From Pseudomonas sp. RIT-PI-S (GTDB taxonomy: Bacteria; Pseudomonadota; Gammaproteobacteria; Pseudomonadales; Pseudomonadaceae), in assembly GCF_025642975.1 (NCBI RefSeq), contig NZ_JANZKJ010000001.1:558001-622000 (forward strand): 64,000 nucleotides of DNA. The letters are read 5' to 3'. Every line of letters begins with the position of its first letter. Within the stretch, counting starts at the first letter, position 1. Under the pieces are notes generated by a model. It had not been told where the DNA came from. It was given only the letters and a program-made list of their open reading frames with translations, and did no database searches. The position numbers and the translations under genes are program-made. Below, one piece after another: positions 1-64,000 of the stretch.

Positions 1-510
1 ATTCAGGACCCAAGCGTGGGTGGCGGGCGTATTATTGGGGAGGCCTGCCATTTCATAGATTTAATGCGCTATCTTGTTGGGCATCCTATTGTTAGCGTGC
101 AAGCAACGGTCCTTGGATTAGGTGACCGAGCTAGCCTTAACAGTGACAAGGTCAGTTTCACGCTGGGGTTCGCTGATGGATCGATCGGCACAGTGCATTA
201 CCTTGCAAACGGCCATAAAGGATATCCTAAAGAAAGGCTGGAAGTCTTCTGTGGCGGGCGAATCCTTCAGCTGAATAACTTTAGAAAACTGCGCGGCTGG
301 GGTTGGGCTTCATTTACAAAGATGAACTTATGGAGCCAGGATAAGGGCAACGCGGCATGTGCGGCGGCGTTTGTCGCCGCGGCGCAGGACGCAACTGACT
401 CTCCGATATCTTTCGAAGAATTAATTGAAGTGACGCGCGTAAGCATTGAAGTGATGGAAAAAACCTTAGGGAGTGAGCGTTTGAGCGGCGGTGATCATTT
501 GGAGCAGTAA
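1..510 (+). CDS. Gfo/Idh/MocA-family oxidoreductase, C-terminal part (5' end outside window)
   Basis: The frame is open from base 1, so the N-terminal Rossmann domain lies upstream and only 169 residues are visible. The visible part is the substrate-binding half of a Gfo/Idh/MocA NAD(P)-dependent dehydrogenase. It opens with a GGGRIIGEACHFIDLMRYL stretch that contains the family's E-x-x-H-x-x-D catalytic motif, followed by the beta-sheet segment (VSFTLGFADGSIGTVHYL). The end resembles the Gfo/Idh part of 'bi-domain' oxidoreductases found in O-antigen and capsule clusters, so a sugar-nucleotide role is inferred. Base composition is lower in GC than the genes from 853 onward, consistent with a horizontally exchanged surface-polysaccharide region ending here. 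A strong terminator follows at 546. Confidence 0.85.
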   Translation: MQDPSVGGGRIIGEACHFIDLMRYLVGHPIVSVQATVLGLGDRASLNSDKVSFTLGFADGSIGTVHYLANGHKGYPKERLEVFCGGRILQLNNFRKLRGWGWASFTKMNLWSQDKGNAACAAAFVAAAQDATDSPISFEELIEVTRVSIEVMEKTLGSERLSGGDHLEQ

Positions 511-545
511 TCCAGCTCAATTCTTGACCGAGTTGGATCACGAGA

Positions 546-577
546 AGCAGGCCTTGACTTCGGTCAACCTGCTTTTT
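546..577 (+). terminator. Rho-independent terminator after the oxidoreductase
   Basis: Stem AGCAGG(cc)TTGAC, loop TTCG, then GTCAA-CCTGCT, followed directly by TTTT. The stable UUCG-type loop, the near-perfect stem and the T-run 36 bases past the stop codon make this a convincing intrinsic terminator. Confidence 0.85.
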
Positions 578-852
578 CTCCAAATAAAAGAAACAACAGC
601 CTTCGATCCTAATTTTTTGAACATTTAGTTCAGGCATTGTGTGCTTGGCATCTAAGGCAGATAAAAAGAGGTTCTAGGATCGACGCTTAAAAATGAGCGT
701 CATATTGTTATGCTTGCGCAGGCTTGCGGCTTTTTTGGCATTAACGTAATCGACCTTGCTTCGCTTGCCTAGGCCGATAATCGTCCGGATTTTCAATACT
801 GTATCATCCCGCCTCGCATCACCCCCCGCGTAGCGACATCAAAGGACTGTTC
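578..852. other. AT-richer intergenic stretch, no gene recognised
   Basis: No convincing open frame on either strand. There is one small inverted repeat (GACGCT at 682-687 and AGCGTC at 696-701 around an A-rich loop). The promoter of the gene starting at 853 should lie in the last 100 bases, but no clear -35/-10 pair was identified. A good ribosome binding site (AAAGGA) precedes the ATG at 853. Confidence 0.5.
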
Positions 853-3024
853 ATGCGTATTCCCTCCCTGCCTCTTCTTGCAATAGCCATAAGCGCAACG
901 GTTTGCCAGCCCGCCCACGCCAGCAGCGATGGCTCTTGCTACCCCACCTGGTCACTGACGAGAAGCTCGCTCGACGCCTGCAGCAATGTCCCCTTTCTGA
1001 GCCCTGGCAACGACAGCCGGGTCAACCTGCGGCTGTTGCTGGCTGACCGTAAGGTGCTGGAACTAGCGCCTAATGCGCTGGGAGAGGATGAAATTTCGGA
1101 GGGTTACGGCCCTGTACCGTTCGACATTGCGCGCCTCGCCGGAACCACCATCGAGGAGGAGCAGGCCACCGATGCCTCGACCGTGCAACTCAATGCCTTG
1201 CTACAGAAGCTCGGCATCGAGCGCGATCATATGGAAACCGCAGGCGACGCCTTCCTGGAGGGGGAGGGCAGCCGCTGTCGCAGCAACAGCGACGACAGTG
1301 CGGCGGCTTTTGTGGGGCAGGTGGTGGATACCCCGCAGCTATCGGCGAGCGAGCGCCAAGCCCTTGCCCGGGCCCGCATGCAGTTGCTCGACGCGTGCAC
1401 ATGGGACCCTCAGCAGCTGGCGAGCCTGCTGCCTGGAGCGGGAGATTTGCCGTCCCCGCAAGGCAAGGCATTCGTCGCTTACCTCCAGGCGTCGGCGGCC
1501 TTCTACAGCGGCCGCTACAGCGAGGCGCTGGCGGGCTTTACCGAACTGGCCAGCGACCCTCAGCCATGGCTGAAAGAAGTGTCCCTGTACATGCTCGCCA
1601 GGGTTCGCCTCAATGACGCGCAACAAGACGCGTTCGATGAGTACGGCTCGCTGAAGGGCAACATCGATCCGGGGCCTTATACCAAGGTGGAGCAAGCCTT
1701 GGATGATTACCTGAAGGCCTATCCCAATGGCCGATATGCGGCGTCGGCAAAGGGGCTGATGCGGCGGGCGCATTGGTTGGCGGGAAACAAGAACAAGCTG
1801 GCGGATGACTATGCCTGGCAACTGACTGACGCGCGGGAGGAGCAGCGCAGCGTGCCGGTGAATGCGCTGGTCCAGGAGATCGACAATAAGCTGCTCGCCT
1901 CGGCGGGTGACAGCCTGGCCATTCCGTTGCTCACCGCGGTCCATGATCTGATGGTCATGCGCCCGGAAGGTGAAGTGAAGCTCACCCCAGAGCGGTTGCT
2001 GGCGCAGAAGAGCCTGCTGGCGCAACAGCCGGGCCTTTTCGAATATTTGCAAGCGGCGCTGGCGTTCTACGTCGATAAGAGCCCTGCGCAGGCCTTGACG
2101 CTACTGCCCAAGGAGGTACCGGCGGCCCTCGATTACCTGGCCTTCAGCGAGCAGACCCTTCGCGGCCTGGCGCTTGAGGCCAGCAACGACCTACCTGCCG
2201 CGCAAGCCTTGTGGCTTGAGCTACTGCCCTTGGCCCGCCAGCCGCTGCAGCGTGAGCAGGTCGAGCTAGCGCTGGCGTTGAATTACGAGCGCAGCGGCCA
2301 GGTCGCTAAGGTGTTCGCGGCCGATTCGCCGATCAAATCCGCCCAACTACGGTTGATTCTGTTGGGCAAGGTGGCCGATGCGCCTCTGCTGCGCCAGCAA
2401 GCGGAGCAGGGCATCGATGGCAAGGAAAAGGCCACCGCACGGTTCGTGCTGCTATACAAAGACCTGCTCTACGGCCAATACGCCGAGTTCGCGGACGATC
2501 TTAAGGCGCTGCCCGAGCAGCCGGCGGATGAGCGGCTGACCAGCAGCCTGGGATACGCCTATGGGGATGGCCAAACGCTCCGGTTGTTCCGCTGGAACGG
2601 CGACAAGGCAGAGTCTGGCTACACCTGCCCGAGCATCGTGGAAACCGCGTCTACGCTGCAGGCACGCCGCCAAGACCCTAAAGGCCTGAACTGCCTGGGC
2701 GAATTCATCCTGCGCAATGGCCTGGACGGCATGCCCCTGGACCAGCGGCCCAACGCCGATCAGTTGGGCGCAAGCGAGCCAGCCTTCCAAGGGGCTGCGT
2801 ATTCCCGGCTCGAGGGTTATCAGGCGGTGATTGCCGATGGCAAGGCCGAGCGTGACGACAAGGCCTACGCGCTGTACCGGGCAATCAATTGTTACGCACC
2901 GTCGGGCTATAACGGATGCGGCGGCAAGGATGTGGCGTCGGCGGTGCGCAAAGCCTGGTTCAAACAGCTCAAGACCACCTATGGCGCTACCCGATGGGGC
3001 AAGGCGTTGCAGTACTACTGGTAA
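853..3024 (+). CDS. Secreted helical-repeat protein of unknown function
   Basis: A protein of 723 residues with a signal peptide (MRIPSLPLLAIAISATVCQPAHAS, cleavage probably after AHA). The body is alanine- and leucine-rich with repeated short helices such as KAFVAYLQASAAFYSGRYSEALAGFTELA, which look like TPR-type helical repeats. Several cysteines near the start and end of the mature protein suggest disulphides in the periplasm. I do not recognise a named family. The start is supported by AAAGGA seven bases upstream. It overlaps the next gene by one base (TAATG), so the two are translationally coupled and probably work together. A scaffold or outer-membrane-associated role is only a guess. 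Confidence 0.85.
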   Translation: MRIPSLPLLAIAISATVCQPAHASSDGSCYPTWSLTRSSLDACSNVPFLSPGNDSRVNLRLLLADRKVLELAPNALGEDEISEGYGPVPFDIARLAGTTIEEEQATDASTVQLNALLQKLGIERDHMETAGDAFLEGEGSRCRSNSDDSAAAFVGQVVDTPQLSASERQALARARMQLLDACTWDPQQLASLLPGAGDLPSPQGKAFVAYLQASAAFYSGRYSEALAGFTELASDPQPWLKEVSLYMLARVRLNDAQQDAFDEYGSLKGNIDPGPYTKVEQALDDYLKAYPNGRYAASAKGLMRRAHWLAGNKNKLADDYAWQLTDAREEQRSVPVNALVQEIDNKLLASAGDSLAIPLLTAVHDLMVMRPEGEVKLTPERLLAQKSLLAQQPGLFEYLQAALAFYVDKSPAQALTLLPKEVPAALDYLAFSEQTLRGLALEASNDLPAAQALWLELLPLARQPLQREQVELALALNYERSGQVAKVFAADSPIKSAQLRLILLGKVADAPLLRQQAEQGIDGKEKATARFVLLYKDLLYGQYAEFADDLKALPEQPADERLTSSLGYAYGDGQTLRLFRWNGDKAESGYTCPSIVETASTLQARRQDPKGLNCLGEFILRNGLDGMPLDQRPNADQLGASEPAFQGAAYSRLEGYQAVIADGKAERDDKAYALYRAINCYAPSGYNGCGGKDVASAVRKAWFKQLKTTYGATRWGKALQYYW

Positions 3025-3764
3025 TGCCCAGCAAGCTTTGGCCCTGGCTCGTTTGCCTGATGTGCAGCGGCCCCGCTGTGGCTGCGGTAGATGCGCGCCA
3101 GCATGATGCGTTTTGGTTATGGAGCGGGGTCAATGCCCAGCCGGTGCTGGATCACGCCAAAACGCTGTATCTGTTGCAAGGCCAGATCAGCATGCCGCGT
3201 GATGATCGACAGCGGGTGGCGTTCATCGCGCAAGGCATGAGCGTTACCCGGTTGCCGCAGCCGGAAATCTGGATCGTCTACCGCGCGCACACCCTGCGCT
3301 GGCCGGAGACGGTCTATAAAAAGCTGTTCGGCCAAGTACAACGTTGGAGGGCCGAAGGGAACACCATCGTTGGCATCCAGATCGACTTCGATGCCCGCAC
3401 CCGCTATCTGCAGGAGTACGTCACCTTCCTTCAGGACCTGCGCCAGCGCCTGCCTGCCCAATACCAGCTGAGCATCACCGGCCTGATGGACTGGGCCAGC
3501 AACGCCGACCCTCAAGCCATCGGCAAGCTCAAAGGGGTGGTCGACGAGGTGGTGGTGCAAACTTATCAAGGGCGCCGAAGTATTCCAGATTATGCCGCCT
3601 ACCTACCCCGTATCAGCCGGTTGGGCCTGCCGTTCAAGATCGGGGTAATCCAGGGCGGAGAATGGCAAGCTCCGGGCGCCTTGCGGCAGAGCCCCTGGTA
3701 CCGGGGGGAGGTGGTTTTTTTGCACAATGGCCCTACGCTGCCTGTTTCCACCGATGGTCTATAA
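3024..3764 (+). CDS. DUF3142 domain protein, secreted
   Basis: A protein of 246 residues whose ATG overlaps the stop of the preceding gene (TAATG). A longer in-frame extension from 2916 would lie entirely inside the upstream gene and lacks the signal peptide at its start, so 3024 is preferred. It begins with a signal peptide (MPSKLWPWLVCLMCSGPAVAA). The body matches the DUF3142 pattern: an early FWLWSGVN, then WIVYRAHTLRW, then an acidic barrel-like strand GIQIDFDARTRYLQEY and a VVVQTYQG strand, reminiscent of a TIM-barrel glycosidase fold. The enzymatic activity of DUF3142 proteins is not established as far as I know. Coupling to the repeat protein suggests a shared periplasmic task. It converges on the regulator gene with only 7 bases between the stops. 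Confidence 0.85.
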   Translation: MPSKLWPWLVCLMCSGPAVAAVDARQHDAFWLWSGVNAQPVLDHAKTLYLLQGQISMPRDDRQRVAFIAQGMSVTRLPQPEIWIVYRAHTLRWPETVYKKLFGQVQRWRAEGNTIVGIQIDFDARTRYLQEYVTFLQDLRQRLPAQYQLSITGLMDWASNADPQAIGKLKGVVDEVVVQTYQGRRSIPDYAAYLPRISRLGLPFKIGVIQGGEWQAPGALRQSPWYRGEVVFLHNGPTLPVSTDGL

Positions 3765-3771
3765 GCCGCGA

Positions 3772-4455
3772 TCAATCCATGTCCCTGCCTGCCGTGAGCC
3801 GATACCCGACGCCGCGGACCGTATGCAAGAGCGCCCTGGCGTAAGGTTTGTCGATCGCCTGGCGCAGCTGATGCACATGGCTGCGCAAGCTATCGCTGTC
3901 AGGAGAGTCTTCGCCCCAAAGCGCCTCTTCCAGTACCTCACGACGCAGTACGTGCGGGCTTTTTTTCATCAGGATCGCCAGTAGCTTCAAGCCCACCGGA
4001 TTCAGCTTAAGCAGCTGACCGGCACGGGTAACTTCGAGGGTATCCAGGTCATATTTCAGGTCCGCCACCTGCAAGGTGCGCCTGAAACCGCCCTGGGCAC
4101 GGCTGGTGATCGCATCGATCCGCGCGCTTAGTTCTGACAGGGCAAAGGGCTTGATCAGGTAGTCGTCGGCACCCTGGCGAAAGCCTTGTAGACGGTCCTC
4201 GAGCTGGTCGCGGGCCGTCAACATAACGATCGGCGTGTCACGCCTGGCGTCTTCACGCAGCCGCTTGCACAGGGTAAAGCCATCTATGCCCGGCAGCATC
4301 ACATCCAATACGATCAGGTCATAGTGCTCCGTGGCGGCGAGGTGCAAGCCGGTCAAGCCATCCTGGGCACAGTCGACGGTATAACCTTTCAAGCCGAGAT
4401 AGTCTGCTAAGTTGGCGAGAATATCCCGATTGTCTTCCACCACAAGAATGCGCAT
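3772..4455 (-). CDS. ColR-like OmpR/PhoB-family response regulator, without adjacent kinase
   Basis: A response regulator of 227 residues. The receiver domain has the acidic pair in VVEDNRD, the phospho-acceptor Asp51 in LIVLDVMLPG, Thr80 in IVMLTA and Lys102 in DDYLIKPF. The C-terminal winged helix runs from about 130 to 220 and ends in the typical SLRSHVHQLRQ...VRGVGYRL. Overall it closely resembles ColR of Pseudomonas, which with ColS controls outer-membrane and lipid A functions, but no sensor kinase gene lies next to it. It is therefore a paralogue that may depend on a remote kinase. It is divergent from the PAP2 and eptA genes, which share a 12-bp box upstream, so it is their likely regulator. 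Confidence 0.88.
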   Translation of the reverse strand: MRILVVEDNRDILANLADYLGLKGYTVDCAQDGLTGLHLAATEHYDLIVLDVMLPGIDGFTLCKRLREDARRDTPIVMLTARDQLEDRLQGFRQGADDYLIKPFALSELSARIDAITSRAQGGFRRTLQVADLKYDLDTLEVTRAGQLLKLNPVGLKLLAILMKKSPHVLRREVLEEALWGEDSPDSDSLRSHVHQLRQAIDKPYARALLHTVRGVGYRLTAGRDMD

Positions 4456-4532
4456 GGAGAGCCCCTTAATACGTTGAATCGCCGCAGCTTACGCATTGTT
4501 TTGCAGCCGGGCTAGGGCAAATCGCAATCGCA

Positions 4533-4544
4533 AATTTTTCACAA
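4533..4544 (+). promoter_or_regulatory. Candidate ColR-type box upstream of the PAP2 gene
   Basis: The 12-mer AATTTTTCACAA lies 79 bases before the PAP2 start codon. Exactly the same 12-mer in the same orientation lies 69 bases before eptA (5401-5412). Its TTTTTCAC core resembles the ColR target element as I remember it. This is a repeat seen directly; the regulator assignment is inferred. Confidence 0.55.
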
Positions 4545-4623
4545 TCGCTTGACGTTCGCTCCACGGTGCGGTGGCTAAACTAGTCACGAATACTCTATCT
4601 TTTCTATTTTCTCAGGTTGCCAC

Positions 4624-5361
4624 ATGCCTATCCGTTACAGTCGGCCCTTGCATTTGCCTATGGCCTTGGGGCTGCCCGCACTTATAGTAATTGGCCTGCT
4701 ACTGCTTGAGTTCACAAACTTCGATATGTGGCTGGCGAGGCTGAGCTACGACCGCCATGTCGGCCGTTTTCTAGGGCACCATAGTTATTTTCTAGAGAAC
4801 GTGCTGCACGACGGTGCAAAGCAAATCGTCATAGGCATTGCATTACTGTCTTTGCTTGCATTCGGTTTGTCTTTTTTTAATCGTCGGCTTTCAGGTTGGC
4901 GCAGGGAGTTAGGTTGCATCGCGCTGTCCATGGCGCTTTCAACAAGTTTCGTGACCCCGCTCAAAGCCGTAACGGCAGTACAGTGCCCGTGGAGTTTGAC
5001 GCAGTTTGGGGGCAGCGAGACTTACAGCAAGGTTTTCGACAGCCGCCCGGACACCAGCCATCCAGGCCGGTGCTGGCCTGGTGGCCATGCGGCTACGGGC
5101 TTCACCCTATTTGCGCTGTATTTCGCGCTAAGGGACCGGCGCCCGCGCCTGGCGCGTTACGCCTTCGGCCTGGCGCTGGGTTTAGGATTATTGTTTTCCG
5201 TGGGCAGAATGCTTCAGGGCGCACACTTTTTCTCACACAACGTATGGACGGCGGTGTTCTGCTGGTGGATATGTTTGGGTACTTACTACCTAGTGTTGCG
5301 TAACCGCTCGGCTTATAAGCTTGAAGACTGCCCGGCGCCACGAAAAGAAATATTGCGATAG
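4624..5361 (+). CDS. PAP2-superfamily membrane phosphatase (LpxE/PgpB type)
   Basis: A multi-spanning membrane protein of 245 residues with hydrophobic segments near 15-33, 65-88, 100-118, 160-178, 185-200 and 205-225. It carries the acid-phosphatase signatures of the PAP2 family: a central CWPGGHAATGF (the PSGH-type block) and a later GRMLQGAHFFSHNVW block (the SRxxxxxHxxxD-type block, with His). Enzymes of this type remove phosphate from lipid A, undecaprenyl diphosphate or phosphatidylglycerol phosphate at the periplasmic face. Its position immediately before eptA suggests a lipid A 1- or 4'-phosphatase that works with phosphoethanolamine addition. The substrate cannot be decided from sequence. 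It is divergent from the ColR-like regulator. Confidence 0.88.
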   Translation: MPIRYSRPLHLPMALGLPALIVIGLLLLEFTNFDMWLARLSYDRHVGRFLGHHSYFLENVLHDGAKQIVIGIALLSLLAFGLSFFNRRLSGWRRELGCIALSMALSTSFVTPLKAVTAVQCPWSLTQFGGSETYSKVFDSRPDTSHPGRCWPGGHAATGFTLFALYFALRDRRPRLARYAFGLALGLGLLFSVGRMLQGAHFFSHNVWTAVFCWWICLGTYYLVLRNRSAYKLEDCPAPRKEILR

Positions 5362-5400
5362 AGGGTTGTTTGGGCGGTTTGGTATTGTGTTGCTGTGTCG

Positions 5401-5412
5401 AATTTTTCACAA
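5401..5412 (+). promoter_or_regulatory. Second copy of the candidate ColR-type box, upstream of eptA
   Basis: AATTTTTCACAA, identical to 4533-4544, sits in the gap between the PAP2 gene and eptA. A copy in front of each gene suggests that both can be switched by the divergent regulator and that eptA has its own promoter. Confidence 0.55.
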
Positions 5413-5413
5413 A

Positions 5414-5435
5414 TTATTGATTTAAGAATCAATAA
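5414..5435. promoter_or_regulatory. Perfect inverted repeat in the eptA leader (1)
   Basis: TTATTGATT, spacer TAAG, AATCAATAA: nine perfect base pairs starting one base after the shared box. It could be a second operator or an RNA hairpin. The TTGAT/ATCAA halves are 6 bases apart rather than the 4 expected of an Anr/FNR box. Confidence 0.5.
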
Positions 5436-5439
5436 AGTT

Positions 5440-5464
5440 ATTTCGCTCGATAGGCGAGCGAAAT
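5440..5464. promoter_or_regulatory. Perfect inverted repeat in the eptA leader (2)
   Basis: ATTTCGCTCG, five-base loop, CGAGCGAAAT: ten perfect base pairs ending 8 bases before the first possible start codon of eptA. As RNA it would form a stable stem next to the ribosome-binding region. No T-run follows, so a simple terminator is unlikely. Confidence 0.5.
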
Positions 5465-5481
5465 TGCTCTAAGTGAAAAAT

Positions 5482-7098
5482 ATGTCGATGATAAAACCCG
5501 TCCGGCCTGAACTGCTGACTTTAGTATCTAGTGTTTGCCTCATGGCTGTATTCAACTTGCCGCTATGGCGGCATCTCATGGAAATCACCTCGGAAGATAA
5601 CCGCGTACTAGCCTTCGCTTTTGTCAGCATGCTGGTATGCGCATTCAACGCTATATTGGCTTTGTTAGTGGGGCGGCGGACGTTAAAGCCAATACTGATG
5701 TTCATTTTTCCAGTCAGTGCCGGTGCGGCTTGGTTTATGAGCAAGTACGGAATTGTTATCGATAATGGAATGTTTAGGAACTTGGCAGAAACCGATCTCA
5801 AAGAGGTGCGGGATCTGCTGTCTTTGAAATTCTTCTGGTATATGTTGCTGTGTGGCGTGGTGCCGGCAGTGGTGATCTGGAAATTGCCTATCCGTTATCG
5901 GGCGGGCCTCATGGGTTTCACGGTCTCATTGCTCGTTGCGCTGGCTAGCGGGCTGCTCATGGTGGTAGTGGCCCTTTCTAATTATCAAGGGCTGGCCTCG
6001 CTTCTGCGCAATCACCATGAGCTTCGGCTGCTGGTAGTACCCAGCAATGTCATCGGGGCTGGGCTGTCCTACCTTAACGAGCAATCCGTGTCGTCCAGGC
6101 AACCCTTCATGCAGATAGCTGTTGATGCCCACAAGGTCGCCGCGTGGCGTGACCATGCGCTGCCATCTCTGACCGTGCTGGTGATAGGGGAGAGCGCTCG
6201 CGCAGACAACTTCGGGGTATTGGGCTACAGCCGTGATACAACGCCGAACCTGGCCCAGGAAGAGGGGGTACTGGCCTTCGGCAACGTACATTCTTGTGGA
6301 ACCGAAACGGCTGTTTCGGTGCCCTGCATGTTTTCTGATCTTGGCCGCAGAGGCTACTCCGCTTCCCGCGCGCAAAATGAGGAAGGCTTGCTGGACGTAT
6401 TGCAGCGAGCGGGCTTTCGCGTACTTTGGCTGGATAACCAGTCTGGCTGCAAGGGCACTTGCGCTCGGGTCGGCTACCGCAACCTGAGCCAGAGCACGGA
6501 CCCGGACAACTGCGACAGCGAATGCCACGATGGCATCCTGCTGCGTGATTTACCCGATCTGCTTGACCACCTCACGGAACACACTGTGCTGGTGCTGCAC
6601 CAAATGGGTAGCCATGGGCCCGACTATTACAAGCGCTACCCGGAAGGCTTTGAGCATTTCAAGCCTGTATGTTCAAGCAATGCCCTGGATGAATGTTCCA
6701 GAGAAAGCATCATTAACGGCTACGACAACACCATCCGCTACACCGATCACCTGTTGGCGAGCCTTATCGATACCTTGCGCAGCCGCCAGCGGCAGGTCGA
6801 CAGCGCTATGATTTACTTGTCAGACCACGGGGAATCCTTGGGCGAATACAACCTGTATTTGCACGGCGCACCTTATATGCTCGCGCCAGATCAGCAGAAA
6901 CACGTGCCGCTGATCGTCTGGTTCTCCGAGGGGTATAAACAGGCCTCTCATCTGGACTCGGCTTGCCTGCGGCTGCGTCAAGGCAACGCCTATACCCAAG
7001 ACAACCTGTTTCACTCGATGCTCGGCTTACTGGACATCAGCACTTCGGCGTATAACCCAGCGCTTGATCTGTTTGCAGGCTGCCGCGGGCCCGCTTGA
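5482..7098 (+). CDS. eptA: Phosphoethanolamine-lipid A transferase, EptA family
   Basis: A protein of 538 residues with five predicted N-terminal membrane helices (to about residue 170) and a periplasmic sulfatase-fold domain. The catalytic features are intact: VIGESARADNFGVLGYSRDTTPNL, the threonine nucleophile in CGTETAVSVPCMF (Thr276 with this start), and the metal ligands in YLSDHGESLGEYNLYLHGAPY. Paired cysteines are typical of EptA. The enzyme transfers phosphoethanolamine from phosphatidylethanolamine to lipid A phosphate and lowers sensitivity to cationic peptides and metals. The ATG at 5482 has a weak AAGTGA five bases upstream; a GTG at 5473 and an ATG at 5488 are alternatives. Regulation by the divergent ColR-like protein is inferred from the shared box. 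Confidence 0.93.
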   Translation: MSMIKPVRPELLTLVSSVCLMAVFNLPLWRHLMEITSEDNRVLAFAFVSMLVCAFNAILALLVGRRTLKPILMFIFPVSAGAAWFMSKYGIVIDNGMFRNLAETDLKEVRDLLSLKFFWYMLLCGVVPAVVIWKLPIRYRAGLMGFTVSLLVALASGLLMVVVALSNYQGLASLLRNHHELRLLVVPSNVIGAGLSYLNEQSVSSRQPFMQIAVDAHKVAAWRDHALPSLTVLVIGESARADNFGVLGYSRDTTPNLAQEEGVLAFGNVHSCGTETAVSVPCMFSDLGRRGYSASRAQNEEGLLDVLQRAGFRVLWLDNQSGCKGTCARVGYRNLSQSTDPDNCDSECHDGILLRDLPDLLDHLTEHTVLVLHQMGSHGPDYYKRYPEGFEHFKPVCSSNALDECSRESIINGYDNTIRYTDHLLASLIDTLRSRQRQVDSAMIYLSDHGESLGEYNLYLHGAPYMLAPDQQKHVPLIVWFSEGYKQASHLDSACLRLRQGNAYTQDNLFHSMLGLLDISTSAYNPALDLFAGCRGPA

Positions 7099-7101
7099 GG
7101 G

Positions 7102-7293
7102 TTATTGGTGATGAGCAAGCCCTGTTGCCTGATCGGGCTGCCAGGGCGCCCAAGGTGCCGGCCGGGATTCCAATTTTTCGAACCAGCCACGGCCGAATGA
7201 GGCATGGGCGGCGCAGATCTTGCCCCATTCATCGGGCTTATAAGCCCTGGACGGCACAACAAGCTGGCTAAGTGATATCGTTCGCACAGCCAA
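7102..7293 (-). CDS. Possible small protein or gene remnant
   Basis: An open frame of 63 codons fills the gap after eptA on the opposite strand. The composition is protein-like (AYKPDEWGKICAAHASFGRG, then WFEKLESRPAPWAPW), with a cluster of Trp and charged residues. It starts at TTG right after a TGA, or at a GTG two codons later, and no ribosome binding site is visible. I do not recognise the family. It may be a real small gene, the 3' remnant of a degraded one, or chance. Confidence 0.25.
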   Translation of the reverse strand: MAVRTISLSQLVVPSRAYKPDEWGKICAAHASFGRGWFEKLESRPAPWAPWQPDQATGLAHHQ

Positions 7294-7312
7294 TCATTAG
7301 GGTGCTATTTCC

Positions 7313-7528
7313 ATGAATACCTACGACGCCAAGCACCTGCAGCTTCTCGACCTTATCGAGGCCAGCCGTTGGCAAGAAATCTCCGAAGAGGACCTGCACG
7401 AACTCAAGGTGCTGGTGGTGTGCAAGTACGTAGCCTTCACCAAAGGCCGTGATGACCAGCTCATGGTCGCGCTGAATCCCGAAGGCAAGCACTACCATCA
7501 ACGGCTGTCGGAACTGGTAAGCCGATAG
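7313..7528 (+). CDS. Small hypothetical protein (71 aa)
   Basis: A soluble, charged protein of 71 residues without signal peptide or membrane segment, rich in His, Lys, Glu and Leu (DLHELKVLVVCKYVAF and so on). An AGGGTG sequence eight bases before the ATG supports the start. It is followed after 8 bases by an acetyltransferase gene, so the two may form an operon. I do not recognise the family; a small alpha/beta or winged-helix fold is possible. Confidence 0.7.
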   Translation: MNTYDAKHLQLLDLIEASRWQEISEEDLHELKVLVVCKYVAFTKGRDDQLMVALNPEGKHYHQRLSELVSR

Positions 7529-7536
7529 ACGAGGGC

Positions 7537-8040
7537 TTGGAGGAGCGGGCGCCTTTGGAAACCCTGCTGGTCCCTCATAGCGCGCTCACCCGGCTGCAGG
7601 TCGAGCAGCTGCGCTTGTTGGAGGTCGAGCCTGAGCAGCTAAGTGCCTGCGGCGATATAGCGTCCGCCCTGTATACGCTCGCCACTACCTCGGCGGACGC
7701 GATAACCGGTTGGGCACTGTTGGTAGACCAACACCCCCGGGCATTCCTGCTGTTGATGCGGGCGCCTTGCGTCCCTGCCTGGGCCGACCCCCTTGCAGCC
7801 GTGGTGCTTGCGCTTCAGGTCGACCGCCAGCATCAAGGGCGGGGCTTGGGCAAGGCCTGCCTGCAAGCCTTGCCTGATGCCGTGCGCCGTACCTGGCCGG
7901 AAATCAACCAGCTGACCCTCTCGGTAGACCCACGCAATACCGCGGCGCTGCAGCTTTATCGGTCCCAAGGGTGGGTCGATCGGGGCGAGGCTTATCGGGC
8001 GAAGGTCGGCTTTGAGCGCAAGTTCGTGTTTGAGCTGTAG
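7537..8040 (+). CDS. GNAT-family N-acetyltransferase
   Basis: A protein of 167 residues with the GNAT core in its second half: a beta-4 strand (AAVVLALQVDRQ), the acetyl-CoA pyrophosphate loop HQGRGLGKACLQAL (Q/RxxGxG/A at about residues 91-96), and the later SVDPRNTAALQLYRSQGW block typical of motif B. It therefore transfers an acyl group from CoA to an amine; the substrate is unknown. The start is uncertain. TTG at 7537 is the first in-frame start after the upstream gene, with GAGGG too close for an ideal ribosome binding site. It converges on the FxLYD gene. Confidence 0.85.
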   Translation: MEERAPLETLLVPHSALTRLQVEQLRLLEVEPEQLSACGDIASALYTLATTSADAITGWALLVDQHPRAFLLLMRAPCVPAWADPLAAVVLALQVDRQHQGRGLGKACLQALPDAVRRTWPEINQLTLSVDPRNTAALQLYRSQGWVDRGEAYRAKVGFERKFVFEL

Positions 8041-8068
8041 ATGTACGATTCCCGCGCTGTTCTGCACT

Positions 8069-8091
8069 GGGCCGCCCCGACCGAGCGGCCC
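8069..8091. terminator. Hairpin between convergent genes
   Basis: GGGCCGC, nine-base loop, GCGGCCC lies between the stops of the acetyltransferase (+) and the FxLYD gene (-). It is GC-rich but lacks a T-run on either strand, so it is only a candidate bidirectional termination or mRNA 3'-end structure. Confidence 0.3.
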
Positions 8092-8101
8092 GGGATGGCC
8101 C

Positions 8102-8473
8102 TTATTGAGCGACCAGCGTGCCTGGGTAAGGCACGACCGCCGCAGTGATGCTGATGTGCGGATCCCGCGCGCGAACGGCGGCCGTCGCGACCTCGCCGCT
8201 ATGCTGCACGGGTTGCCAGATACGCCAGGCCTGGCCAACGTCCATGTCGGGGACCTCCACGGTCTCGCGCGCGACCACCCGGTTGTTCCTGCTGACCTCT
8301 ACGTCCAGGTAGCCGCCCTTGACCATATGGTCTGAAGCGTTGACCACGGTGCCGACGATGCTGGTGGTGTGGCCAGTATCCACCAGGCGAACGTTGCGTA
8401 ACTTCAAGTCCGCGGCCAGTGCCGGCACCGCCAGAACACTGGCGAGTATCATTACGATCAGTTGATTTTTCAC
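8102..8473 (-). CDS. Periplasmic FxLYD-type protein
   Basis: A protein of 123 residues with a clear signal peptide (MKNQLIVMILASVLAVPALA). The mature part is a beta-rich Ig-like domain of the FxLYD type (LKLRNVRLVDTGHTTSIVGTVVNAS...), a small domain common in secreted bacterial proteins with no assigned reaction. The start is a GTG because the strong ribosome binding site GGAGGG lies seven bases upstream of it; longer in-frame extensions to 8683 would put the hydrophobic signal in the middle. It is probably transcribed alone. Confidence 0.85.
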   Translation of the reverse strand: MKNQLIVMILASVLAVPALAADLKLRNVRLVDTGHTTSIVGTVVNASDHMVKGGYLDVEVSRNNRVVARETVEVPDMDVGQAWRIWQPVQHSGEVATAAVRARDPHISITAAVVPYPGTLVAQ

Positions 8474-8705
8474 GCCTTTCCCTCCTTGGGAAAACCCTAA
8501 TGGGGCGATGATACGTACGGCGAAGGCGTCTGGAATGGGTTTTTTGACGGTTAAGGAAATTTTATTACAATCCGCCAAAATAACGTCAAAAAACCCGAAA
8601 TAGGGGTAGACGGAACGGCGGCGCCGCTTCGGTTGCCGCGCGGGCTGGGAGGGGGAGAACGGGTTAACCCGCGCCGGGCTCAAGGCACGGCGCAGGCAAG
8701 AAGGC

Positions 8706-8963
8706 TTAGAAGTTTTTCGCGGCGCCCTGGGTACCGGGGTACTCGATTTCCTGGACGATTTTGTTCTTGGTGTCCAAGCGTCTCTTCTTCAAATCATTGA
8801 CCACGTCATCGTTGGCGGACGCGTTTTCGGCATCCACGACCTGCCGATCGATCTCATCATATTTAGCGATCAGGCTTTGCAGGCGGCTGTTCGTCTGTTG
8901 CAGTTTGGCGACTTCTTCCTTGGATCTACCAAGGTCGGCATACAGATTATGCGGGACTGGCAT
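8706..8963 (-). CDS. DUF465/YdcH-like small coiled-coil protein
   Basis: A protein of 85 residues, highly charged and heptad-like (LGRSKEEVAKLQQTNSRLQS, then DEIDRQVVDAENA, then DLKKRRLDTKNKIVQEI), as in the DUF465/YdcH family. These are small cytoplasmic coiled-coil proteins of unknown function. The chosen ATG (MPVPHNLY...) has GAGG eight bases upstream; a longer frame reaching 9104 lacks such support and would overlap the divergent isomerase promoter. Confidence 0.85.
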   Translation of the reverse strand: MPVPHNLYADLGRSKEEVAKLQQTNSRLQSLIAKYDEIDRQVVDAENASANDDVVNDLKKRRLDTKNKIVQEIEYPGTQGAAKNF

Positions 8964-9106
8964 TGCTTCACCTCTCGGCTGGTGGGTTAAACGGAGCATA
9001 GCCGTTGATTCATGGGTTGGACCCAGCCCAGCCCGCCTTTCGTTCCCCAGCGGTGGGCTATGCTGTGACCACTGGTCAGCACTCTCTGCCCTGAATGAGG
9101 ACACCC

Positions 9107-9472
9107 ATGCCCCACCTGCACCTCGAATACACCCGCAATCTCAGCGGGCTGGAGCCCGAAAAGCTGATGCTCAAGCTCAACCATGCTCTGATGGCCAGCG
9201 GGCAATTCGCCAATGAGGCGGACATCAAGGCGCGTGCGTTACAGCTCGATCACTTCCGCGTGGGCATCGGCCTGGGCGAGCGAGGCTTTGTGTTCGTGCG
9301 CCTGGCCATGCTCAGCGGCCGCTCGGTCGAGGTGAAGCGAAAGCTCTCGGCGGACCTGCTCGCCGCGCTGCACGAAGGGGTGATCCTGCCGCCGGGCACG
9401 GACGTGCAGTTCGGGGTCGATATCGTCGAGCTCGACCGTGACACGTATGGCAGCTGGCGCGGGCACGCGTGA
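9107..9472 (+). CDS. 5-carboxymethyl-2-hydroxymuconate Delta-isomerase family protein
   Basis: A protein of 121 residues of the CHMI branch of the tautomerase superfamily. It begins MPHLHLEYTRNL, so Pro becomes the N-terminal catalytic base after Met removal. An earlier in-frame ATG at 9095 would destroy that arrangement, hence the start at 9107. The FVFVRLAMLSGRS segment and the acidic C-terminus are typical. The classical reaction is isomerisation of 5-carboxymethyl-2-hydroxymuconate in homoprotocatechuate degradation, but no hpa genes are nearby, so the physiological substrate here is uncertain. Confidence 0.88.
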   Translation: MPHLHLEYTRNLSGLEPEKLMLKLNHALMASGQFANEADIKARALQLDHFRVGIGLGERGFVFVRLAMLSGRSVEVKRKLSADLLAALHEGVILPPGTDVQFGVDIVELDRDTYGSWRGHA

Positions 9473-9554
9473 CCAATACGGCCACGGGCATGACAGGTTG
9501 TAACGATCCATGAGCAGGGCGATATATACTGCGCCATTGTTCAAGGAGAGGCCC

Positions 9555-10691
9555 GTGGCCATAGCGATAGAGTGGATCCGTGACGACCAGGCGCTGGCGG
9601 CGCATTGTGCTGTTTGGCAGGCACTGCCTTTCATTGCGCTGGATACCGAATTCGTAAGAGTGGATACCTTCTTCCCCCGAGTGGGGCTGTTGCAGGTAAG
9701 TGACGGTCACGTCGCCTTTCTGATCGACCCGCTATGCATTACCGCCTGGGAACCGTTGGCCGCCCTGCTGGCCGCCCCAGGCGTGGTCAAGGTATTGCAC
9801 GCCTGTAGCGAAGACCTGGAGGTGCTCGCCCGCCTGACCGGGCAACTGCCCGCGCCGCTGTTCGATACCCAGCTTGCTGCCGCTTACCTGGGGCTGGGCT
9901 TTTCCATGGGCTATTCGCGGCTGGTACAAGAGGTTCTGGGGCTGGAGTTACCCAAGGGGGAAACGCGTTCCGACTGGCTGCAACGGCCGCTCTCGGAGCA
10001 GCAGGTCAGCTATGCGGCCGAGGACGCCTTGCACCTTGCCGAGCTGTACCAGGCCTTGCGCCCGCGCTTGAGCGAGGAGCGCTTTGCGTGGGTTGTGGAA
10101 GACGGTCATGAGCTTACCTCCCAGTGGGATCGCGAAGTGGACCCGCATGAGCTGTACCGCGAAGCGCGGCTGGGCTGGAAGCTTTCTCCTACGCAGTTGG
10201 CGGTGCTGCGCGAGCTGTACGCCTGGCGCGAAACGCAAGCGCGCCTGCGTGACGTACCCCGCAACCGGGTGATCAAGGAGCAGACCCTTTGGCCACTGGC
10301 ACGCTTCCAGCCCAATAACCTGACGGCCCTGGCGAAGGTCGATGAAATGCATCCGCGGACCATCCGCCAGGATGGAGAAACCTTGCTGGAGCTGATCCAG
10401 CAGGCAGCGCGAACGCCGCCAGCGGACCTGCCCGCGCCACTGCCCGAGCCGCTGCCAATGGAGGCCTCCGGGCTGCTCAAGCAGCTGCGTGCCGTAGGCC
10501 AGGCCGAGGCCGAGCGCCTGGGTATCGCGCCCGAACTGGCACTGCGCAAGAAGACCCTCGAAGCCCTGTTGCGCAGCGGCTACCCCAGCGGCCCTTACAG
10601 CCTTCCTGATTCCCTGCGTGGCTGGCGCCGCGAGCGGCTGGGCCAGGCGTTGCTCGATAGCCTGGCGGCAGCCGGAGACCAACATCCATGA
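9555..10691 (+). CDS. rnd: Ribonuclease D
   Basis: A protein of 378 residues. The N-terminal DEDD exonuclease domain shows the metal-binding motifs: [20 protein letters not shown] (Exo I), the central [10 protein letters not shown] (Exo II) and [13 protein letters not shown] (Exo III, Tyr-type). One or two HRDC domains follow (about 210-370). RNase D trims the 3' ends of tRNA and other stable RNAs. The start is GTG at 9555, preceded by AAGGAGAG; an upstream ATG at 9510 has no such site. It overlaps ycgL by four bases (ATGA), giving a coupled pair. Confidence 0.95.
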
Positions 10692-10981
10692 AACGCATCT
10701 GCTCCATCTACCGTAGCCCGAAGAAAAACGAGATGTACCTGTACGTGCTCAAAAGCGATGCGCTGGCCCGGGTTCCAGAAGCCTTGCTCGCGGCCTTCGG
10801 CGCACCGCGCCATGCCTTCGACCTGGTGCTCAGCCCCGAGCGCCAGCTCGCCCGGGAGGACATCCACAAGGTGTTGGAAAATCTCGACGGCCAGGGTTAC
10901 CACCTGCAGATGCCGCCGCCGGAACCGGAGTACATCGAGCATCTTCCCGAGGAGTTGTTGCGGCGCAACGACCCGGTCTAA
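10688..10981 (+). CDS. YcgL-family protein
   Basis: A protein of 97 residues that begins [20 protein letters not shown], the hallmark of the YcgL (UPF0745) family. It is small, cytoplasmic and of unknown biochemical function. The ATG overlaps the rnd stop, so it is translated from the same message. The rnd-ycgL pairing, with ycgN nearby, is a conserved gammaproteobacterial neighbourhood. Confidence 0.93.
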
Positions 10982-11073
10982 CGTCGGGCGCCTGGCGCCG
11001 ATTTCACTGAACGGCCGGCCAGCCTCTAGTAGGCTGCCGCCCTTCGCCCCGTTGCTGCTTTCAAGGTTCGACC

Positions 11074-12006
11074 ATGCGTGTGCTTATCGCGGAGCAGGCC
11101 TTTGCCGCCTACGCCGCCCTGCTTGAAGACAAGGCGCCTGCCTTGCAGGTTTTTACCAGTGATGATTCCGCCGAGCTGTCCCGTCAGGCCGCCGATTGCC
11201 CAGTGTGGCTTGGCCAGCCCGACCTGCTGGCGAGTTTGCTGCGCCAAGGGCATCGGCCGCGTTGGGTGCAATCCACCTGGGCGGGGATTACGCCCCTGCT
11301 CGGCTTGGGCCTGCCGCGGGATTACCAGCTCACCCGCGCCGTTGGCATCTTCGGCCAGGTAATGGCTGAGTATGTGCTGACTTACCTGCTTGGCCATGAA
11401 CGCAAGGTCATGGCCCGGGTAGTCAGCCAGGTGGAGCGGCAGTGGGACAGCCGCCCGGCGGGCAGCATTGCCGGGCGCCGGGTGCTGATCGTGGGGGCGG
11501 GCGACATCGGCCAATGCGTGGCGCAATACCTGTCGGCGTTCGGTGTGGAGTTGTACGGTATCGCCAGTACCGCGCGAGCGCTGGCGCCCTTCAAGGAAGT
11601 CGCTGGGCTGGAGGCCTTGCCGCGACTGGTAGGGCAGGCCGACTACGTGATCAATTTGCTGCCCGACACGCTCGCCACCCGGGACCTGTTCGATGCCCAG
11701 CTGTTCGCAGCCTTCAACCCCGAGGCGCTCTTCATCAACGCAGGCCGCGGCAGCGCGGTGGTCGATGGCGATCTGGTGCAGGCGCTGCGCGACGGTCACG
11801 TGGCTGGCGCGGTGATCGACGTATGCCGCCAGGAGCCGCTGCCTCGCCAACACCCGTTCTGGACCGCCTGGGGCCTGCTGCTAACCGGCCACAGCGCCGC
11901 ACCTACGTCGCCTGCCTTGATGGCCGGGCTGTTCCTGGAAAACTTGGCGGCGTTCCAGGCCGGAGAGCCACTCAAGGGCAGGGTGGATTTCAACCGGGGC
12001 TATTGA
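11074..12006 (+). CDS. D-2-hydroxyacid dehydrogenase (GhrA-type)
   Basis: A protein of 310 residues of the D-isomer-specific 2-hydroxyacid dehydrogenase family. The nucleotide-binding domain lies in the middle: GRRVLIVGAGDIGQCVAQYL (GxGxxG), then INLLPDT, FINAGRGSAVVDGDLVQAL (with the substrate-binding Arg) and VIDVCRQEPLP (with Glu). The catalytic His is in LLLTGHSAAPTSP. It probably reduces glyoxylate or hydroxypyruvate with NAD(P)H, but the keto-acid is not determined by sequence. An AAGG ribosome binding site precedes the ATG. It converges on the nitroreductase gene across a degenerate REP-like stretch. Confidence 0.92.
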   Translation: MRVLIAEQAFAAYAALLEDKAPALQVFTSDDSAELSRQAADCPVWLGQPDLLASLLRQGHRPRWVQSTWAGITPLLGLGLPRDYQLTRAVGIFGQVMAEYVLTYLLGHERKVMARVVSQVERQWDSRPAGSIAGRRVLIVGAGDIGQCVAQYLSAFGVELYGIASTARALAPFKEVAGLEALPRLVGQADYVINLLPDTLATRDLFDAQLFAAFNPEALFINAGRGSAVVDGDLVQALRDGHVAGAVIDVCRQEPLPRQHPFWTAWGLLLTGHSAAPTSPALMAGLFLENLAAFQAGEPLKGRVDFNRGY

Positions 12007-12023
12007 TGGCGCCGCTCCCGTTC

Positions 12024-12070
12024 GTAGCAGCTGGCGACGCCTGCGAACCTGTCAGGTCAGGGCCGCGAAC
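12024..12070. repeat. Degenerate REP-like element
   Basis: A GTAGCAGCTGGCGACGCC...GCGAAC stretch followed by a second GCGAAC is a worn version of the REP halves seen in the array at 55801-56776. It sits between convergent genes, the usual place for REPs. Confidence 0.35.
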
Positions 12071-12081
12071 CCGGTAACCCC

Positions 12082-12678
12082 TCAGCTGAAGTCGAAATCC
12101 CCACCCTTGGCCAGCTCGCCTACGGGGCGCCGCGGGCTCGGTACTTCCCGGGCTTGCAGGTGCTCGGCCAGGCTGCTCTTGTCGCCCAGCTTGCCCACCG
12201 CAACTGCGGCGTGCAGCGCATAGCCTTCCGGAATGTGCAGCTCTTCGCGGGTCTTGGCTTGATCGAAGCCCGCCATGCCGTGGGTGTGCCACCCGCTGAT
12301 GCTGGCTTGCAAAGCGAAGTGCGCCCAGGCCGAGCCGGTGTCAAAGGTGTGCCACAGCGCCGGGCCTTCTTCGCTGGCGCCCGGCGGCGTGAAGGTGGTT
12401 TTCGAGAGAATGATCACCAACGCCGAAGCATGCTGGGCCCAGCTACGGTTGAAGTCGTTGAGCAAGCTTAGAAAGCGCGCCCAGTCTGGGGTATCGCGAC
12501 GGGCGTAGAGGAAGCGCCAGGGTTGCGAGTTGTAGGCCGAAGGCGCCCAGCGCGCAGCTTCGAAGAAACTCAACAGGGTTTGCTCGTCGATCGGCTCGGC
12601 ATTGAAGGCACGCGGCGACCAACGATTGATGAAATGTTCGGCAATGGCGTATTCGGCAACGCGGGAGGTGTCGGACAT
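12082..12678 (-). CDS. Nitroreductase-family flavoprotein
   Basis: A protein of 198 residues of the FMN-dependent nitroreductase superfamily. It has the N-terminal [20 protein letters not shown], then [17 protein letters not shown] (FMN-binding Ser/Asn/Gln/Arg), a central [19 protein letters not shown] and a C-terminal VAVGKLGDK. Such enzymes reduce nitro compounds, quinones or enones with NAD(P)H; the natural substrate is unknown. The ATG at 12678 has AGGAAG upstream. The longer frame to 12747 is unsupported. It is divergent from ycgN. Confidence 0.9.
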
Positions 12679-12860
12679 GGCTTCGCTTCCTGGGTAAGAG
12701 GGTAGCAAGCTACTCAACCGTTTCACCGCTGGCAAGCGCTTGGCCATGCATCCCTGGCGCGCCGGTCATCCGCCGCGCTTGGCCGCACGCCCATCCCGCA
12801 CTAGACTTGCCGCGCTTTGAGCCGATGTACTGTCGGCATGCTCTCGTCTCAGGAACGCCC

Positions 12861-13310
12861 ATGGCCGTCACCGTAGAACCCTTCTGGCTTCGCAAGACCC
12901 TCGATCAGCTGGACCCCGGCGAATGGGAATCGCTGTGCGATGGCTGCGGGCTTTGCTGCCTGCAGAAGCTGGAAGATGAAGACGACGGCAGCGTGTACTA
13001 CACCCGCATCGCCTGCCGGCTGCTGGACCGCGACAGCTGCCGTTGCAGTGACTATCCCAATCGCCGGGCCCATGTGCCGGATTGCATCCAGCTTACCCCG
13101 GAGCAGGCCGATCAATTTAACTGGCTACCACCTACCTGCGCCTATCGGCTGGTGAGCGAAGGCAAGGACCTGCCTCCCTGGCATTACCTGGTATGTGGTG
13201 ATCGGCAGCAAGTGCACAAGCAGCGGGTATCGCAGGCGGGGCGGATGCTTAGCGAAGACAGCGTAGCGGCGGATGACTGGGAAGAGCATCTGATCTTCCG
13301 CGCCGGATGA
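12861..13310 (+). CDS. YcgN-family cysteine-cluster protein
   Basis: A protein of 149 residues of the UPF0260/YcgN family. It shows the characteristic cysteine pattern [11 protein letters not shown], then [16 protein letters not shown] and VPDCIQL (about residues 27-80), followed by CAYRL and LVCGD. The pattern suggests metal or iron-sulfur binding, but no reaction is established. The start at 12861 (MAVTVEPFW) follows AGGAACGCCC. Confidence 0.93.
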
Positions 13311-13324
13311 GCTCCTGCCGCTGG

Positions 13325-13412
13325 GAAGAGCGGGCGAAGCCCGCGAATCGGTTGGTGCCAGCGCCATTTCGTGGGCTGGCATACCGCGTTCGCGGGCTGC
13401 GCCCACTCCTGC
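13325..13412. repeat. Pair of REP elements
   Basis: Two inverted GC-rich halves, one around GCGGGCGAAGCCCGCGAA (from 13331) and one around CGCGTTCGCGGGCTGCGCCC (from 13385), face each other between convergent genes. The CGGGCGAAGCCCG core is the same as in the array at 55801-56776. Confidence 0.55.
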
Positions 13413-13440
13413 AACCATGCTGCGATCCCTGGGACGGGCT

Positions 13441-13812
13441 TCAGGCTTTCGGCGATTCCAGCGAGTCGTTACCGGTAACGGTCGCCGAAGAGGTGGCGGC
13501 TTCGGCGCTGTTTTTCAGCTCCTTGAGTTGATCGCCGGCGCGTTCGATGTTGCCGCGCAAGCCCTCGAGTTCTTCCCGCCCTTTGGCCAACAGGCTCTTG
13601 GTTTTGCTGCGCCCGGTGAAGCCGCGGGCCAGGGCCACGCCGCCAAGGGCAATCTGCACCAGGCCGAACAGGCCACCACGGCGTACACCTTTGCCCACCA
13701 GCAACAAGCCACCGGCGAGGGAGCCGGCGCGTTCCCAGCCATGTACGTTGGTGTCAGTGGCGGAGGAAGAAGGCAGGGCTTCGATAGCTTCGGTGATGAT
13801 GTCTTTGCTCAT
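13441..13812 (-). CDS. Small membrane-associated protein, YgaP/DUF2892-like
   Basis: A protein of 123 residues. The central part (about 25-65) has two short glycine-rich hydrophobic segments (GWERAGSLAGGLLLVGKGV, then GLFGLVQIALGGVALARGFTG), resembling the DUF2892/YgaP-type two-helix membrane module. The C-terminal half is a charged helix (REELEGLRGNIERAGDQLKE) that should be coiled-coil. GGAG lies eight bases before the ATG at 13812. The function is unknown. It lies 60 bases downstream of the methyltransferase on the same strand. Confidence 0.75.
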   Translation of the reverse strand: MSKDIITEAIEALPSSSATDTNVHGWERAGSLAGGLLLVGKGVRRGGLFGLVQIALGGVALARGFTGRSKTKSLLAKGREELEGLRGNIERAGDQLKELKNSAEAATSSATVTGNDSLESPKA

Positions 13813-13871
13813 GGGAATCTCCGGGTGAATAAGCTCAATAAGCTGACTCCCAAACGCGACGGCTGTTCCCC

Positions 13872-14342
13872 TTACTTGAAGCCTGGGCCCGAACGGGTAT
13901 TGTTTCCCTTGGCCAAACGGTCGTACAGGACCACGTTGACCGTAGCCGCAAGGTTCATGCAGCCCTGGGTCGGAATGTAGATGGTTTCTTCGCACCACTG
14001 GCGCAGGTCTTCGTCCAGGCTGCCGTCCTCGGGGCCGAAGATGTACAGCGCGCGGTCTGGGTGGGTGTAGCTGGGCAAGGGCCGGGCGTCTGGCACTAGC
14101 TCGACCGCCACCGGAATACAATCCAGGGGCAGGATCATCCGCAGGTCGTCCACGCCAATCAGCGGTATGTCGTAGTGCACACGCTTGGTGTCGGTGATGA
14201 AGTCGCGGGCGCGTTCGTAGCGCCTGCCGGTATAGAACACCGAATTGACCCCATAGCAGCCAGCCGCGCGCATGACCGAGCCGACGTTTTCCGGTGACTT
14301 GGGGTTCTGTAGCCCGATGCAACTGTATCGCTTGTTCGCCAC
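13872..14342 (-). CDS. SpoU/TrmH-family RNA 2'-O-methyltransferase
   Basis: A protein of 156 residues with all three SPOUT motifs: NPKSPENVGSVMRAAGCYG (motif 1, with Asn and Arg), ALYIFGPEDGSLDEDL (motif 2) and IPTQGCMNLAATVNVVLYD (motif 3, forming the knot that binds S-adenosylmethionine). It methylates a ribose in tRNA or rRNA; the exact target is unknown. There is no additional RNA-binding domain, as in TrmL-sized members. The start is GTG at 14342 (VANKRYSCIGL) with AAGGGG upstream. Confidence 0.9.
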   Translation of the reverse strand: MANKRYSCIGLQNPKSPENVGSVMRAAGCYGVNSVFYTGRRYERARDFITDTKRVHYDIPLIGVDDLRMILPLDCIPVAVELVPDARPLPSYTHPDRALYIFGPEDGSLDEDLRQWCEETIYIPTQGCMNLAATVNVVLYDRLAKGNNTRSGPGFK

Positions 14343-14488
14343 GGCGGGCCCCTTGGTGAAAAACGCGCGATTATCCGGGGGCGGGCAGGTCGCGGCAAGC
14401 GTGGCGGCGACGGGGGGCTTGCCGACAGGCGCAAGCACGGATAGCGTGTGGCCTGTCCCTAGCGATGCGAGGCCATAGCTTGACTGCC

Positions 14489-14737
14489 ATGAACCCACTT
14501 TTCGTGCTGCTGTTCAGTGCCGTGGCGGCCTTTGCCCAGGCTGCGACTGAGCCGCCCGCGCCCATCGAACCCGCGCCACCCGTGCCCGCGGTGGCACCCG
14601 CCACGCCTTCGATGCAAGGCGGCCCGGTCGCCCCGCCCGCCAGCCCGGCGGCGCCCCTGCCGGAAGTTGAGTTGCCCCAGCCGCCAGCGGTGAGCCCTGC
14701 GGCGGTGCAGAAAGGTGAGAGTTCCGCGGACGGTTAA
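14489..14737 (+). CDS. Small secreted proline-rich protein
   Basis: A protein of 82 residues with a signal peptide (MNPLFVLLFSAVAAFAQA) and a mature part that is almost entirely Pro, Ala and Glu (PPAPIEPAPPVPAVAPAT...). It has no lipobox and no recognised domain; it would be an extended, unstructured periplasmic peptide. The ribosome binding site is weak. A high-GC strand can generate such frames by chance, so confidence is moderate. Confidence 0.5.
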   Translation: MNPLFVLLFSAVAAFAQAATEPPAPIEPAPPVPAVAPATPSMQGGPVAPPASPAAPLPEVELPQPPAVSPAAVQKGESSADG

Positions 14738-14744
14738 CGGCCGC

Positions 14745-15209
14745 TCAGGACAGCCGCTGACCGTCGACCATGCGCAGGCGCTTGGACAACGCTATCGCCA
14801 GCGCACGGATGACCTTGGCGGCGACCTTCGGTGCCTCGGTCATCATCTTTTCCAAGGAGTCCTTGCCCAGGCTGAGCAGTTGGCAGTCCGTGGCGGCCAC
14901 GCAGGTGGCCGAACGCCGCTCGCCATCGAGCACGGCCATTTCCCCGAACGAACGGCCCTTGCGCAGCAGCGCGATTTCCACCTGGTTGCCGTCGGCGTCG
15001 AGCTTGGCCACCGAGACGTTGCCGTAGTGGATGATGCACATGAAGGTGCCGGCATCCCCCTCGCTGAAGATGCGGGTGCCTTGTTCCATCGAGACGATGC
15101 TGAAATACCCTGCGGCAACGCCGCAGTCATCCGGGTGCAGCTGGCTGAACAGGCCGCAATCCATCAGCATGATGCGGATTTCGCTGTTCAATGAAGCGGC
15201 GTGTGCCAT
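14745..15209 (-). CDS. Cyclic nucleotide-binding domain protein without DNA-binding domain
   Basis: A protein of 154 residues consisting of one cyclic nucleotide-binding (cNMP/CRP-type) domain. The beta-roll is visible as GTRIFSEGDAGTFMCIIHYGNVSVAKL and the phosphate-binding cassette region as GRSFGEMAVLDGERRSATCVAATDCQL, with the FGE...RSAT pattern that contacts cAMP in CRP. The chain ends after a helix (VAAKVIRALAIALSKRL) and has no helix-turn-helix, so it is a sensor or regulatory subunit, not a transcription factor. It lies 33 bases downstream of ptrB on the same strand. The ligand is unknown. Confidence 0.88.
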   Translation of the reverse strand: MAHAASLNSEIRIMLMDCGLFSQLHPDDCGVAAGYFSIVSMEQGTRIFSEGDAGTFMCIIHYGNVSVAKLDADGNQVEIALLRKGRSFGEMAVLDGERRSATCVAATDCQLLSLGKDSLEKMMTEAPKVAAKVIRALAIALSKRLRMVDGQRLS

Positions 15210-15242
15210 GGTCTGTATCTTCGCTAATGCCGTGGTTGTTAT

Positions 15243-17285
15243 TTACACCAGTTTCAGCACCTTGAACACAAAGCCATACTCCAGCGCGACGTCGCGCAGC
15301 CCCTGGTAACGCCCGCTCATGCCGCCGTGCCCAGCGTCCAGTTCGGTCTTGAGCAATAGCAAGTTGCTCGAGGTCGAGCGCTCCCGCAGGCGAGCCACCC
15401 ATTTGGCCGCTTCCCAGTAAGCCACCCGGCTGTCGTTGTAACCGGCCACCACCAGTAGATGAGGATACGCCTGGGCGCGAACGTTTTCGTAAGGCGCGTA
15501 GGCCTTGATGCGTTCGTACACTTCTGGCTCTTGCGGGTTGCCCCACTCATCGTACTCAGTCACGGTCAATGGCAGGTCCGGGTCGAGCATGGTGTTGAGG
15601 GTATCGACGAACGGCACCTCGGCGATGGCCGCGGCGAACAGCTCGGGCCGCAGGTTGAGCACTGCGCCAATCAGCAGGCCGCCAGCGCTGCCGCCGCTAG
15701 CCACCAGGGAGTCGGCACGGGTCACGCCGGTGCTGATCAGGTGTTCGGCGCAAGCGATGAAATCGCTGAAGCTGTTGTGTTTGTTCGCCTGCTTTCCCGC
15801 CTGGTACCACTGCTCGCCGAGCTCTCCGCCCCCGCGCACGTGAGCGATGGCAAAGCCGACGCCACGGTCGAGCAGGCTTAGCCGGGCGTGGGAGAACCAG
15901 GGGTCAAGGCTTTCGCCGTAGGCGCCGTAGCCGTACAGGTACAGCGGCATGGGCTGGCCAATATGGTCGCGGCGCCGCACCAGGCTCACTGGCACTTGGG
16001 TGCCGTCCGGGGCAGTCGCCCAAACCCGCTCGCTGAGGTAGTGATCCGGGTCGAACGAGCCGAGCACCGGCGTTTTCTTCAGAACCACCTGCTCGCCGCT
16101 GGCCAGTGCCAGTTGACGCACCTGCGCCGGTCGGTTGAGCGCCTCGTAGCGCAGCCGCATATGGTCCCCGACGAACTCCAGGGTGTCTTGCACATACAGG
16201 CTGTAGGCCGCGTCCGGCAGGCTGACGCGATAGTGCTCCGCCCCGCTCGGATGCACTTGCACCACCGGCAGGCCGGCTTCGCGCAGGCTCAGTACGTAGG
16301 CGCGGTGGTTAAGGCTGAAGCCATCGAGCATCACCTGCGGGTCATGGGCGACCAGCGTTTGCCAACGGTCCTCATGAGGGGCCTCGGAGGCTGCCGGGCA
16401 GTGGTACAAGGCGAAGTTCAGCCCGTCGCGGTTGCTGCGCACGAACCAGGTCCAGGTGCCATCCAGTTGGCCGTGGTCGATGTCGTAGTCATGGCCCTCC
16501 CGGCGCGGTGCCACGCAGCCGAACGCTCCCTCGGGCTGATCTGCATCCAGCACCCAGGCTTCGCTGGTGGTCTTGCTGTTGGTATGCAACACCAACTGGC
16601 GCTCGGAACTGGCGCGGTAGCAGTGCAGGAAAAAGCGCCCGTCGCTTTCCTCGAACACCAGCGTGGCGCCCGCCGTGCCCAGGCGGTGGCGATACAGTTG
16701 GTGCGGGCGGTGGGTATCGTCGTGCACGGCGAAGAACAGCGTGGCGCTGTCGTTGGCCCAGGTCATGCTGCCCGAGCACTCGTCGAAGGGCAGGGCCTGC
16801 ACCTCGCCAGTGGCCAGGATTTTTACGAACAAGCGGTAGGTTTCGTCGCCTTGGGTGTCCAGGCTATAGGCAAGGCGTTGGTGGTCTGGGCTGATGCTGA
16901 ACGCGCCGAGGGAGAGGAAACCGCCTTCGGCCAGCACATTGGGGTCCAGCAGCAGTTCCTCGGTAGCGGGGTCCACTTCCAGCGAACCATTGGCCGGGCG
17001 CGGAGCGCGGTAATGGCGCGCGTACTCATCGCCTGCAGTGGTGCGCGAGTAATACAGCCATGGGCCCCAGGGGGAGGGCAGGCTCAGGTCGGTTTCCAGG
17101 ATCCGCCCGCGTATTTCCTCGAACAACGCCTCGCGCAGCCCGGCCTCGCTTGCCAGCTGCGTGTTCAGGTAGCTGTTTTCCGCGCGCAAGTGCGCCAGCA
17201 CCTCTTCGCTGTCGCGGGCTTGCAGCCAGGCGTAGGGATCGTTGCCGGCGGCCTTGCGGGCGAGTGGGGGCGTGAGCTGTGACAT
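15243..17285 (-). CDS. ptrB: Oligopeptidase B (protease II), S9 family
   Basis: A protein of 680 residues with the prolyl-oligopeptidase architecture: an N-terminal beta-propeller (about 70-400) that gates substrate size and a C-terminal alpha/beta-hydrolase domain. The serine nucleophile is in LVASGGSAGGLLIG, the Asp in VVAGYNDSRVAYWEAAKW and the His in ELDAGHGGMSGR. It cleaves short peptides after basic residues in the cytoplasm. Length and motifs match the family, and it appears intact. It is divergent from the membrane protein at 17402. Confidence 0.94.
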   Translation of the reverse strand: MSQLTPPLARKAAGNDPYAWLQARDSEEVLAHLRAENSYLNTQLASEAGLREALFEEIRGRILETDLSLPSPWGPWLYYSRTTAGDEYARHYRAPRPANGSLEVDPATEELLLDPNVLAEGGFLSLGAFSISPDHQRLAYSLDTQGDETYRLFVKILATGEVQALPFDECSGSMTWANDSATLFFAVHDDTHRPHQLYRHRLGTAGATLVFEESDGRFFLHCYRASSERQLVLHTNSKTTSEAWVLDADQPEGAFGCVAPRREGHDYDIDHGQLDGTWTWFVRSNRDGLNFALYHCPAASEAPHEDRWQTLVAHDPQVMLDGFSLNHRAYVLSLREAGLPVVQVHPSGAEHYRVSLPDAAYSLYVQDTLEFVGDHMRLRYEALNRPAQVRQLALASGEQVVLKKTPVLGSFDPDHYLSERVWATAPDGTQVPVSLVRRRDHIGQPMPLYLYGYGAYGESLDPWFSHARLSLLDRGVGFAIAHVRGGGELGEQWYQAGKQANKHNSFSDFIACAEHLISTGVTRADSLVASGGSAGGLLIGAVLNLRPELFAAAIAEVPFVDTLNTMLDPDLPLTVTEYDEWGNPQEPEVYERIKAYAPYENVRAQAYPHLLVVAGYNDSRVAYWEAAKWVARLRERSTSSNLLLLKTELDAGHGGMSGRYQGLRDVALEYGFVFKVLKLV

Positions 17286-17401
17286 GGATGGATCCTCGCA
17301 AGATGCGCGGCGGGCGCCACGCTGGCCGGCAGCACTGCGCCTTTAGCCAAAAGCCGTTATCATAAGCGCCACTCTGCTGCCTTGCCACGACCACGACCAC
17401 C

Positions 17402-17935
17402 ATGACCGAGAACGACTATTACATTGCCTGGGGCCTCTATGCCTTCGCCGCCCTAGGCTGCCTGCTGGTGTGGTTTCGCCTTACCCGATGGCTGTGGCGC
17501 TGGCTGCGCGAACCGCTGCGGGTAGTGGCGGCGGTGGCGCTGTTCACCCCGACCGTAGTAGACCCTGCCAAGGAGCAGTTCGCGCCTGCCATCGCTATCA
17601 CCGCGCTGGATCTGATCTTCAAGGTGGCCGCCAACGCCTGGCGCGCCGTGCCAGACCTGGCCATGTACAGCGTGATCGCGCTGGCCGTGTATGCCGTGTT
17701 CGCGCTGATCCGCTGGCCACTGGAGCGCAGCGCCCGCGCCCGCCGAGCCGAGCAGCAGGCCGACGCCGAGCGCCGGGCGAAGCTGGCCGAAGCCGAGGCG
17801 AACGAGCTCTTCGCGCCCGCGCCGCTTAACCCCCCGTCCGCGCCTGGCCGCTACGACGCCGAGCCGCGCCCACAGGCCGGTAGCCCACGACGCCCCACCG
17901 ACGGCGGCTCGATGCGGGTCGAGCCGCGGGTCTAA
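17402..17935 (+). CDS. Inner-membrane protein of unknown function
   Basis: A protein of 177 residues. Three hydrophobic helices are visible: about 8-24 (YIAWGLYAFAALGCLLVWF), 40-75 in part, and 85-105 (VIALAVYAVFALIRW). A charged cytoplasmic tail follows (RSARARRAEQQADAERRAKL) and a Pro-rich, disordered end. Relatives in Pseudomonas are sometimes labelled MFS transporter, but this protein is far too short for one. I assign no function. It lies 32 bases before the amidotransferase gene on the same strand. Confidence 0.8.
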   Translation: MTENDYYIAWGLYAFAALGCLLVWFRLTRWLWRWLREPLRVVAAVALFTPTVVDPAKEQFAPAIAITALDLIFKVAANAWRAVPDLAMYSVIALAVYAVFALIRWPLERSARARRAEQQADAERRAKLAEAEANELFAPAPLNPPSAPGRYDAEPRPQAGSPRRPTDGGSMRVEPRV

Positions 17936-17967
17936 CCGATAGCGCTGCTGCCAATGAGGGGCCTGTA

Positions 17968-18744
17968 ATGTGCGAATTGCTCGGCATGAGCGCCAACGTC
18001 CCCACCGACATCGTTTTCAGCTTTACCGGCTTGATGCAGCGGGGCGGCCGTACTGGCCCTCACCGCGACGGCTGGGGCATTGCCTTCTACGAGGGGCGGG
18101 GCCTGCGGCTGTTCCAGGATCCAGCGCCCAGTTGTGAATCGAGGGTCGCGGAGCTGGTGCAGCGTTATCCGATCAAGAGCGAAGTGGTGATCGGCCATGT
18201 GCGCCAGGCCAATGTGGGCAAGGTCTGCCTGGCCAACACCCACCCCTTCGTGCGTGAGCTGTGGGGCCGCAACTGGTGTTTCGCCCACAATGGCCAGTTG
18301 GCCAACTTCGCGCCGCCCCCCGGGTTCTACCGGCCGGTGGGTGATACGGACAGCGAAGCGGCCTTCTGTGACTTGCTCAACCGGGTACGCGCCGCCTTCC
18401 CCGAGCCTACTGAAGAAGAGCGGCTAGTGCCGATCCTGGTGGAGGCTTGCGCCGGCTACCGAAAGCTTGGGGTATTCAATGGCCTGCTCAGCGATGGCGA
18501 CTGGTTGTTTACCTTCTGCTCGACCAAGCTGGTGCATATTACCCGGCGGGCACCTTTTGGCCCGGCCCGGCTCAAAGACGTCGATGTGATCGTGGACTTC
18601 CACGCCGAAACCACACCTAACGACGTGGTCACGGTCATTGCCACCGAGCCTCTGACCGAAAACGAAACCTGGCACCGTCACGAACCAGGGCGCTGGAAGC
18701 TCTGGCGTGGCGGTGAATGCGTAGCCGAAGGCCATATCGAATAA
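17968..18744 (+). CDS. Class II glutamine amidotransferase (YafJ type)
   Basis: A protein of 258 residues starting MCELLGMSAN, so Cys2 becomes the N-terminal nucleophile after Met removal, as in all class II (Ntn) amidotransferases. Other signatures are the HRDGWGIAFY loop, HVRQANVGKVCLANTHPF and CFAHNGQL, which bind glutamine. It is the stand-alone YafJ-like form without a synthetase domain; the acceptor is unknown. It is followed after 9 bases by the DUF2937 gene, probably co-transcribed. Confidence 0.92.
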   Translation: MCELLGMSANVPTDIVFSFTGLMQRGGRTGPHRDGWGIAFYEGRGLRLFQDPAPSCESRVAELVQRYPIKSEVVIGHVRQANVGKVCLANTHPFVRELWGRNWCFAHNGQLANFAPPPGFYRPVGDTDSEAAFCDLLNRVRAAFPEPTEEERLVPILVEACAGYRKLGVFNGLLSDGDWLFTFCSTKLVHITRRAPFGPARLKDVDVIVDFHAETTPNDVVTVIATEPLTENETWHRHEPGRWKLWRGGECVAEGHIE

Positions 18745-18753
18745 GGACGCTCC

Positions 18754-19275
18754 ATGCTGCGAAGCTATCTCCGGCTGATACTGTTCGCCCTCGGCCTGCT
18801 GGTTGGGGTTCAGGTGCCGGGCGTGATCAACGACTACACCCAACGGGTACAGGCGCACCTGCTCGAAGCGCAGAAGGCGCTGGAAGGCTTTAGCGAAACC
18901 GCGCAGAAGTTCTTCAATGGGGATTTGCAAGCGCTGGTGCAGCATTATCAAAGCAGCGACGACCCGGTGTTCCGCAGCGACGCCCAAAGCGTTGCCGCGC
19001 TTGTCGCGCGGGAGCAGGCGCTGGAGCGCGAATGGCAGGCCCTCCAGGGGCGGTGGTATGAGCGCGCCTGGCATGTAGCGAGCGCCGCCGACCGGCAGAT
19101 CCGCCAGGAAACCCTCGACAGTTATGATTACCGCGTGCCGCTGGCGCCGGATGCCATCGCCTGGGGCATCAGCGTCGCCTTGCTGCTGGCGGCGGCCATC
19201 GAGTGGCTGCTGATTGGTGTGGGTTACACCTTCGGCATCCGCCCCCGCAAGCCGATTCCAGAGAGCTGGCGATAA
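18754..19275 (+). CDS. DUF2937 membrane protein
   Basis: A protein of 173 residues with a membrane helix at each end: about 5-22 (LRLILFALGLLVGVQVPGVI) and 135-158 (AIAWGISVALLLAAAIEWLLIG). Between them is a long charged helical region, probably periplasmic (YTQRVQAHLLEAQKALEGF, then VARQEQALEREWQALQ-like). This is the DUF2937 arrangement. The function is unknown. It is the last gene of the run that begins at 17402, and REP-like DNA follows. Confidence 0.88.
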   Translation: MLRSYLRLILFALGLLVGVQVPGVINDYTQRVQAHLLEAQKALEGFSETAQKFFNGDLQALVQHYQSSDDPVFRSDAQSVAALVAREQALEREWQALQGRWYERAWHVASAADRQIRQETLDSYDYRVPLAPDAIAWGISVALLLAAAIEWLLIGVGYTFGIRPRKPIPESWR

Positions 19276-19299
19276 ACAGGTTGTAGGCGTAAGGGCGGC

Positions 19300-19358
19300 C
19301 ATCCGGCGCAGCCCGCGAACCGTGGTCTGCCAGTTCGCAAGCTGGCGCCAGCCCCTAC
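19300..19358. repeat. Single REP pair between convergent genes
   Basis: GCAGCCCGCGAAC, about ten bases, then AGTTCGCAAGCTGGCGCCAG. The right half matches one half of the 78-bp units in the array at 55801-56776 almost base for base, including the palindrome GCTGGCGCCAGC. Confidence 0.6.
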
Positions 19359-19385
19359 CCTGGAAAGGGCTTGGGGCGTAACCGG

Positions 19386-20564
19386 TTATTTCGACAGGTA
19401 CCGCATTCCTTCCTCGAGGCCCGCCAGGGTCAAGGGGTACATCTTGTCCTCTATCAGCTCCCGTACCAGCCCGGTAGACGCTGTGTAATGCCAAGTGTCC
19501 TTAGGGTAGGGGTTGATCCAGATCAGCTTGCGAAATTTCTCCTTGAAGCGCTGCATCCATGCCGCGCCAGCTTCTTCGTTCCAGTGTTCGACGCTGCCAC
19601 CGGGGTGGGTGATTTCGTAGGGCGCCATGGCCGCATCGCCAACGAAGATCACCTTGTAGTCCGCCCCGTACTTGTGCAACAGGTCGTGGGTCGAGGTCCG
19701 TTCGGAAGTACGCCGCAGGTTGTTCTTCCACACCGATTCGTACACGAAGTTATGGAAGTAGTAATACTCCAGGTGCTTGAACTCGGTCTTGCAGGCGGAA
19801 AACAGCTCTTCGCAGGTTTTCACGTGGGCGTCCATGGAGCCGCCGATGTCGAACAGCAGTAGCAGCTTCACGCTGTTGCGCCGCTCGGGGCGCAGCTGAA
19901 TGTTCAGTAGCCCGGCATCACGCGCCGTGTGGTCGATGGTGCCGTCGATGTCCAGCTCGTCCGCGGCGCCTTGGCGGGCGAACTTGCGCAGCCGGCGCAG
20001 GGCCATCTTGATGTTGCGGGTGCCCAGCTCGACCTGATCGTCCAGGTTCTTGTAGTCACGCTGGTCCCACACCTTCACGGCCTTGCCCTGGCGTTTGCCC
20101 GCATCACCCACGCGAATGCCTTCGGGATTGAAGCCTCCGGAGCCGAATGGGCTGGTGCCGCCGGTGCCGATCCACTTGTTGCCACCGGCATGGCGTTCTT
20201 TCTGTTCGGCCAGGCGTTCCTTGAAGGCTTCGATGAGTTTGTCCAGCCCACCAAGGGTCTGGATCTGCGCACGCTCTTCCGGGCTCAGCGAGCGCTCGAA
20301 CTCTTTGCGCAGCCACTCCTCGGGAATCAGCGCCTGCAGATGCTCGCCGAGGTTTTCCAGGCCATTGAAGTAAGCGGAAAACGCCCGATCGAACTTGTCG
20401 TAATGGCGCTCGTCCTTGACCAGAATCGCCCGGGCCAGATAGTAGAATTCGTCCATGTCGGCGAACACTACACGCTGCTTCAGCGCCTGGAGCAGGTCGA
20501 GCCATTCGCGCAGCGAAACCGGCACCTTGGCCGCGCGCATTTCATTGAACAGGTTTAGCAGCAT
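19386..20564 (-). CDS. VWA-domain protein, CoxE-like, partner of MoxR ATPase
   Basis: A protein of 392 residues. The N-terminal helical part (MLLNLFNEMRAAKVPVSLRE...) is typical of CoxE-like proteins. The C-terminal von Willebrand A domain starts near residue 225 (SVKLLLLFDIGGSMDAHVKTCEELFSA). Its metal-site motif reads DIGGSM, where classical VWA domains have DxSGSM, so one serine ligand is replaced by glycine. It lies 21 bases downstream of a MoxR-type AAA+ ATPase gene. Such pairs act as chaperones for metal-centre assembly or complex remodelling; the client here is unknown because no oxidase genes are adjacent. Confidence 0.9.
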   Translation of the reverse strand: MLLNLFNEMRAAKVPVSLREWLDLLQALKQRVVFADMDEFYYLARAILVKDERHYDKFDRAFSAYFNGLENLGEHLQALIPEEWLRKEFERSLSPEERAQIQTLGGLDKLIEAFKERLAEQKERHAGGNKWIGTGGTSPFGSGGFNPEGIRVGDAGKRQGKAVKVWDQRDYKNLDDQVELGTRNIKMALRRLRKFARQGAADELDIDGTIDHTARDAGLLNIQLRPERRNSVKLLLLFDIGGSMDAHVKTCEELFSACKTEFKHLEYYYFHNFVYESVWKNNLRRTSERTSTHDLLHKYGADYKVIFVGDAAMAPYEITHPGGSVEHWNEEAGAAWMQRFKEKFRKLIWINPYPKDTWHYTASTGLVRELIEDKMYPLTLAGLEEGMRYLSK

Positions 20565-20585
20565 GGCATTGGCCTCCGCGGCGCG

Positions 20586-21431
20586 TCAGCGGTTGCTGCG
20601 ACGGCTCATGAACGCCAGGCGTTCAAGCAGCTGCACGTCCTGCTCGTTTTTCACCAGGGCACCGGCCAGCGGTGGGATCGCCTTGGTGGGGTCGCGCTCG
20701 CGCAGTACCGCTTCGCCAATGTTGTCGGCCATCAGCAGCTTGAGCCAGTCCACCAGTTCGGAAGTGGAGGGTTTTTTCTTCAGGCCCGGCACTTTGCGCA
20801 CGTCGAAGAACACATCCAGCGCTTCGCTGACCAAGCTTTCCTTGATCCCGGGGAAGTGCACATCGACGATCTTCTGTAGCGTGTCGCGGTCGGGGAAGGC
20901 GATGTAATGGAAGAAGCAGCGGCGCAGGAAAGCGTCGGGCAGTTCTTTCTCGTTGTTGGAGGTGATGATGATGATCGGCCGCTGCTTGGCGCGAATGGTT
21001 TCATCCGTTTCGTATACGTAGAACTCCATTTTGTCGAGTTCTTGCAGCAGGTCGTTGGGGAATTCGATATCGGCCTTGTCGATCTCGTCGATGAGCAGGA
21101 TCACTCGCTCCTCGGCTTCGAAGGCCTCCCACAGCTTGCCCTTCTTCAGGTAGTTGCGTACGTCATGGACCTTATCCACGCCCAACTGCGAATCCCGCAG
21201 GCGGCTGACCGCGTCGTACTCATACAGCCCCTGATGGGCCTTGGTGGTGGACTTGATATGCCAGGTGATCAGCCGGGCGCCGAAGGCCTCGGCCAATTGC
21301 TCGGCCAACATGGTCTTGCCGGTACCCGGCTCGCCCTTGACCAGCAACGGGCGCTCCAGCGTGATGGCCGCGTTGACTGCCAGCTTCAGGTCGGACGTGG
21401 CGACATACGCCTGGGTCCCTTCGAATTTCAT
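20586..21431 (-). CDS. MoxR-family AAA+ ATPase
   Basis: A protein of 281 residues. Walker A is GEPGTGKT (about residue 34), Walker B is VILLIDEIDKAD, sensor 1 is IIIITSNNEKELPDAFLRRC with the Arg finger, and a C-terminal lid follows. It belongs to the MoxR group, which works with VWA partners to mature metalloenzymes or remodel complexes. The downstream gene encodes just such a VWA protein, so the two form a functional unit. It is well conserved and complete. Confidence 0.93.
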   Translation of the reverse strand: MKFEGTQAYVATSDLKLAVNAAITLERPLLVKGEPGTGKTMLAEQLAEAFGARLITWHIKSTTKAHQGLYEYDAVSRLRDSQLGVDKVHDVRNYLKKGKLWEAFEAEERVILLIDEIDKADIEFPNDLLQELDKMEFYVYETDETIRAKQRPIIIITSNNEKELPDAFLRRCFFHYIAFPDRDTLQKIVDVHFPGIKESLVSEALDVFFDVRKVPGLKKKPSTSELVDWLKLLMADNIGEAVLRERDPTKAIPPLAGALVKNEQDVQLLERLAFMSRRSNR

Positions 21432-21499
21432 GGGCCGATCCTCTTGTTTTGAATGCCCGGATCATACCCTGCGCCGGGGGCGAATTCACCGCCCCGCGG

Positions 21500-22576
21500 T
21501 CAGTCCTTGGTAGGCGGCGCTTGTTCGTAGCGAGCACTGAAGGCCTGCACGAAGCCGTTACGCAATATCTCCCAGAAGGCCTGCAAGGGGCTGATGTCTT
21601 GGCGGTGCACATTGCCGCTCAGTTCCACCCGGGTCGCGAACTGGTTCTTCTGCTGGTTCTTGAGCACGGTTTCGGTGCCGCCAACCAAGGCCTCCCACAC
21701 GCCGCGGAAAAAGCCCTTGTCCTTGTTCTCGACATCTTGCTGCCAGTTGAACACGTCCACGTCGCGCAGCAGGGGCTTGATGTAACCGGAAAGCTGGCCT
21801 TTCTTCGCTTGGGCCTCTACCACCACATCGCCATGGCCGGCATTGAAGTCGAACTTCCCATAAGCGGAAGCGAAGCTATTGACCCGCTTGAGTTCGATGT
21901 CGGTCACCCGCAGGCGGAACTGGAAGTCATCGAAGTTACCGAAGGGGTCGAACGTGGCTTTGGTATCTAGCGGCGCCTGGCCGAACAACACGGCCTTACC
22001 CTCGAAGCGCGCGTCGCGCTTGCCCGCGGAATCTTCCACATTCGTCAGGTTATACAGGCTGGCGTTGATCTGGTCGGCTTCGAGCTTTACCGGTGGCTTG
22101 GAGGAGAAGTTGTTGAAGGTGATCTTGCCGTCGTCCACCCGAACTTCGTTAAGGGTGATCGGCAGCAGTTTTTCCAACTGAGCGCGCCAGTCCGTGCCGG
22201 CACCCGTCTGCGAGGCCTGTTTGTTCTCGCCACCGTCGACGAAGTTCAGCGTTGGTTGCATGAAGGCCACGCGGGCCACCACGGCGTGGTCGTACCACAG
22301 CGAATGCCAGCTCACGGCCAGGTCGGTTCGGGGGACGTCCAGCAGCGGCACCGGCACCTTGCCGTCGACCTTGGTCACCCGCAGGCCATTGATTGCGTAG
22401 GCGCCGCGCCAGAGGGCGATGTCGACATCATCCACATGGCCGCTATAGGCGCCCATGTCTCGCAGCTTGTCATTGAGGTAATCCCGCACCAGGAAGGGCA
22501 GGGCGATGTGCAGAATGATCAGCAGCACAATGAGGGTGACGATAACGATCAGTGGCCAACGGTAGCGACGTTTCAT
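21500..22576 (-). CDS. DUF748/AsmA-like membrane-anchored protein
   Basis: A protein of 358 residues with one N-terminal membrane anchor (MKRRYRWPLIVIVTLIVLLI) and a periplasmic beta-rich domain (VDDVDIALWRGAYAINGLRV, ITLNEVRVDDGKITF, RLRVTDIELKRVNSF), the pattern of DUF748 proteins related to AsmA/TamB. These are thought to act in envelope lipid or protein homeostasis. The ATG at 22576 has GGAG nine bases upstream; ATGs further upstream lack support. It is divergent from cysK. Confidence 0.85.
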   Translation of the reverse strand: MKRRYRWPLIVIVTLIVLLIILHIALPFLVRDYLNDKLRDMGAYSGHVDDVDIALWRGAYAINGLRVTKVDGKVPVPLLDVPRTDLAVSWHSLWYDHAVVARVAFMQPTLNFVDGGENKQASQTGAGTDWRAQLEKLLPITLNEVRVDDGKITFNNFSSKPPVKLEADQINASLYNLTNVEDSAGKRDARFEGKAVLFGQAPLDTKATFDPFGNFDDFQFRLRVTDIELKRVNSFASAYGKFDFNAGHGDVVVEAQAKKGQLSGYIKPLLRDVDVFNWQQDVENKDKGFFRGVWEALVGGTETVLKNQQKNQFATRVELSGNVHRQDISPLQAFWEILRNGFVQAFSARYEQAPPTKD

Positions 22577-22707
22577 CAGGTTGGGCTCCATCAATATGCT
22601 AAGTGGACTCTCTTGCGCGCAAGACGTTCGCTCCAATGCCCTGGACGCCGCGAGGGCGCCAGCTTACCCTCAGCCCCTTGCCCTGGCCGCTTGCACAAGG
22701 ACACCCA

Positions 22708-23682
22708 ATGAGCCGCATTTTCGCCGACAACGCCCACTCCATCGGTAACACGCCCCTGGTGCAGATCAACCGCATCGCGCCGCGCGGGGTGACCATCCTG
22801 GCGAAGATCGAAGGCCGTAACCCCGGCTATTCAGTCAAGTGCCGTATCGGTGCGAACCTTATCTGGGATGCCGAGGCACGCGGGCGCCTCAAGCCCGGGA
22901 TGACGATCATCGAGCCCACGTCGGGCAATACCGGCATCGGCCTGGCATTCGTGGCGGCGGCCCGGGGCTACAAGCTGATGCTGACCATGCCCGCGTCCAT
23001 GAGCCTGGAGCGACGCAAGGTGCTCAAGGCCTTGGGCGCTGAATTGGTGCTGACAGAACCGGCCAAGGGCATGAAGGGCGCGATCGAAAAAGCCAGCGAA
23101 ATCGTCGCTGGCGACCCGGCCACCTTCTTTATGCCTCAGCAGTTCGAGAACCCTGCCAACCCCGCCATCCATGAAAAAACCACGGGCCCGGAAATCTGGA
23201 ACGACACCGACGGCGCGGTCGATGTACTGGTGGCGGGTGTCGGCACCGGGGGCACGATCAGCGGAGTGTCGCGCTACATCAAGCACACCCAGGGCAAGCA
23301 GATTCTTTCGGTGGCGGTCGAGCCGATCAGTTCTCCGGTGATCACCCAGGCACTGGCGGGCCAGGAGATCAAACCGGCGCCTCACAAAATCCAGGGCATC
23401 GGCGCGGGCTTCGTGCCAGGGAACCTGGACCTGAGCCTGGTCGACCGGGTGGAGCTGGTCAGCGATGAAGAGTCCAAGGCCATGGCGTTGCGGCTGATGC
23501 GCGAGGAGGGCATCCTCTGCGGCATTTCCTGCGGGGCGGCAATGGCGGCGGCGGTGCGGCTGGCCGAGAAACCCGAGATGCAAGGCAAAACCCTCGTGGT
23601 CATCTTGCCGGACTCTGGCGAGCGTTATCTGTCGAGCATGCTGTTCAGCGACCTGTTCACCGAGCAAGAGAACCAGGTTTGA
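22708..23682 (+). CDS. cysK: Cysteine synthase A (O-acetylserine sulfhydrylase)
   Basis: A protein of 324 residues of the PLP fold type II. The PLP lysine is in [19 protein letters not shown] (about residue 41). The substrate loop [13 protein letters not shown] and the phosphate-binding [15 protein letters not shown] follow, and the C-terminal SGERYLSS closes the site. It makes cysteine from O-acetylserine and sulfide. The ATG at 22708 has AAGGA nine bases upstream. Length and motifs fit CysK rather than CysM. A hairpin follows at 23704, before lpxO. Confidence 0.94.
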
Positions 23683-23703
23683 GCGGCGGTAAAAGCTGAC
23701 GCC

Positions 23704-23726
23704 GGTCAAGCGGCCCGCCGTTGACC
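23704..23726. terminator. Hairpin between cysK and lpxO
   Basis: GGTCAA(g)CGG, short loop, CCG-TTGACC. The stem is good but no T-run follows, so this may be a weak terminator or a message-stabilising structure at the 3' end of cysK. Confidence 0.35.
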
Positions 23727-23784
23727 TGTGCGCGGCAAGGCTTCGGGTTTATGATGGCGGCCTGCCAAATTCCAGGAGCGCTGC

Positions 23785-24723
23785 ATGACCCTCTCGTTCA
23801 CCGCCAAGGCCCTTGTGCTGTTCATGTTCATAGGCAGTACGCTCTATGTGCATTTGCGCGGCAAGGCGCGGCTGCCGGTGCTGCGCCAGTTCGTTAACCA
23901 CTCGGCGCTGTTCGCCCCCTACAACGCCCTGATGTACTTGTTTTCCAGCGTGCCGTCACGGCCCTACCTGGACCGCAGCCGCTTTCCCGAACTGGACGTA
24001 TTGCGCGACAACTGGAGCGTGATTCGCGAAGAGGCGATGCGCCTGTTCGACGAGGGCTACATCCGCGCCGCCGAGAAAAACAACGACGCTGGCTTCGGGT
24101 CGTTCTTCAAAAAGGGCTGGAAGCGCTTTTACCTGAAGTGGTACGACAAACCGCTGCCTTCGGCGATGGCTCTGTGCCCACGCACGGTGGAGCTGGTCAG
24201 CGCCATCCCTAACGTCAAGGGTGCGATGTTCGCGTTGCTGCCCGGTGGCAGCCACCTCAACCCGCATCGCGACCCCTTTGCCGGTTCTTTGCGCTATCAC
24301 CTGGGGCTGGCCACACCCAACTCCGACGCCTGCCGCATTTATGTGGATGGCCAGCCCTACGCCTGGCGTGACGGGCAGGACGTGATGTTCGACGAAACCT
24401 ACGTGCACTGGGTGAAGAACGAAACCGAGCAAACCCGGGTCATCCTCTTCTGCGACATCGAGCGGCCGTTGTCGAACCGCCTGATGACCCGCATCAACCG
24501 CAGCGTCAGCGCCTTCCTTGGCCGTGCCACCGCGCCACAGAACCTGGACGATGAGCGCGTAGGCGGGATCAACCAGGCGTATGCCTGGAGCAAACGCTTC
24601 AGCGACGGCACCAGCGGCCGAGTGAAGCAATTCAAGCGCAAGCATCCAAAAGCCTATCGCGTGCTGCGGCCTGTGCTGGCCGTCGTGGTGCTTACTGCCC
24701 TGGGTTACTGGCTGTTCGGATGA
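23785..24723 (+). CDS. lpxO: Lipid A hydroxylase LpxO (aspartyl/asparaginyl beta-hydroxylase family)
   Basis: A protein of 312 residues with a membrane helix at each end (about 5-22, and 292-310 LAVVVLTALGYWLFG) and a cytoplasmic Fe(II)/2-oxoglutarate dioxygenase domain between. The iron ligands are in GSHLNPHRDPFAGSLRYHLGL and in DETYVHWVKNETEQTRVIL, where the Arg binds 2-oxoglutarate. LpxO adds a 2-hydroxyl to a secondary acyl chain of lipid A. Together with PAP2, EptA and LpxL in this window it points to a well-equipped lipid A modification set. An AGGAG site precedes the ATG. Confidence 0.92.
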   Translation: MTLSFTAKALVLFMFIGSTLYVHLRGKARLPVLRQFVNHSALFAPYNALMYLFSSVPSRPYLDRSRFPELDVLRDNWSVIREEAMRLFDEGYIRAAEKNNDAGFGSFFKKGWKRFYLKWYDKPLPSAMALCPRTVELVSAIPNVKGAMFALLPGGSHLNPHRDPFAGSLRYHLGLATPNSDACRIYVDGQPYAWRDGQDVMFDETYVHWVKNETEQTRVILFCDIERPLSNRLMTRINRSVSAFLGRATAPQNLDDERVGGINQAYAWSKRFSDGTSGRVKQFKRKHPKAYRVLRPVLAVVVLTALGYWLFG

Positions 24724-24754
24724 CGCCGGGCCCTGGAAGCGAAGGCACCAGCTT

Positions 24755-24793
24755 GCGAACCTTATTGTTGCGGTTCGCAGGCTTCGCCTGTTT
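24755..24793 (+). terminator. REP-like hairpins after lpxO
   Basis: Two adjacent stems: GCGAACC/GGTTCGC (24755-24778), then CAGGC-TTC-GCCTG (24778-24790) followed by TTT. The second is a plausible weak terminator. The GGTTCGCAGGCTTCGCC wording recalls the REP elements of the window. Confidence 0.4.
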
Positions 24794-25079
24794 CTGCATG
24801 CAGGAGCTGTAGCAGCCGGGCTTGCCCTTAACCCGTTTCATCACCGTTAACGGCCTGCCACCGGACGGCCGAGCCCTGCGTTATGGGAACGTCGTCACAC
24901 TTCTGGCCACCGGCCATCTTTTCCTCAAGCGCAACGGCACTTTTGCCGCAGGCGGATGCCTCACATCGGCGTAAGCTTGCGTTGGCAGATGGTTGGATCC
25001 ATCCTTCGCGCTTACCCAAATGGAGCGGTGCTGCGATGGATTCCTCGCATTTCGGGAATTTTTTCAGGATGTCTGTTTT
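24794..25079. other. Intergenic stretch, no gene recognised
   Basis: Short open frames exist on both strands, but none has a ribosome binding site or a recognisable protein. The promoter of the acetyltransferase at 25080 should be in the last part, where the sequence becomes AT-richer (CATTTCGGGAATTTTTTCAG). Confidence 0.4.
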
Positions 25080-25601
25080 ATGACGTTTTGCCTGGTCAGA
25101 GCGGCGCGGCTCGGCGATTGCTGTGCGTTGCGCGCCATTCACGCAAACTCCGCCAACGGCGTCTCTGTACCCGCCGATAACGATCCAGACCTGTGCGGGT
25201 TGATGGCCACTACCCGTGGCCGCTATCCCTTCCTGGTGGCCGAATGTAACGATCAGGTGGTCGGCTTCGCTTACGCCCGGGCCCACAAGGCGCCCCTGGC
25301 GCTGCGCTGGTCGGTGGACATCACCGTATACATGAACGTCGAAGGCCGCCGCGCGGGAATGCTGCGGTCGCTGTACCGCTCGCTGCTGGAGCATTTGCAG
25401 GAGCAAGGTTACCTCGCCGTGTACGCCGCGATCGCGGTCACCGATAGCGCCACTATCGCTACCCATGAAGCGCTAGGCTTCGCGCACATCGGCATGGGCC
25501 AGGCGCTCGACTTGCGCCAGGACGCCGAATACTGGTGCTTGACCCTTGGCGGCAACGCGAACCTGATGACGGCCCCCGCGCTCCGCAACCAGTACCTGTA
25601 G
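25080..25601 (+). CDS. GNAT acetyltransferase, phosphinothricin acetyltransferase-like
   Basis: A protein of 173 residues. The GNAT core is evident: RYPFLVAECNDQVVGFAYAR (beta-2/3), SVDITVYMNVEGRRAGMLRSLYRSLLEHL (beta-4 and the acetyl-CoA loop, here RRAGML) and a TIATHEALGFAHIGMGQAL end. The order and wording resemble phosphinothricin/methionine-sulfoximine N-acetyltransferases, so detoxification of an amino-acid analogue is a reasonable guess. AGGA lies about ten bases before the ATG. It is followed by REP remnants and a convergent gene. Confidence 0.85.
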   Translation: MTFCLVRAARLGDCCALRAIHANSANGVSVPADNDPDLCGLMATTRGRYPFLVAECNDQVVGFAYARAHKAPLALRWSVDITVYMNVEGRRAGMLRSLYRSLLEHLQEQGYLAVYAAIAVTDSATIATHEALGFAHIGMGQALDLRQDAEYWCLTLGGNANLMTAPALRNQYL

Positions 25602-25676
25602 GTGCGTGCGAGGCACGCGAACCCGCCAACGAGCCCGGCCGGCCCGTGAGCTGAAGCCCAACGCCCTCGCCCACCC

Positions 25677-26822
25677 CTAAGTGTCGCGCGAAGGCTTGGC
25701 CGGCGGGGTTAGCGCCCTACGGGCCTGCTCTAGTTGATCGGAGGTGCTGGCGGGTTGTTGGGTATGCGCATGCAGCAGGTCCAGCACAGAGCGACCCAAC
25801 TGCGGGCTCAGCCCATCCAGAGACGGTGCGTCCATGTCACTGGCGTATACGCTGAAGAGCCGGGCCTGCTCACCGCCGCCGGTTGGCTCCAGGCTGGCCA
25901 GCCGCCGCAGCAGCAGGCGGTGGTTATGCAAGTCGGCGCGTGCCAGGCGAATGCTTTCCTGACAGCCATCGCGCAGAACCCGGGTCAGGTGGTTCTCCAC
26001 ATCCTTGAGCGCTTCGATGCGCCGGCTGGCTACGTCGAACCATAGCCGGGACAGCGCCGGGTCTACACAGGCGCCAGCGTGTGTGCGCAGGGCCACCGCT
26101 CGCATCCGGTACAGTTGAGCCAGGTTTTCGCTATTTTGTTGAGCCCGCCATAGGGTCAATGCGCCGGGGTCGGCGAATTCGCAAAACACGCTGAAGGATT
26201 GCTCCTGCGCCTGGGCCAGATGTTCCAGCCGTTGGCGTAGCGCTTCGTCGAAATAGCCGATCGTGAATCCGTTCACGCCACTGGCGCGCTCTTGTCCGGC
26301 CAACTCCTTGCCTTGCATGAAGTTGAACAGGGCGACCAGCAGCCGCGCGATGCTTGGGTCGGTAGCGGCGTCGGCGGCTTCGAACACCACCGCGAGCAGG
26401 CCGCCTATCAGCCGGGTCAAGGCGCCAGTGGCCTGGGTGGCGGTGATTTGCCTGCCGCGCACACGGCTTCGCAGCCCGGGCAACTCTTCGAAACCCTGCA
26501 GCACATAGGCGATACGGTTGAACAGGCGGGCGCGGTCGATACCAGCGGGGGCGTCAGGGCTTAGCGAGTCGAAGCCGCCGCGAACCTGTTCCTCGATCGC
26601 CAATGCTTCGTCTGCCAGGTGTTGCAGCACCTCCAGGTGGTCTTCCAACGCGCTGCCCAGGTGCAAGTTCGACCAGCCTCGTTCACGCTGCAGGGCGTGC
26701 ACCAGTTCGCAGATCGCCGAGACCAGGTCGCAGTTCAACGCCAGGCTTTCCAGCGCCTCGAGTTCGATACGGCGGGCAGCCAGCATGAAGCGCAGGGCAG
26801 GGGGCATGTGGAGATCGGACAT
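25677..26822 (-). CDS. Stand-alone nitrate/nitrite-sensing (NIT) domain protein
   Basis: A protein of 381 residues, all helical. It has the NIT-domain signature near the N-terminus (VSAICELVHALQRERGWSNLHL, the family's LQ-x-ERG motif) and a second four-helix region with GKELAGQERASGVNGF, as in the sensory half of NasR-type proteins. In NasR the domain is followed by an RNA-binding ANTAR domain, but here the chain ends in a polar tail with no output domain. It is likely a sensor that acts through a partner. No nitrate-assimilation genes are adjacent. Ligand and partner are inferred only. Confidence 0.85.
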   Translation of the reverse strand: MSDLHMPPALRFMLAARRIELEALESLALNCDLVSAICELVHALQRERGWSNLHLGSALEDHLEVLQHLADEALAIEEQVRGGFDSLSPDAPAGIDRARLFNRIAYVLQGFEELPGLRSRVRGRQITATQATGALTRLIGGLLAVVFEAADAATDPSIARLLVALFNFMQGKELAGQERASGVNGFTIGYFDEALRQRLEHLAQAQEQSFSVFCEFADPGALTLWRAQQNSENLAQLYRMRAVALRTHAGACVDPALSRLWFDVASRRIEALKDVENHLTRVLRDGCQESIRLARADLHNHRLLLRRLASLEPTGGGEQARLFSVYASDMDAPSLDGLSPQLGRSVLDLLHAHTQQPASTSDQLEQARRALTPPAKPSRDT

Positions 26823-26901
26823 GGGCCTCAGGGAGCTGAGTGGCTTCGGCGCTGATTAGAGCATGATCCTGTGCGTACGCCCATGCCGTGCCGGCAATTG
26901 G

Positions 26902-27771
26902 CTACTGTTTTTTCAAGCAGCGCAACGTGGCGAAGCGGCCGCGCAGGGTGTCCAGCTGTTCCACGAAGCGCTGGCGCTGCCCGGCGTCGCTGAGTTGGAG
27001 CAGTTCTGCGGTCAGCCGTCGGGCGGCGGCCTGGGCCCGCGTGCGGTCAGCGCGGTAGGCGTCGCTCCATAGCGTCTGGCGGTGTTGCAGCAGTTGTGCG
27101 ATCTGCCCTTCGAAAGCGGGTTGCGAGCGCTGTGCCAGCGCGGCCAGCAAGGCCTGCTGCCATTGCTCACGGTTTGCCAGCGCGACGCTGTTATGGTCGC
27201 CCAGTTGCTGGGACCAGCGCAGGATGGCCGCGTCCTGATCGGCGTGCAGCTCTCCTAACCAAGGCAGCAGGCGTTTATGCATGTTGTTGGCGCGGGTTTG
27301 TACCTGCTCGGCGAGGGCTGGGGTGACCAGTTCCTTGCGCCGTTTGGCGATATCTTGCGCCAAGGCCTCGCGAAGCGAGCGCACTTGGTCCTCGTTCAAC
27401 CCCTGCAATAGCTCTACCGCCGAGGGGGTGATCTGCCGCGCGACTTCTTCGGCGGCCTGCTCGCCTTCGCGGGTGAGCGCTTGCAGCTCTTCATCACTCA
27501 CCTGTTGCGCCATGGCAAGGTTGCGCAGGCGGTCCAGCCAGGGCAGGTAGCCTGGCAGCTGGGTCTGGCAGTGCCAGCGCAGGTGATCGGCAAGCCGCTC
27601 TTCGAACCAGGCCTTCTGCTCCCGGTTCATGTCTAGATAATCGTCGAGGGTCCAGGGGATGAGCACGTCGAGGTTGCGGTAGGCCAGGTCCATGCGGGTG
27701 CAGCCGGCCATCGCCAGCAAGCCACCCAGGCATGCCACCAGCCACCACCGACGTACTGCTGAAAACGCCAT
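26902..27771 (-). CDS. Lipoprotein, DUF6279 type
   Basis: A protein of 289 residues with a lipoprotein signal (MAFSAVRRWWLVACLGGLLAMAGC, lipobox LAMAGC). The mature part is helical and highly charged, beginning TRMDLAYRNLDVLIPWTLDDYLDMN, the pattern of DUF6279 lipoproteins in Pseudomonas. The function is unknown; it is probably anchored to an envelope membrane facing the periplasm. The start at 27771 has a G-rich ribosome binding site (GGTGGGGG). It is the second of two minus-strand genes after the porin gene. Confidence 0.87.
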   Translation of the reverse strand: MAFSAVRRWWLVACLGGLLAMAGCTRMDLAYRNLDVLIPWTLDDYLDMNREQKAWFEERLADHLRWHCQTQLPGYLPWLDRLRNLAMAQQVSDEELQALTREGEQAAEEVARQITPSAVELLQGLNEDQVRSLREALAQDIAKRRKELVTPALAEQVQTRANNMHKRLLPWLGELHADQDAAILRWSQQLGDHNSVALANREQWQQALLAALAQRSQPAFEGQIAQLLQHRQTLWSDAYRADRTRAQAAARRLTAELLQLSDAGQRQRFVEQLDTLRGRFATLRCLKKQ

Positions 27772-27844
27772 TGAGCCCCCACCGGCCACCGCTGCTTTCG
27801 CTAACGGTAGAACGGCTCCGGCGAGGGCGCCACCGAATGGCTAC

Positions 27845-28564
27845 TCAAAAGAAGGTCCGTTGCGCCTTGAGGGTGACCATGCTGTCACAGGTCGGGTTAT
27901 GCCCGGAATACGCTACACAGGCGCCGCCGCGCAGGTCCGAGGCGCTATACACCAGGTTCAGGTCTACGCCCATCAATGGCCGCGACACTTGCATGGACCA
28001 GTCGCTGTACCCCTCGACCAGTTCGCCGTTACCCAGGCTGTAGGGTGAGGCCAGGCTGTACCGGGTCATCTTCAGTGACAGGTCCAGCCCCACCAGGGGT
28101 AGCTGGCCAAGGTCCGCGAACAATGTGCCCGAGCGGCTGCCCACGGCTTCGCTCCAGGCCGCGCCAAAGCGGCTTTCGAAAACGCGCATGCCGGCATATA
28201 GCTGGTGGCTGTTGCCATTGGCTACGTCTGGGCGGGTGTAGCCGATCATGCCGAGCTCATAGCCAAACGCTGGCGCCACGCGCCGTTTATAGCCCAGGTA
28301 GCTGTCGAGCTCGAAGTCGCTGTCGGGGGTCAGGCCCACGCTCGGAGACCATTGGCCGAAATACCAGCCGCTGTCATGGGTCACGTCGATGCCGCCGTGG
28401 ACCGAACCCACGGTGCCCGGCGCCACCAGCCCCTGGGCCATGCTGCGGGTAGGCGTGGTACCGAGCTTGAGGTCGAAATCGCCCAGCTCGCGCTGGAGCG
28501 TCTGGGCGTTGAGATGGGGCGCGGCTAGCAGGCCGGCAGTCAGCAGCAGGCTGGGCTTGAGCAT
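27845..28564 (-). CDS. TorF-family putative porin
   Basis: A protein of 239 residues with a signal peptide (MLKPSLLLTAGLLAAPHLNA). The mature protein is made of alternating amphipathic strands with frequent aromatic girdle residues (GGIDVTHDSGWYFGQWSPS, SYLGYKRRVAPAFGYELGMI) and ends in F, as outer-membrane beta-barrels do. Two cysteines near the end probably form a disulphide loop. It matches the TorF/conserved hypothetical barrel family. The ATG at 28564 has GGAGAG upstream. The transport substrate is unknown. Confidence 0.82.
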   Translation of the reverse strand: MLKPSLLLTAGLLAAPHLNAQTLQRELGDFDLKLGTTPTRSMAQGLVAPGTVGSVHGGIDVTHDSGWYFGQWSPSVGLTPDSDFELDSYLGYKRRVAPAFGYELGMIGYTRPDVANGNSHQLYAGMRVFESRFGAAWSEAVGSRSGTLFADLGQLPLVGLDLSLKMTRYSLASPYSLGNGELVEGYSDWSMQVSRPLMGVDLNLVYSASDLRGGACVAYSGHNPTCDSMVTLKAQRTFF

Positions 28565-28834
28565 GCGTCTCTCCATTGGCGCAAGGCGCATAGGCGGCTG
28601 CGTGGTGCTCGCAACGGTGTCGGTTGAAGGCGGGAAAGCCCGGTTTAGACGGCTTCGAGGATACCCGTGATCATGATGGCGAAGGGCTTTGAGCGGAACC
28701 GCTCGTCGATTTGGCCGTAATGGCCGAAACGGTTCAGCCCGGCCGCGTACGTGAACTGACGTTGTGAGTACCTGCAGGCGGTAGCTGCTATCGCCGTGGG
28801 TTACACTGTCAGCTTGTTAACAAAGGTGTCGAAC

Positions 28835-29674
28835 ATGGCTTTGGTGGGTCGCTACAACAGCATGCAAGTGGTCAAGCACACGGACTTCGGGCTCTACCTC
28901 GACGGCGGCGCGGATGGCGAAATCCTTCTGCCCAACCGGTACATCCCCAAGGGCACGCCTCACGAAGTCGAGGACTGGCTGAATGTTTTCGTGTACCTGG
29001 ACAGCGAAGACAAACTGCTGGCTACCACTGAAAAGCCCAAGGCCCAGGTAGGGGAGTTCGCCAGCCTCAAAGTGGTCGAGGTCAATTCGACTGGGATCTT
29101 CCTGGATTGGGGCCTACCCAAAGACCTGCTATTGCCGTTCTCCGAGGAAAAACGCCAGCTGCGCGCAGGCGAATACTGCATCGTTCACCTCTTCCTGGAT
29201 CGGCGCACCCGGCGCATCACCGCCAGCGCCAAGGTTGACCGCTACCTGGACAAAACCCCGGCCAATTACAAGGCTGGCCAGGCGGTGCAGGTGCTGGTCG
29301 CGGCCCAGACCGACCTGGGCTTCAACGCCATCATCGAAAATGCCCATTGGGGCCTGATTCACAAGAATGAGGTATTCAAATTCTTGCGCAGCGGCATGCG
29401 CGAGACCGCCTACATCAAAGAAATCCGGGCGGATGGCAAGATCGCTCTGAGCTTGCAGCCGGTGGGCCAGCAAGCGGTGGAAGGGCTGCAGGGGCAAATT
29501 CTGCAAGCGTTGAGTGCCGCGGGCGGAAGCCTGCCGCTGAGCGACCGCAGCGCGCCTGAAGTGATCGCCCAGCAGTTCGGCGTAAGCAAGGGCAACTTCA
29601 AGAAGGCCATAGGGGCGTTATACAAGGCCGGCAAGATTATGATTCATCCTGAGAGCATCAGCCTGCCGGAATGA
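28835..29674 (+). CDS. CvfB-type S1 RNA-binding protein
   Basis: A protein of 279 residues made of three S1-like OB folds (about 1-65, 70-135 and 150-215) and a C-terminal winged helix (VIAQQFGVSKGNFKKAIGALYKAGKI). This is the CvfB architecture, an RNA-binding regulator of virulence genes in Staphylococcus; the role in Pseudomonas is not established. AAAGGTG lies nine bases before the ATG at 28835. It is divergent from the porin gene. Confidence 0.9.
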   Translation: MALVGRYNSMQVVKHTDFGLYLDGGADGEILLPNRYIPKGTPHEVEDWLNVFVYLDSEDKLLATTEKPKAQVGEFASLKVVEVNSTGIFLDWGLPKDLLLPFSEEKRQLRAGEYCIVHLFLDRRTRRITASAKVDRYLDKTPANYKAGQAVQVLVAAQTDLGFNAIIENAHWGLIHKNEVFKFLRSGMRETAYIKEIRADGKIALSLQPVGQQAVEGLQGQILQALSAAGGSLPLSDRSAPEVIAQQFGVSKGNFKKAIGALYKAGKIMIHPESISLPE

Positions 29675-29690
29675 CCCTTCGTCGGAAGGG
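29675..29690. terminator. Short hairpin after the CvfB gene
   Basis: CCCTTC, loop GTCG, GAAGGG directly follows the stop codon. No T-run is present, so it is a weak candidate. Confidence 0.3.
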
Positions 29691-29749
29691 CGCGTACTTG
29701 GAAAATTCATTGAAACTCATGAGCGAGGCGGTCTGTCCATCTTTATGCC

Positions 29750-29767
29750 GATTGAATGAATTCAATC
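29750..29767. promoter_or_regulatory. Palindrome upstream of the CsbD gene
   Basis: GATTGAAT-GA-ATTCAATC has eight perfect pairs, 20 bases before the start codon and just 5' of the ribosome binding site (GAGGAG). The position suits an operator or a leader hairpin; the regulator is unknown. Confidence 0.4.
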
Positions 29768-29787
29768 AAAACTGAGGAGTACGGGTC

Positions 29788-29988
29788 ATGAGTGGTACCG
29801 GAGACAAAATCAAAGGTAAGGCAAATGAATTGGCTGGCGAAGTTCGCCAGAAAGTAGGTAGCGCTACTGGCAATACCGAAACCCAAGCCCGCGGCGCCGC
29901 CCAGGAAACCAAGGGCAAGGCTCAGCAGATCAAAGGCGATGTCAAAGACGCGATGGCTGACGCCCGCGATCGTAAAGACAAGATCTGA
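29788..29988 (+). CDS. CsbD-family stress protein
   Basis: A protein of 66 residues: MSGTGDKIKGKANELAGEV..., with KGKA-x-E and GNTETQARGAAQETKGKAQQ repeats. This is the hydrophilic, lysine- and alanine-rich CsbD family, induced in general stress in many bacteria. The molecular role is unknown. TGAGGAG precedes the ATG. It is probably monocistronic, since a hairpin follows at 30016. Confidence 0.92.
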   Translation: MSGTGDKIKGKANELAGEVRQKVGSATGNTETQARGAAQETKGKAQQIKGDVKDAMADARDRKDKI

Positions 29989-30015
29989 CGCTTAGTAAAA
30001 CTTCGCAGTACCCCG

Positions 30016-30037
30016 GCGGTCATCTTAGGATGACCGC
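30016..30037 (+). terminator. Hairpin terminator after the CsbD gene
   Basis: GCGGTCATC, loop TTAG, GATGACCGC: nine perfect pairs 28 bases after the stop, followed by TGTGCTTTC. The T-run is short, but position and stem make termination likely. Confidence 0.55.
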
Positions 30038-30109
30038 TGTGCTTTCGGGCATGGCAAAAACAAAGGAGTGGCCCGGCCGGGCCAAGGGGCAGAGTACAGG
30101 AGCCGCCAG

Positions 30110-31048
30110 ATGATCTTTCCGGACATGAAGAAACTACCGTTGACCAAGGTGTTGGTCCGCACGGTGCAAGAATTCTCCAACGACGAAATGTCCACCTACG
30201 CCTCGGCGCTGGCGTATCAAATGCTCTTCTCTTTATTTCCTTTTCTGCTGTTTCTGATTTCCCTGATCGGTTTTTTTCATCTTCCCGACTTCTTCTCCTG
30301 GCTGCGTGAACAGGCAGGCATGGTGCTGCCGCCCAAGGCCCTTGATTCGGTCAACCCGGTGATCGACCAGTTGCAGCAATCCAAGGGCGGGCTGCTTTCG
30401 TTCGGCATCATCGCCGCGCTCTGGACTGCCTCGGCTGGGGTACGCTCGCTGATGAGCGCAATGAATGCCGCCTACGACGTGGCAGAAGGGCGCCCGGCCT
30501 GGAAGCGCCTGCCGATGTCCGTGCTATACACCATAGGCCTGGCCGGCATGCTGCTGTGTTCCGCGGCATTGATGGTGCTTGGCCCGCAGGTAATGAACTG
30601 GCTCGCCGGCCACATCGGCCTGGAAAGTATCACCGTGACCATCTGGACGATCGCCCGCTGGCCGGTGATCGTGGCGATCATGATGCTGACCGTTGCGCTG
30701 ATCTATTACCTCATGCCCGATGTGGATCAGCGCTTTCGTTTCCTGACCCCCGGCGCCGTGCTGGCGGTAGTGGTATGGATCATCGCGTCCGTGGGTTTTG
30801 CCTATTACGTACAGAACTTCGCGGACTACAACGCGATGTACGGCAGCATTGGCGCAATCATTATCCTGCTGCTGTACTTCTACATCTCTTTCGCCGTCTT
30901 GCTGCTCGGTGCGGAGATGAACGCGGTGATTGAACATATGTCCGCCGAAGGCAAGGACAAAGGCGAGAAAGCCCCGGGAGTACCGTCGGGCGGAACCGAA
31001 GAACAGCGTTCGGGCCTTGGCGGCGGGACAGCCGATGCAAGCCAGTGA
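30110..31048 (+). CDS. YihY/BrkB-family inner-membrane protein
   Basis: A protein of 312 residues with six hydrophobic helices. It shows the family pattern: EFSNDEMSTYASALAYQMLFSLFPFLLFLISL near the start, TASAGVRSLMSAMNAAYDVAEGRPAWKR in the middle and YNAMYGSIGAIIILLLYFYIS near the end. Once annotated as ribonuclease BN, the family is now taken as membrane proteins of unknown function. The C-terminal 35 residues are polar and disordered. AGGAG lies eight bases before the ATG at 30110; a GTG at 30068 with AAAGGA is an alternative start. It ends 6 bases before def. Confidence 0.88.
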   Translation: MIFPDMKKLPLTKVLVRTVQEFSNDEMSTYASALAYQMLFSLFPFLLFLISLIGFFHLPDFFSWLREQAGMVLPPKALDSVNPVIDQLQQSKGGLLSFGIIAALWTASAGVRSLMSAMNAAYDVAEGRPAWKRLPMSVLYTIGLAGMLLCSAALMVLGPQVMNWLAGHIGLESITVTIWTIARWPVIVAIMMLTVALIYYLMPDVDQRFRFLTPGAVLAVVVWIIASVGFAYYVQNFADYNAMYGSIGAIIILLLYFYISFAVLLLGAEMNAVIEHMSAEGKDKGEKAPGVPSGGTEEQRSGLGGGTADASQ

Positions 31049-31054
31049 GGTCTT

Positions 31055-31585
31055 ATGATTCGCGACATCCTCAAGATGGGTGATGAACGGCTGTTGCGTG
31101 TGGCGCCACCGGTGCCCGATGCGCTGTTAGGCAGCCATGAGCTGGATGAGCTCATCGCGGATATGTTCGCCACCATGCACGAAGCCGGTGGCGTAGGGCT
31201 GGCGGCACCGCAAATCGGTGTGGACCTTCAGGTAGTGGTGTTCGGCTTCGATCGCGCCGAGCGTTATCCGGGCGCCGCCGCCGTAGAACGCACGGTGCTG
31301 ATCAACCCGTTGATCACGCCCCTGAGCCCTGAGCTGGAAGAGGGCTGGGAAGGCTGCCTGTCCGTGCCTGGGCTCCGTGGCCTGGTCGCCCGCTACAAAC
31401 ACATTCGCTACGAAGGCATCGACGCCCGTGGCAAGGGCCTTCAGCAGGTTGCCCACGATTTCCACGCCAGGGTGGTTCAGCACGAATGCGACCACCTGAT
31501 CGGCCGCCTCTACCCCTCGCGCATCACGGATTTCGGCCGCTTCGGTTACACCAGCGTGTTGTTCCCGGAGCTTGAGGCTCGCTAA
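31055..31585 (+). CDS. def: Peptide deformylase
   Basis: A protein of 176 residues with all three deformylase motifs: [13 protein letters not shown] (motif 1), EGCLSVPG (motif 2, with the metal-binding Cys) and [12 protein letters not shown] (motif 3, HExxH). The enzyme removes the formyl group from nascent proteins. The bacterium presumably has another def gene paired with fmt; this copy stands alone behind the BrkB gene with a 6-base gap. The sequence is complete. Confidence 0.93.
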
Positions 31586-31619
31586 CCCGCACACGGCATT
31601 CACAAAGGCTGGAGCGATG

Positions 31620-31641
31620 CCGCCCCGGTAGGGCCGGGCGG
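31620..31641. terminator. GC hairpin between convergent def and alkB
   Basis: CCGCCC(C)GG, loop, CCGGGCGG lies between the two stops. There is no T-run on either side. It is a candidate bidirectional terminator. Confidence 0.35.
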
Positions 31642-31650
31642 TGACTGATG

Positions 31651-32307
31651 TCAGAGGACCTTGCGAAAGGTCAGGTTCAGCCGGCGCGAGCCGGTCAGCG
31701 GGTGTTCACCGGCCTTGACCGGCGCAACACCGTGGTAGCGCAAGCGATCTTCACCTCCCCAGACCACGACGTCGCCATGTTGCAGCGGATAACGCGCTAT
31801 CGGCGAATTGCGTTCCGCGCCGCCGAACATGAACACCGCGGGCAGGCCAAGGGAGACTGAAACGATCGGCGCGGCGAGGTCCTGCTCGTCTTTGTCCTGA
31901 TGCAGCGACAATCTAGCGCCCGGCTCGTAGGCGTTGATCAGGCAGGCATCCGGTTCGAAAGCGGCAAAGCCCGCCGCCACGGCCGCTGCCTGGGCAAGCT
32001 CGACGAACGCTTCTGGCATGCTTGGCCAAGGCTGGCCGGTGAGCGGGTCGTGGGTTGCATAGCGATAGCCGCGCAGGTCGCTGGTCCAGCCGAGGCGGCC
32101 ACAGTTGGTCATCGCCACGGACATGGTATATCCCCCTGGTGTCACCAGATGACGCAGCGGGCTGCGGGCCTCCACGGACCGCACCGCTTCGACAATAGCG
32201 ACGGCCTGGGCGAGCGCGAAGCCTTCCAGCAGCCACGCACCCGGGCCGAGCTGGCGGCGCTCGTCGGCTGACCTTGGCAGCTCGGCGAACAGGTCCAGGG
32301 TGAACAC
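31651..32307 (-). CDS. alkB: DNA oxidative demethylase AlkB
   Basis: A protein of 218 residues, close to the E. coli AlkB length. Landmarks are VTPGGYTMSVAMTNCGRLGW (nucleotide recognition), the iron ligands in GARLSLHQDKDEQDL (HxD) and LRYHGVAP (His), and the 2-oxoglutarate-binding Arg residues in SRRLNLTFR. It repairs 1-methyladenine and 3-methylcytosine. The start is GTG at 32307, or TTG at 32313 which overlaps the TGA of the ABC exporter gene. Either way translation is coupled to the exporter. No Ada-type gene is adjacent. Confidence 0.92.
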   Translation of the reverse strand: MFTLDLFAELPRSADERRQLGPGAWLLEGFALAQAVAIVEAVRSVEARSPLRHLVTPGGYTMSVAMTNCGRLGWTSDLRGYRYATHDPLTGQPWPSMPEAFVELAQAAAVAAGFAAFEPDACLINAYEPGARLSLHQDKDEQDLAAPIVSVSLGLPAVFMFGGAERNSPIARYPLQHGDVVVWGGEDRLRYHGVAPVKAGEHPLTGSRRLNLTFRKVL

Positions 32308-32309
32308 GG

Positions 32310-34148
32310 TCAATCCACCCCAACGAAGCCGCCGGTCTGGTGCCGCCACAGGCGCGAGTACAAACCTTTGTGAGCGAGCAGCTCATTGTGGGTACCGACT
32401 TCCACCACCCGGCCTTTGTCCATCACTACCAGCCGGTCCATCTTGGCGATGGTCGAGAGCCGGTGGGCGATGGCGATAACGGTTTTACCTTCCATCAAGG
32501 TCTCCAGGCTCTCCTGGATGGCCGCTTCCACTTCCGAATCCAGCGCGGAGGTGGCCTCGTCCATGATCAGGATCGGGGCGTTTTTCAGCAGCACCCGAGC
32601 AATGGCGATGCGCTGCCGTTGCCCGCCCGAGAGTTTTACCCCGCGCTCGCCCACATGAGCGTCGAGGCCAACGCGGCCCTGGGCGTCGGTGAGATGGGCA
32701 AGGAATTCATCGGCCTTGGCCTTGTGAACCGCTTCCCACAGCTCGTCTTCGGTTGCGTCCGGGCGGCCGTACAAGAGATTGTCGCGGATCGAGCGATGGA
32801 GCAGGGCGGTGTCCTGGGTGATAAGGCCGATCTGCTCGCGCAGGCTTTCCTGGCGTACCTGGGCGATGTCCTGGCCGTCGATCAGGATGCGCCCGCTTTC
32901 GAGGTCGTACAGGCGCAGCAGCAGGTTCACCACGGTGGACTTGCCCGCCCCGGAAGGGCCGATCAGGCCGATGTTCTCGCCCGGGGCGATTTCCAGGTCC
33001 AGGCCGCTGATCACTCGGCCGACTTTGCCGTAGTGGAATTCCGCCGCCTCGAAACGCACGCCGCCGCGTTCGACCTTCAGCGCCGGGGCGCTTGGCATAT
33101 CGGTCACGCTCAGGGGCTGGGCGATGGTCTGCAGGCCATCCTGGACCATGCCGATGTTCTCGAAGATGCCGTTGACCACCCACATGATCCAGCCCGACAT
33201 GTTCACGATACGAATCACAAGGCCCGTGGCCAGTGCAATGGCGCCCACCGTGAGCAGGCCCTGGGTCCACAGCCACAGGGCAAGGCCGGTGGTGCCGACG
33301 ATCAACAAGCCGTTCAGCGTGGTGATCACCACGTCCATGCTGGTGATGACGCGGCTGGCCAGTTGGGTTTTCTCGGTTTGCTCACTGATCGCCTCGCGGG
33401 CGTATTGCTGTTCCAGGTTGGTGTGGGCGAACAGCTTGAGCGTGGTGATGTTGGTGTAACCATCGACGATGCGGCCCATCAGCTTGGAGCGGGCGTCGGA
33501 GGATACGACCGAGCGTTCTTTCACCCGCGGTACGAAGTACCAGAGGGCGATGATGTAGGAAATGATCCAGCCAACCAAAGGCAGCATCAGCCGCCAGTCG
33601 CTTTCGGCGAACAGCACCAGCGAGCTGATGGCGTAGATGGTCACGTGCCAGATAGCGTCCACGGCCTGCACGGCCGAGTCACGCAGCGAGTTGCCGGTTT
33701 GCATGATGCGCGTGGCGATCCGGCCGGCGAAGTCGCTCTGGAAGAAATTCATGCTCTGCTTGAGCACATGGCTGTGGTTCTGCCAGCGGATCATGCTGGT
33801 CATGCCAGGGGAGATCGTCTGGTGCACCAGTAGGTCATGCAGCCCCACGAACACCGGGCGGATCAGCAGCGCCACGGCCAGCATCCAGAGCAGCACGCCC
33901 CAGTGCTCGCTGAAAAACCGCTCCGGCGGGGTGCTGTTGACCATGTCGATGATGTCGCTGAGGTAACTGAACAGCGCCACCTCGATCAGCGCGGAAATCA
34001 GCCCTACCACCAACAGTGCGGCGAAGCTCGGCCAAACCTGGCGCAGGTAATACAAATAGAACGAGGTCACCTTGCCGGGCGGGGCGTCTGTGGGCGCTTC
34101 ACGAAAAACATCGATCCACTGTTCGAAACGGCGGTACAGCATGGGCAT
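32310..34148 (-). CDS. ABC exporter, fused permease and ATPase
   Basis: A half-size exporter of 612 residues. The N-terminal transmembrane domain has six helices (about 35-340). The nucleotide-binding domain shows Walker A GPSGAGKST, signature LSGGQRQRIAIA, Walker B ILIMDEATSALD and switch His in IAIAHRLST. It belongs to the MsbA/multidrug type and probably works as a homodimer. The substrate is unknown. It is flanked by ppiA upstream and alkB downstream on the same strand, and its stop overlaps the start region of alkB. Confidence 0.92.
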   Translation of the reverse strand: MPMLYRRFEQWIDVFREAPTDAPPGKVTSFYLYYLRQVWPSFAALLVVGLISALIEVALFSYLSDIIDMVNSTPPERFFSEHWGVLLWMLAVALLIRPVFVGLHDLLVHQTISPGMTSMIRWQNHSHVLKQSMNFFQSDFAGRIATRIMQTGNSLRDSAVQAVDAIWHVTIYAISSLVLFAESDWRLMLPLVGWIISYIIALWYFVPRVKERSVVSSDARSKLMGRIVDGYTNITTLKLFAHTNLEQQYAREAISEQTEKTQLASRVITSMDVVITTLNGLLIVGTTGLALWLWTQGLLTVGAIALATGLVIRIVNMSGWIMWVVNGIFENIGMVQDGLQTIAQPLSVTDMPSAPALKVERGGVRFEAAEFHYGKVGRVISGLDLEIAPGENIGLIGPSGAGKSTVVNLLLRLYDLESGRILIDGQDIAQVRQESLREQIGLITQDTALLHRSIRDNLLYGRPDATEDELWEAVHKAKADEFLAHLTDAQGRVGLDAHVGERGVKLSGGQRQRIAIARVLLKNAPILIMDEATSALDSEVEAAIQESLETLMEGKTVIAIAHRLSTIAKMDRLVVMDKGRVVEVGTHNELLAHKGLYSRLWRHQTGGFVGVD

Positions 34149-34164
34149 CCCCTCCTGTTTGTGA

Positions 34165-34185
34165 ACCGCCCGGGGGCCGGGCGGT
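34165..34185. promoter_or_regulatory. Perfect hairpin between ppiA and the ABC exporter
   Basis: ACCGCCCGG, loop GGG, CCGGGCGGT: nine perfect GC-rich pairs in a 47-base gap. No T-run follows on the minus strand, so it may be an attenuator, a processing site or a leaky terminator. Confidence 0.4.
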
Positions 34186-34195
34186 AAAGCGCGGG

Positions 34196-34759
34196 TCAGT
34201 CGATGCGCTTGGCGGATTTGATCATGATCGGGTCGGCCGGCACGTTTTGCATGCCGCCGCGGCTGGTGGTGCGTGCCTGGACGATGTTGGTGACGACGTC
34301 CATGCCCTTGGTCACCTTGCCGAACACTGCATAGCCGAAGTCGCGGCTGCCGTGGTCAAGGAATTCGTTGTCATTGACGTTGATGAAGAACTGGCTGGTG
34401 GCGGAGTTCACATCCGAAGTACGCGCCATGGCCAGGGTACCGGTGAGGTTGCGCAAGCCGTTGTCGGCTTCGTTCTTGATCGGGGCCTGGGTAGGTTTTT
34501 CGTTCATGCCGCGGTCATAGCCGCCGCCCTGGACCATGAAGCCTGGGATCACCCGGTGGAATTGGGTGCCGCTATAGAAGCCGCTGTCGACATACGCCAG
34601 GAAATTCTTGGTGCTGATCGGGGCTTTTGCCTCATCCAGCTCGACCTCGATCTGCCCCATGTCGGTATCGAGCAGAACATGGTGCTTGCCTTCAGGAGCA
34701 GCGTAGACGCTGGCGGCAAAAAGAACGGAGCAGGCGGAAAGAACGATGCGCTTGAACAT
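34196..34759 (-). CDS. ppiA: Periplasmic peptidyl-prolyl isomerase, cyclophilin type
   Basis: A protein of 187 residues with a signal peptide ([20 protein letters not shown]). The cyclophilin core is plain: [18 protein letters not shown] (with the catalytic Arg), [20 protein letters not shown] and [16 protein letters not shown]. It assists folding of exported proteins. Its codons run to 34759 from a start with G-rich upstream sequence; an extension to 34849 would remove the signal from the N-terminus. Confidence 0.93.
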
Positions 34760-34942
34760 GGGGCGGGGGGTCCTTCTTACGTGGGTTGGCGACAACTGCC
34801 GCAAGGCTTTGGCTGCCTTCTGGCGACACAACGCAACAGGGTACCGCAAATGCCTCTGATCGCCAGCCGCATCGCCCTGCGCGAGGCCCTGGGTACCTGT
34901 TTATTGACCCCCTGTGGCGCGCGGACGTTCCACCGTATTGGC

Positions 34943-35866
34943 TCAGGCCTGGGGCGGCGCGGCGAAGGGGGCGTCCAGCGAGGCGGTATCGAAGTTGCGC
35001 AGCAGCTCCACCAGAATCTGCGTGGCAGGGCCCAGGGGCTTTTCCTTGCTCGCATAGAGATGGAACACCGGGTGGCGGTTGCCGCCTTGTTCGAGCGGCA
35101 GCGGTTTGAGCAAGCCCTCGCGCAGTTCCCGCTCGATCATATGACGGGGCAGCCAGGCAAAGCCCAGGCCGCTGCCAACGAAACTGGCGGCGGTGCCCAG
35201 GCTCCCCACGGTCCAGCGATGTTCGGCACCGAGCCAGCCCACATCCCGCGGCTGCTGGCGGCCAGAGTCGCGAATCACCACTTGCAGTTGGCTTTCCAGG
35301 TCTTGGAAGGTCAAGACGCGGTTCATCTGGTGCAGGGCATGCTCAGGGTGGGCGACCGCCACGAACTCAACCGCGCTCATTTCGGTGCCCAGGTACCCGG
35401 GGATAGTGAAGCTGCTGATGGCGAGGTCGGCGATGCCGGCTTGTAGCACTTCCTCCACACCCGACAGCACCTCCTCGCGCAGGCGCACACGGCAGCCGCG
35501 GCTCTGCGGCATGAAGGCGGTCAAGGCGCGGACCAGACGGGCGTTGGGATAGGCGGCGTCGACCACCAGGCGAACCTCCGCCTCCCAGCCTTGCTCCATC
35601 TGCAGGGCAAGGTCTTCCAACTGGCTGGCCTGTTTAACCAACTGCCGCGAACGGCGCAACAGCACCGCCCCAGCCTCGGTCAGCACCGCCTTGCGCCCAT
35701 CGATACGCAACAACGGCACACCCAGTTGCTCTTGCATGCGCCCTACGGTGTAGCTCACCGAGGACTGCGAGCGGTGCAGCGCTTGCGCCGCCTGGGCGAA
35801 GCCGCCGTGATCGACGACGGCCTGAAGCGTTCGCCATTGGTCGAGGGTGACGCGGGGCGCTTTCAT
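34943..35866 (-). CDS. LysR-family regulator divergent from azoR
   Basis: A protein of 307 residues. The N-terminal winged helix-turn-helix is LDQWRTLQAVVDHGGFAQAAQALHRSQSSVSYTVGRMQEQLG, with the linker helix after it. The effector-binding domain covers about 90-295. It is divergent from an azoreductase gene 140 bases away, with nested palindromes between them (35911-35952), which is the classical LysR-target arrangement. It probably activates azoR in response to a quinone, azo or electrophilic compound; this is inferred. Confidence 0.92.
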   Translation of the reverse strand: MKAPRVTLDQWRTLQAVVDHGGFAQAAQALHRSQSSVSYTVGRMQEQLGVPLLRIDGRKAVLTEAGAVLLRRSRQLVKQASQLEDLALQMEQGWEAEVRLVVDAAYPNARLVRALTAFMPQSRGCRVRLREEVLSGVEEVLQAGIADLAISSFTIPGYLGTEMSAVEFVAVAHPEHALHQMNRVLTFQDLESQLQVVIRDSGRQQPRDVGWLGAEHRWTVGSLGTAASFVGSGLGFAWLPRHMIERELREGLLKPLPLEQGGNRHPVFHLYASKEKPLGPATQILVELLRNFDTASLDAPFAAPPQA

Positions 35867-35910
35867 TCGAATGCCTGCGGGTAGGAAATGAAGCCGTTAT
35901 TTAACAATAA

Positions 35911-35952
35911 ATCCGATAGTTAAAAGCGGTTTTTTGCGCTTTTTTATCGGAT
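35911..35952. promoter_or_regulatory. Nested inverted repeats between the LysR gene and azoR
   Basis: Outer arms ATCCGATA (35911-35918) and TATCGGAT (35945-35952) enclose inner arms AAAAGCG (35922-35928) and CGCTTTT (35937-35943). Both are perfect. The site lies 45-86 bases upstream of the LysR start and 55-96 upstream of azoR, as expected for a LysR-type recognition and activation site. Confidence 0.6.
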
Positions 35953-36006
35953 CAATGCTGAATAACCTGCACTCATTCCGAACTAACACCCTTAATGAGA
36001 TCTACC

Positions 36007-36639
36007 ATGTCCCGTGTACAAGTGATTGAAAGCAGCGCCCGCCAAGACGGCTCCGTATCCCGGGAGCTGACCCAGGCGTTCATCAGCCAGTGGAAAAGCG
36101 CTCATCCCCAAGACAGCATCCAGGTCCGGGACCTGGCGCGCCAACCCGTACCGCATCTGGACGCGACCCTGCTGGGCGGCTGGATGAAACCCGACGCCGA
36201 GCGCAATGCGAGCGAAGCCGAGGCGCTGGCGCGTTCCAATGAGCTGACCGACGAAGTGCTCGCTGCTGACGTACTGGTGCTTGCAGCGCCGATGTACAAC
36301 TTTGCGATCCCGAGCACCCTCAAGGCTTGGTTCGACCATGTGCTGCGCGCCGGGGTGACCTTCAAATACACCGCAACCGGCCCCCAGGGCCTGCTCACCG
36401 GCAAGCGCGCCTATGTGCTGACCGCACGCGGCGGTATCCATGCTGGCGCCAGCAGCGACCATCAAGAACCCTACCTGCGCCAAGTGCTTGCGTTCATCGG
36501 CATTCACGACGTGACCTTCATCCATGCCGAGGGCCTGAACATGGGTGCCGAGTTCCTGGAAAAAGGTTTGGGCCAGGCTCGCGCGCAGCTGGCTGACGTT
36601 GCCTGGCAGTTCGCCGCACCCGCCGCCGCTGAGGCCTGA
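36007..36639 (+). CDS. azoR: FMN-dependent NADH-azoreductase
   Basis: A flavodoxin-fold enzyme of 210 residues. Features are VIESSARQDGSVSRELTQAF (phosphate-binding loop for FMN), VLAAPMYNFAIPSTLKAWFDHVLRAGVTFKYT (the PMYNF motif typical of AzoR) and LTARGGIHAG. It reduces quinones and azo dyes with NADH. The ATG at 36007 begins the conserved N-terminus; an ATG at 35995 is in frame but adds only four residues. Control by the divergent LysR protein is likely. Confidence 0.93.
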   Translation: MSRVQVIESSARQDGSVSRELTQAFISQWKSAHPQDSIQVRDLARQPVPHLDATLLGGWMKPDAERNASEAEALARSNELTDEVLAADVLVLAAPMYNFAIPSTLKAWFDHVLRAGVTFKYTATGPQGLLTGKRAYVLTARGGIHAGASSDHQEPYLRQVLAFIGIHDVTFIHAEGLNMGAEFLEKGLGQARAQLADVAWQFAAPAAAEA

Positions 36640-36675
36640 ATATGCTAAGGTCGCGCGCTTTGTCCGAGGCGCGCC

Positions 36676-37536
36676 ATGGCGTATCTGCTGATCGTTACCC
36701 TAATTCAAGCCTTATCCTTCAACCTGATCGGCGAATACCTCGCTGGCCAGGTTGACAGCTACTTCGCCGTGCTGGCACGGGTGCTGCTGGCAGGCTTGGT
36801 GTTCCTGCCCCTGACCCGCTGGCGCTCGGTACCTGGGCCCTTTGCGCGACAGATGCTGTTGATCGGCGCTTTGCAGTTCGGTGTGACCTACGTATGCCTG
36901 TACCTGAGCTTCCGCGTGCTTACGGTGCCGGAAGTGCTGCTGTTCACCATCCTCACGCCTGTGCATGTGACCTTGTTGCAAGACGCCTTGGCACGACGCT
37001 TCAACCCCTACGCCTTGCTGGCTGCGCTGGTGGCGGTAGCGGGTGCGGCGGTGATCCGCTTCGAGGGCGTGAGCGGCGACTTCTTCGCGGGTTTTGTGCT
37101 GTTACAGCTCGCCAACTTCACCTATGCGGCCGGCCAGGTGCTGTACAAGCGGCTGATGCTGCAACAGCCGTTGCCCGGCCCGCAGTACCAACGGTTCGGT
37201 TATTTTTTCGTGGGTGCACTGCTGGTGGCGCTGCCGGCTTTCCTCGCCCTGGGTAACCCTGCGCGCCTGCCGACTGCGCCCCTGCAATGGGCGGTACTGG
37301 GTTTTCTAGGGCTGGTAGCCACCGCCTTTGGCATGTACGGCTGGAACAAAGGCGCCAGCCAAGTGCCGGCGGCGCGGCTCGCGGTGATGAACAACCTGCA
37401 TGTGCCGGTGGGGCTGCTGCTTAACCTGCTCATCTGGAACCATGCCGAACCGCTGGGGCGCCTGGCCCTGGGCGGGGCGATCATCCTCGGGTCGGTGTGG
37501 CTTAGCCGTCGCGCCCACCGGCGACCTTCGGCATAG
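36676..37536 (+). CDS. EamA/DMT-family transporter
   Basis: An inner-membrane protein of 286 residues with ten hydrophobic helices arranged as two EamA repeats, for example FAVLARVLLAGLVFLPL and QFGVTYVCLYLSFRVLTVPEVLLFT in the first half and WAVLGFLGLVATAFGMYGWNKG in the second. It resembles the 'carboxylate/amino acid/amine transporter' subgroup, probably an exporter of small metabolites. It lies 36 bases after azoR on the same strand and may share its message. Confidence 0.9.
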   Translation: MAYLLIVTLIQALSFNLIGEYLAGQVDSYFAVLARVLLAGLVFLPLTRWRSVPGPFARQMLLIGALQFGVTYVCLYLSFRVLTVPEVLLFTILTPVHVTLLQDALARRFNPYALLAALVAVAGAAVIRFEGVSGDFFAGFVLLQLANFTYAAGQVLYKRLMLQQPLPGPQYQRFGYFFVGALLVALPAFLALGNPARLPTAPLQWAVLGFLGLVATAFGMYGWNKGASQVPAARLAVMNNLHVPVGLLLNLLIWNHAEPLGRLALGGAIILGSVWLSRRAHRRPSA

Positions 37537-37612
37537 GCGCCGCACTCGCTTGTCGGCCGCAGCTCCGCTACCCTATGCAGTCGTTCCAGGTTCCCTTCGA
37601 GGTAGTACCCCA

Positions 37613-38932
37613 GTGTTTTCCCAATTCGCCCTTCACGAACGCCTGCTCAAAGCCGTGGCCGAGCTCAATTTTGTGGAGCCGACCCCCGTGCAGGTCGCGG
37701 CCATTCCGCCGGCGCTGGAAGGGCGTGACCTGCGGGTGACCGCCCAGACCGGCAGCGGCAAGACCGCCGCCTTCGTATTGCCACTGCTCAACCGCCTGAT
37801 CGGCCCGGCGCGCCCTCGGGTGGACATCCGCGCGATCATCCTGCTCCCCACCCGCGAGTTGGCTCAGCAGACGCTCAAGGAAGTAGAGCGGTTCTCTCGT
37901 TATACCTTCATCAAAGCTGGGTTGATCACCGGCGGCGAGGACTTCAAGGTCCAGGCAGCCATGTTGCGCAAGGTGCCGGACATCCTGATCGGCACCCCCG
38001 GGCGCCTGTTGGAACACTTGAACGCCGGTAACCTGGACCTGGCCCAGGTCGAAGTGATAGTGCTCGACGAAGCCGATCGCATGCTGGACATGGGCTTCGC
38101 CGAGGACGTGAGCCGCCTTTGCGACCTGTGCCCGCCCCAGCGCCAGACGCTGCTGTTCTCCGCCACCACTGGCGGCGCCGGGCTGCGCGACATGATCGCC
38201 AAGGTGCTGAAAGAGCCGCAGCACCTGATGGTCAATAACGTCAGCGACCTCAGCGAGGCCACCCGCCAGCAGATCGTCACCGCGGACCACAACGCTCACA
38301 AGGAAGCCATCGTCCAGTGGTTGCTGGCCAACGAGACCTACCGCAAGGCCATCGTATTCACCAATACCCGCAGCATGGCCGACCGCATCTATGGCCACCT
38401 GGTGGCCAAAGACTTCAAGGTGTTCGTGCTGCACGGCGAAAAGGACCAGAAGGATCGCAAGCTGGCCATCGAGCGGCTGAAGCAAGGTGCGGCGAAGATT
38501 CTCGTGGCCACCGACGTCGCGGCTCGTGGGCTGGACGTGGACGGCCTGGACCTGGTGATCAACTTCGACCTGCCGCGCAGCGGCGATGAGTACGTGCACC
38601 GGGTGGGCCGTACCGGCCGCGCGGGCGGCGAGGGCCTGGCGATCTCGCTGATCTGCCACGGCGACTGGAACCTGATGTCCAGCATCGAGCGCTATCTGAA
38701 GCAGAGTTTCGAGCGCCGGGTGATCAAGGAAGTAAAAGGCAGCTACACCGGCCCGAAGAAGCTTAAGGCCTCTGGTAAAGCCGCCGGCACCAAGAAGAAA
38801 AAGACCGACAAAGACAAGAAAACAACCGCCAAGCCTGCGGCCAAGCGTAAGCCGAACGCGCGCAAGCCCGAAGGCGCCGGCCTCGCCAGCCAGGACGGCC
38901 TCGCTCCGTTGAAGAAGCGTAAGGTCGAGTAA
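37613..38932 (+). CDS. DEAD-box RNA helicase
   Basis: A protein of 439 residues with the full motif set: Q motif (FVEPTPVQVAAIPPAL), I (AQTGSGKT), Ia (PTRELAQQ), Ib (GTPGRLL), II (DEAD in VLDEADRMLDMGF), III (SAT), V (ARGLDV) and VI (HRVGRTGRAG). The last 65 residues are rich in Lys and Ala (KKKKTDKDKKTTAKPAAKRK), a basic tail for RNA binding. The group resembles RhlE/SrmB-like helicases acting in ribosome assembly or RNA decay. The start is GTG at 37613 with GAGG upstream; upstream in-frame codons overlap the transporter gene. Confidence 0.93.
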   Translation: MFSQFALHERLLKAVAELNFVEPTPVQVAAIPPALEGRDLRVTAQTGSGKTAAFVLPLLNRLIGPARPRVDIRAIILLPTRELAQQTLKEVERFSRYTFIKAGLITGGEDFKVQAAMLRKVPDILIGTPGRLLEHLNAGNLDLAQVEVIVLDEADRMLDMGFAEDVSRLCDLCPPQRQTLLFSATTGGAGLRDMIAKVLKEPQHLMVNNVSDLSEATRQQIVTADHNAHKEAIVQWLLANETYRKAIVFTNTRSMADRIYGHLVAKDFKVFVLHGEKDQKDRKLAIERLKQGAAKILVATDVAARGLDVDGLDLVINFDLPRSGDEYVHRVGRTGRAGGEGLAISLICHGDWNLMSSIERYLKQSFERRVIKEVKGSYTGPKKLKASGKAAGTKKKKTDKDKKTTAKPAAKRKPNARKPEGAGLASQDGLAPLKKRKVE

Positions 38933-38950
38933 GCGCGCCGGGCCCTCACC

Positions 38951-38964
38951 TGACCGAACGGTCA
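38951..38964. promoter_or_regulatory. 14-bp palindrome downstream of the helicase gene
   Basis: TGACCG-AA-CGGTCA has six perfect pairs around two bases, 63 bases before the start of the next gene. The wording resembles targets of TetR-family repressors, but none is encoded nearby. It could also be part of a 3'-end structure. Confidence 0.35.
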
Positions 38965-39026
38965 CTGTGGGGGCCGGTCACAACTAGGCATGTTTATCTC
39001 CACCCCCCTTTTGGAGTTACCGCCCC

Positions 39027-39398
39027 ATGCCTACTTATAACTGGGACCTGATAGAGCGCTTGCTGCATAAGGTCCAGACCGACAAGGATTTCGACGGTCA
39101 AGGCTATGCCGAAGAGTTCGCACGCACCCAAGCTGCCGAAGGCGTAGCGCCCATCCCACTGGATACGCTCAAGAGTGACGCTGCCCGCTACGAGCAGGTG
39201 CTGCGCGAACGCGGGTTCATCCGGGCCGAAGCGGGCCAGGGCTACACCCTCACGGAGAACGGCGCTCGCTTGCTGGCACTGCTCGACAGCAGCATCCCCG
39301 ACAAGGAACATCCGCGCGACGTGCTCAACGGTCAGGCAGACGCCCTGGACCCGGCGACCTTCCTGGAGCTGTCCAACAAGCCCCAGATCGCACCTTAA
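39027..39398 (+). CDS. Small winged-helix-like protein, DUF2513-like
   Basis: A protein of 123 residues. The opening NWDLIERLLHKVQTDKDFDGQGYA and the following LKSDAARYEQVLRERGFIRAEAGQGYTLTENGARLLALL look like a DUF2513-type module with a winged helix (helix, helix, then the wing GYTLTENG). This suggests DNA binding or a small phage-type regulator, but no function is established. GGAG precedes the ATG. No partner gene is adjacent. Confidence 0.75.
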   Translation: MPTYNWDLIERLLHKVQTDKDFDGQGYAEEFARTQAAEGVAPIPLDTLKSDAARYEQVLRERGFIRAEAGQGYTLTENGARLLALLDSSIPDKEHPRDVLNGQADALDPATFLELSNKPQIAP

Positions 39399-39754
39399 GC
39401 ACCTCTGACCAACCGCGCCGGCGCCCGCTGGCGCATTCGTCACCCCGTGGAACCTCTTCGATTGGCCACGGGTCATCCATACACGTTGGACGTTTTGGCA
39501 GCCTTATAGGCCTGTTATGCAAACGTGGGTCTTTAGCGGCACCCCGAGCGGCCGATACTGTTACAGCAAGGGTTATTGATACTGGATGTTCCTGGGCATG
39601 GTGGGTTACCCGCCAGTACTGTCTGTGGAGCCCACGTGCTGGCCGCGACCATTGGTCGCGGCGCGGAGCGTGATCTGCACGGCGTCCAGGAGGATAATTG
39701 CGGAGTGACGGCACCTGTAGTGGCCGTATCGGGCAAGTCCCAAGGGGGCGTGTG
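39399..39754 (+). other. Long gene-free leader before the PA1414-like miniprotein
   Basis: No convincing open frame covers these 356 bases. They contain a very stable hairpin (39643-39661), a TTGAT half-site at 39576-39580 without a proper second half, and an AAGGGGG ribosome binding site just before the small gene. In P. aeruginosa the PA1414 locus is known for a regulatory RNA, so a small RNA or a long structured 5' leader is plausible here. No promoter could be fixed by eye. Confidence 0.4.
39643..39661. promoter_or_regulatory. Stable hairpin in the leader of the PA1414-like gene
   Basis: CCGCGACCA-T-TGGTCGCGG is a 19-base perfect inverted repeat (the stem CCGCGAC closes a small loop as RNA). 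It lies 94 bases before the small gene. No T-run follows, so it is not an ordinary terminator. Confidence 0.45.
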
Positions 39755-39877
39755 ATGCAAGACAAATTCTTTAACTGGCTGCACGACCTGGCAGTCGCGC
39801 TCGGCTTGATCCCACCGATGCAACCCGTACCTATTCCCACCGATGAAGAACGCCAGCGCCGACAGCGTCGGCGTTGA
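39755..39877 (+). CDS. PA1414-like miniprotein (40 aa)
   Basis: A frame of 40 codons begins MQDKFFNWLHDLAVALGLIP, continues with PMQPVPIPTDEE and ends in an Arg-rich tail. It has a short amphipathic N-terminal helix, a proline-rich linker and a strongly basic C-terminus. This pattern resembles the PA1414 family of Pseudomonas as I remember it. The AAGGGGG site about eight bases upstream is among the strongest ribosome binding sites in the window; a GTG one codon earlier is an alternative start. The function is unknown. In P. aeruginosa PA1414 lies near the gbuA genes, and here the same neighbours follow. Confidence 0.65.
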   Translation: MQDKFFNWLHDLAVALGLIPPMQPVPIPTDEERQRRQRRR

Positions 39878-39933
39878 GCTGCATGCGGGCGCCGGCGGTG
39901 TATCCCAGGCTGGCGCCAGTTCCTGCCGGGCTG

Positions 39934-41433
39934 TTAAGGGTTTGGAACGGTGTAGGCGCGGGTAAAGCCCGCGAATGTTGACCCTGGCCCATAGACTTCA
40001 GGCGACTCTGGGAAGACCTTGAGCAAGCCCAGGTAAAGCACCGCGGCCAAGCCGAGGGTGACCGGCAGGCTGATGTCGATACCGCCGGCCAGGCTCCCCA
40101 GCACCCCTACGAATTGCCCTGGCAAGTTAACGAAGCACAGGCCGATCAGCGCGCTGGGAATCCACGCGCCCATGCCCCGCCAGTTCCAGCCGTGGTGGAA
40201 CCAGTAGCGGCCGCCGCGTTGGCCCCGTGTGAACACCTGCAAGTCATCGGGGCAGTACCAGCCGCGGCGCTTGAGCAGGCCGATGAGCATGATGACCATC
40301 CACGGCGTGGTGCAGGTGATGATCAACACCGCGAAGGTGGACACGCTTTGCACCAGGTTAGCGGCGAAGCGCCCGATGAAGATGAACGCAATGGACATCA
40401 ACCCGATCAGCAGCGTTGCCTTGACCCGGCTCAACAGCCGAGGGAACACGCTGGACATGTCCAGCCCGGTGCCGTAGAGCGACGTGGTGCCGGTGGACAT
40501 GCCACCGATCACCGCCAGCAGGCACACCGGCAAGAAGTACCAGGTCGGGGCGATAGCCAGCAGGCCGCCCACGTAGTTGTTGGCAGCGATGTAGTCTGGC
40601 GCTTGCACGGCCACGATAGTGGCGGTCACCAGGCCGAAGAAGAACGGCAGCAGCGTGGCCAGTTGCGCCAGCACTACCGCGCCGAGGATGCGCGAGCGCG
40701 GGGCGGTGCGGGGGATGTACCGAGACCAGTCACCCAGGAATGCACCGAAAGAAATCGGATTGCTCATGGCAACCAGCGCCGCCCCGATGAAGGCTGCCCA
40801 GAACCCATCCTGCCCCTGGGCCACGCTGCCGGCGAAGTGGGGGTCGAATGGCCCGGCGAAGGCGACGATGCCCAGCAGGAACAACAGGCTGGCGCTCCAT
40901 ACCGCCACCTTGTTGACCCACAGCATCACGCGAAAGCCATAAATGCAGACGGCCAGCACCAGCACGGCGAACAAGCCGTAGGCAAGGCCCAGAGACAAGT
41001 CGTTTTCCTCCAGCCCCACCAGCCGGTGTGCTCCGCCAACCAAGGCGTCGCCAGAGCTCCAGACGGAAATCGAGAAGAAGGCGATGGCGGTCAACAGGGA
41101 CAGGAACGAACCGACGATGCGCCCGTGGACCCCAAAGTGCGCCCCCGACGACACCGCGTTGTTAGTGCCATTGATGGGGCCGAACAGCCCCATGGGGGCC
41201 AGGATTAGCGCGCCTACCAGCACGCCCGCCACTATCGCCAGGGCCCCAGCCTGGAACGACAGCCCGAACAGCACCGGGAAGCTGCCCAGTACGGCAGTGG
41301 AGAAGGTATTGGCGCCGCCGAAGATCAGCCGGAACAGGTCCAGCGGGGTGGCGTTGCGGTCATGGTCCGGGATCTGCTCAACCCCATAGGTTTCTATCTT
41401 GCCGAGGGTCTGGCTTGTGTTGTTGTTCTGCAT
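39934..41433 (-). CDS. NCS1-family permease (cytosine/purine permease type)
   Basis: A protein of 499 residues with about twelve membrane helices (the first is FSTAVLGSFPVLFGLSFQAGALAIVAGVL). It has the NCS1 wording GLFGPINGTNNAVSSGAHFGVHGRIVGSFLSL and FGAFLGDWSRYIP. It lies downstream of the ureohydrolase gene on the same strand, with 164 bases between. The substrate is therefore more likely a guanidino compound or related amine used by that enzyme than cytosine; this is inferred from context. Confidence 0.9.
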   Translation of the reverse strand: MQNNNTSQTLGKIETYGVEQIPDHDRNATPLDLFRLIFGGANTFSTAVLGSFPVLFGLSFQAGALAIVAGVLVGALILAPMGLFGPINGTNNAVSSGAHFGVHGRIVGSFLSLLTAIAFFSISVWSSGDALVGGAHRLVGLEENDLSLGLAYGLFAVLVLAVCIYGFRVMLWVNKVAVWSASLLFLLGIVAFAGPFDPHFAGSVAQGQDGFWAAFIGAALVAMSNPISFGAFLGDWSRYIPRTAPRSRILGAVVLAQLATLLPFFFGLVTATIVAVQAPDYIAANNYVGGLLAIAPTWYFLPVCLLAVIGGMSTGTTSLYGTGLDMSSVFPRLLSRVKATLLIGLMSIAFIFIGRFAANLVQSVSTFAVLIITCTTPWMVIMLIGLLKRRGWYCPDDLQVFTRGQRGGRYWFHHGWNWRGMGAWIPSALIGLCFVNLPGQFVGVLGSLAGGIDISLPVTLGLAAVLYLGLLKVFPESPEVYGPGSTFAGFTRAYTVPNP

Positions 41434-41597
41434 GATCTGCTCCGATCATTTGCGTGGCGTTATTGGCGCACGCCGGCTGGTGAGGGCAGGAGCGTGAAAA
41501 GTCACGGCGGGCCAGCCAACGGCCTTATTGTTATGGGTGTTACAGGGGGGCGCCGAAGCACCCCGGTCGGTGTGCAGCTTGAGCTTGGTGCCGGGAG

Positions 41598-42548
41598 TCA
41601 GCGGTGGGCCACCCCTGGCAGCACGCAGAGCATCTCGTACAGCAGGTTCGCCCCCAGCAGCGAGGTATTGCCGGTGGTGTCGTAGGGTGGAGAAACCTCC
41701 ACCAGGTCGCCGCCGATCAAGTCCAGGCCTTGGCAGCCACGGATGATTTCCAATGCCTGGATAGTGGTCAGGCCGCCGACTTCCGGCGTGCCGGTGCCGG
41801 GCGCCCAGGCCGGGTCGATGCCGTCGATGTCGAAACTCAGGTACACCGGGCCACCGCCGACCTTCGCCCGTACTTCTTCCATCAGCGGCGTCAGCGAGCG
41901 GTGCCAGCATTCCTCGGCCTGGACCACCCGAAAGCCCTGGCGCCGGCTCCAGTTGAAGTCGTCCGCGGTATAGCCCTGGGCGCGCAGGCCGATCTGCACC
42001 ACGCGGTCGCAGTCCAGCAGGCCTTCTTCCACAGCGCGGCGGAAGGTGGTGCCGTGGGCGATCTTCTCGCCGAACATATGGTCGTTGACGTCGGCGTGGG
42101 CATCCACGTGCACCAGGCCGACCTTGCCGTACTTCTTGTGCAGCGCCCGCAGGATCGGCAGCGTGATGGTGTGGTCGCCGCCCAGGGTCAGCGGCTTCAC
42201 GTTGTGCTCGAGGATGCCGTCGTAGGCTTGCTCGATGATCCGCACGGCATCGAGCAGGTTGAAGGTATTGATCGCCACATCGCCGATGTCCGCGACGCTC
42301 AGTGAGTCGAACGGTGCGGCGCCGGTCGCCATGTTGTAAGGGCGGATCATCACCGACTCCGCACGGATCTCTCGCGGGCCGAACCGGGTGCCGGAGCGCA
42401 GCGAGGTGCCGATGTCCAACGGTACGCCCACGAAGGCGGCATCCAGCCCAGCCGGCGAGGCCAGGTGGGGCAGGCGCATCATGGTGGCGATCCCGCCGAA
42501 ACGCGGCATTTCGTTGCCGCCCAGGGGTTGGTGGAGAATTTTGTCCAC
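41598..42548 (-). CDS. speB: Ureohydrolase of the agmatinase/guanidinobutyrase group
   Basis: A protein of 316 residues of the arginase/agmatinase fold. The two-manganese site is intact: GGDHTITLPILRAL (His), HVDAHADVNDHMFG (Asp, His, Asp) and SFDIDGIDPAWAPGTGTPEVGG (Asp, Asp). The enzyme releases urea from a guanidino compound. The N-terminus (LHQPLGGNEMPRFGGIATMMRLP) and the neighbours, a divergent LysR gene and an NCS1 permease, match the guanidinobutyrase (gbuA) locus of P. aeruginosa, so 4-guanidinobutyrate is a likelier substrate than agmatine. The start is GTG at 42548 with GAGG seven bases upstream. Confidence 0.92.
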   Translation of the reverse strand: MDKILHQPLGGNEMPRFGGIATMMRLPHLASPAGLDAAFVGVPLDIGTSLRSGTRFGPREIRAESVMIRPYNMATGAAPFDSLSVADIGDVAINTFNLLDAVRIIEQAYDGILEHNVKPLTLGGDHTITLPILRALHKKYGKVGLVHVDAHADVNDHMFGEKIAHGTTFRRAVEEGLLDCDRVVQIGLRAQGYTADDFNWSRRQGFRVVQAEECWHRSLTPLMEEVRAKVGGGPVYLSFDIDGIDPAWAPGTGTPEVGGLTTIQALEIIRGCQGLDLIGGDLVEVSPPYDTTGNTSLLGANLLYEMLCVLPGVAHR

Positions 42549-42628
42549 GGTGTGCCTCAATCTGCCAAAGCGTGTGGGCTGGAGTCTGCGTAACCCCCGG
42601 CTAGGGAAGAATCGCCCCGCGGAAAAAC

Positions 42629-42652
42629 TTAGTTCAGGTATTTCTGAACTAA
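42629..42652. promoter_or_regulatory. Perfect palindrome between the ureohydrolase and its LysR regulator
   Basis: TTAGTTCAG, six-base spacer, CTGAACTAA: nine perfect pairs at 42629-42637 and 42644-42652. It is 81 bases from the ureohydrolase start and 52 bases from the LysR start. This is the expected LysR-type binding site (T-N11-A geometry is included) controlling both genes. Confidence 0.7.
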
Positions 42653-42703
42653 TGGCATGCTGCCGCTTCGTTCTTCACCTTTACGCCCGTTCGCGAGCCT
42701 GCC

Positions 42704-43597
42704 ATGGCCAATACCTTTCCAGACCTCAAGCTGCTTCGGATCTTCACCAGCGTGGTTCACCACCAGGGCTTCGCCAACGCGCAGCAGGCGCTTAACTTAT
42801 CCACCTCGGCAATCAGCACCTACATGAGCCAGCTGGAGGCGGCACTGGGCATCGTGTTGTGTCATCGCGGGCGAGGCGGCTTCAGCCTGACCAGCAAGGG
42901 CGAGCTCTTCTACCAGGAGGCATTGCGCTTGCTGGCGGAAATAGAAGGCTTCGAGCGCTACGCCGCTGCCCTTAAGGGCGAGCTGCGCGGCACCTTGAAC
43001 CTCGGGGTGATCGACTCCACCGTGGGCGATTGCCAGTTACCCTTTGCCGAAGCCATCGGCGCCTACAGCCAGGAGCACCCAGCGGTGCATATCCACCTGG
43101 CGGTGCAAAGCCCCTACGAGCTGCAACTGGGCGTGCAGGACAACCGCCTGGACATCGCCATCGGCGCGTTCTCCACGCGCATGAGCGGGCTGGTGTACCA
43201 ACCGCTTTACCGCGAGCAACACTGGTTGTATTGCAGCAACCGCCACCCGCTGTACGCGGAACGGCGCATTCCGGAACAAGTGATCACCCAGCAGCGCATG
43301 GTAGGCCGTGGCTACTGGAGCCAGGCCGAACTGGCCCGCCACGGCTTCAAGCACAGCGCCGCGACCGTTGAGAGCATGGAGGCGCAGCTGATCCTGGTAT
43401 TGTCCGGCGCCTATATCGGCTACCTGCCTGAACATTACGCTCAACCTTGGGCAGACAAAGGCGACCTGAGAGTGCTGTCGCCGGCGACCTTTGGCTACCA
43501 GGCGCCGTTCTCGCTGATCCTACGCCGCGGCCGCACCCGCGAACCCTTGATCCAGACGTTCCGGGACCTGCTCAAGAGCCAGCTGCTGGCCCGCTGA
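42704..43597 (+). CDS. LysR-family regulator of the ureohydrolase locus
   Basis: A protein of 297 residues. The helix-turn-helix is LKLLRIFTSVVHHQGFANAQQALNLSTSAISTYMSQLEAALG, and the effector domain starts at about 90. It is divergent from the ureohydrolase and corresponds in position to gbuR of P. aeruginosa, which activates guanidinobutyrase in response to 4-guanidinobutyrate. A perfect palindrome lies between the genes. Inducer identity is inferred from synteny. Confidence 0.92.
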   Translation: MANTFPDLKLLRIFTSVVHHQGFANAQQALNLSTSAISTYMSQLEAALGIVLCHRGRGGFSLTSKGELFYQEALRLLAEIEGFERYAAALKGELRGTLNLGVIDSTVGDCQLPFAEAIGAYSQEHPAVHIHLAVQSPYELQLGVQDNRLDIAIGAFSTRMSGLVYQPLYREQHWLYCSNRHPLYAERRIPEQVITQQRMVGRGYWSQAELARHGFKHSAATVESMEAQLILVLSGAYIGYLPEHYAQPWADKGDLRVLSPATFGYQAPFSLILRRGRTREPLIQTFRDLLKSQLLAR

Positions 43598-43724
43598 GCC
43601 TGGGTTAAAGATCTTGGAGCAAGGGCCGAAATAGGGGGGCGGTGGATCCGATTTCCACAGAGTCACCCTCTGCTAGCCTTAACGGCGCTAGAGGCTCGTT
43701 TATGCCCGCCCAGGAATGCCGCTA

Positions 43725-45290
43725 ATGCGCTCCAACCTTCCCGTTACCGATCGCGAACGTACCTTCCCCGCCGAGCAACGGCTGATTTCCACTACCGACC
43801 TGGATAGCCGCATCACCTACTGCAATGATGCGTTCGTGGCCATCAGCGGCTTCACCCGCGAAGAACTCATTGGCCAGCCCCACAATCTGGTCCGCCATCC
43901 CGACATGCCTGCTTCGGTGTTTGCCCATATGTGGGAAACCCTCAAACAAGGCAAGCCGTGGATGGGCGTGGTGAAGAACCGCGCCAAGAATGGAGATTTC
44001 TACTGGGTCAGCGCCTACGTGACAGCGATTTACGAAAACGGCCGTATCGCAGGGTTCGAGTCTGTGCGCTTTGTGCCCAGCCGCGAGCAAATCGGCCGCG
44101 CGCAGGCGTTGTATGCCCGGCTACGGGCCGGCAAGACCGCGGTGGCCGCGCCGGCGCGAATGGCCCACGGGCTGGCGCGGGCCTGGCCATTCCTGGCGGC
44201 CGGGCTGGTTGCGTTCGCCGGCTGGGCCTGGTTGACGCCTGGCATTGCCCTGATAGCTACCTTGCTGGCCATCGGTGCTGCCTTTGGTTTGAACGAGGCA
44301 CGTCAGCAGCAGGCGATCCGCACCACACTGGCGGCCCATCCGAAGGCCTTCACCAGCCCCCTGGTGGCGTTGACCTACAGCAGCAACAGTGGGCGGCAAG
44401 CCCAGCTAGACCTGGCCATGGTCAGCGAGGAGGCCCGCCTGCAAACCGCTTTGACGCGCCTGGTGGACGCCGGGCTGCAGGTGAAGGCCCGGGCGAGCGA
44501 GTCTTCGGCGCTGTCCGAGGGCCAGGCTGGCTCGCTGGAGCGCCAGCGCAGCGAAACCGACCAGTCGGCCACCGCGGTGGCGCAGATGGCCGCAACCATC
44601 CAGGAAGTCACCCACAACGTGCAGTTGACCGCCAGTGCCGCGGCGGATGCCAACCGCCTGGCGGGCGAGGGTAGCGAGCTGGCCCGGCAAAGCCTGCTGG
44701 CGATGGAAGAGATGGGCGGCGCCGTGGTCGAAATCGGCCAGGCTGTGAATGCCCTGGCCGAGCAGACCCAGTCGATCGGCAGCGTGGCGGATGTCATCAC
44801 CTCCATCGCGGAACAAACCAACCTGCTAGCGCTTAACGCAGCGATCGAAGCGGCGCGGGCTGGCGAGCAGGGCCGGGGGTTCGCGGTGGTCGCCGACGAG
44901 GTGCGCTCGCTGGCCATGCGCACCCGCGCCTCCACCGAGCAGATCCACCAGATCATTTCCTCGCTGCAGGCCGGCGCTGAACGTGCGGTGCAGACTGCCG
45001 GCAAGGGCACGCAGATCTCTCACAGCAGCATGAGCAGCGTCGAGGCGGTCAAAGGGGCGCTCAGCGGGATCTCCGAGGCCGTGGCGCGCATCACCAGCAT
45101 GAGCGAGCAGATGGCGACCGCCTCGGAAGAGCAGACTCACGTGGTGGAAGACATCAACCGGCAGATCACTCGCATCGCGCAGCTGTGCGACCATAGCGCC
45201 GGCCAGGCGCGGCAGGGCGCACAGATCAGCCATGAGCTCGAAGGGATGGCCGAGTACCTGCACAGCCTGGCTGAACGTTTCCGCCACTGA
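43725..45290 (+). CDS. aer: Aerotaxis receptor Aer (PAS-methyl-accepting chemotaxis protein)
   Basis: A protein of 521 residues. The N-terminal PAS domain (about 15-120: [41 protein letters not shown]) has the FAD-binding wording of Aer. Two adjacent hydrophobic helices follow (about 148-195), then a short HAMP-like linker and the MCP signalling domain with the invariant hairpin tip [35 protein letters not shown]. The receptor senses redox state and directs movement to oxygen. The start at 43725 has AGGA nine bases upstream, whereas the ATG at 43716 is too close to it. In P. aeruginosa this position holds bdlA, a soluble two-PAS relative. Confidence 0.93.
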
Positions 45291-45304
45291 TCACTGAGAC
45301 TGCC

Positions 45305-45883
45305 ATGCCCCGCCCCCATTGTGCCCGCTGCCAGCGGCCCGAAGGCCATTGCCTTTGTGCGCTGATCCCGCAACTGCCCAGCCAGACCCGGGTGTTGATA
45401 CTGCAGCATCCCAGCGAAACCGCGCATGCGCTGAACACGGCGCGTCTGGCGGCGCTGGGGCTGGCTAACAGCGAGCTGATGGTTGCCGAGCAAGTTGCCC
45501 CGTCACTCTGGCAAGCCGGCGCTGCACGCACCTGCGTGCTGTTTCCCGGCGAGGGCGCCACGCCGCTGGCGCCCAGCGAGGAGCCCTTGCAGTTACTTGT
45601 GCTCGACGGCACCTGGCGCAAGGCGCGCAAGCTGTTGCATCTGAACCCTGAGCTGGCGGCGCTGCCCCGGGTCAGCCTGCCGGCACCTCAGCCATCGCGT
45701 TACCGCCTGCGCAAGGCGCCCGCCGAAGGCGCGCTGTCGACCATCGAGGCGATCGTGCAAGCGCTGGAAATCCTCGAAGCGCCTGCGTCTTTCCAAGCGT
45801 TGCTGGCGCCGTTCGAGGCGTTGATCGAAGGCCAGATTCGCGCCATGGGCGAAGACACCTATAAGCGCAATCATCAGGTTTAA
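45305..45883 (+). CDS. tapT: DTW-domain tRNA-uridine aminocarboxypropyltransferase
   Basis: A protein of 192 residues. It opens with a zinc-like cysteine pair set (CARCQRPEGHCLCALIPQL), followed by LILQHPSETAHALNTARLA and the DTW-type LLVLDGTWRKARKLLHLNP (here DGTW). The family attaches the aminocarboxypropyl group of S-adenosylmethionine to uridine in tRNA. It is 14 bases downstream of aer and probably co-transcribed, although no functional link is known. Confidence 0.9.
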   Translation: MPRPHCARCQRPEGHCLCALIPQLPSQTRVLILQHPSETAHALNTARLAALGLANSELMVAEQVAPSLWQAGAARTCVLFPGEGATPLAPSEEPLQLLVLDGTWRKARKLLHLNPELAALPRVSLPAPQPSRYRLRKAPAEGALSTIEAIVQALEILEAPASFQALLAPFEALIEGQIRAMGEDTYKRNHQV

Positions 45884-45915
45884 CGCCCCTCCCGGCCGCG
45901 GCCGTAAGCGCCAGA

Positions 45916-45943
45916 GGTTCGCAGGCCGGCGCCAGCGCCTACC
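45916..45943. repeat. REP half-element overlapping the HAD gene stop
   Basis: GGTTCGCAGGCCGGCGCCAG followed by CGCCTACC matches one half of the 78-bp array units. Its end supplies the stop codon of the HAD phosphatase gene on the minus strand (CTA at 45939-45941). Confidence 0.55.
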
Positions 45944-46592
45944 TCCAGTGCAACACTTCCCAACCCGCCTGCTCGGCATGGGCGCGCAGGACGGGGTCCG
46001 GGTTGACCGCCACTGGCCGGCTGACCTGCTGCAGCAGTGGCAGATCGTTGCGCGAGTCTGAGTAGAACGCCGCGCCTTCCAGGGTTTCACCCTCGGCCTG
46101 TAGCCACTCCAGCAAACGAGTGACCTTGCCTTCGCGGTAGGTGAGGGTGCCTCGGGTGTTGCCGGTATACGCGCCGTGGGCGGCTTCCAGGTCGATGGCG
46201 AGCACTTCGTCGATGCCGATGCGCTCGGCAATGGGCTTGACCAGGTGCACGCCCGAGGCCGAGATCACCAACAGGCGGTCCCCGGCGGCGCGGTGGGCGG
46301 CGATGCAGCGGGTGGCGTCGCTGAAGATCAGTGGCTCGATCACCTCTTCCACCCAGGGGCCAACCAAGTGGTCGACTTCCTCTTCGGTGCGCCCCAGCAG
46401 GGGCTCGAGGGTGAACGCCATATAGTCTTCCATGGCCAGCTCGCCTCGGCTGTAGGCGGCCATCAGTTCGTGGTCGCGGCGCACGAAGCTGTCCGCGTCC
46501 ACCCAACCCAGGCGGGCCATTTGCTCGCTCCACAGCGAAGCGCAGTCGCCGTCGATCAGGGTTTCGTCCAGGTCAAAGATTGCCAAAGGCAT
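45939..46592 (-). CDS. HAD-family phosphatase (SerB-like) at the end of the importer operon
   Basis: A protein of 217 residues. HAD motif I is IFDLDETLIDGD (nucleophile Asp), motif II is LLVISASGVHL, motif III Lys and motif IV are in FYSDSRNDLPLL. It belongs to the HAD-IB/phosphoserine-phosphatase-like group with a helical cap. The ATG at 46592 follows AGAGGA. It starts 19 bases after the ATPase gene of the transport operon, so it probably dephosphorylates a phosphomonoester released from the imported compound. Substrate unknown. Confidence 0.88.
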   Translation of the reverse strand: MPLAIFDLDETLIDGDCASLWSEQMARLGWVDADSFVRRDHELMAAYSRGELAMEDYMAFTLEPLLGRTEEEVDHLVGPWVEEVIEPLIFSDATRCIAAHRAAGDRLLVISASGVHLVKPIAERIGIDEVLAIDLEAAHGAYTGNTRGTLTYREGKVTRLLEWLQAEGETLEGAAFYSDSRNDLPLLQQVSRPVAVNPDPVLRAHAEQAGWEVLHWR

Positions 46593-46611
46593 TTGCGGTT
46601 CCTCTTCAGGC

Positions 46612-47601
46612 TCAGGCCACTTCACACACGGCGGTGGGGGCGATATGCAGACGCACCCGGGTGCCGGTGGGGTACAGGTCGATGGCGGAGCGGTTGAGCA
46701 CGTCTACCAGCACATCCACGCCTTGGGCGCGCACGCGGTAGCGGATCACGTTGCCCAGCAGGCTGTGCCCGAGAACCTCGCCGTCGCCCTCGGCGTCTGG
46801 CTGGAGCTCGATGGCCTCCGGGCGGATCGCCTGGGCCGTGCTCAGGGGCCGTTGCAGCAGCCGGCTGGCGCTGCTGGCGTCGAGCACGTTGTAGTTGCCG
46901 ATAAAGCCCGCCGCAAAGGCGCTCACCGGGGCGGTGTAGAGGTTCTGGGCATCGCCGCTCTGCACGATCTGCCCTTTGTTCATCAGGAAGATCCGATCGC
47001 TCATGGTCAGGGCTTCTTCCTGGTCATGGGTAACGAAAATGGTGGTCAGCCCCAGCGCCTGCTGAATGCCACGGATCTGTTCACGCAGGTGCTTGCGAAT
47101 ACGCGCGTCCAGTGCGGAAAGCGGTTCGTCGAGCAGCAGCAGGCGTGGCCGCGTGACCAGCGAGCGGGCCAACGCCACCCGTTGGCATTGGCCTCCGGAC
47201 AGCTGATGCGGGTAGCGGTCCGCGAAGGTGTCCAACTCCACCATATGCAATGCCTCGCGCACTCGCTCGCGGCTGTCGGCGGCGCTGACCTTCTGCATGC
47301 GCAGGCCGAAGGCGACGTTGCGCTCCACGGTCATGTTGGGAAACAGCGCGTAGCTCTGGAACACCATGCCGATATCGCGCTTTTGCGGCGACAGCGGGAT
47401 CAGGTTCTGCCCATCGAGCAGGATCTCGCCGCCATCCACGCCGGTCAGCCCGGCGATGCAGCGCAGCAAGGTGGATTTGCCACAGCCGGAAGGCCCCAGC
47501 AGCGTGACGAACTCGCCCCGGGCGATCTCGAAGTCGATGTCGGCGAACACCGGGGTTGGGCCGAAGCTTTTGTGCAGCTTGCGCACGGTGACGAAGCTCA
47601 T
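46612..47601 (-). CDS. ABC importer ATPase, putative organophosphorus uptake system
   Basis: A protein of 329 residues. Walker A is GPSGCGKST, signature LSGGQCQRVALA, Walker B RLLLLDEPLSALD and switch His in FVTHDQEEALTMSD. The C-terminal extension (about 235-329) is a TOBE/OB regulatory domain, as in PotA and phosphonate or thiamine importers. It is followed by the HAD gene and preceded directly by two permease genes. The set resembles 2-aminoethylphosphonate-type importers. Confidence 0.92.
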   Translation of the reverse strand: MSFVTVRKLHKSFGPTPVFADIDFEIARGEFVTLLGPSGCGKSTLLRCIAGLTGVDGGEILLDGQNLIPLSPQKRDIGMVFQSYALFPNMTVERNVAFGLRMQKVSAADSRERVREALHMVELDTFADRYPHQLSGGQCQRVALARSLVTRPRLLLLDEPLSALDARIRKHLREQIRGIQQALGLTTIFVTHDQEEALTMSDRIFLMNKGQIVQSGDAQNLYTAPVSAFAAGFIGNYNVLDASSASRLLQRPLSTAQAIRPEAIELQPDAEGDGEVLGHSLLGNVIRYRVRAQGVDVLVDVLNRSAIDLYPTGTRVRLHIAPTAVCEVA

Positions 47602-47602
47602 G

Positions 47603-48400
47603 TCAGTAGGTGTCCTTGTTCAGGCGTGTAGCGATCCAGGTCATCACCAGCACGAAAAGGAAGTAGGAGATCACCAGGGCGCTGTTAAAGTGGCCGCTGC
47701 TGTTGCGCATGTTGTTGAGGTAAACCTGCAGGGTTTCGTACTGAGTGCCGACCAGCAGGTTAGCGAACACGAACTCCCCGAACAGGAACGAGAAGGACAA
47801 CAGCAGCGCGACCATCAGCCCTTTGCGCAGGTTGGGCAGCACCACCAGCCAGGCCGCCTGCCAGGTGCTGGCCCCCAGCAGCTGAGCGGCGTCCATCAGG
47901 TCATGCAGGTGGATCGCCTGCAAATTGTTGGTGATGGCCCGGTACATGAACGGCAGCGCCACCGTGAAGTAACAGCCAATCACGATCCACGGGGTGCCCA
48001 CCATGGCCAGCGGGCCAGAACCATACAGCTGCAGGAGCCCTACCGACGACACCACTGGCGGTACGGCGAAGGGCAGCAGGATGAGGATGTTCATCAGCCC
48101 GTCCAGCCGGGGGAAGTAGTAGTGCACCACGAACAGCAGCGGCAGGATGAGCACCACGGCCAGCAGCAGGGCGCCCACGCACACCAGCAAGGAATGGCCG
48201 AAAGCGACGAGAAAACGCGGGTCCGTCCATAGCGCCAGGTACCACTTGAAGGTCAGGCCGCTGGGCAGCAACGTGGCCGACCACTCGGTGGCCAGGGAAT
48301 ACAAGAGGGTACCGGCCAGGGGCAGCAGCAGAATGAGGAACAACAGCCACACCACGAGCCGGTGGTAGAGGCGGGCGGGGCCAGGGTCAGCGGTTGACAT
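47603..48400 (-). CDS. ABC importer permease 2
   Basis: A protein of 265 residues with six membrane helices and the permease loop DLMDAAQLLGASTWQAAWLVVLPNL (the EAA-type motif that contacts the ATPase). Its start lies inside the end of permease 1 (14-base overlap), and its stop is one base from the ATPase start. It forms the membrane channel with permease 1. Confidence 0.92.
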   Translation of the reverse strand: MSTADPGPARLYHRLVVWLLFLILLLPLAGTLLYSLATEWSATLLPSGLTFKWYLALWTDPRFLVAFGHSLLVCVGALLLAVVLILPLLFVVHYYFPRLDGLMNILILLPFAVPPVVSSVGLLQLYGSGPLAMVGTPWIVIGCYFTVALPFMYRAITNNLQAIHLHDLMDAAQLLGASTWQAAWLVVLPNLRKGLMVALLLSFSFLFGEFVFANLLVGTQYETLQVYLNNMRNSSGHFNSALVISYFLFVLVMTWIATRLNKDTY

Positions 48401-49229
48401 GGTAGCTCCTGCGCAAGATCCATTGATGCACCAGGGTCACCAGCGCCATCATCGCGACCAGAATGATCGCCAGCGCGCTGGCGAGGTTGGGGTCCAAGGT
48501 AATGTCGCCCGCGACCATGGCGGCGATGCGGATCGGCAACACATTGAAGTTACCGGTGGTCAGTGCGTACACCGTGGCGTAGGCGCCGAGGGCATTGGCG
48601 AGCAGGATCACGAAGGTCCCCAGCAGCGCGGGCAGCAGCACCGGCAAGGCTATCAGGCGCCAGTACTGCCAGGGGCCGGCCCCGAGCAGGGCAGCGGCAT
48701 CGCGCCAGTCGTCGCGCAAGGCGTCGAAGGCGGGGTAGAGCAGCAGTACCCCGAGCGGGATCTGGAAGTAGGTGTACACCACGATCAGCCCGGTCTTGGA
48801 ATACAGGTTGAAGTCACTGATCAGGCCGCTCTGCTTGAGCAGCAGGGTGATCGCCCCGTTGAAGCCGAGCAGGATGATAAAGGCGAAGGCCAGCGGCACC
48901 CCGGCGAAGTTGCTGGTCATGTTGGCGAAGGCCGTCACGAAGTTGCGCAGGCGTGAGTCGACCTGCCGCAGCGAGTAACTTCCCAGCACCGCGATCAGCA
49001 AGCCCAGCAGGCTCGACCACAGGCTGATCTCCAGGCTGAACTGCATCGCCTGGCGATAGAAACGCGAGCTGAACGCCTTGGTGAAGTTGGCCAGGCCCCA
49101 GCCGTCGGCGCTTTGCAGGCTACCAAGGGCGACCCAGGTCAAGGGTGCGAGCTGGAACAAGATAAAAAACACCGCAAAGGGCAGCAGGCATAGCAGCGCC
49201 ACACCTTTGCCGCGAGAGGTTGCACTCAT
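48387..49229 (-). CDS. ABC importer permease 1
   Basis: A protein of 280 residues with six membrane helices (the first is VALLCLLPFAVFFILFQLAP) and the EAA-type loop DDWRDAAALLGAGPWQYWRLIALPVLLPA. The ATG at 49229 overlaps the stop of the phosphodiesterase gene (ATGA), a sign of tight coupling. Upstream in-frame extension to 49295 would overlap that gene further and is not supported. Confidence 0.91.
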   Translation of the reverse strand: MSATSRGKGVALLCLLPFAVFFILFQLAPLTWVALGSLQSADGWGLANFTKAFSSRFYRQAMQFSLEISLWSSLLGLLIAVLGSYSLRQVDSRLRNFVTAFANMTSNFAGVPLAFAFIILLGFNGAITLLLKQSGLISDFNLYSKTGLIVVYTYFQIPLGVLLLYPAFDALRDDWRDAAALLGAGPWQYWRLIALPVLLPALLGTFVILLANALGAYATVYALTTGNFNVLPIRIAAMVAGDITLDPNLASALAIILVAMMALVTLVHQWILRRSYHVNR

Positions 49230-50032
49230 ATCAGCAACTCCGGGCAGGCAGGTTTGTCGTGAGCAGCCCCGAGCAGATCGCAGATTAGCCCGCATATCTG
49301 GGCCTGCCGCGGTTGCGCGGTCGGCGCCAGGTTAAAGGCGCTGCCCAGCACGAACAGCGGCACCTCCCGCTCCTCGGCGAGCAGGCCGTTGTGGGAGCGG
49401 TCGGTATTCATGCCGTGGTCGGCGGTCACCAGCACCTGATAACCGGCGTCTAGCCAGCCTTGCAGGTAGTCGGCCAGCAGCACGTCCGCGCTGCGTGCAG
49501 CGTTACGGTATTGCGAGCTATCCAGCCCATGACGATGGCCGGCGTCGTCGATGTTCATCGAATGCACCAGAAGAAAGTCCGGCGCGTGACGCAGCCTCAG
49601 GCTCTCGGCATCGGCGAACAGATGAGAGTCGGGGTAGTGGTCGGCGTAGTAAAAGTGCCCACGTTGGATCGGCAGATCAGATGCGTCCGTGTGGCGGTCG
49701 CGGGCGGCCACGAAAGGGCTTCGGTTATACAGCTCGCTGACCCAGTGGTAGGCCGCGGCGGCGGTGCCCAGGCCAGCGGCGCGGGCATAGTGGAAGATGC
49801 TGCGCTGGTTCGAAAGGCGGTTCACACCGTTGTGCACGATGCCGCTGTCAATGGGCGCTACGCCCGTGAGTATGCACTCGTAAAGCGGCCGTGACAGCGC
49901 GGGCAATTCACAGGTGAGCCGGTACAGCGCACCTCGCCCGGCTTGCACATAGGCCTGCAGATGGCCCAGGGCGTGCTCGGCGACCGAGTACGCAAGGCCA
50001 TCGAGTATTACCAGAATCACCTTGTGTCGCAT
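49226..50032 (-). CDS. Type I phosphodiesterase / alkaline-phosphatase-superfamily hydrolase
   Basis: A protein of 268 residues of the nucleotide pyrophosphatase/phosphodiesterase family. Expected metal ligands are visible: the first Asp in VILVILDGLAYS, the nucleophile region LPALSRPLYECILTG (a Ser where many relatives have Thr), HSMNIDDAGHRHG and VTADHGMNTDRSHNG. There is no signal peptide, so it acts in the cytoplasm after import. Encoded between the binding protein and the permeases, it most likely splits a phosphodiester or phosphonate delivered by this importer. Phosphonoacetate hydrolase is a relative, but the substrate is undetermined. GAGG precedes the ATG. Confidence 0.85.
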   Translation of the reverse strand: MRHKVILVILDGLAYSVAEHALGHLQAYVQAGRGALYRLTCELPALSRPLYECILTGVAPIDSGIVHNGVNRLSNQRSIFHYARAAGLGTAAAAYHWVSELYNRSPFVAARDRHTDASDLPIQRGHFYYADHYPDSHLFADAESLRLRHAPDFLLVHSMNIDDAGHRHGLDSSQYRNAARSADVLLADYLQGWLDAGYQVLVTADHGMNTDRSHNGLLAEEREVPLFVLGSAFNLAPTAQPRQAQICGLICDLLGAAHDKPACPELLI

Positions 50033-50091
50033 AAGCACGCCTCGTGCGGTCAAGCCTGCCGCGCCGGTTGGGCGCGGCAGGTATCACTGGG

Positions 50092-51174
50092 TTATTGCTG
50101 CATCTCGATGATCACTTGCTCGTTCCACTGTTGTGGCAGCGCCTTGGAACTGGTCTCCCAGGCGTCGTGCTGGGTAATCGGCTTCGCATTTTTATACTGC
50201 TCGGCGGGCAGCAGCTTGGCCGCGACCTCTGCTGGCAGCTTTACGTATTCGGCGCGGATCGGCCGGGCGTAGCCACTGGCGAGGTTGATCTGCCCGGCGT
50301 CGCTCAAGATGTACTCGCGGGCGAGCTTGGCGGCGTTGGGATGCTTGGCGTATTTGTTGATGATGGTGGTGTAGCCGGAAATCACCGTGCCGTCGGACGG
50401 GATCAACACATCAAAGCGCTTGGGGTCGATCTGGTCGCGGTAGCTCAAGCCGTTGAAATCCCACACCACGCCGACTTCGATCTCGCCCTTTTCCAGCGTC
50501 TGGATAGTCGGGTTGGCCAATGACAAACGCTTCTGCTGGGCGAGCTTGGTGAACAGTGCCAAGCCTGGAGCCAGGTTGGATTCATCCCCCTTGTAGGCGA
50601 TAGCAGCGGCCAATACGCCGTTGGCGGCTTGGGCGGCGGTACTGACGTCACCGATAGCGACCTTGTATTTACCTTTCTCCAGGTCATGCCAGCTCTTCGG
50701 CGCATCGCCGTCCTTCACCAGCTGCTTGTTGATGATGAAAGCAATGGTGCCGGTGTAGGCGAGCATCCAGTGGCCGTCCTTATCCTTCGCCCAGTCGGGT
50801 ATTTGCTCCCAGGTGCTTGGCTTGTACGGCTGCGTCACGCCCTGGGTCGTGGCGATGGGGCCGAAGGCTGCGCCTACGTCGCCGATGTCGGCGCTGGCGT
50901 TGTCTTTCTCGGCCGCGAACTTGGCGACTTCCTGCGCCGAGCTCATGTCTGTGTCCATGTGCTTGAGGCCGTATTTGCTGGCCAGGTCTTCCCAGGTGCC
51001 TTTCCAGTTTGCCCAGGCATCGGGCATGCCCACGCTATTGACCTGGCCTTCTTGTTTAGCCGCGGCTTCCAGGGCCTGCAGGTCGCCGGCGGCCATGGCC
51101 TGGTTGCCCAAGGCCAGGGCCGAGCCCAACAGTGAGGCGAGGAACAGTGTTTTCAGCGCGGGCTGTTTTTTCAT
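50092..51174 (-). CDS. Periplasmic substrate-binding protein of the importer
   Basis: A protein of 360 residues with a signal peptide (MKKQPALKTLFLASLLGSALA...QAMA). The mature part has the two-lobed fold of the spermidine/putrescine-iron-phosphonate binding proteins (class D/F-like): AKQEGQVNSVGMPDAWANW, SADIGDVGAAFGPIA, WMLAYTGTIAFIINKQLV and VVWDFNGLSYRD. It is the first gene of the minus-strand operon. CAGGAG lies seven bases before the ATG. A candidate operator lies 49-64 bases upstream of its start. Confidence 0.91.
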   Translation of the reverse strand: MKKQPALKTLFLASLLGSALALGNQAMAAGDLQALEAAAKQEGQVNSVGMPDAWANWKGTWEDLASKYGLKHMDTDMSSAQEVAKFAAEKDNASADIGDVGAAFGPIATTQGVTQPYKPSTWEQIPDWAKDKDGHWMLAYTGTIAFIINKQLVKDGDAPKSWHDLEKGKYKVAIGDVSTAAQAANGVLAAAIAYKGDESNLAPGLALFTKLAQQKRLSLANPTIQTLEKGEIEVGVVWDFNGLSYRDQIDPKRFDVLIPSDGTVISGYTTIINKYAKHPNAAKLAREYILSDAGQINLASGYARPIRAEYVKLPAEVAAKLLPAEQYKNAKPITQHDAWETSSKALPQQWNEQVIIEMQQ

Positions 51175-51222
51175 CTGTAGCTCCTGACGAAGTTCGTCAT
51201 CGGGGTCGAGGAAGTTCGCGAT

Positions 51223-51238
51223 GCTGGTCTAGATCAGC
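51223..51238. promoter_or_regulatory. Operator candidate O1 upstream of the binding-protein gene
   Basis: GCTGGTCTAGATCAGC is a 16-base palindrome with one mismatched pair. It contains GTCTAGAT, close to the GTnTAnAC consensus of HutC/UTRA-type GntR regulators, and shares TGGTCTAGA with O2 at 51470-51481. Confidence 0.65.
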
Positions 51239-51469
51239 AATACGCAGGCCAATCTAGGCTCTGTGCGTGACACTTTGATGTCTATCGGCACGAGAGGGCC
51301 GTTTCGCTCGCCTTAGCGTAGTCCATCCATGGCGCTGTGCAGGGCAATGGGCGCAGGGCTTGCAGGGAAGTTTTCGGCCTGTCGAAGAACGGCCTGTCAT
51401 CCACTGTTCATCGCCATGGCCTACGCTGCGAACACCGAAGCTGAGCTTTGAAGGCGCCACCGGGCGCAC

Positions 51470-51481
51470 TGGTCTAGACCA
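51470..51481. promoter_or_regulatory. Operator candidate O2 upstream of the GntR gene
   Basis: TGGTCTAGACCA is a perfect 12-base palindrome containing GTCTAGAC, an exact match to GTnTAnAC. It ends 13 bases before the regulator's start codon, immediately before its ribosome binding site (AAGGA), and so could block the regulator's own expression. Confidence 0.7.
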
Positions 51482-51494
51482 AAAGGATGTTTTG

Positions 51495-52211
51495 ATGCGG
51501 GATCATGCACCGCGAGCGGTCACTGCAATATGCGCCGCCCTGGAAGAGCAGATGGAGCACGGCCTGTTACTGGCGGGGGCCAAACTGCCCGCGGAACGCC
51601 AGTTGAGTGAGCTGTTCGACACTACACGGATTACCCTGCGCGACGCGCTGGTGCAGCTCGAAGCCCGAGGGCTGGTATACCGCGAGGACAGGCGCGGCTG
51701 GTTCGTGTCGCCGCCACGGCTGACCTACGAACTCAACGAGCGCAGCCACTTTCACGCCATGGTGCGGGCCCAAGGGCGGCTGCCACACACCGAGCTGCTG
51801 AGCGCGCAGGCGATTCCGGCGCCAGCAGTGGTGTGCGATCGCCTGGGCTTGGCGCCGCTGTCTCAGGTTATCCGCATCTGCCGGCGACGGCGGATCGACG
51901 GCCGCTTGGTGCTTTATGTGGAGCACTACCTCAACCCGGCCTATTTCCCCGGGGTGCTGGAACATGACCTGAGCCAGCCCTTGACCGAGCTATACGCCCA
52001 CGCCTATGGCATCGCTTATGGCCAGGTGCGCTTCGAAATGCTGCCCACCGCCTTGCCGCTGGAGGCTGCTGGCGCCCTGAAGGTCTCGGCCGGCAGCCCC
52101 GGATTGCGGATCACCCGGATCAACCATGACAGCCGTGGCCGCTTGATCGACTGCGACCTGGAGTACTGGCGCCACGATGCGATCCGGGTGGTGACCACGG
52201 TCAGCCCGTAG
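51495..52211 (+). CDS. GntR-family regulator with UTRA domain
   Basis: A protein of 238 residues. The N-terminal winged helix is AICAALEEQMEHGLLLAGAKLPAERQLSELFDTTRITLRDALVQLEARGLVYREDRRGWFV, the GntR signature. The UTRA effector domain (about 85-235) includes PLSQVIRICRRRRIDGRLVLYVEHYLNP. It is divergent from the import operon and matched by two GTCTAGAC-type palindromes, so it probably represses both until the imported compound or a product binds. The ATG at 51495 has AAGGA eight bases upstream. Confidence 0.92.
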   Translation: MRDHAPRAVTAICAALEEQMEHGLLLAGAKLPAERQLSELFDTTRITLRDALVQLEARGLVYREDRRGWFVSPPRLTYELNERSHFHAMVRAQGRLPHTELLSAQAIPAPAVVCDRLGLAPLSQVIRICRRRRIDGRLVLYVEHYLNPAYFPGVLEHDLSQPLTELYAHAYGIAYGQVRFEMLPTALPLEAAGALKVSAGSPGLRITRINHDSRGRLIDCDLEYWRHDAIRVVTTVSP

Positions 52212-52257
52212 GTGCTGGGCTGCTCGCTTGTTCCATACGCCAGGGTTCGCATGGGCC

Positions 52258-54426
52258 TTACAGCGTTTTCGCCGCCGGCCCGCCATGCACCACCTGCACG
52301 CTCAGCCGCGGCGTGGCCAGGTCTAGCCCGGCTTCGTCGAGGGTGCGTTTGAGCAGCAAGTTGAAGGCACGGGAAATTTCCCATTGCTTGAGCGGTGCGG
52401 TCTTGAAGCGCGCGCGCAACACGGCGGAGCCGGATTCGAAGCTTTCTACCCCCTGGAACTCCAGGGGCGACCAGATCTCCCGGCGCAGCAACGGGTCGCT
52501 GTGCATCTTCTGGCCGACCTCGCGGATCAGCTTGATGGCGTCGTCGATCCCCACCGCATGGGGGATCGCCACGCGGAAAATGGCGTAGCCGAATTCCCGC
52601 GAATAGTTCTTGATGCTTTTGATCTCGCTGAAAGGAATGGTATGTACGATACCGTCGATGTCACGCAGGCGTACGGTGCGGATGGTCAGGCCCTCGACCG
52701 TGCCCAGGTGGCCGCCTACGTCCACGTAGTCGTCGATGGCCAGGGAATCCTCGACGATGATGAACAGGCCGGTGATCAGGTCCGCTACCAAGGACTGCGC
52801 GCCAAAGCCGATGGCTAGACCGATCACACCCGCACCGGCCAGCAGCGGCGTGACGTTCACGCCCATGTTCGCCAAGGCGACGATGCCGGCGATCACGAAA
52901 ATGGTCACGAACAGCACGTTGCGGATCAGCGGCATCATGGTTTGCGCGCGCGCGTTGGCGATACCTTTGCGCGAGCGGGCCAGGCCGTGGTGGATCGCGG
53001 TGTCGGCGAGAATCCATACCAGCCAGGCCAGCATCAGCGTGCCAGTGAGGCCGAACAGCCGCAGGCTGAAGTCATGGCCGCTGCCCTCGGTAAAGCGAAT
53101 GAAGGACAGCCCCCACACCCGTAGGCCCAATTCCAGGAACACCCCCCAGACCGCGATGTGCGCCAAGGTGTAGGCAAAGCTTTTCAGCCGTTCGGCGTAG
53201 GCCTCTTGGCGCCGGGCCCGTTTGCTCGGCTTCTGCGCATGCCGGCTGACCAGGCCATTGATCACCATGCATACCACCAGCAGCACGGTGCACAGCAGGG
53301 ACTGGCGCAACGCGGTGCTGGTGTCGCCGGCGGAAATAAAGGTTGCCACCAGCGACACCCCCACCAGCACCAGCGCTGGCAGGTACCAATAGGTCCCCAG
53401 CACTTCCAGGGTGTCAGTCATCGCCCGCCGATGCAGGCGCCGCGCCAAGGGCTGGTTGCAGATCAAGTGCGCCACCGGCCGGCGGAAGCGCAGGATGAAC
53501 AACCCGCTGAACAGCGCTGCCAGCACGTTGGCCAGGGCCGCTGCACTATGGGCCAGGTGCACCCCGAGGCCCGCCACCAGGCGCGGATCACTGAGCGCTT
53601 CGCCGAACGCGGCAAAGCTGCCGATCAGCCACATTGGCCGGAAAGCGCGTCGGCGCAGGATGTACAGCGCACGGTGGCGGTGCGGGCCGTCGAGTAGCGA
53701 AAACGCAATCACGCAGATGGCGGCGAAGCAGGTGCCCACTACCAGGGCATAGGCCACCACCAGGGCAAGGTCCTTGCCAAGCGAGGAGGGCACTGCGTAA
53801 CCGATGCCCAGGGTCAGCGCCAGGGCCACCAACCAGGGGCCCAGCTTGCGCAAGGCGAAGCGCAGCAGGTCCCAGGTGCGTGGATGTTGCGGCAGTTCTT
53901 CGGGGAGGCCGAAACGCTCGCGCATGCGCTGGCTCAGCCAGATCAGCGCATAGGCCAGCAGTGCCCAGGCCAGGATGGTGAGCACGAAGATCATCAATAC
54001 CGAGCTCTGGTCGGCGAAGTTGCTCGACCGGTCGAGCAGCTCGTCCCGCGCTAGCGCCAGCTCATCGACCCACTGGCTTAGTGGGCTGTTCTCACCGGCG
54101 AACTGCCGCTCCAAGGTGCGCACCGTCCCGCCGAGCAGCCCCACCACCCCTTCTCCCTGAGTGGGGTTGGCCTTGCGGCTGGCGTCGCGCAGTTGTTTGA
54201 GCTCGGTGAGCAGCCGTGCGCGCTGCTCGTCGTTCTCCAGCGTGCCGATCACGTGATCCAGCGACTGGTTCAGGTTCTCGGCCGGCGCCTCGCTCTTCGC
54301 CGGGTTGCCCAGCAGGCTGGGCAACCCGCTTGCCTGGGCCGGCGCGGAAAAGGCCAACGCGCAGCACAATAGCCAGCACAGGGCCAGCGCCCAATGCCGG
54401 GCCGGCCCTGATACCCGCGCGATCAC
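52258..54426 (-). CDS. MscS-family mechanosensitive channel, large form
   Basis: A protein of 722 residues with a signal peptide (cleavage near PAQAS), a periplasmic helical domain (about 30-130) and about ten membrane helices. The MscS core comes near residues 480-570: [67 protein letters not shown] is the pore helix and beta domain, followed by the C-terminal vestibule. The large form resembles YbiO/YjeP-type channels that release osmolytes on hypo-osmotic shock. The start is GTG at 54426, overlapping the apeB stop (GTGA), so the two are translationally coupled. Confidence 0.9.
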
Positions 54427-55712
54427 GGCAAGGCTCGGGCGGCGTAGAAGGCGCCCAGCACCTTGACCAAGTGGGCGAGGTCGTGGCTGCCGGCAAGCTC
54501 ACGAATGGAGTGCATGGCGAAGGTCGGTACGCCGATGTCTACCGTGCGCACCCCCAGGCGGCTGGCAGTGATGGGCCCGATGGTGGAGCCGCAGCCCATG
54601 TCGCTGCGCACCACGAAGCTCTGCACCGGCACTTCCTCGGCCAGGCACAGGTGGCGGAAGAACCCGCCGGTTTCGCTGTTGGTTGCGTAGCGCTGGTTGC
54701 TGTTGACCTTGATCACTGGCCCGGCGTTGAGCTTGGGGCCATGGTTGCCATCGTGCTTGTCCGCATAGTTGGGGTGCACGCCGTGAGCGTTGTCGGCCGA
54801 AATCAGCAGCGAACGCTGGATCGCCCGCACGTAGTCGTCGCCCTCGGGCAGCAGCCGTTGCAGGGTCTGTTCCAGCAGCGGGCCATCGGCACCGCAGGCC
54901 GAGCTCGAGCCCACTTCTTCGTGGTCGGTGCATACCAGCACGCAGGTTTCATCCCCTTCGGCGCGCAGCAGCGCTTGCAGCCCGGCAAAGCAGGACAACA
55001 GGTTGTCCAGGCGGGCGCCGGCGATGAAGTCGCCATTAAGGCCAATCACCGCGGCAGGCTGGGTGTCGTAGAAACTCAGCTCGTAATCGAGCACCACGTC
55101 GGCATTCACGCCGTGCTCCTTGGCCAACTGTTCGGTGAGCAGGGCGCGGAAGTCAAAGCGCTCGCTGCCGTCCACCTGGGCAAGAATCGGCGGCAGTTCG
55201 TTCTGGGCGTTGATCGCCCAGCCTTCATTCGCGGCGCGGTTAAGGTGAATCGCCAGGTTCGGAATGATCGCGATCGGCACCTGGAAATCCACCAGTTGGC
55301 TGGCCACGCGGCCATCCTGGCGAAAGGTCACGCGGCCAGCGATCGACAGGTCGCGGTCGAACCACGGCGCCAACAAGGCCCCGCCGTACACTTCCACGCC
55401 CAGTTGCAGAAAGCCCTGGCGTTGCAGCTCGGGCTGCGGCTTGACCCGCAGGCAGGGGCTGTCGGTATGCGCGCCAACCAGGCGCAGGCCCTGGGTGACC
55501 GGGGATTCCTTACCCAGCCGGATAGCGATCAGCGAGGAGTCGTTACGGGTCAGGTAATAGCGGCCACCGGGGGTGGTGCTCCAGCGCTCGCGTTCGTCCA
55601 GGCGTTGATAACCCGCGGCTTCGAGGCGCTGAACCAGGCTGGCGGTGGCATGGAAGGGTGTTGGCGAGGCCTTGAGGAAATCAATCAGGCCCAGGTTGAG
55701 GGTGTCACGCAT
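54423..55712 (-). CDS. apeB: M18-family aspartyl aminopeptidase
   Basis: A protein of 429 residues. M18 metal-binding blocks are visible: [15 protein letters not shown] (His, Asp), [21 protein letters not shown] (catalytic Glu), [19 protein letters not shown] and a C-terminal His in [19 protein letters not shown]. The enzyme removes acidic residues from peptide N-termini in the cytoplasm as a dodecameric zinc enzyme. Length and motifs are complete. Upstream lies the REP array. Confidence 0.94.
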
Positions 55713-55800
55713 CGGGGTACTCCAGGCAGCAATGCCGCGAGTCTAGCGCACATGCGGGAAACGACGAAAATTGTTGCGTGGCGGGGCCGCCCATGAAGAG

Positions 55801-56776
55801 CGGCGTCTGGGTTCGCAGGCTGGCGCCAGCTCCCACAATGTAGAGCCCCTGTGGGACCGGGCGAAGCCCGGGAACGGTCGGGCGTTCGGGTTCGCAGGCT
55901 GGCCCCAGCTCCCACAATGTAGGGGCCCTGTAGGACCGGGCGAAGCCCGGGAACGATCGGCGTTTGGGTTCGCAGGCTGGCGCCAGCTCCACAATGTAGG
56001 GGCCTTGTGGGGCCGGGCGAAGCCCGGGAACGGTCTGGCGTCTGGGTTCGCAGGCTGCCGCCAGCTCCCACAATGTGGGTCCCTGTGGGACCGGGCGAAG
56101 CCCGGGAACGGTCTGGCGTCTGGGTTCGCAGGCTGGCGCCAGCTCCCACAATGTAGAGACCCTGTAGGACCGGGCGAAGCCCGGGAACGGTCTGTGTCTG
56201 GGTTCGCAGGCTGGCGCCGGCTCTCACAATGCCGAGACCCTGTGGGACCGGGCGAAGCCCGGGAACGGTCTGGCGTCTGGGTTCGCAGGCTAGCGCCAGC
56301 TCCCACAATGTGGGGATCCTTTGGGACCGGGCGAAGCCCGGGAACGGTCTGGCGTTTGGGCTCGCAGGCTGCCGCCAGCCCACAACGTAGGGGTCTTGTG
56401 GGACCGGGCGAAGCCCGGGAACGGTCGGCGTCCGGGATCGCAGGCTGGCGCCAGCTCCCACAATGTAGGGACCCTGTGGGACCGGGCGAAGCCCAGGAAT
56501 GGTCGGCGTCTGGGTTCGCAGGCTGGCGCCAGCTCTCACAATGCCGAGACCCTGTGGGACCGGGCGAAGCCCAGGAATGGTCGGCGTCTGGGTTCGCAGG
56601 CTGGCGCCAGCTCTCACAATGCCGAGACCCTGTGGGACCGGGCGAAGCCCGGGAACGGTCTGGCGTTTGGGTTCGCAGGCTGCCGCCAGCTCCCACAATG
56701 TAGGAGCCCTGTGGGACCGGGCGAAGCCCGGGAACGATCGGCGTTCGGGTTCGCAGGCTGGCGCCAGCCCACAACG
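55801..56776. repeat. Tandem array of about twelve 78-bp REP pairs
   Basis: The core CCGGGCGAAGCCC occurs at 55857, 55936, 56013, 56091, 56170, 56248, 56327, 56404, 56482, 56560, 56638 and 56717 (steps of 77-79 bases). Each unit has two facing REP halves of the form GTGGGA-stem-AAC: a CCGGGC-GAA-GCCCGG stem and, about 15 bases on, the reverse of GCTGGCGCCAGC. The GTGGGA ends and TCCCAC ends pair, so a whole unit is an imperfect palindrome. Units differ by point changes, except that 56482-56559 and 56560-56637 are identical. Two linker subtypes exist (ACAATGTAG and ACAATGCCGAGACC). The array lies between apeB and the RluA-like gene, and single copies are scattered elsewhere in the window. Confidence 0.95.
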
Positions 56777-56803
56777 ACCTATGTAAAACCGGACACTGGA
56801 ACG

Positions 56804-57439
56804 CTAGAACGGCGCCGGGCACTCGAAACGCAAGCGCTCACCCGTGGCCGGGTGGCTGAAGGCGAGCATGCTGGCGTGCAAGCACAGCCGCGGGGAGGCC
56901 GCCAAGGCTGCTTCATGCGCGTAGAGGCGGTCGCCGAGCAGCGGGTGGCCGATGCTCAGCATGTGCACGCGCAGCTGGTGCGAGCGGCCGGTGACCGGGG
57001 TCAGTTCCACACGGCACCATTGCTCATGGCGCTCCAGCACACGCCAGAAGGTCAGCGCATGCTTGCCCAGTTCGTGGTCGACCACGTGGCGAGGCTTGGT
57101 GGGCGGGTCGTAGCGCAAGGGGAGGTCGATACTGCCGCTGTCCAAGGCAGGTTGGCCCCAGCACAGCGCGGTATAGGCTTTTTCCGTTTCGCGGTCATGA
57201 AATTGCCGCGACAGCTCCCGATGGCTGTCCGCATCCCGCGCCAGCAGGATGATCCCTGAAGTTTCCCAGTCCAGCCGGTGAACGATCAACGCCTCGGGAT
57301 AGCCGTTCTCCTGCAGGCGGGTGATCAGGCAATCCTTGTTATCGTCAGCGCGCCCAGGCACGGACAGCAGCAGGGTCGGTTTGTCGATCACCAGGAAGGT
57401 CGGGTCTTGGTGCAGGATGCGGATAGAGGAAAGGGGCAT
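56804..57439 (-). CDS. rluA: RluA-family pseudouridine synthase
   Basis: A protein of 211 residues. The catalytic motif is IVHRLDWETSGIILLARD (HRLD with the reactive Asp). The other family blocks are LVIDKPTLLLSVPGR, then KAYTALCWG, and GRSHQLRVHMLSIGHPLLGDRLY near the end. Without an S4 domain and at this length it matches RluA, which modifies 23S rRNA U746 and tRNA U32. The start at 57439 gives MPLSSIRILHQD; the ribosome binding site is weak, and an upstream in-frame ATG is possible. Confidence 0.9.
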   Translation of the reverse strand: MPLSSIRILHQDPTFLVIDKPTLLLSVPGRADDNKDCLITRLQENGYPEALIVHRLDWETSGIILLARDADSHRELSRQFHDRETEKAYTALCWGQPALDSGSIDLPLRYDPPTKPRHVVDHELGKHALTFWRVLERHEQWCRVELTPVTGRSHQLRVHMLSIGHPLLGDRLYAHEAALAASPRLCLHASMLAFSHPATGERLRFECPAPF

Positions 57440-57461
57440 CGCGGGGGTCTCGGGCAAACGC

Positions 57462-57487
57462 ATGCGGCGACCAGTAGGTCGCCGCAT
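57462..57487. terminator. Perfect 11-bp hairpin between minE and rluA
   Basis: ATGCGGCGACC, loop AGTA, GGTCGCCGCAT. It lies 18 bases beyond the minE stop on the minus strand and 22 bases before the rluA start. The strong stem suggests termination or RNA processing between the min operon and rluA, but only GTTT follows instead of a T-run. Confidence 0.5.
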
Positions 57488-57504
57488 GGAGGAGCCTGCT
57501 TCGC

Positions 57505-57759
57505 TTAGCGGTCGGGCAGGGTGATATTCAATTCCAGGATCGAACAGCTGCCCTGGTTTTCCAGGGCGACATGTACGTCGTCGTTGTCGATGCTGACGTA
57601 CTTGCGGATGACTTCGACCAGCTCTTTCTGCAACGCAGGGAGGTAGTCTGGGGTGGTCCGCTGGCCGCGCTCGTGCGCCACGATGATTTGCAGACGCTCC
57701 TTCGCGACCGAGGCGGTGCTGGCCTTCTTGCGGTCACGAAAGAAGTCGAAAATATTCAT
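57505..57759 (-). CDS. minE: Cell division topological specificity factor MinE
   Basis: A protein of 84 residues. The N-terminal membrane-targeting and MinD-activating helix is [23 protein letters not shown], and the C-terminal dimer domain ends in NITLPD. It drives pole-to-pole oscillation by stimulating MinD ATPase. The start overlaps the minD stop by four bases (ATGA), so the proteins are made together. Confidence 0.96.
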
Positions 57760-58571
57760 TCACGACCTCCGAAAATGCGCTGGAGAAGGCTCTTCTTCTT
57801 CACGTCGAGGAAACGATGCTCGACCGTTTTGCCCAGCAGGCGATCGACCGCGTCGCTGTAGGCCTGGCCAGCGTCGCTTTGCTCGTCGAGGATCACTGGA
57901 ACGCCCTGGTTGGACGCCTTGAGCACCGCCTGGGATTCCGGGATCACGCCCAGCAGGCGGATGGCGAGGATCTCTTCCACGTCTTCCACGCCCAGCATCT
58001 CGCCCTTGCTTACACGCTCAGGGTTGTAGCGGGTCAGCAGCAGGTGTTCCTTGATCGGGTCCTCGCCTTTCTCGGCGCGGCGCGACTTGCTCGCCAATAG
58101 GCCGAGCATGCGGTCCGAGTCACGTACCGAGGACACTTCCGGGTTGGTCACCACGATGGCTTCGTCGGCGAAATACATCGCCAGGCTTGCGCCCTTCTCG
58201 ATCCCGGCCGGAGAGTCGCAGATAACGTATTCGAAGTCTTCCTTGAGCTCGGTGAGCACCTTCTCGACGCCCTCCTGGGTCAGGGCGTCTTTGTCACGGG
58301 TTTGGCTGGCGGCGAGCACGTAGAGGTTTTCCAGGCGCTTGTCTTTGATCAGCGCCTGCTTGAGGGTCGCTTCGTTGTTCACCACGTTGACGAAGTCATA
58401 CACCACGCGGCGCTCGCAGCCCATGATCAGGTCCAGGTTACGCAGGCCGACGTCGAAGTCGACGATAACGGTTTTGTGGCCGCGCAGTGCCAGGCCGGTG
58501 CCGATGGCTGCGCTGGTGGTGGTCTTGCCTACACCACCCTTGCCGGAAGTAACCACGAGAATCTTGGCCAA
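57756..58571 (-). CDS. minD: Septum-site determining ATPase MinD
   Basis: A protein of 271 residues. The deviant Walker A is [10 protein letters not shown] (about 10-18), followed by [15 protein letters not shown] and [14 protein letters not shown]. The C-terminal membrane-targeting helix is [14 protein letters not shown]-bound MinD dimerises on the membrane and recruits MinC to block Z-ring formation away from midcell. The gene is complete and in the standard C-D-E order. Confidence 0.97.
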
Positions 58572-58711
58572 GGTGTATCACCCCTAATGAAAAAAGGACT
58601 GTTGAGTCCTCGAAAACGTGAAGATGAAGATCGAATGCTTATTGAGGTGCGTAACGCCGGCGAAAACGCCGTTTGCCAAACAAGTTACGCATAAAATGGC
58701 GGCAGTATCCG

Positions 58712-59467
58712 TTAAAGGCGGGTGATGTTCAACACATCGGCAATGAGGCTGATCTGCACCGCTGTGCCCCAGAGCGGGTCGCGCCGAAGGTCTTCGGCGA
58801 CCTTGTACTGACCTGCGATGGACACGAGTTCGGCGCCCAGTTGCTGGCAGAAAATACGTGCCCGGGCATCCCCCTTGATGCCCGCCAGCGCCCGGCCACG
58901 CATGGGGCCGTAGACATGGATGTTGCCATCGGCGAGAAGTTCCGCCCCGGAACTCACCGACGACACCACCACCAAGTCACCGCCCTGGGCGTAGATCTGC
59001 TGGCCGCCCCGCACCGGTGTGGTGATCACCCGGGTAGGCTGCAACTGCGGTGCGGGCGGGGCTTCTACCACCGGTGGTGCGGGTTCGGCGGCTGGCTTGC
59101 GTTCTTCAACCGGTTCCACCGGCCGCTCCCGTGCGTTGGACGGCGGCAGCACGGGCAGGTCGATGGCGATGGCTGCAGCGATGTCTTCGATGCGCGCGGC
59201 ACGGATGGCCAGGGTGCGCAGGCCATGGTGGCGGCACACTCGCATCAGCCCGGGCAGGTCGATGGAACCTTCGCCTGCTGGCAGCTTGTCGAGTGCCAGC
59301 ACCAGGGGGGTGTTGCTGAAGAAGTTCGGCGCCTGGGCTACCTTGGCCGCCAACTGGCGGTCGAGGCCTTCGAGGTCGTTGCGAGCCAGCTCCAGCACGG
59401 TGATGGCGAGCATGCTGCCCTTCAGTTGGAATACGGCTTCCTGCTGCTGAGGTTCGGTTTGGCTCAT
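58712..59467 (-). CDS. minC: Septum-site determining protein MinC
   Basis: A protein of 251 residues. The N-terminal FtsZ-inhibiting domain (about 10-110: [20 protein letters not shown]) is followed by a Pro/Glu-rich linker (about 115-150). The C-terminal beta-helix domain that binds MinD follows ([45 protein letters not shown]). The start is ATG at 59467. A gap of 140 bases separates it from minD, which may hold a separate minDE promoter. It is divergent from lpxL. Confidence 0.95.
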
Positions 59468-59587
59468 GGTCGGCAAATGTCGCCTTGTCGCGAAAAGTGC
59501 CGTGACTTATAGCGAGAACGCTTGCCAGCCGCAAGCTGTGCGCAACCCATGTAGAATGCGCGGCTTTGCCTTAGCCCGGAAATCTTC

Positions 59588-60517
59588 ATGCAACGACCGC
59601 AGTTTCGCCGCGCCTTTCTTCATCCCCGCTTCTGGCCGCTGTGGCTAGGGCTCGGGCTGCTGTGGCTGACGGTGCAGCTGCCTTATCCGCTGCTGCTGCG
59701 CCTGGGTGGGTTGCTGGGGCGGTTGATGGGCTTTTTCGCTACCGATAGGCGCCTGATCGCCGCGCGGAACCTCGAACTTTGTTTCCCCGAAAAAAGCGCC
59801 AGGGAGCGTGCCCGCCTACTCAAGGAAAACTTTCGCTCAACCGGCATCGCCTTTTTCGAGATGGCGATGAGCTGGTGGTGGCCGCGCGCCCGGCTGGCGC
59901 GGCTCGCGCATATCGACGGGCTCGAGCACCTGCGCGAGGTCCAGGCGGCGGGAGAGGGTGCGATCCTGATGGCGGCGCATTTCACTACCCTGGAGATCGG
60001 CGCGGCCCTGCTCGGCCAACAGCACACCATCGATGGGATGTACCGCGAGCACGGCAACCCGCTGTTCGACTACATCCAACGGCGCGGGCGCGAGCGGCAT
60101 AACCTGGACGCCCTCGCCGTGGAGCGCGAAGACGTGCGGGGCATGCTCAAGTTGCTGCGCAAGGGGCGGGCGATCTGGTACGCGCCAGACCAGGACTACG
60201 GAGCCAAGCAAAGTTTGTTCGTACCGCTGTTCGGGATTCCCGCGGCCACGGTTACGGCGACCAGCAAATTTGCCCGGCTGGGCAAGGCGCGGGTCATTCC
60301 CTTCACCCAGCAACGCTTGGCCGACGGCAGCGGTTATCGGCTGGTGGTGCACCCGCCGCTGACGGACTTCCCCGCCGAGACGGAGGAGCAGGACTGCCTG
60401 CGGATCAACCAATGGGTCGAGGCCGTCATCCGGGAATGCCCGGAGCAGTACCTGTGGGCGCACCGGCGCTTCAAGTCACGGCCCGAGGGTGCGCCACGGC
60501 TGTACCCGAAGCGCTGA
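59588..60517 (+). CDS. lpxL: Lipid A biosynthesis lauroyl acyltransferase
   Basis: A protein of 309 residues with an N-terminal membrane helix (about 15-35) and the acyltransferase motif AAHFTTLEIGAALL (H-x4-E), followed by the RERHNLDAL-type and APDQDYGAKQSLFVPLFG blocks (the LpxL DQD-G signature). It adds a secondary acyl chain from acyl-ACP to Kdo-lipid A at the inner membrane. The choice between LpxL and LpxM by sequence favours LpxL. It is divergent from minC, and REP DNA follows. Confidence 0.92.
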   Translation: MQRPQFRRAFLHPRFWPLWLGLGLLWLTVQLPYPLLLRLGGLLGRLMGFFATDRRLIAARNLELCFPEKSARERARLLKENFRSTGIAFFEMAMSWWWPRARLARLAHIDGLEHLREVQAAGEGAILMAAHFTTLEIGAALLGQQHTIDGMYREHGNPLFDYIQRRGRERHNLDALAVEREDVRGMLKLLRKGRAIWYAPDQDYGAKQSLFVPLFGIPAATVTATSKFARLGKARVIPFTQQRLADGSGYRLVVHPPLTDFPAETEEQDCLRINQWVEAVIRECPEQYLWAHRRFKSRPEGAPRLYPKR

Positions 60518-60529
60518 ACGAAGGGGGCG

Positions 60530-60597
60530 GGGCCGGTACGGGCTGGCGCCAGCCCGCGAACTGGTGGTCACCCCGGCCTTGCCCGGCCCCACAGGGG
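60530..60597. repeat. REP pair between convergent lpxL and the MlaA-like gene
   Basis: GGGCTGGCGCCAGCCCGCGA, a short spacer, then CCCCGGCCTTGCCCGGCC and CCACAGG. The GCTGGCGCCAGC palindrome is identical to that in the 78-bp array. Confidence 0.6.
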
Positions 60598-60628
60598 CGT
60601 TCCAGGAAGGCGCCGGGGCTTGAGGAGA

Positions 60629-61405
60629 TCACTCGCTGATCTGCAGCTTGCGCGCCTCGGTATACACGTAGCGCACTTTCTCGTATTCGAACGGCGAGTT
60701 CAGCTGCCCATAGCGGAAGCTGTTGGTGTAGCGCCGGTCGATAGCGCGCAAGAGCAGGATCTCTGGATGCCGGCTGCTTTCGTCGCTCACGTTGAGGAAG
60801 TTGATCTGCGATTCGGCGGCGAAGTCAGTGAGCAAACCGGTGGTATCACGCAGGTTGGACGGGCCCAAGATCGGCAGCACTACGTAAGGGCCTTCCGGCA
60901 CGCCGTAATAACCCAGGGTCTGGCCGAAGTCCTCGTTCTGCCGTGGCAGGCCGAAGTGGGTGGCGGGGTCCCAGAGCCCGGCGATACCCAAGGTGGTGTT
61001 GACCAGCAGCCGCCCGCTGATGTCCAGCGAACGCTTGCCCTTGAGCTGTAGCAAGGCGTTGAGCAGGTTGCTGACGTCGCCCAGGTTGTTGAAGAAGTTG
61101 CTCACCCCGGTGCGCAGGAAGCTTGGGGTCACATAGCGGTAACCACGCACCACCGGCAGGAACACCCACTCATCGAAACGGTAGTTGAAGTGGTACACGC
61201 GGCGGTTCCACGACTCCAGCGGGTCGTAGACATTCAGCGCGCTCAACGTAGAGCGCTCGAACTCCCGTTGATCCAGCCCCGGGTTGAACTTGAGCTGCTT
61301 GAGCGGCTCCTTGAAACCATCCGGATCTGTGGCGGCACGGCCGTCGTCGGCCTGGGCGGCGCCTGCGCACAGCAGCGCGGCAATGAGCAGGACTTGTTTA
61401 ACCAC
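60629..61405 (-). CDS. mlaA: MlaA/VacJ-family protein
   Basis: A protein of 258 residues of the MlaA family: DPLESWNRRVYHFNYRFDEWVF is the signature, followed by RTGVSNFFNNLGDVSNLLNALLQ and a FGQTLGYYGVPEGPYVVLPILGPSNLRDTTG block. MlaA removes misplaced phospholipid from the outer leaflet of the outer membrane. The signal peptide (MVKQVLLIAALLCAGAAQA) has no proper lipobox: the residues before Cys13 are A-L-L, so it looks like a signal peptidase I substrate. The start is GTG at 61405 with GGAG upstream. It overlaps the hydrolase gene by eight bases, so the two are coupled. Confidence 0.88.
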   Translation of the reverse strand: MVKQVLLIAALLCAGAAQADDGRAATDPDGFKEPLKQLKFNPGLDQREFERSTLSALNVYDPLESWNRRVYHFNYRFDEWVFLPVVRGYRYVTPSFLRTGVSNFFNNLGDVSNLLNALLQLKGKRSLDISGRLLVNTTLGIAGLWDPATHFGLPRQNEDFGQTLGYYGVPEGPYVVLPILGPSNLRDTTGLLTDFAAESQINFLNVSDESSRHPEILLLRAIDRRYTNSFRYGQLNSPFEYEKVRYVYTEARKLQISE

Positions 61406-62696
61406 GGAAGAACTCCAGAATAGCGTCGCTGTTGACGCGGTAGTTGAGGTTGCCGCAATGCCCGCCATACGGGTAAAGGGTCAGCCGGTCCCCAAAGGTT
61501 TTACGCAAGAAGCCGATGTCGCCAGGGCCGAGGATCACGTCGTCGGCGTTATGCATCACCGCGATCTTGCTGCTGCTTTGCAAGTAGTCCTTGAGTGCAT
61601 ACAGGCTGACCTGGTCGATCAGTTGCAGCACGCTGCCGCCATCGGTGCGGGCGCGCCACATCGGGATCACCTGCTCGGTCATGTAGCAGTCGAAGTCACA
61701 CTGCATCGCCCGGCGCATGAAGTCGGTCAGGCTGGTGCCCTCACGGATCGGATATTTGGGCGGGATGATCAGGCCGCGGCGGTTGATCAAGTCTGAGGTG
61801 AAAGCTATATCCGCCGCCGAGAAGCGGAACGACACCCCGATGAGCATGGCCATCTGCTCGTTGGAAAGATGCTGCTTGGATTGCTGGAAGTCATACAGCA
61901 GGGCTTCGTTGAGGTCGATGTAACCCTTCTGCTGGAAGTAACGGGTGAGCTTCTTGAGCACCAGTTCATAGAAGGTGGTGCTGTTGTTGATGCCCTTTAC
62001 TTCGGTCTGGGTGAGCTTGTCCAGGTTGTTGATGGACGTATACAGGTTCACCGGCGGGTTGAGCAGCAGCACCTTCTTGAAGTTGAAACTGCGGCGGGTT
62101 TCGTCGAGCTTGCTGACGAAGGCTGCGTCCAAGCCACCGAGGCTATAACCGCTGAGGTAGTACTCGGTCACCGGCAACTTGGGGTGCTGCGCGCGCACGC
62201 CTTGCATCACCCGGTAGAGGTCTTCGGCGTCTTCGGTGCTGATGCCCGGCGTAGCGAAGCGCGAGGCCCCGCTCATGAAGTCGTAGCTGGTCGGCGACGA
62301 CAACTGCACCACGTGGTAGCCCTCTTGGTAGAAGAGCTTTTTCAGGTATTCGTTCAGGGTGCTGTTATAGGCCGCGCCGGTGCCCGCGATCAGGAAGATC
62401 AGCGGCGCCGCGTGATCCTGCTCCGCCAGGCGATAACGCAGCTTTTTCACCGGCCAGAAGTTGTCTGGCAGGCTGAACTCACGTTCCGGGCGGATGTTCA
62501 AGGTGTAGTCGGCCTGGTCGATGTCGTCGTCGAGCGGCAGTTTGGGGCGCAGGTCTGGCGGCGTGGAAGCGATGGTCGCTTCGAACGGGTTGGTCAGCGG
62601 AAAACCGTAGCTGGCCGGGTCGATATCCTTGGCCAGCGAGAACGCGCTCATAACGAGGCCGCCCAATAGGGCAGCGAGGCGCAAAGATCGAAGCAT
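61398..62696 (-). CDS. Secreted alpha/beta-hydrolase
   Basis: A protein of 432 residues with a signal peptide (MLRSLRLAALLGGLVMSAFSLA). The alpha/beta-hydrolase fold shows LIFLIAGTGAAYNS (oxyanion region), the nucleophile elbow YYLSGYSLGGLDAAF (GYSLG), an Asp in IAVMHNADDVIL and the His in LYPYGGHCGN. It is an esterase- or lipase-like enzyme in the periplasm. Coupling to the MlaA-like gene suggests a role in lipid handling. Relatives are sometimes mislabelled as serine/threonine kinase, but no kinase motif is present. AGGAA lies eight bases before the ATG. Confidence 0.85.
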   Translation of the reverse strand: MLRSLRLAALLGGLVMSAFSLAKDIDPASYGFPLTNPFEATIASTPPDLRPKLPLDDDIDQADYTLNIRPEREFSLPDNFWPVKKLRYRLAEQDHAAPLIFLIAGTGAAYNSTLNEYLKKLFYQEGYHVVQLSSPTSYDFMSGASRFATPGISTEDAEDLYRVMQGVRAQHPKLPVTEYYLSGYSLGGLDAAFVSKLDETRRSFNFKKVLLLNPPVNLYTSINNLDKLTQTEVKGINNSTTFYELVLKKLTRYFQQKGYIDLNEALLYDFQQSKQHLSNEQMAMLIGVSFRFSAADIAFTSDLINRRGLIIPPKYPIREGTSLTDFMRRAMQCDFDCYMTEQVIPMWRARTDGGSVLQLIDQVSLYALKDYLQSSSKIAVMHNADDVILGPGDIGFLRKTFGDRLTLYPYGGHCGNLNYRVNSDAILEFFRG

Positions 62697-62905
62697 GTGA
62701 TGTTTCCTGACGACGAGATGCTGACTAGACAACCGCCGTGATAGCAAGTTGCCAACCCCTTGGAATGTTTTTGCCACGCAGCCGAACGCAGCGGGTGGAG
62801 CGAGACGATACACCGATTTCATCCCTGACATGTAGAGTATCGCGGCGCTTTTGTGCGGGCCGTCGCGGGCTCATCATCGCGGTTCCGTGAACCAGGGTAA
62901 AGCCT

Positions 62906-63307
62906 ATGAAGCAACGTAATTATCGGGTCGGCGCATTGCTGGCACTCGCCGCCTGGGTGGCCATGGCCTATGCCGTGCGCTATGGGCTGATGGAGCATAC
63001 GGCCTGGGTTGGCGCCTGCGCCGAGGCGCCCGAGCGCTTGCCGTGCCAAGTGCGAGCCGGGCTAGGGCTGATGATTCACTGGGCGGTGCTGCCCTGCGCC
63101 GGCCTGGCCCTGGCGGCGCTGGGCTGGGTGTTGAGCGCCCGGCGCGGGCGGATCGCTGCGGCTTGGGGCCTGGTGCTGGCGGTGCCGGGGCTGGTGCTGT
63201 ACACCACGTCGCTGGCGGCGGTGGCGGTGATGCTCGCCGGGTTGCGGTTGGCACGAACGGCAACGCCCTCCTGTGGGCTTGGGCAGAGCCCGAGGACCAG
63301 CCCTTAG
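62906..63307 (+). CDS. Small inner-membrane protein of unknown function
   Basis: A protein of 133 residues with three hydrophobic helices (about 8-25, 52-74 and 82-108: LGLMIHWAVLPCAGLALAALGW, AAWGLVLAVPGLVLYTTSLAAVAVML) and a pair of cysteines in the first loop (GACAEAPERLPCQV). No family is recognised. It converges on the next gene with 12 bases between them. An AGGGTAAAGCCT sequence precedes the ATG. Confidence 0.75.
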   Translation: MKQRNYRVGALLALAAWVAMAYAVRYGLMEHTAWVGACAEAPERLPCQVRAGLGLMIHWAVLPCAGLALAALGWVLSARRGRIAAAWGLVLAVPGLVLYTTSLAAVAVMLAGLRLARTATPSCGLGQSPRTSP

Positions 63308-63319
63308 GTGCCTAGCGTT

Positions 63320-64000
63320 TTAGCGGCCCTGGATGGATGCTCCCGCTGGCATGCGCCCGGGCTTATACAGCCCGTACGCCATGGCACCACTCAACACCGC
63401 CCACGCCCAGGCGTAGGGGTTCTGCCAACCCTCGCGCAGCAGTTGCAGGGGAACTCCCGCCGCGCACACCGCGGCGAGCAGCCGGGCACTGGGCCGGGGC
63501 AGTTGAACTGGGCGCCACACCAGGCACAACACGGGTATCAGCAGCCCCGCGGTCGCGAAGTTGCGATAACGCGGGTCAAAGACCATCCACAGCACCTCGA
63601 CGGCCATGGCGAAGCCGGCGGCCAGTGCCAGTGGCCGGCGGTAACGTCCCAGCATGCCCAGTGCGCGTTGCCGCCAGCCAGCAAGCGAGCCCAGTTGCAG
63701 CACAGCATCGGCCAGCATTGCCAAGCTCAGCGCCCCTAGGCCCAGTGCCCAGGCCCATTCGCCCAGATAGCGTGCATCCACCGACGTCTGGCGGGCCCAG
63801 CAGGCCAGGCTGGCCGCCGCTGCCGCGCTGATCCAGGGCAGGGCCAGGCCTGCGCGTCTTGACCGCGGCCGGCCGGCCACCGCCAGCAACGCCAGTGTCA
63901 ACAGCGCCGAGCCTGCAAGCCAGCCGCGCCAGCCCGGCAAGTTGCTGATGGGCCCGAACAACACGCCCTTGTCCTGCCGATCCGCGTCGAACATCCCCCA
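63320..64000 (-). CDS. Multi-spanning membrane protein, C-terminal part (5' end outside window)
   Basis: The frame is open to the window end, with W-G-M-F-D-A-D-R at the edge. The visible 226 residues contain about eight membrane helices. The WGMFDADRQDK junction followed by a membrane block resembles Pseudomonas beta-(1-6)-glucan synthase-type proteins, in which a family 17 glycosidase-like domain ending in 'W-G-x-F-D-A-D' is fused to a membrane tail. The assignment is tentative because the catalytic part lies outside the window. Confidence 0.6.
   Translation of the reverse strand, partial: WGMFDADRQDKGVLFGPISNLPGWRGWLAGSALLTLALLAVAGRPRSRRAGLALPWISAAAAASLACWARQTSVDARYLGEWAWALGLGALSLAMLADAVLQLGSLAGWRQRALGMLGRYRRPLALAAGFAMAVEVLWMVFDPRYRNFATAGLLIPVLCLVWRPVQLPRPSARLLAAVCAAGVPLQLLREGWQNPYAWAWAVLSGAMAYGLYKPGRMPAGASIQGR

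Follow-up and report, generated by a model that had tools for sequence, protein, structure and literature searches.

A long tandem array of paired REP sequences between rluA and apeB in an array-rich Pseudomonas genome

The gap between rluA and apeB in this Pseudomonas genome holds a tandem array of REPIN-type REP pairs, which has very probably grown in place. The array is real, long and well formed, and it is a known kind of repeat array in an array-rich genome.

Architecture of the array

In the window (the whole 64 kb stretch of DNA that was analysed), TRF identified a tandem repeat at 55802-56768 with a period of 78, 12.4 copies and 89% matches. Besides this array, just two small tandem repeats were found, one of 24 bases (17657-17707) and one of 21 bases (23990-24029). 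The features of the region are as follows.

54423-55712, minus strand: apeB, M18 family aminopeptidase
55740-55747, minus strand: -10-like GCTAGACT upstream of apeB, between the array and apeB (by eye)
55802-56768, no strand: paired REPs in tandem, arranged as [B-A]x12-B with a period of 77-79 (TRF and core spacing)
55802-55850, no strand: left partial unit, B REP and outer spacer only
56470-56650, no strand: most recent visible duplication, in which 56470-56572 equals 56548-56650 (offset 78)
56632-56697, no strand: typical REPIN of A REP, inner spacer and inverted B REP, forming one hairpin (folding)
56711-56768, no strand: last pair, closest to the rluA stop, without the outer spacer seen after other units
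56804-57487, minus strand: pseudouridine synthase of the RluA family, the final gene ahead of the array
57505-59476, minus strand: minC, minD and minE, same-strand genes upstream of rluA

The core CCGGGCGAAGCCC occurs 12 times in the window, always inside the array and never on the other strand. Successive copies are spaced by 79, 77, 78, 79, 78, 79, 77, 78, 78, 78 and 79 bases, confirming the twelve cores at 77-79 bases described in an earlier, sequence-only reading of this DNA. That reading had also described REP pairs with GTGGGA/TCCCAC ends, sited between rluA and apeB. Both points stand, with the amendment that each pair consists of two unlike REPs. The A REP is GTGGGACCGGGCGAAGCCCGGGAAC, and the B REP is unlike A and inverted relative to it. 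The array contains 12 A REPs and 13 B REPs, 25 in total; with up to three mismatches allowed, 12 A and 12 B REPs were found, and the 13th B (unit 56321-56397) was recognised by eye. As in tandem REP or REPIN clusters, the pairs stand head to tail and the spacer is repeated too.

Judged from their spacing, minCDE and rluA probably form an operon with the array at its 3' end. On the other side, GCTAGACT is a putative apeB promoter element, and by eye many relatives have GCTAAACT or GTTAAACT at its position. An Rfam search of the array gave no RNA family up to E = 1, the scan for intrinsic terminators found one in the array versus 1.0 expected by chance, and a sigma-70 promoter scan of the array gave none beyond chance. 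The array is spanned by long open frames in either direction, as the mostly-78 period, a multiple of three, permits; other arrays of the genome (see below) have periods of 73, 79, 82, 83, 85 and 88, and a protein-coding repeat was therefore rejected.

REP pairs and folding

An A REP and an inverted B REP can pair into one hairpin, as folding indicated. The pair at 56632-56697 folded at -33.8 kcal/mol on the minus strand (z -2.95; 2 of 200 shuffles were as good) and more weakly on the plus strand (z -1.23), the stronger-folding strand being the one that would be transcribed from rluA. The whole 79-base unit was not distinct from shuffles (z -1.27; 19 of 200 as good), nor was the last pair together with the sequence up to the rluA stop any better than shuffles (z -0.54). 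The pairs share with REPINs two inverted REPs with GTGGGA-type ends outside, the folding of the doublet into one hairpin (for 56632-56697, though not for the last pair with the rluA tail) and a REP type that is dispersed elsewhere in the genome. The REPs of a pair are not of the same type, A differing from B; heterodimers are described for GTAG REPs in the excerpts of PMC3733652, and the unlike REPs weaken only the claim of a classical homodimer REPIN.

Compensatory changes that would support a selected hairpin were absent from the array (in 0 pairs had both partners changed; all 500 shuffles did as well). Another covariation run, also negative, had used the plus strand, which does not allow for the G-U pairing of the transcribed hairpin. 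The transcription block, gyrase binding and cruciforms proposed in the earlier reading, like any effect on rluA mRNA ends, are conjectural.

Duplication and variation among the units

Eleven units are full, and these comprise 10 distinct sequences. The latest duplication that can be seen is an exact match of 103 bp at offset 78, starting at 56470, and so more than one unit long; the identical neighbouring units and recent tandem duplication noticed earlier were thus upheld, the match exceeding a single unit. Four places from the identical pair, unit 56164-56241 carries part of their private sequence: it has the tail CTCTCACAATGCCGAGACCCT in common with both (57 bp exact, offset 390), and exchange therefore appears not to have been limited to neighbouring units. 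Identical neighbours combined with distant sharing point to exchange as well as duplication. Among the 11 units, neighbours were scarcely closer than distant ones (mean 8.3 versus 9.0 differences). Spacers were variable in 14 of 28 columns and REP arms in 11 of 51 (Fisher p = 0.012; 10 units, omitting unit 10, which is identical to unit 9, and the truncated unit 12).

Other REP arrays in the genome

A REP pattern gave 101 matches in the whole genome and 0 in the reversed control; with one unit as query, 82 matches were obtained, 13 in this array and many in other clusters. Arrays were sought in twenty stretches around clusters and in 800 kb of contig C1 taken unselected. Including the rluA-apeB array, these hold 21 REP arrays of about three or more units. 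The number is a minimum and not an unbiased count, as the 18 arrays outside C1 came from stretches picked by a unit or REP-pattern match; the unselected stretch, C1:1-800000, held 3. Five arrays have at least 10 units, four of them among the 20 beyond rluA-apeB, and the top copy number was 14.3. An array of this length had been thought unusual unless long arrays proved common in the genome; here they largely did, and the claim does not hold for this genome.

Array periods ranged from 73 to 223 bp, and both period and spacer are particular to each array. Of the three longest matches listed for each consensus unit of this genome, those exceeding the unit length were 66-78% identical, and those at least 85% identical were at most 47 bases long, about one REP. 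Each array seems to have been amplified at its own locus. Multi-unit periods, twofold or threefold, were present in arrays L113, L117, L119, L127 and L129, a pattern expected from unequal exchange. The stretch L119:7315-8057 contains 333-bp direct repeats, perhaps within a large repeat protein gene.

The orientation of the genes around the arrays was classified with a crude open-frame caller. The neighbours were readable for 20 arrays, of which 14 lay between convergent, 6 between codirectional and 0 between divergent genes, against 93, 451 and 92, respectively, of 636 neighbouring gene pairs in the background. Array L120 was dropped since its right neighbour was absent, and L131:9272-10053 was classed as convergent although a RAYT gene adjoins it; excluding it leaves 13 convergent and 6 codirectional of 19. 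In the related genome G171, 11 arrays gave 7 convergent, 4 codirectional and 0 divergent. REP-bearing gaps without arrays (n = 12) leaned as the arrays did (7, 5 and 0), and a preference of REPs for convergent and unidirectional gene pairs is given in the excerpts of PMC3733652.

The rluA-apeB gap in other Pseudomonas

We compared the gap in 76 named Pseudomonas loci; rluA did not lie beside apeB in 4 of 80 named and 4 of 29 further loci, which were dropped. Gap length was 36-302 bases in 64 loci, 632 bases in a single locus and 1.1-2.3 kb in the remaining 11; none of the 76 showed an array of this kind by TRF. The 11 long gaps (L064, L065, L067, L068, L081, L095, L099, L104, L105, L107 and L110) contain no tandem array and perhaps an extra gene. 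In L061, five REP tags lie in the gap of 632 bp, and by eye one stretch of it is nearly duplicated; this may be array growth at an early stage. Two or more REP tags were present in 31 of the 65 gaps of up to 700 bases (the 11 longer ones were excluded from this count), so a single REP pair is common at the rluA operon end; in most of the loci compared across the genus, the gap contains one REP pair at most. Among further loci, no array was found in 24 of 25 (gaps of 44-170 bases) nor in any of 20 more, 16 of which came from genomes with at least 6 matches to the triple-REP pattern described below; G156 is in both sets. When close strains were sought, none of 28 genomes besides the own one matched the unit at E 1e-6, and the sample contains no strain of the same species. 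One sampled genome, G199, has two apeB-like genes (G199:C1:741158-742425 and G199:C6:43221-44489).

An array does occur in the rluA-apeB gap of G171. With an apeB gene that is 85% identical at the DNA level, G171 is among the two closest relatives in the sample. Its array has a period of 97 bp and 5.6 copies, and the sequence is different. The second near relative, G156, has by eye one degenerate A-type pair in this gap. With 391 comparable gaps and 3 own and 6 G171 arrays, one shared array gap is expected by chance with p 0.045, and with p 0.058 and 0.079 under stricter gap lengths; as a signal of recurrence, the independent G171 array is suggestive but not strong. When the array-bearing gaps of the two species were compared, 10 of 11 had an array in one species only (one of the 11, G171 240144, is weak, with 2 copies and 2 tags), and by eye several of the empty counterpart gaps contain a single REP-like remnant. 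Recurrence of arrays at orthologous gaps as a general rule was rejected for most gaps, 1 of the 11 being shared.

RAYT transposases and arrays

An intact RAYT gene is located at C9:10135-10590 (151 aa; 151 bits for NF047646, cut-off 80). Across its two sides there are 11 A-type REP sites with at most two mismatches, and the sequence-only reading was right in suggesting a RAYT that matches GTGGGA-type ends. As expected of RAYT-associated REPs, the same REP type flanks the RAYT gene, in this case the A type. On both sides (L131:9272-10053 and 10591-10876) A-type REP pairs form tandem units of about 112 bp. The genome also has a broken RAYT copy on C49, in which two partial frames overlap; next to it stands another palindromic array, which is unrelated, of GCGTTGCGCC type and with periods of 112-306 (L127:3233-4191 and 4225-4754). 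B-type REPs with at most two mismatches were absent from the stretches around the intact (L131) and the broken (L127) RAYT. The NF047646 search of the genome gave three matches, two of which are these copies.

For a survey of the genus, 398 sampled genomes were searched for three same-sense REPs 55-85 bases apart. This triple-REP pattern matched in 95 genomes, against 7 of 398 for the reversed control, and some single matches are evidently due to chance. The present genome has 60 matches, second to one genome with 122, and in G278, another species, 8 overlapping matches in a row correspond to 10 units. The pattern is narrow and misses other REP types; G171 scores 0, with 7 REP arrays of at least 2.9 copies within 1.6 Mb.

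NF047646 matched in 369 of the 398 genomes, in 360 of them above the cut-off. Three genomes with 28, 20 and 16 triple-REP matches (G363, G071 and G374) have no RAYT match, G071 by its listed value and G363 and G374 by their absence from the 369 matching genomes, whereas seven (G012, G265, G280, G313, G187, G391 and G365) have 8-9 RAYT matches, up to 9 candidates per genome being scored, and 0 triple-REP matches. One genome, G218, is rich in both (36 and 7), and 20 array-rich genomes average 2.4 RAYT matches. Across the 398 genomes, RAYT number does not visibly track array number; there was no sign of RAYT dosage as a cause of arrays in this comparison, a rough one made at the extremes of the tables only. 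In view of array-rich genomes without RAYT and RAYT-rich genomes without the pattern, RAYT is therefore not the apparent motor of array growth, for which it may supply the seeds.

Origin of the array

For growth in place, we propose that a REP pair mobilised by RAYT provided the seed behind minCDE-rluA, at the 3' end of the operon and ahead of the promoter region of apeB. Two B REPs of the same sense at a distance of 78 bp (B-A-B) would then have allowed the copying machinery to slip or recombine, and units would have been multiplied, lost and mixed through unequal exchange. Once transcribed, the hairpins might to a small degree terminate or protect the rluA mRNA. They would have little other harmful effect, since apeB would be transcribed from a promoter of its own, downstream of the site; this is the weakest part of the proposal. 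Tandem REPIN clusters have been described in Pseudomonas (excerpts of PMC3116915 and PMC3733652) and five of six tandem REPINs were lost in an E. coli mutation-accumulation line (excerpts of PMC8049555), so that local gain and loss of REPINs are already known. For the present array, growth in place is argued indirectly, from its structure, its exact duplicate and the comparison with other loci. Under purely random growth, the independent array of G171 in this gap would not be expected (p 0.045-0.079).

The G171 array speaks for a rival reading, in which selection would keep the array as a functional element between minCDE-rluA and apeB. It would serve as a platform for gyrase, as an insulator of transcription or as a stabiliser of mRNA 3' ends, and being an array would outweigh the sequence. 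The position of arrays at gene ends in both genomes, the lower variability of REP arms than of spacers, and the BIME-2 elements of E. coli, which are gyrase cleavage sites (excerpts of PMC6379681), agree with such a role. REPs without arrays show the same leaning, however, and gene ends may just be harmless places; moreover, the same gap is without such an array in all 76 named and nearly all further loci, and the array shows no covariation. We consider selection for such a role unlikely on balance. Unlikely too, and to be held with a little more reserve, is the idea that in this Pseudomonas lineage certain operon ends, including the rluA-apeB gap, repeatedly grow REP arrays from unrelated seed pairs. 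Selection or a hot spot of mutation would then maintain the array state, with unit sequence and period changing from one species to the next. If true, it would be a bacterial counterpart of satellite DNA turnover.

That RAYT itself built the array, excising REP pairs again and again and re-inserting them side by side, is quite improbable. The intact RAYT is indeed flanked by A-type REPs in short tandem units and G218 is rich in arrays and RAYT matches, but the array-rich genomes without a RAYT match, the seven RAYT-rich genomes without a triple-REP match and the absence of B-type REPs around both RAYT copies argue against it, as do the array-private spacers held by the units, which local copying would give. 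An assembly artefact, with the unit number over- or under-built from reads, might be suspected in a 50-contig assembly with one identical unit pair; given the 10 distinct sequences, a longest exact tandem stretch of 181 bp and a comparable array in the one-contig genome G278, it is most improbable.

Comparison with known systems

Worth retaining are the size of the array, how many private arrays one genome contains, the link to RAYT number, which is weak, and the presence of a second array in this gap in G171. The private arrays form a set for telling growth by slippage or exchange from RAYT-driven growth, and if the recurrence in two species holds in more genomes, the long-standing question whether REP arrays have a function at all would become testable at a defined locus.

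The REP sequences of E. coli BIME-2 differ from those of the rluA-apeB array. Both have two REP types that alternate in intergenic DNA (excerpts of PMC6379681); gyrase cleavage is known for BIME-2 in E. coli from the same source. The GTAG-1 REP clusters of Di Nocera and others (2013, excerpts of PMC3733652) are alike in consisting of tandem singletons or dimers with variable-length flanking DNA, in containing heterodimers and in favouring convergent and unidirectional gene pairs, but the excerpts name no array at the rluA-apeB locus or of such size.

In the REPIN clusters of Pseudomonas fluorescens SBW25 (Bertels and Rainey 2011, excerpts of PMC3116915), the unit is likewise an inverted REP pair that recurs head to tail together with flanking sequence. 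That strain also has mixed GI-GIII arrays, which join two REP types, and REPs of the same type next to a RAYT gene. According to the excerpts, the largest REPIN cluster of SBW25 comprises four REPINs and a REP, and its largest mixed arrays comprise 12 REPs. The array described here exceeds the sizes given there, with 25 REPs in one array and five arrays of at least 10 units in a genome of 4.9 Mb.
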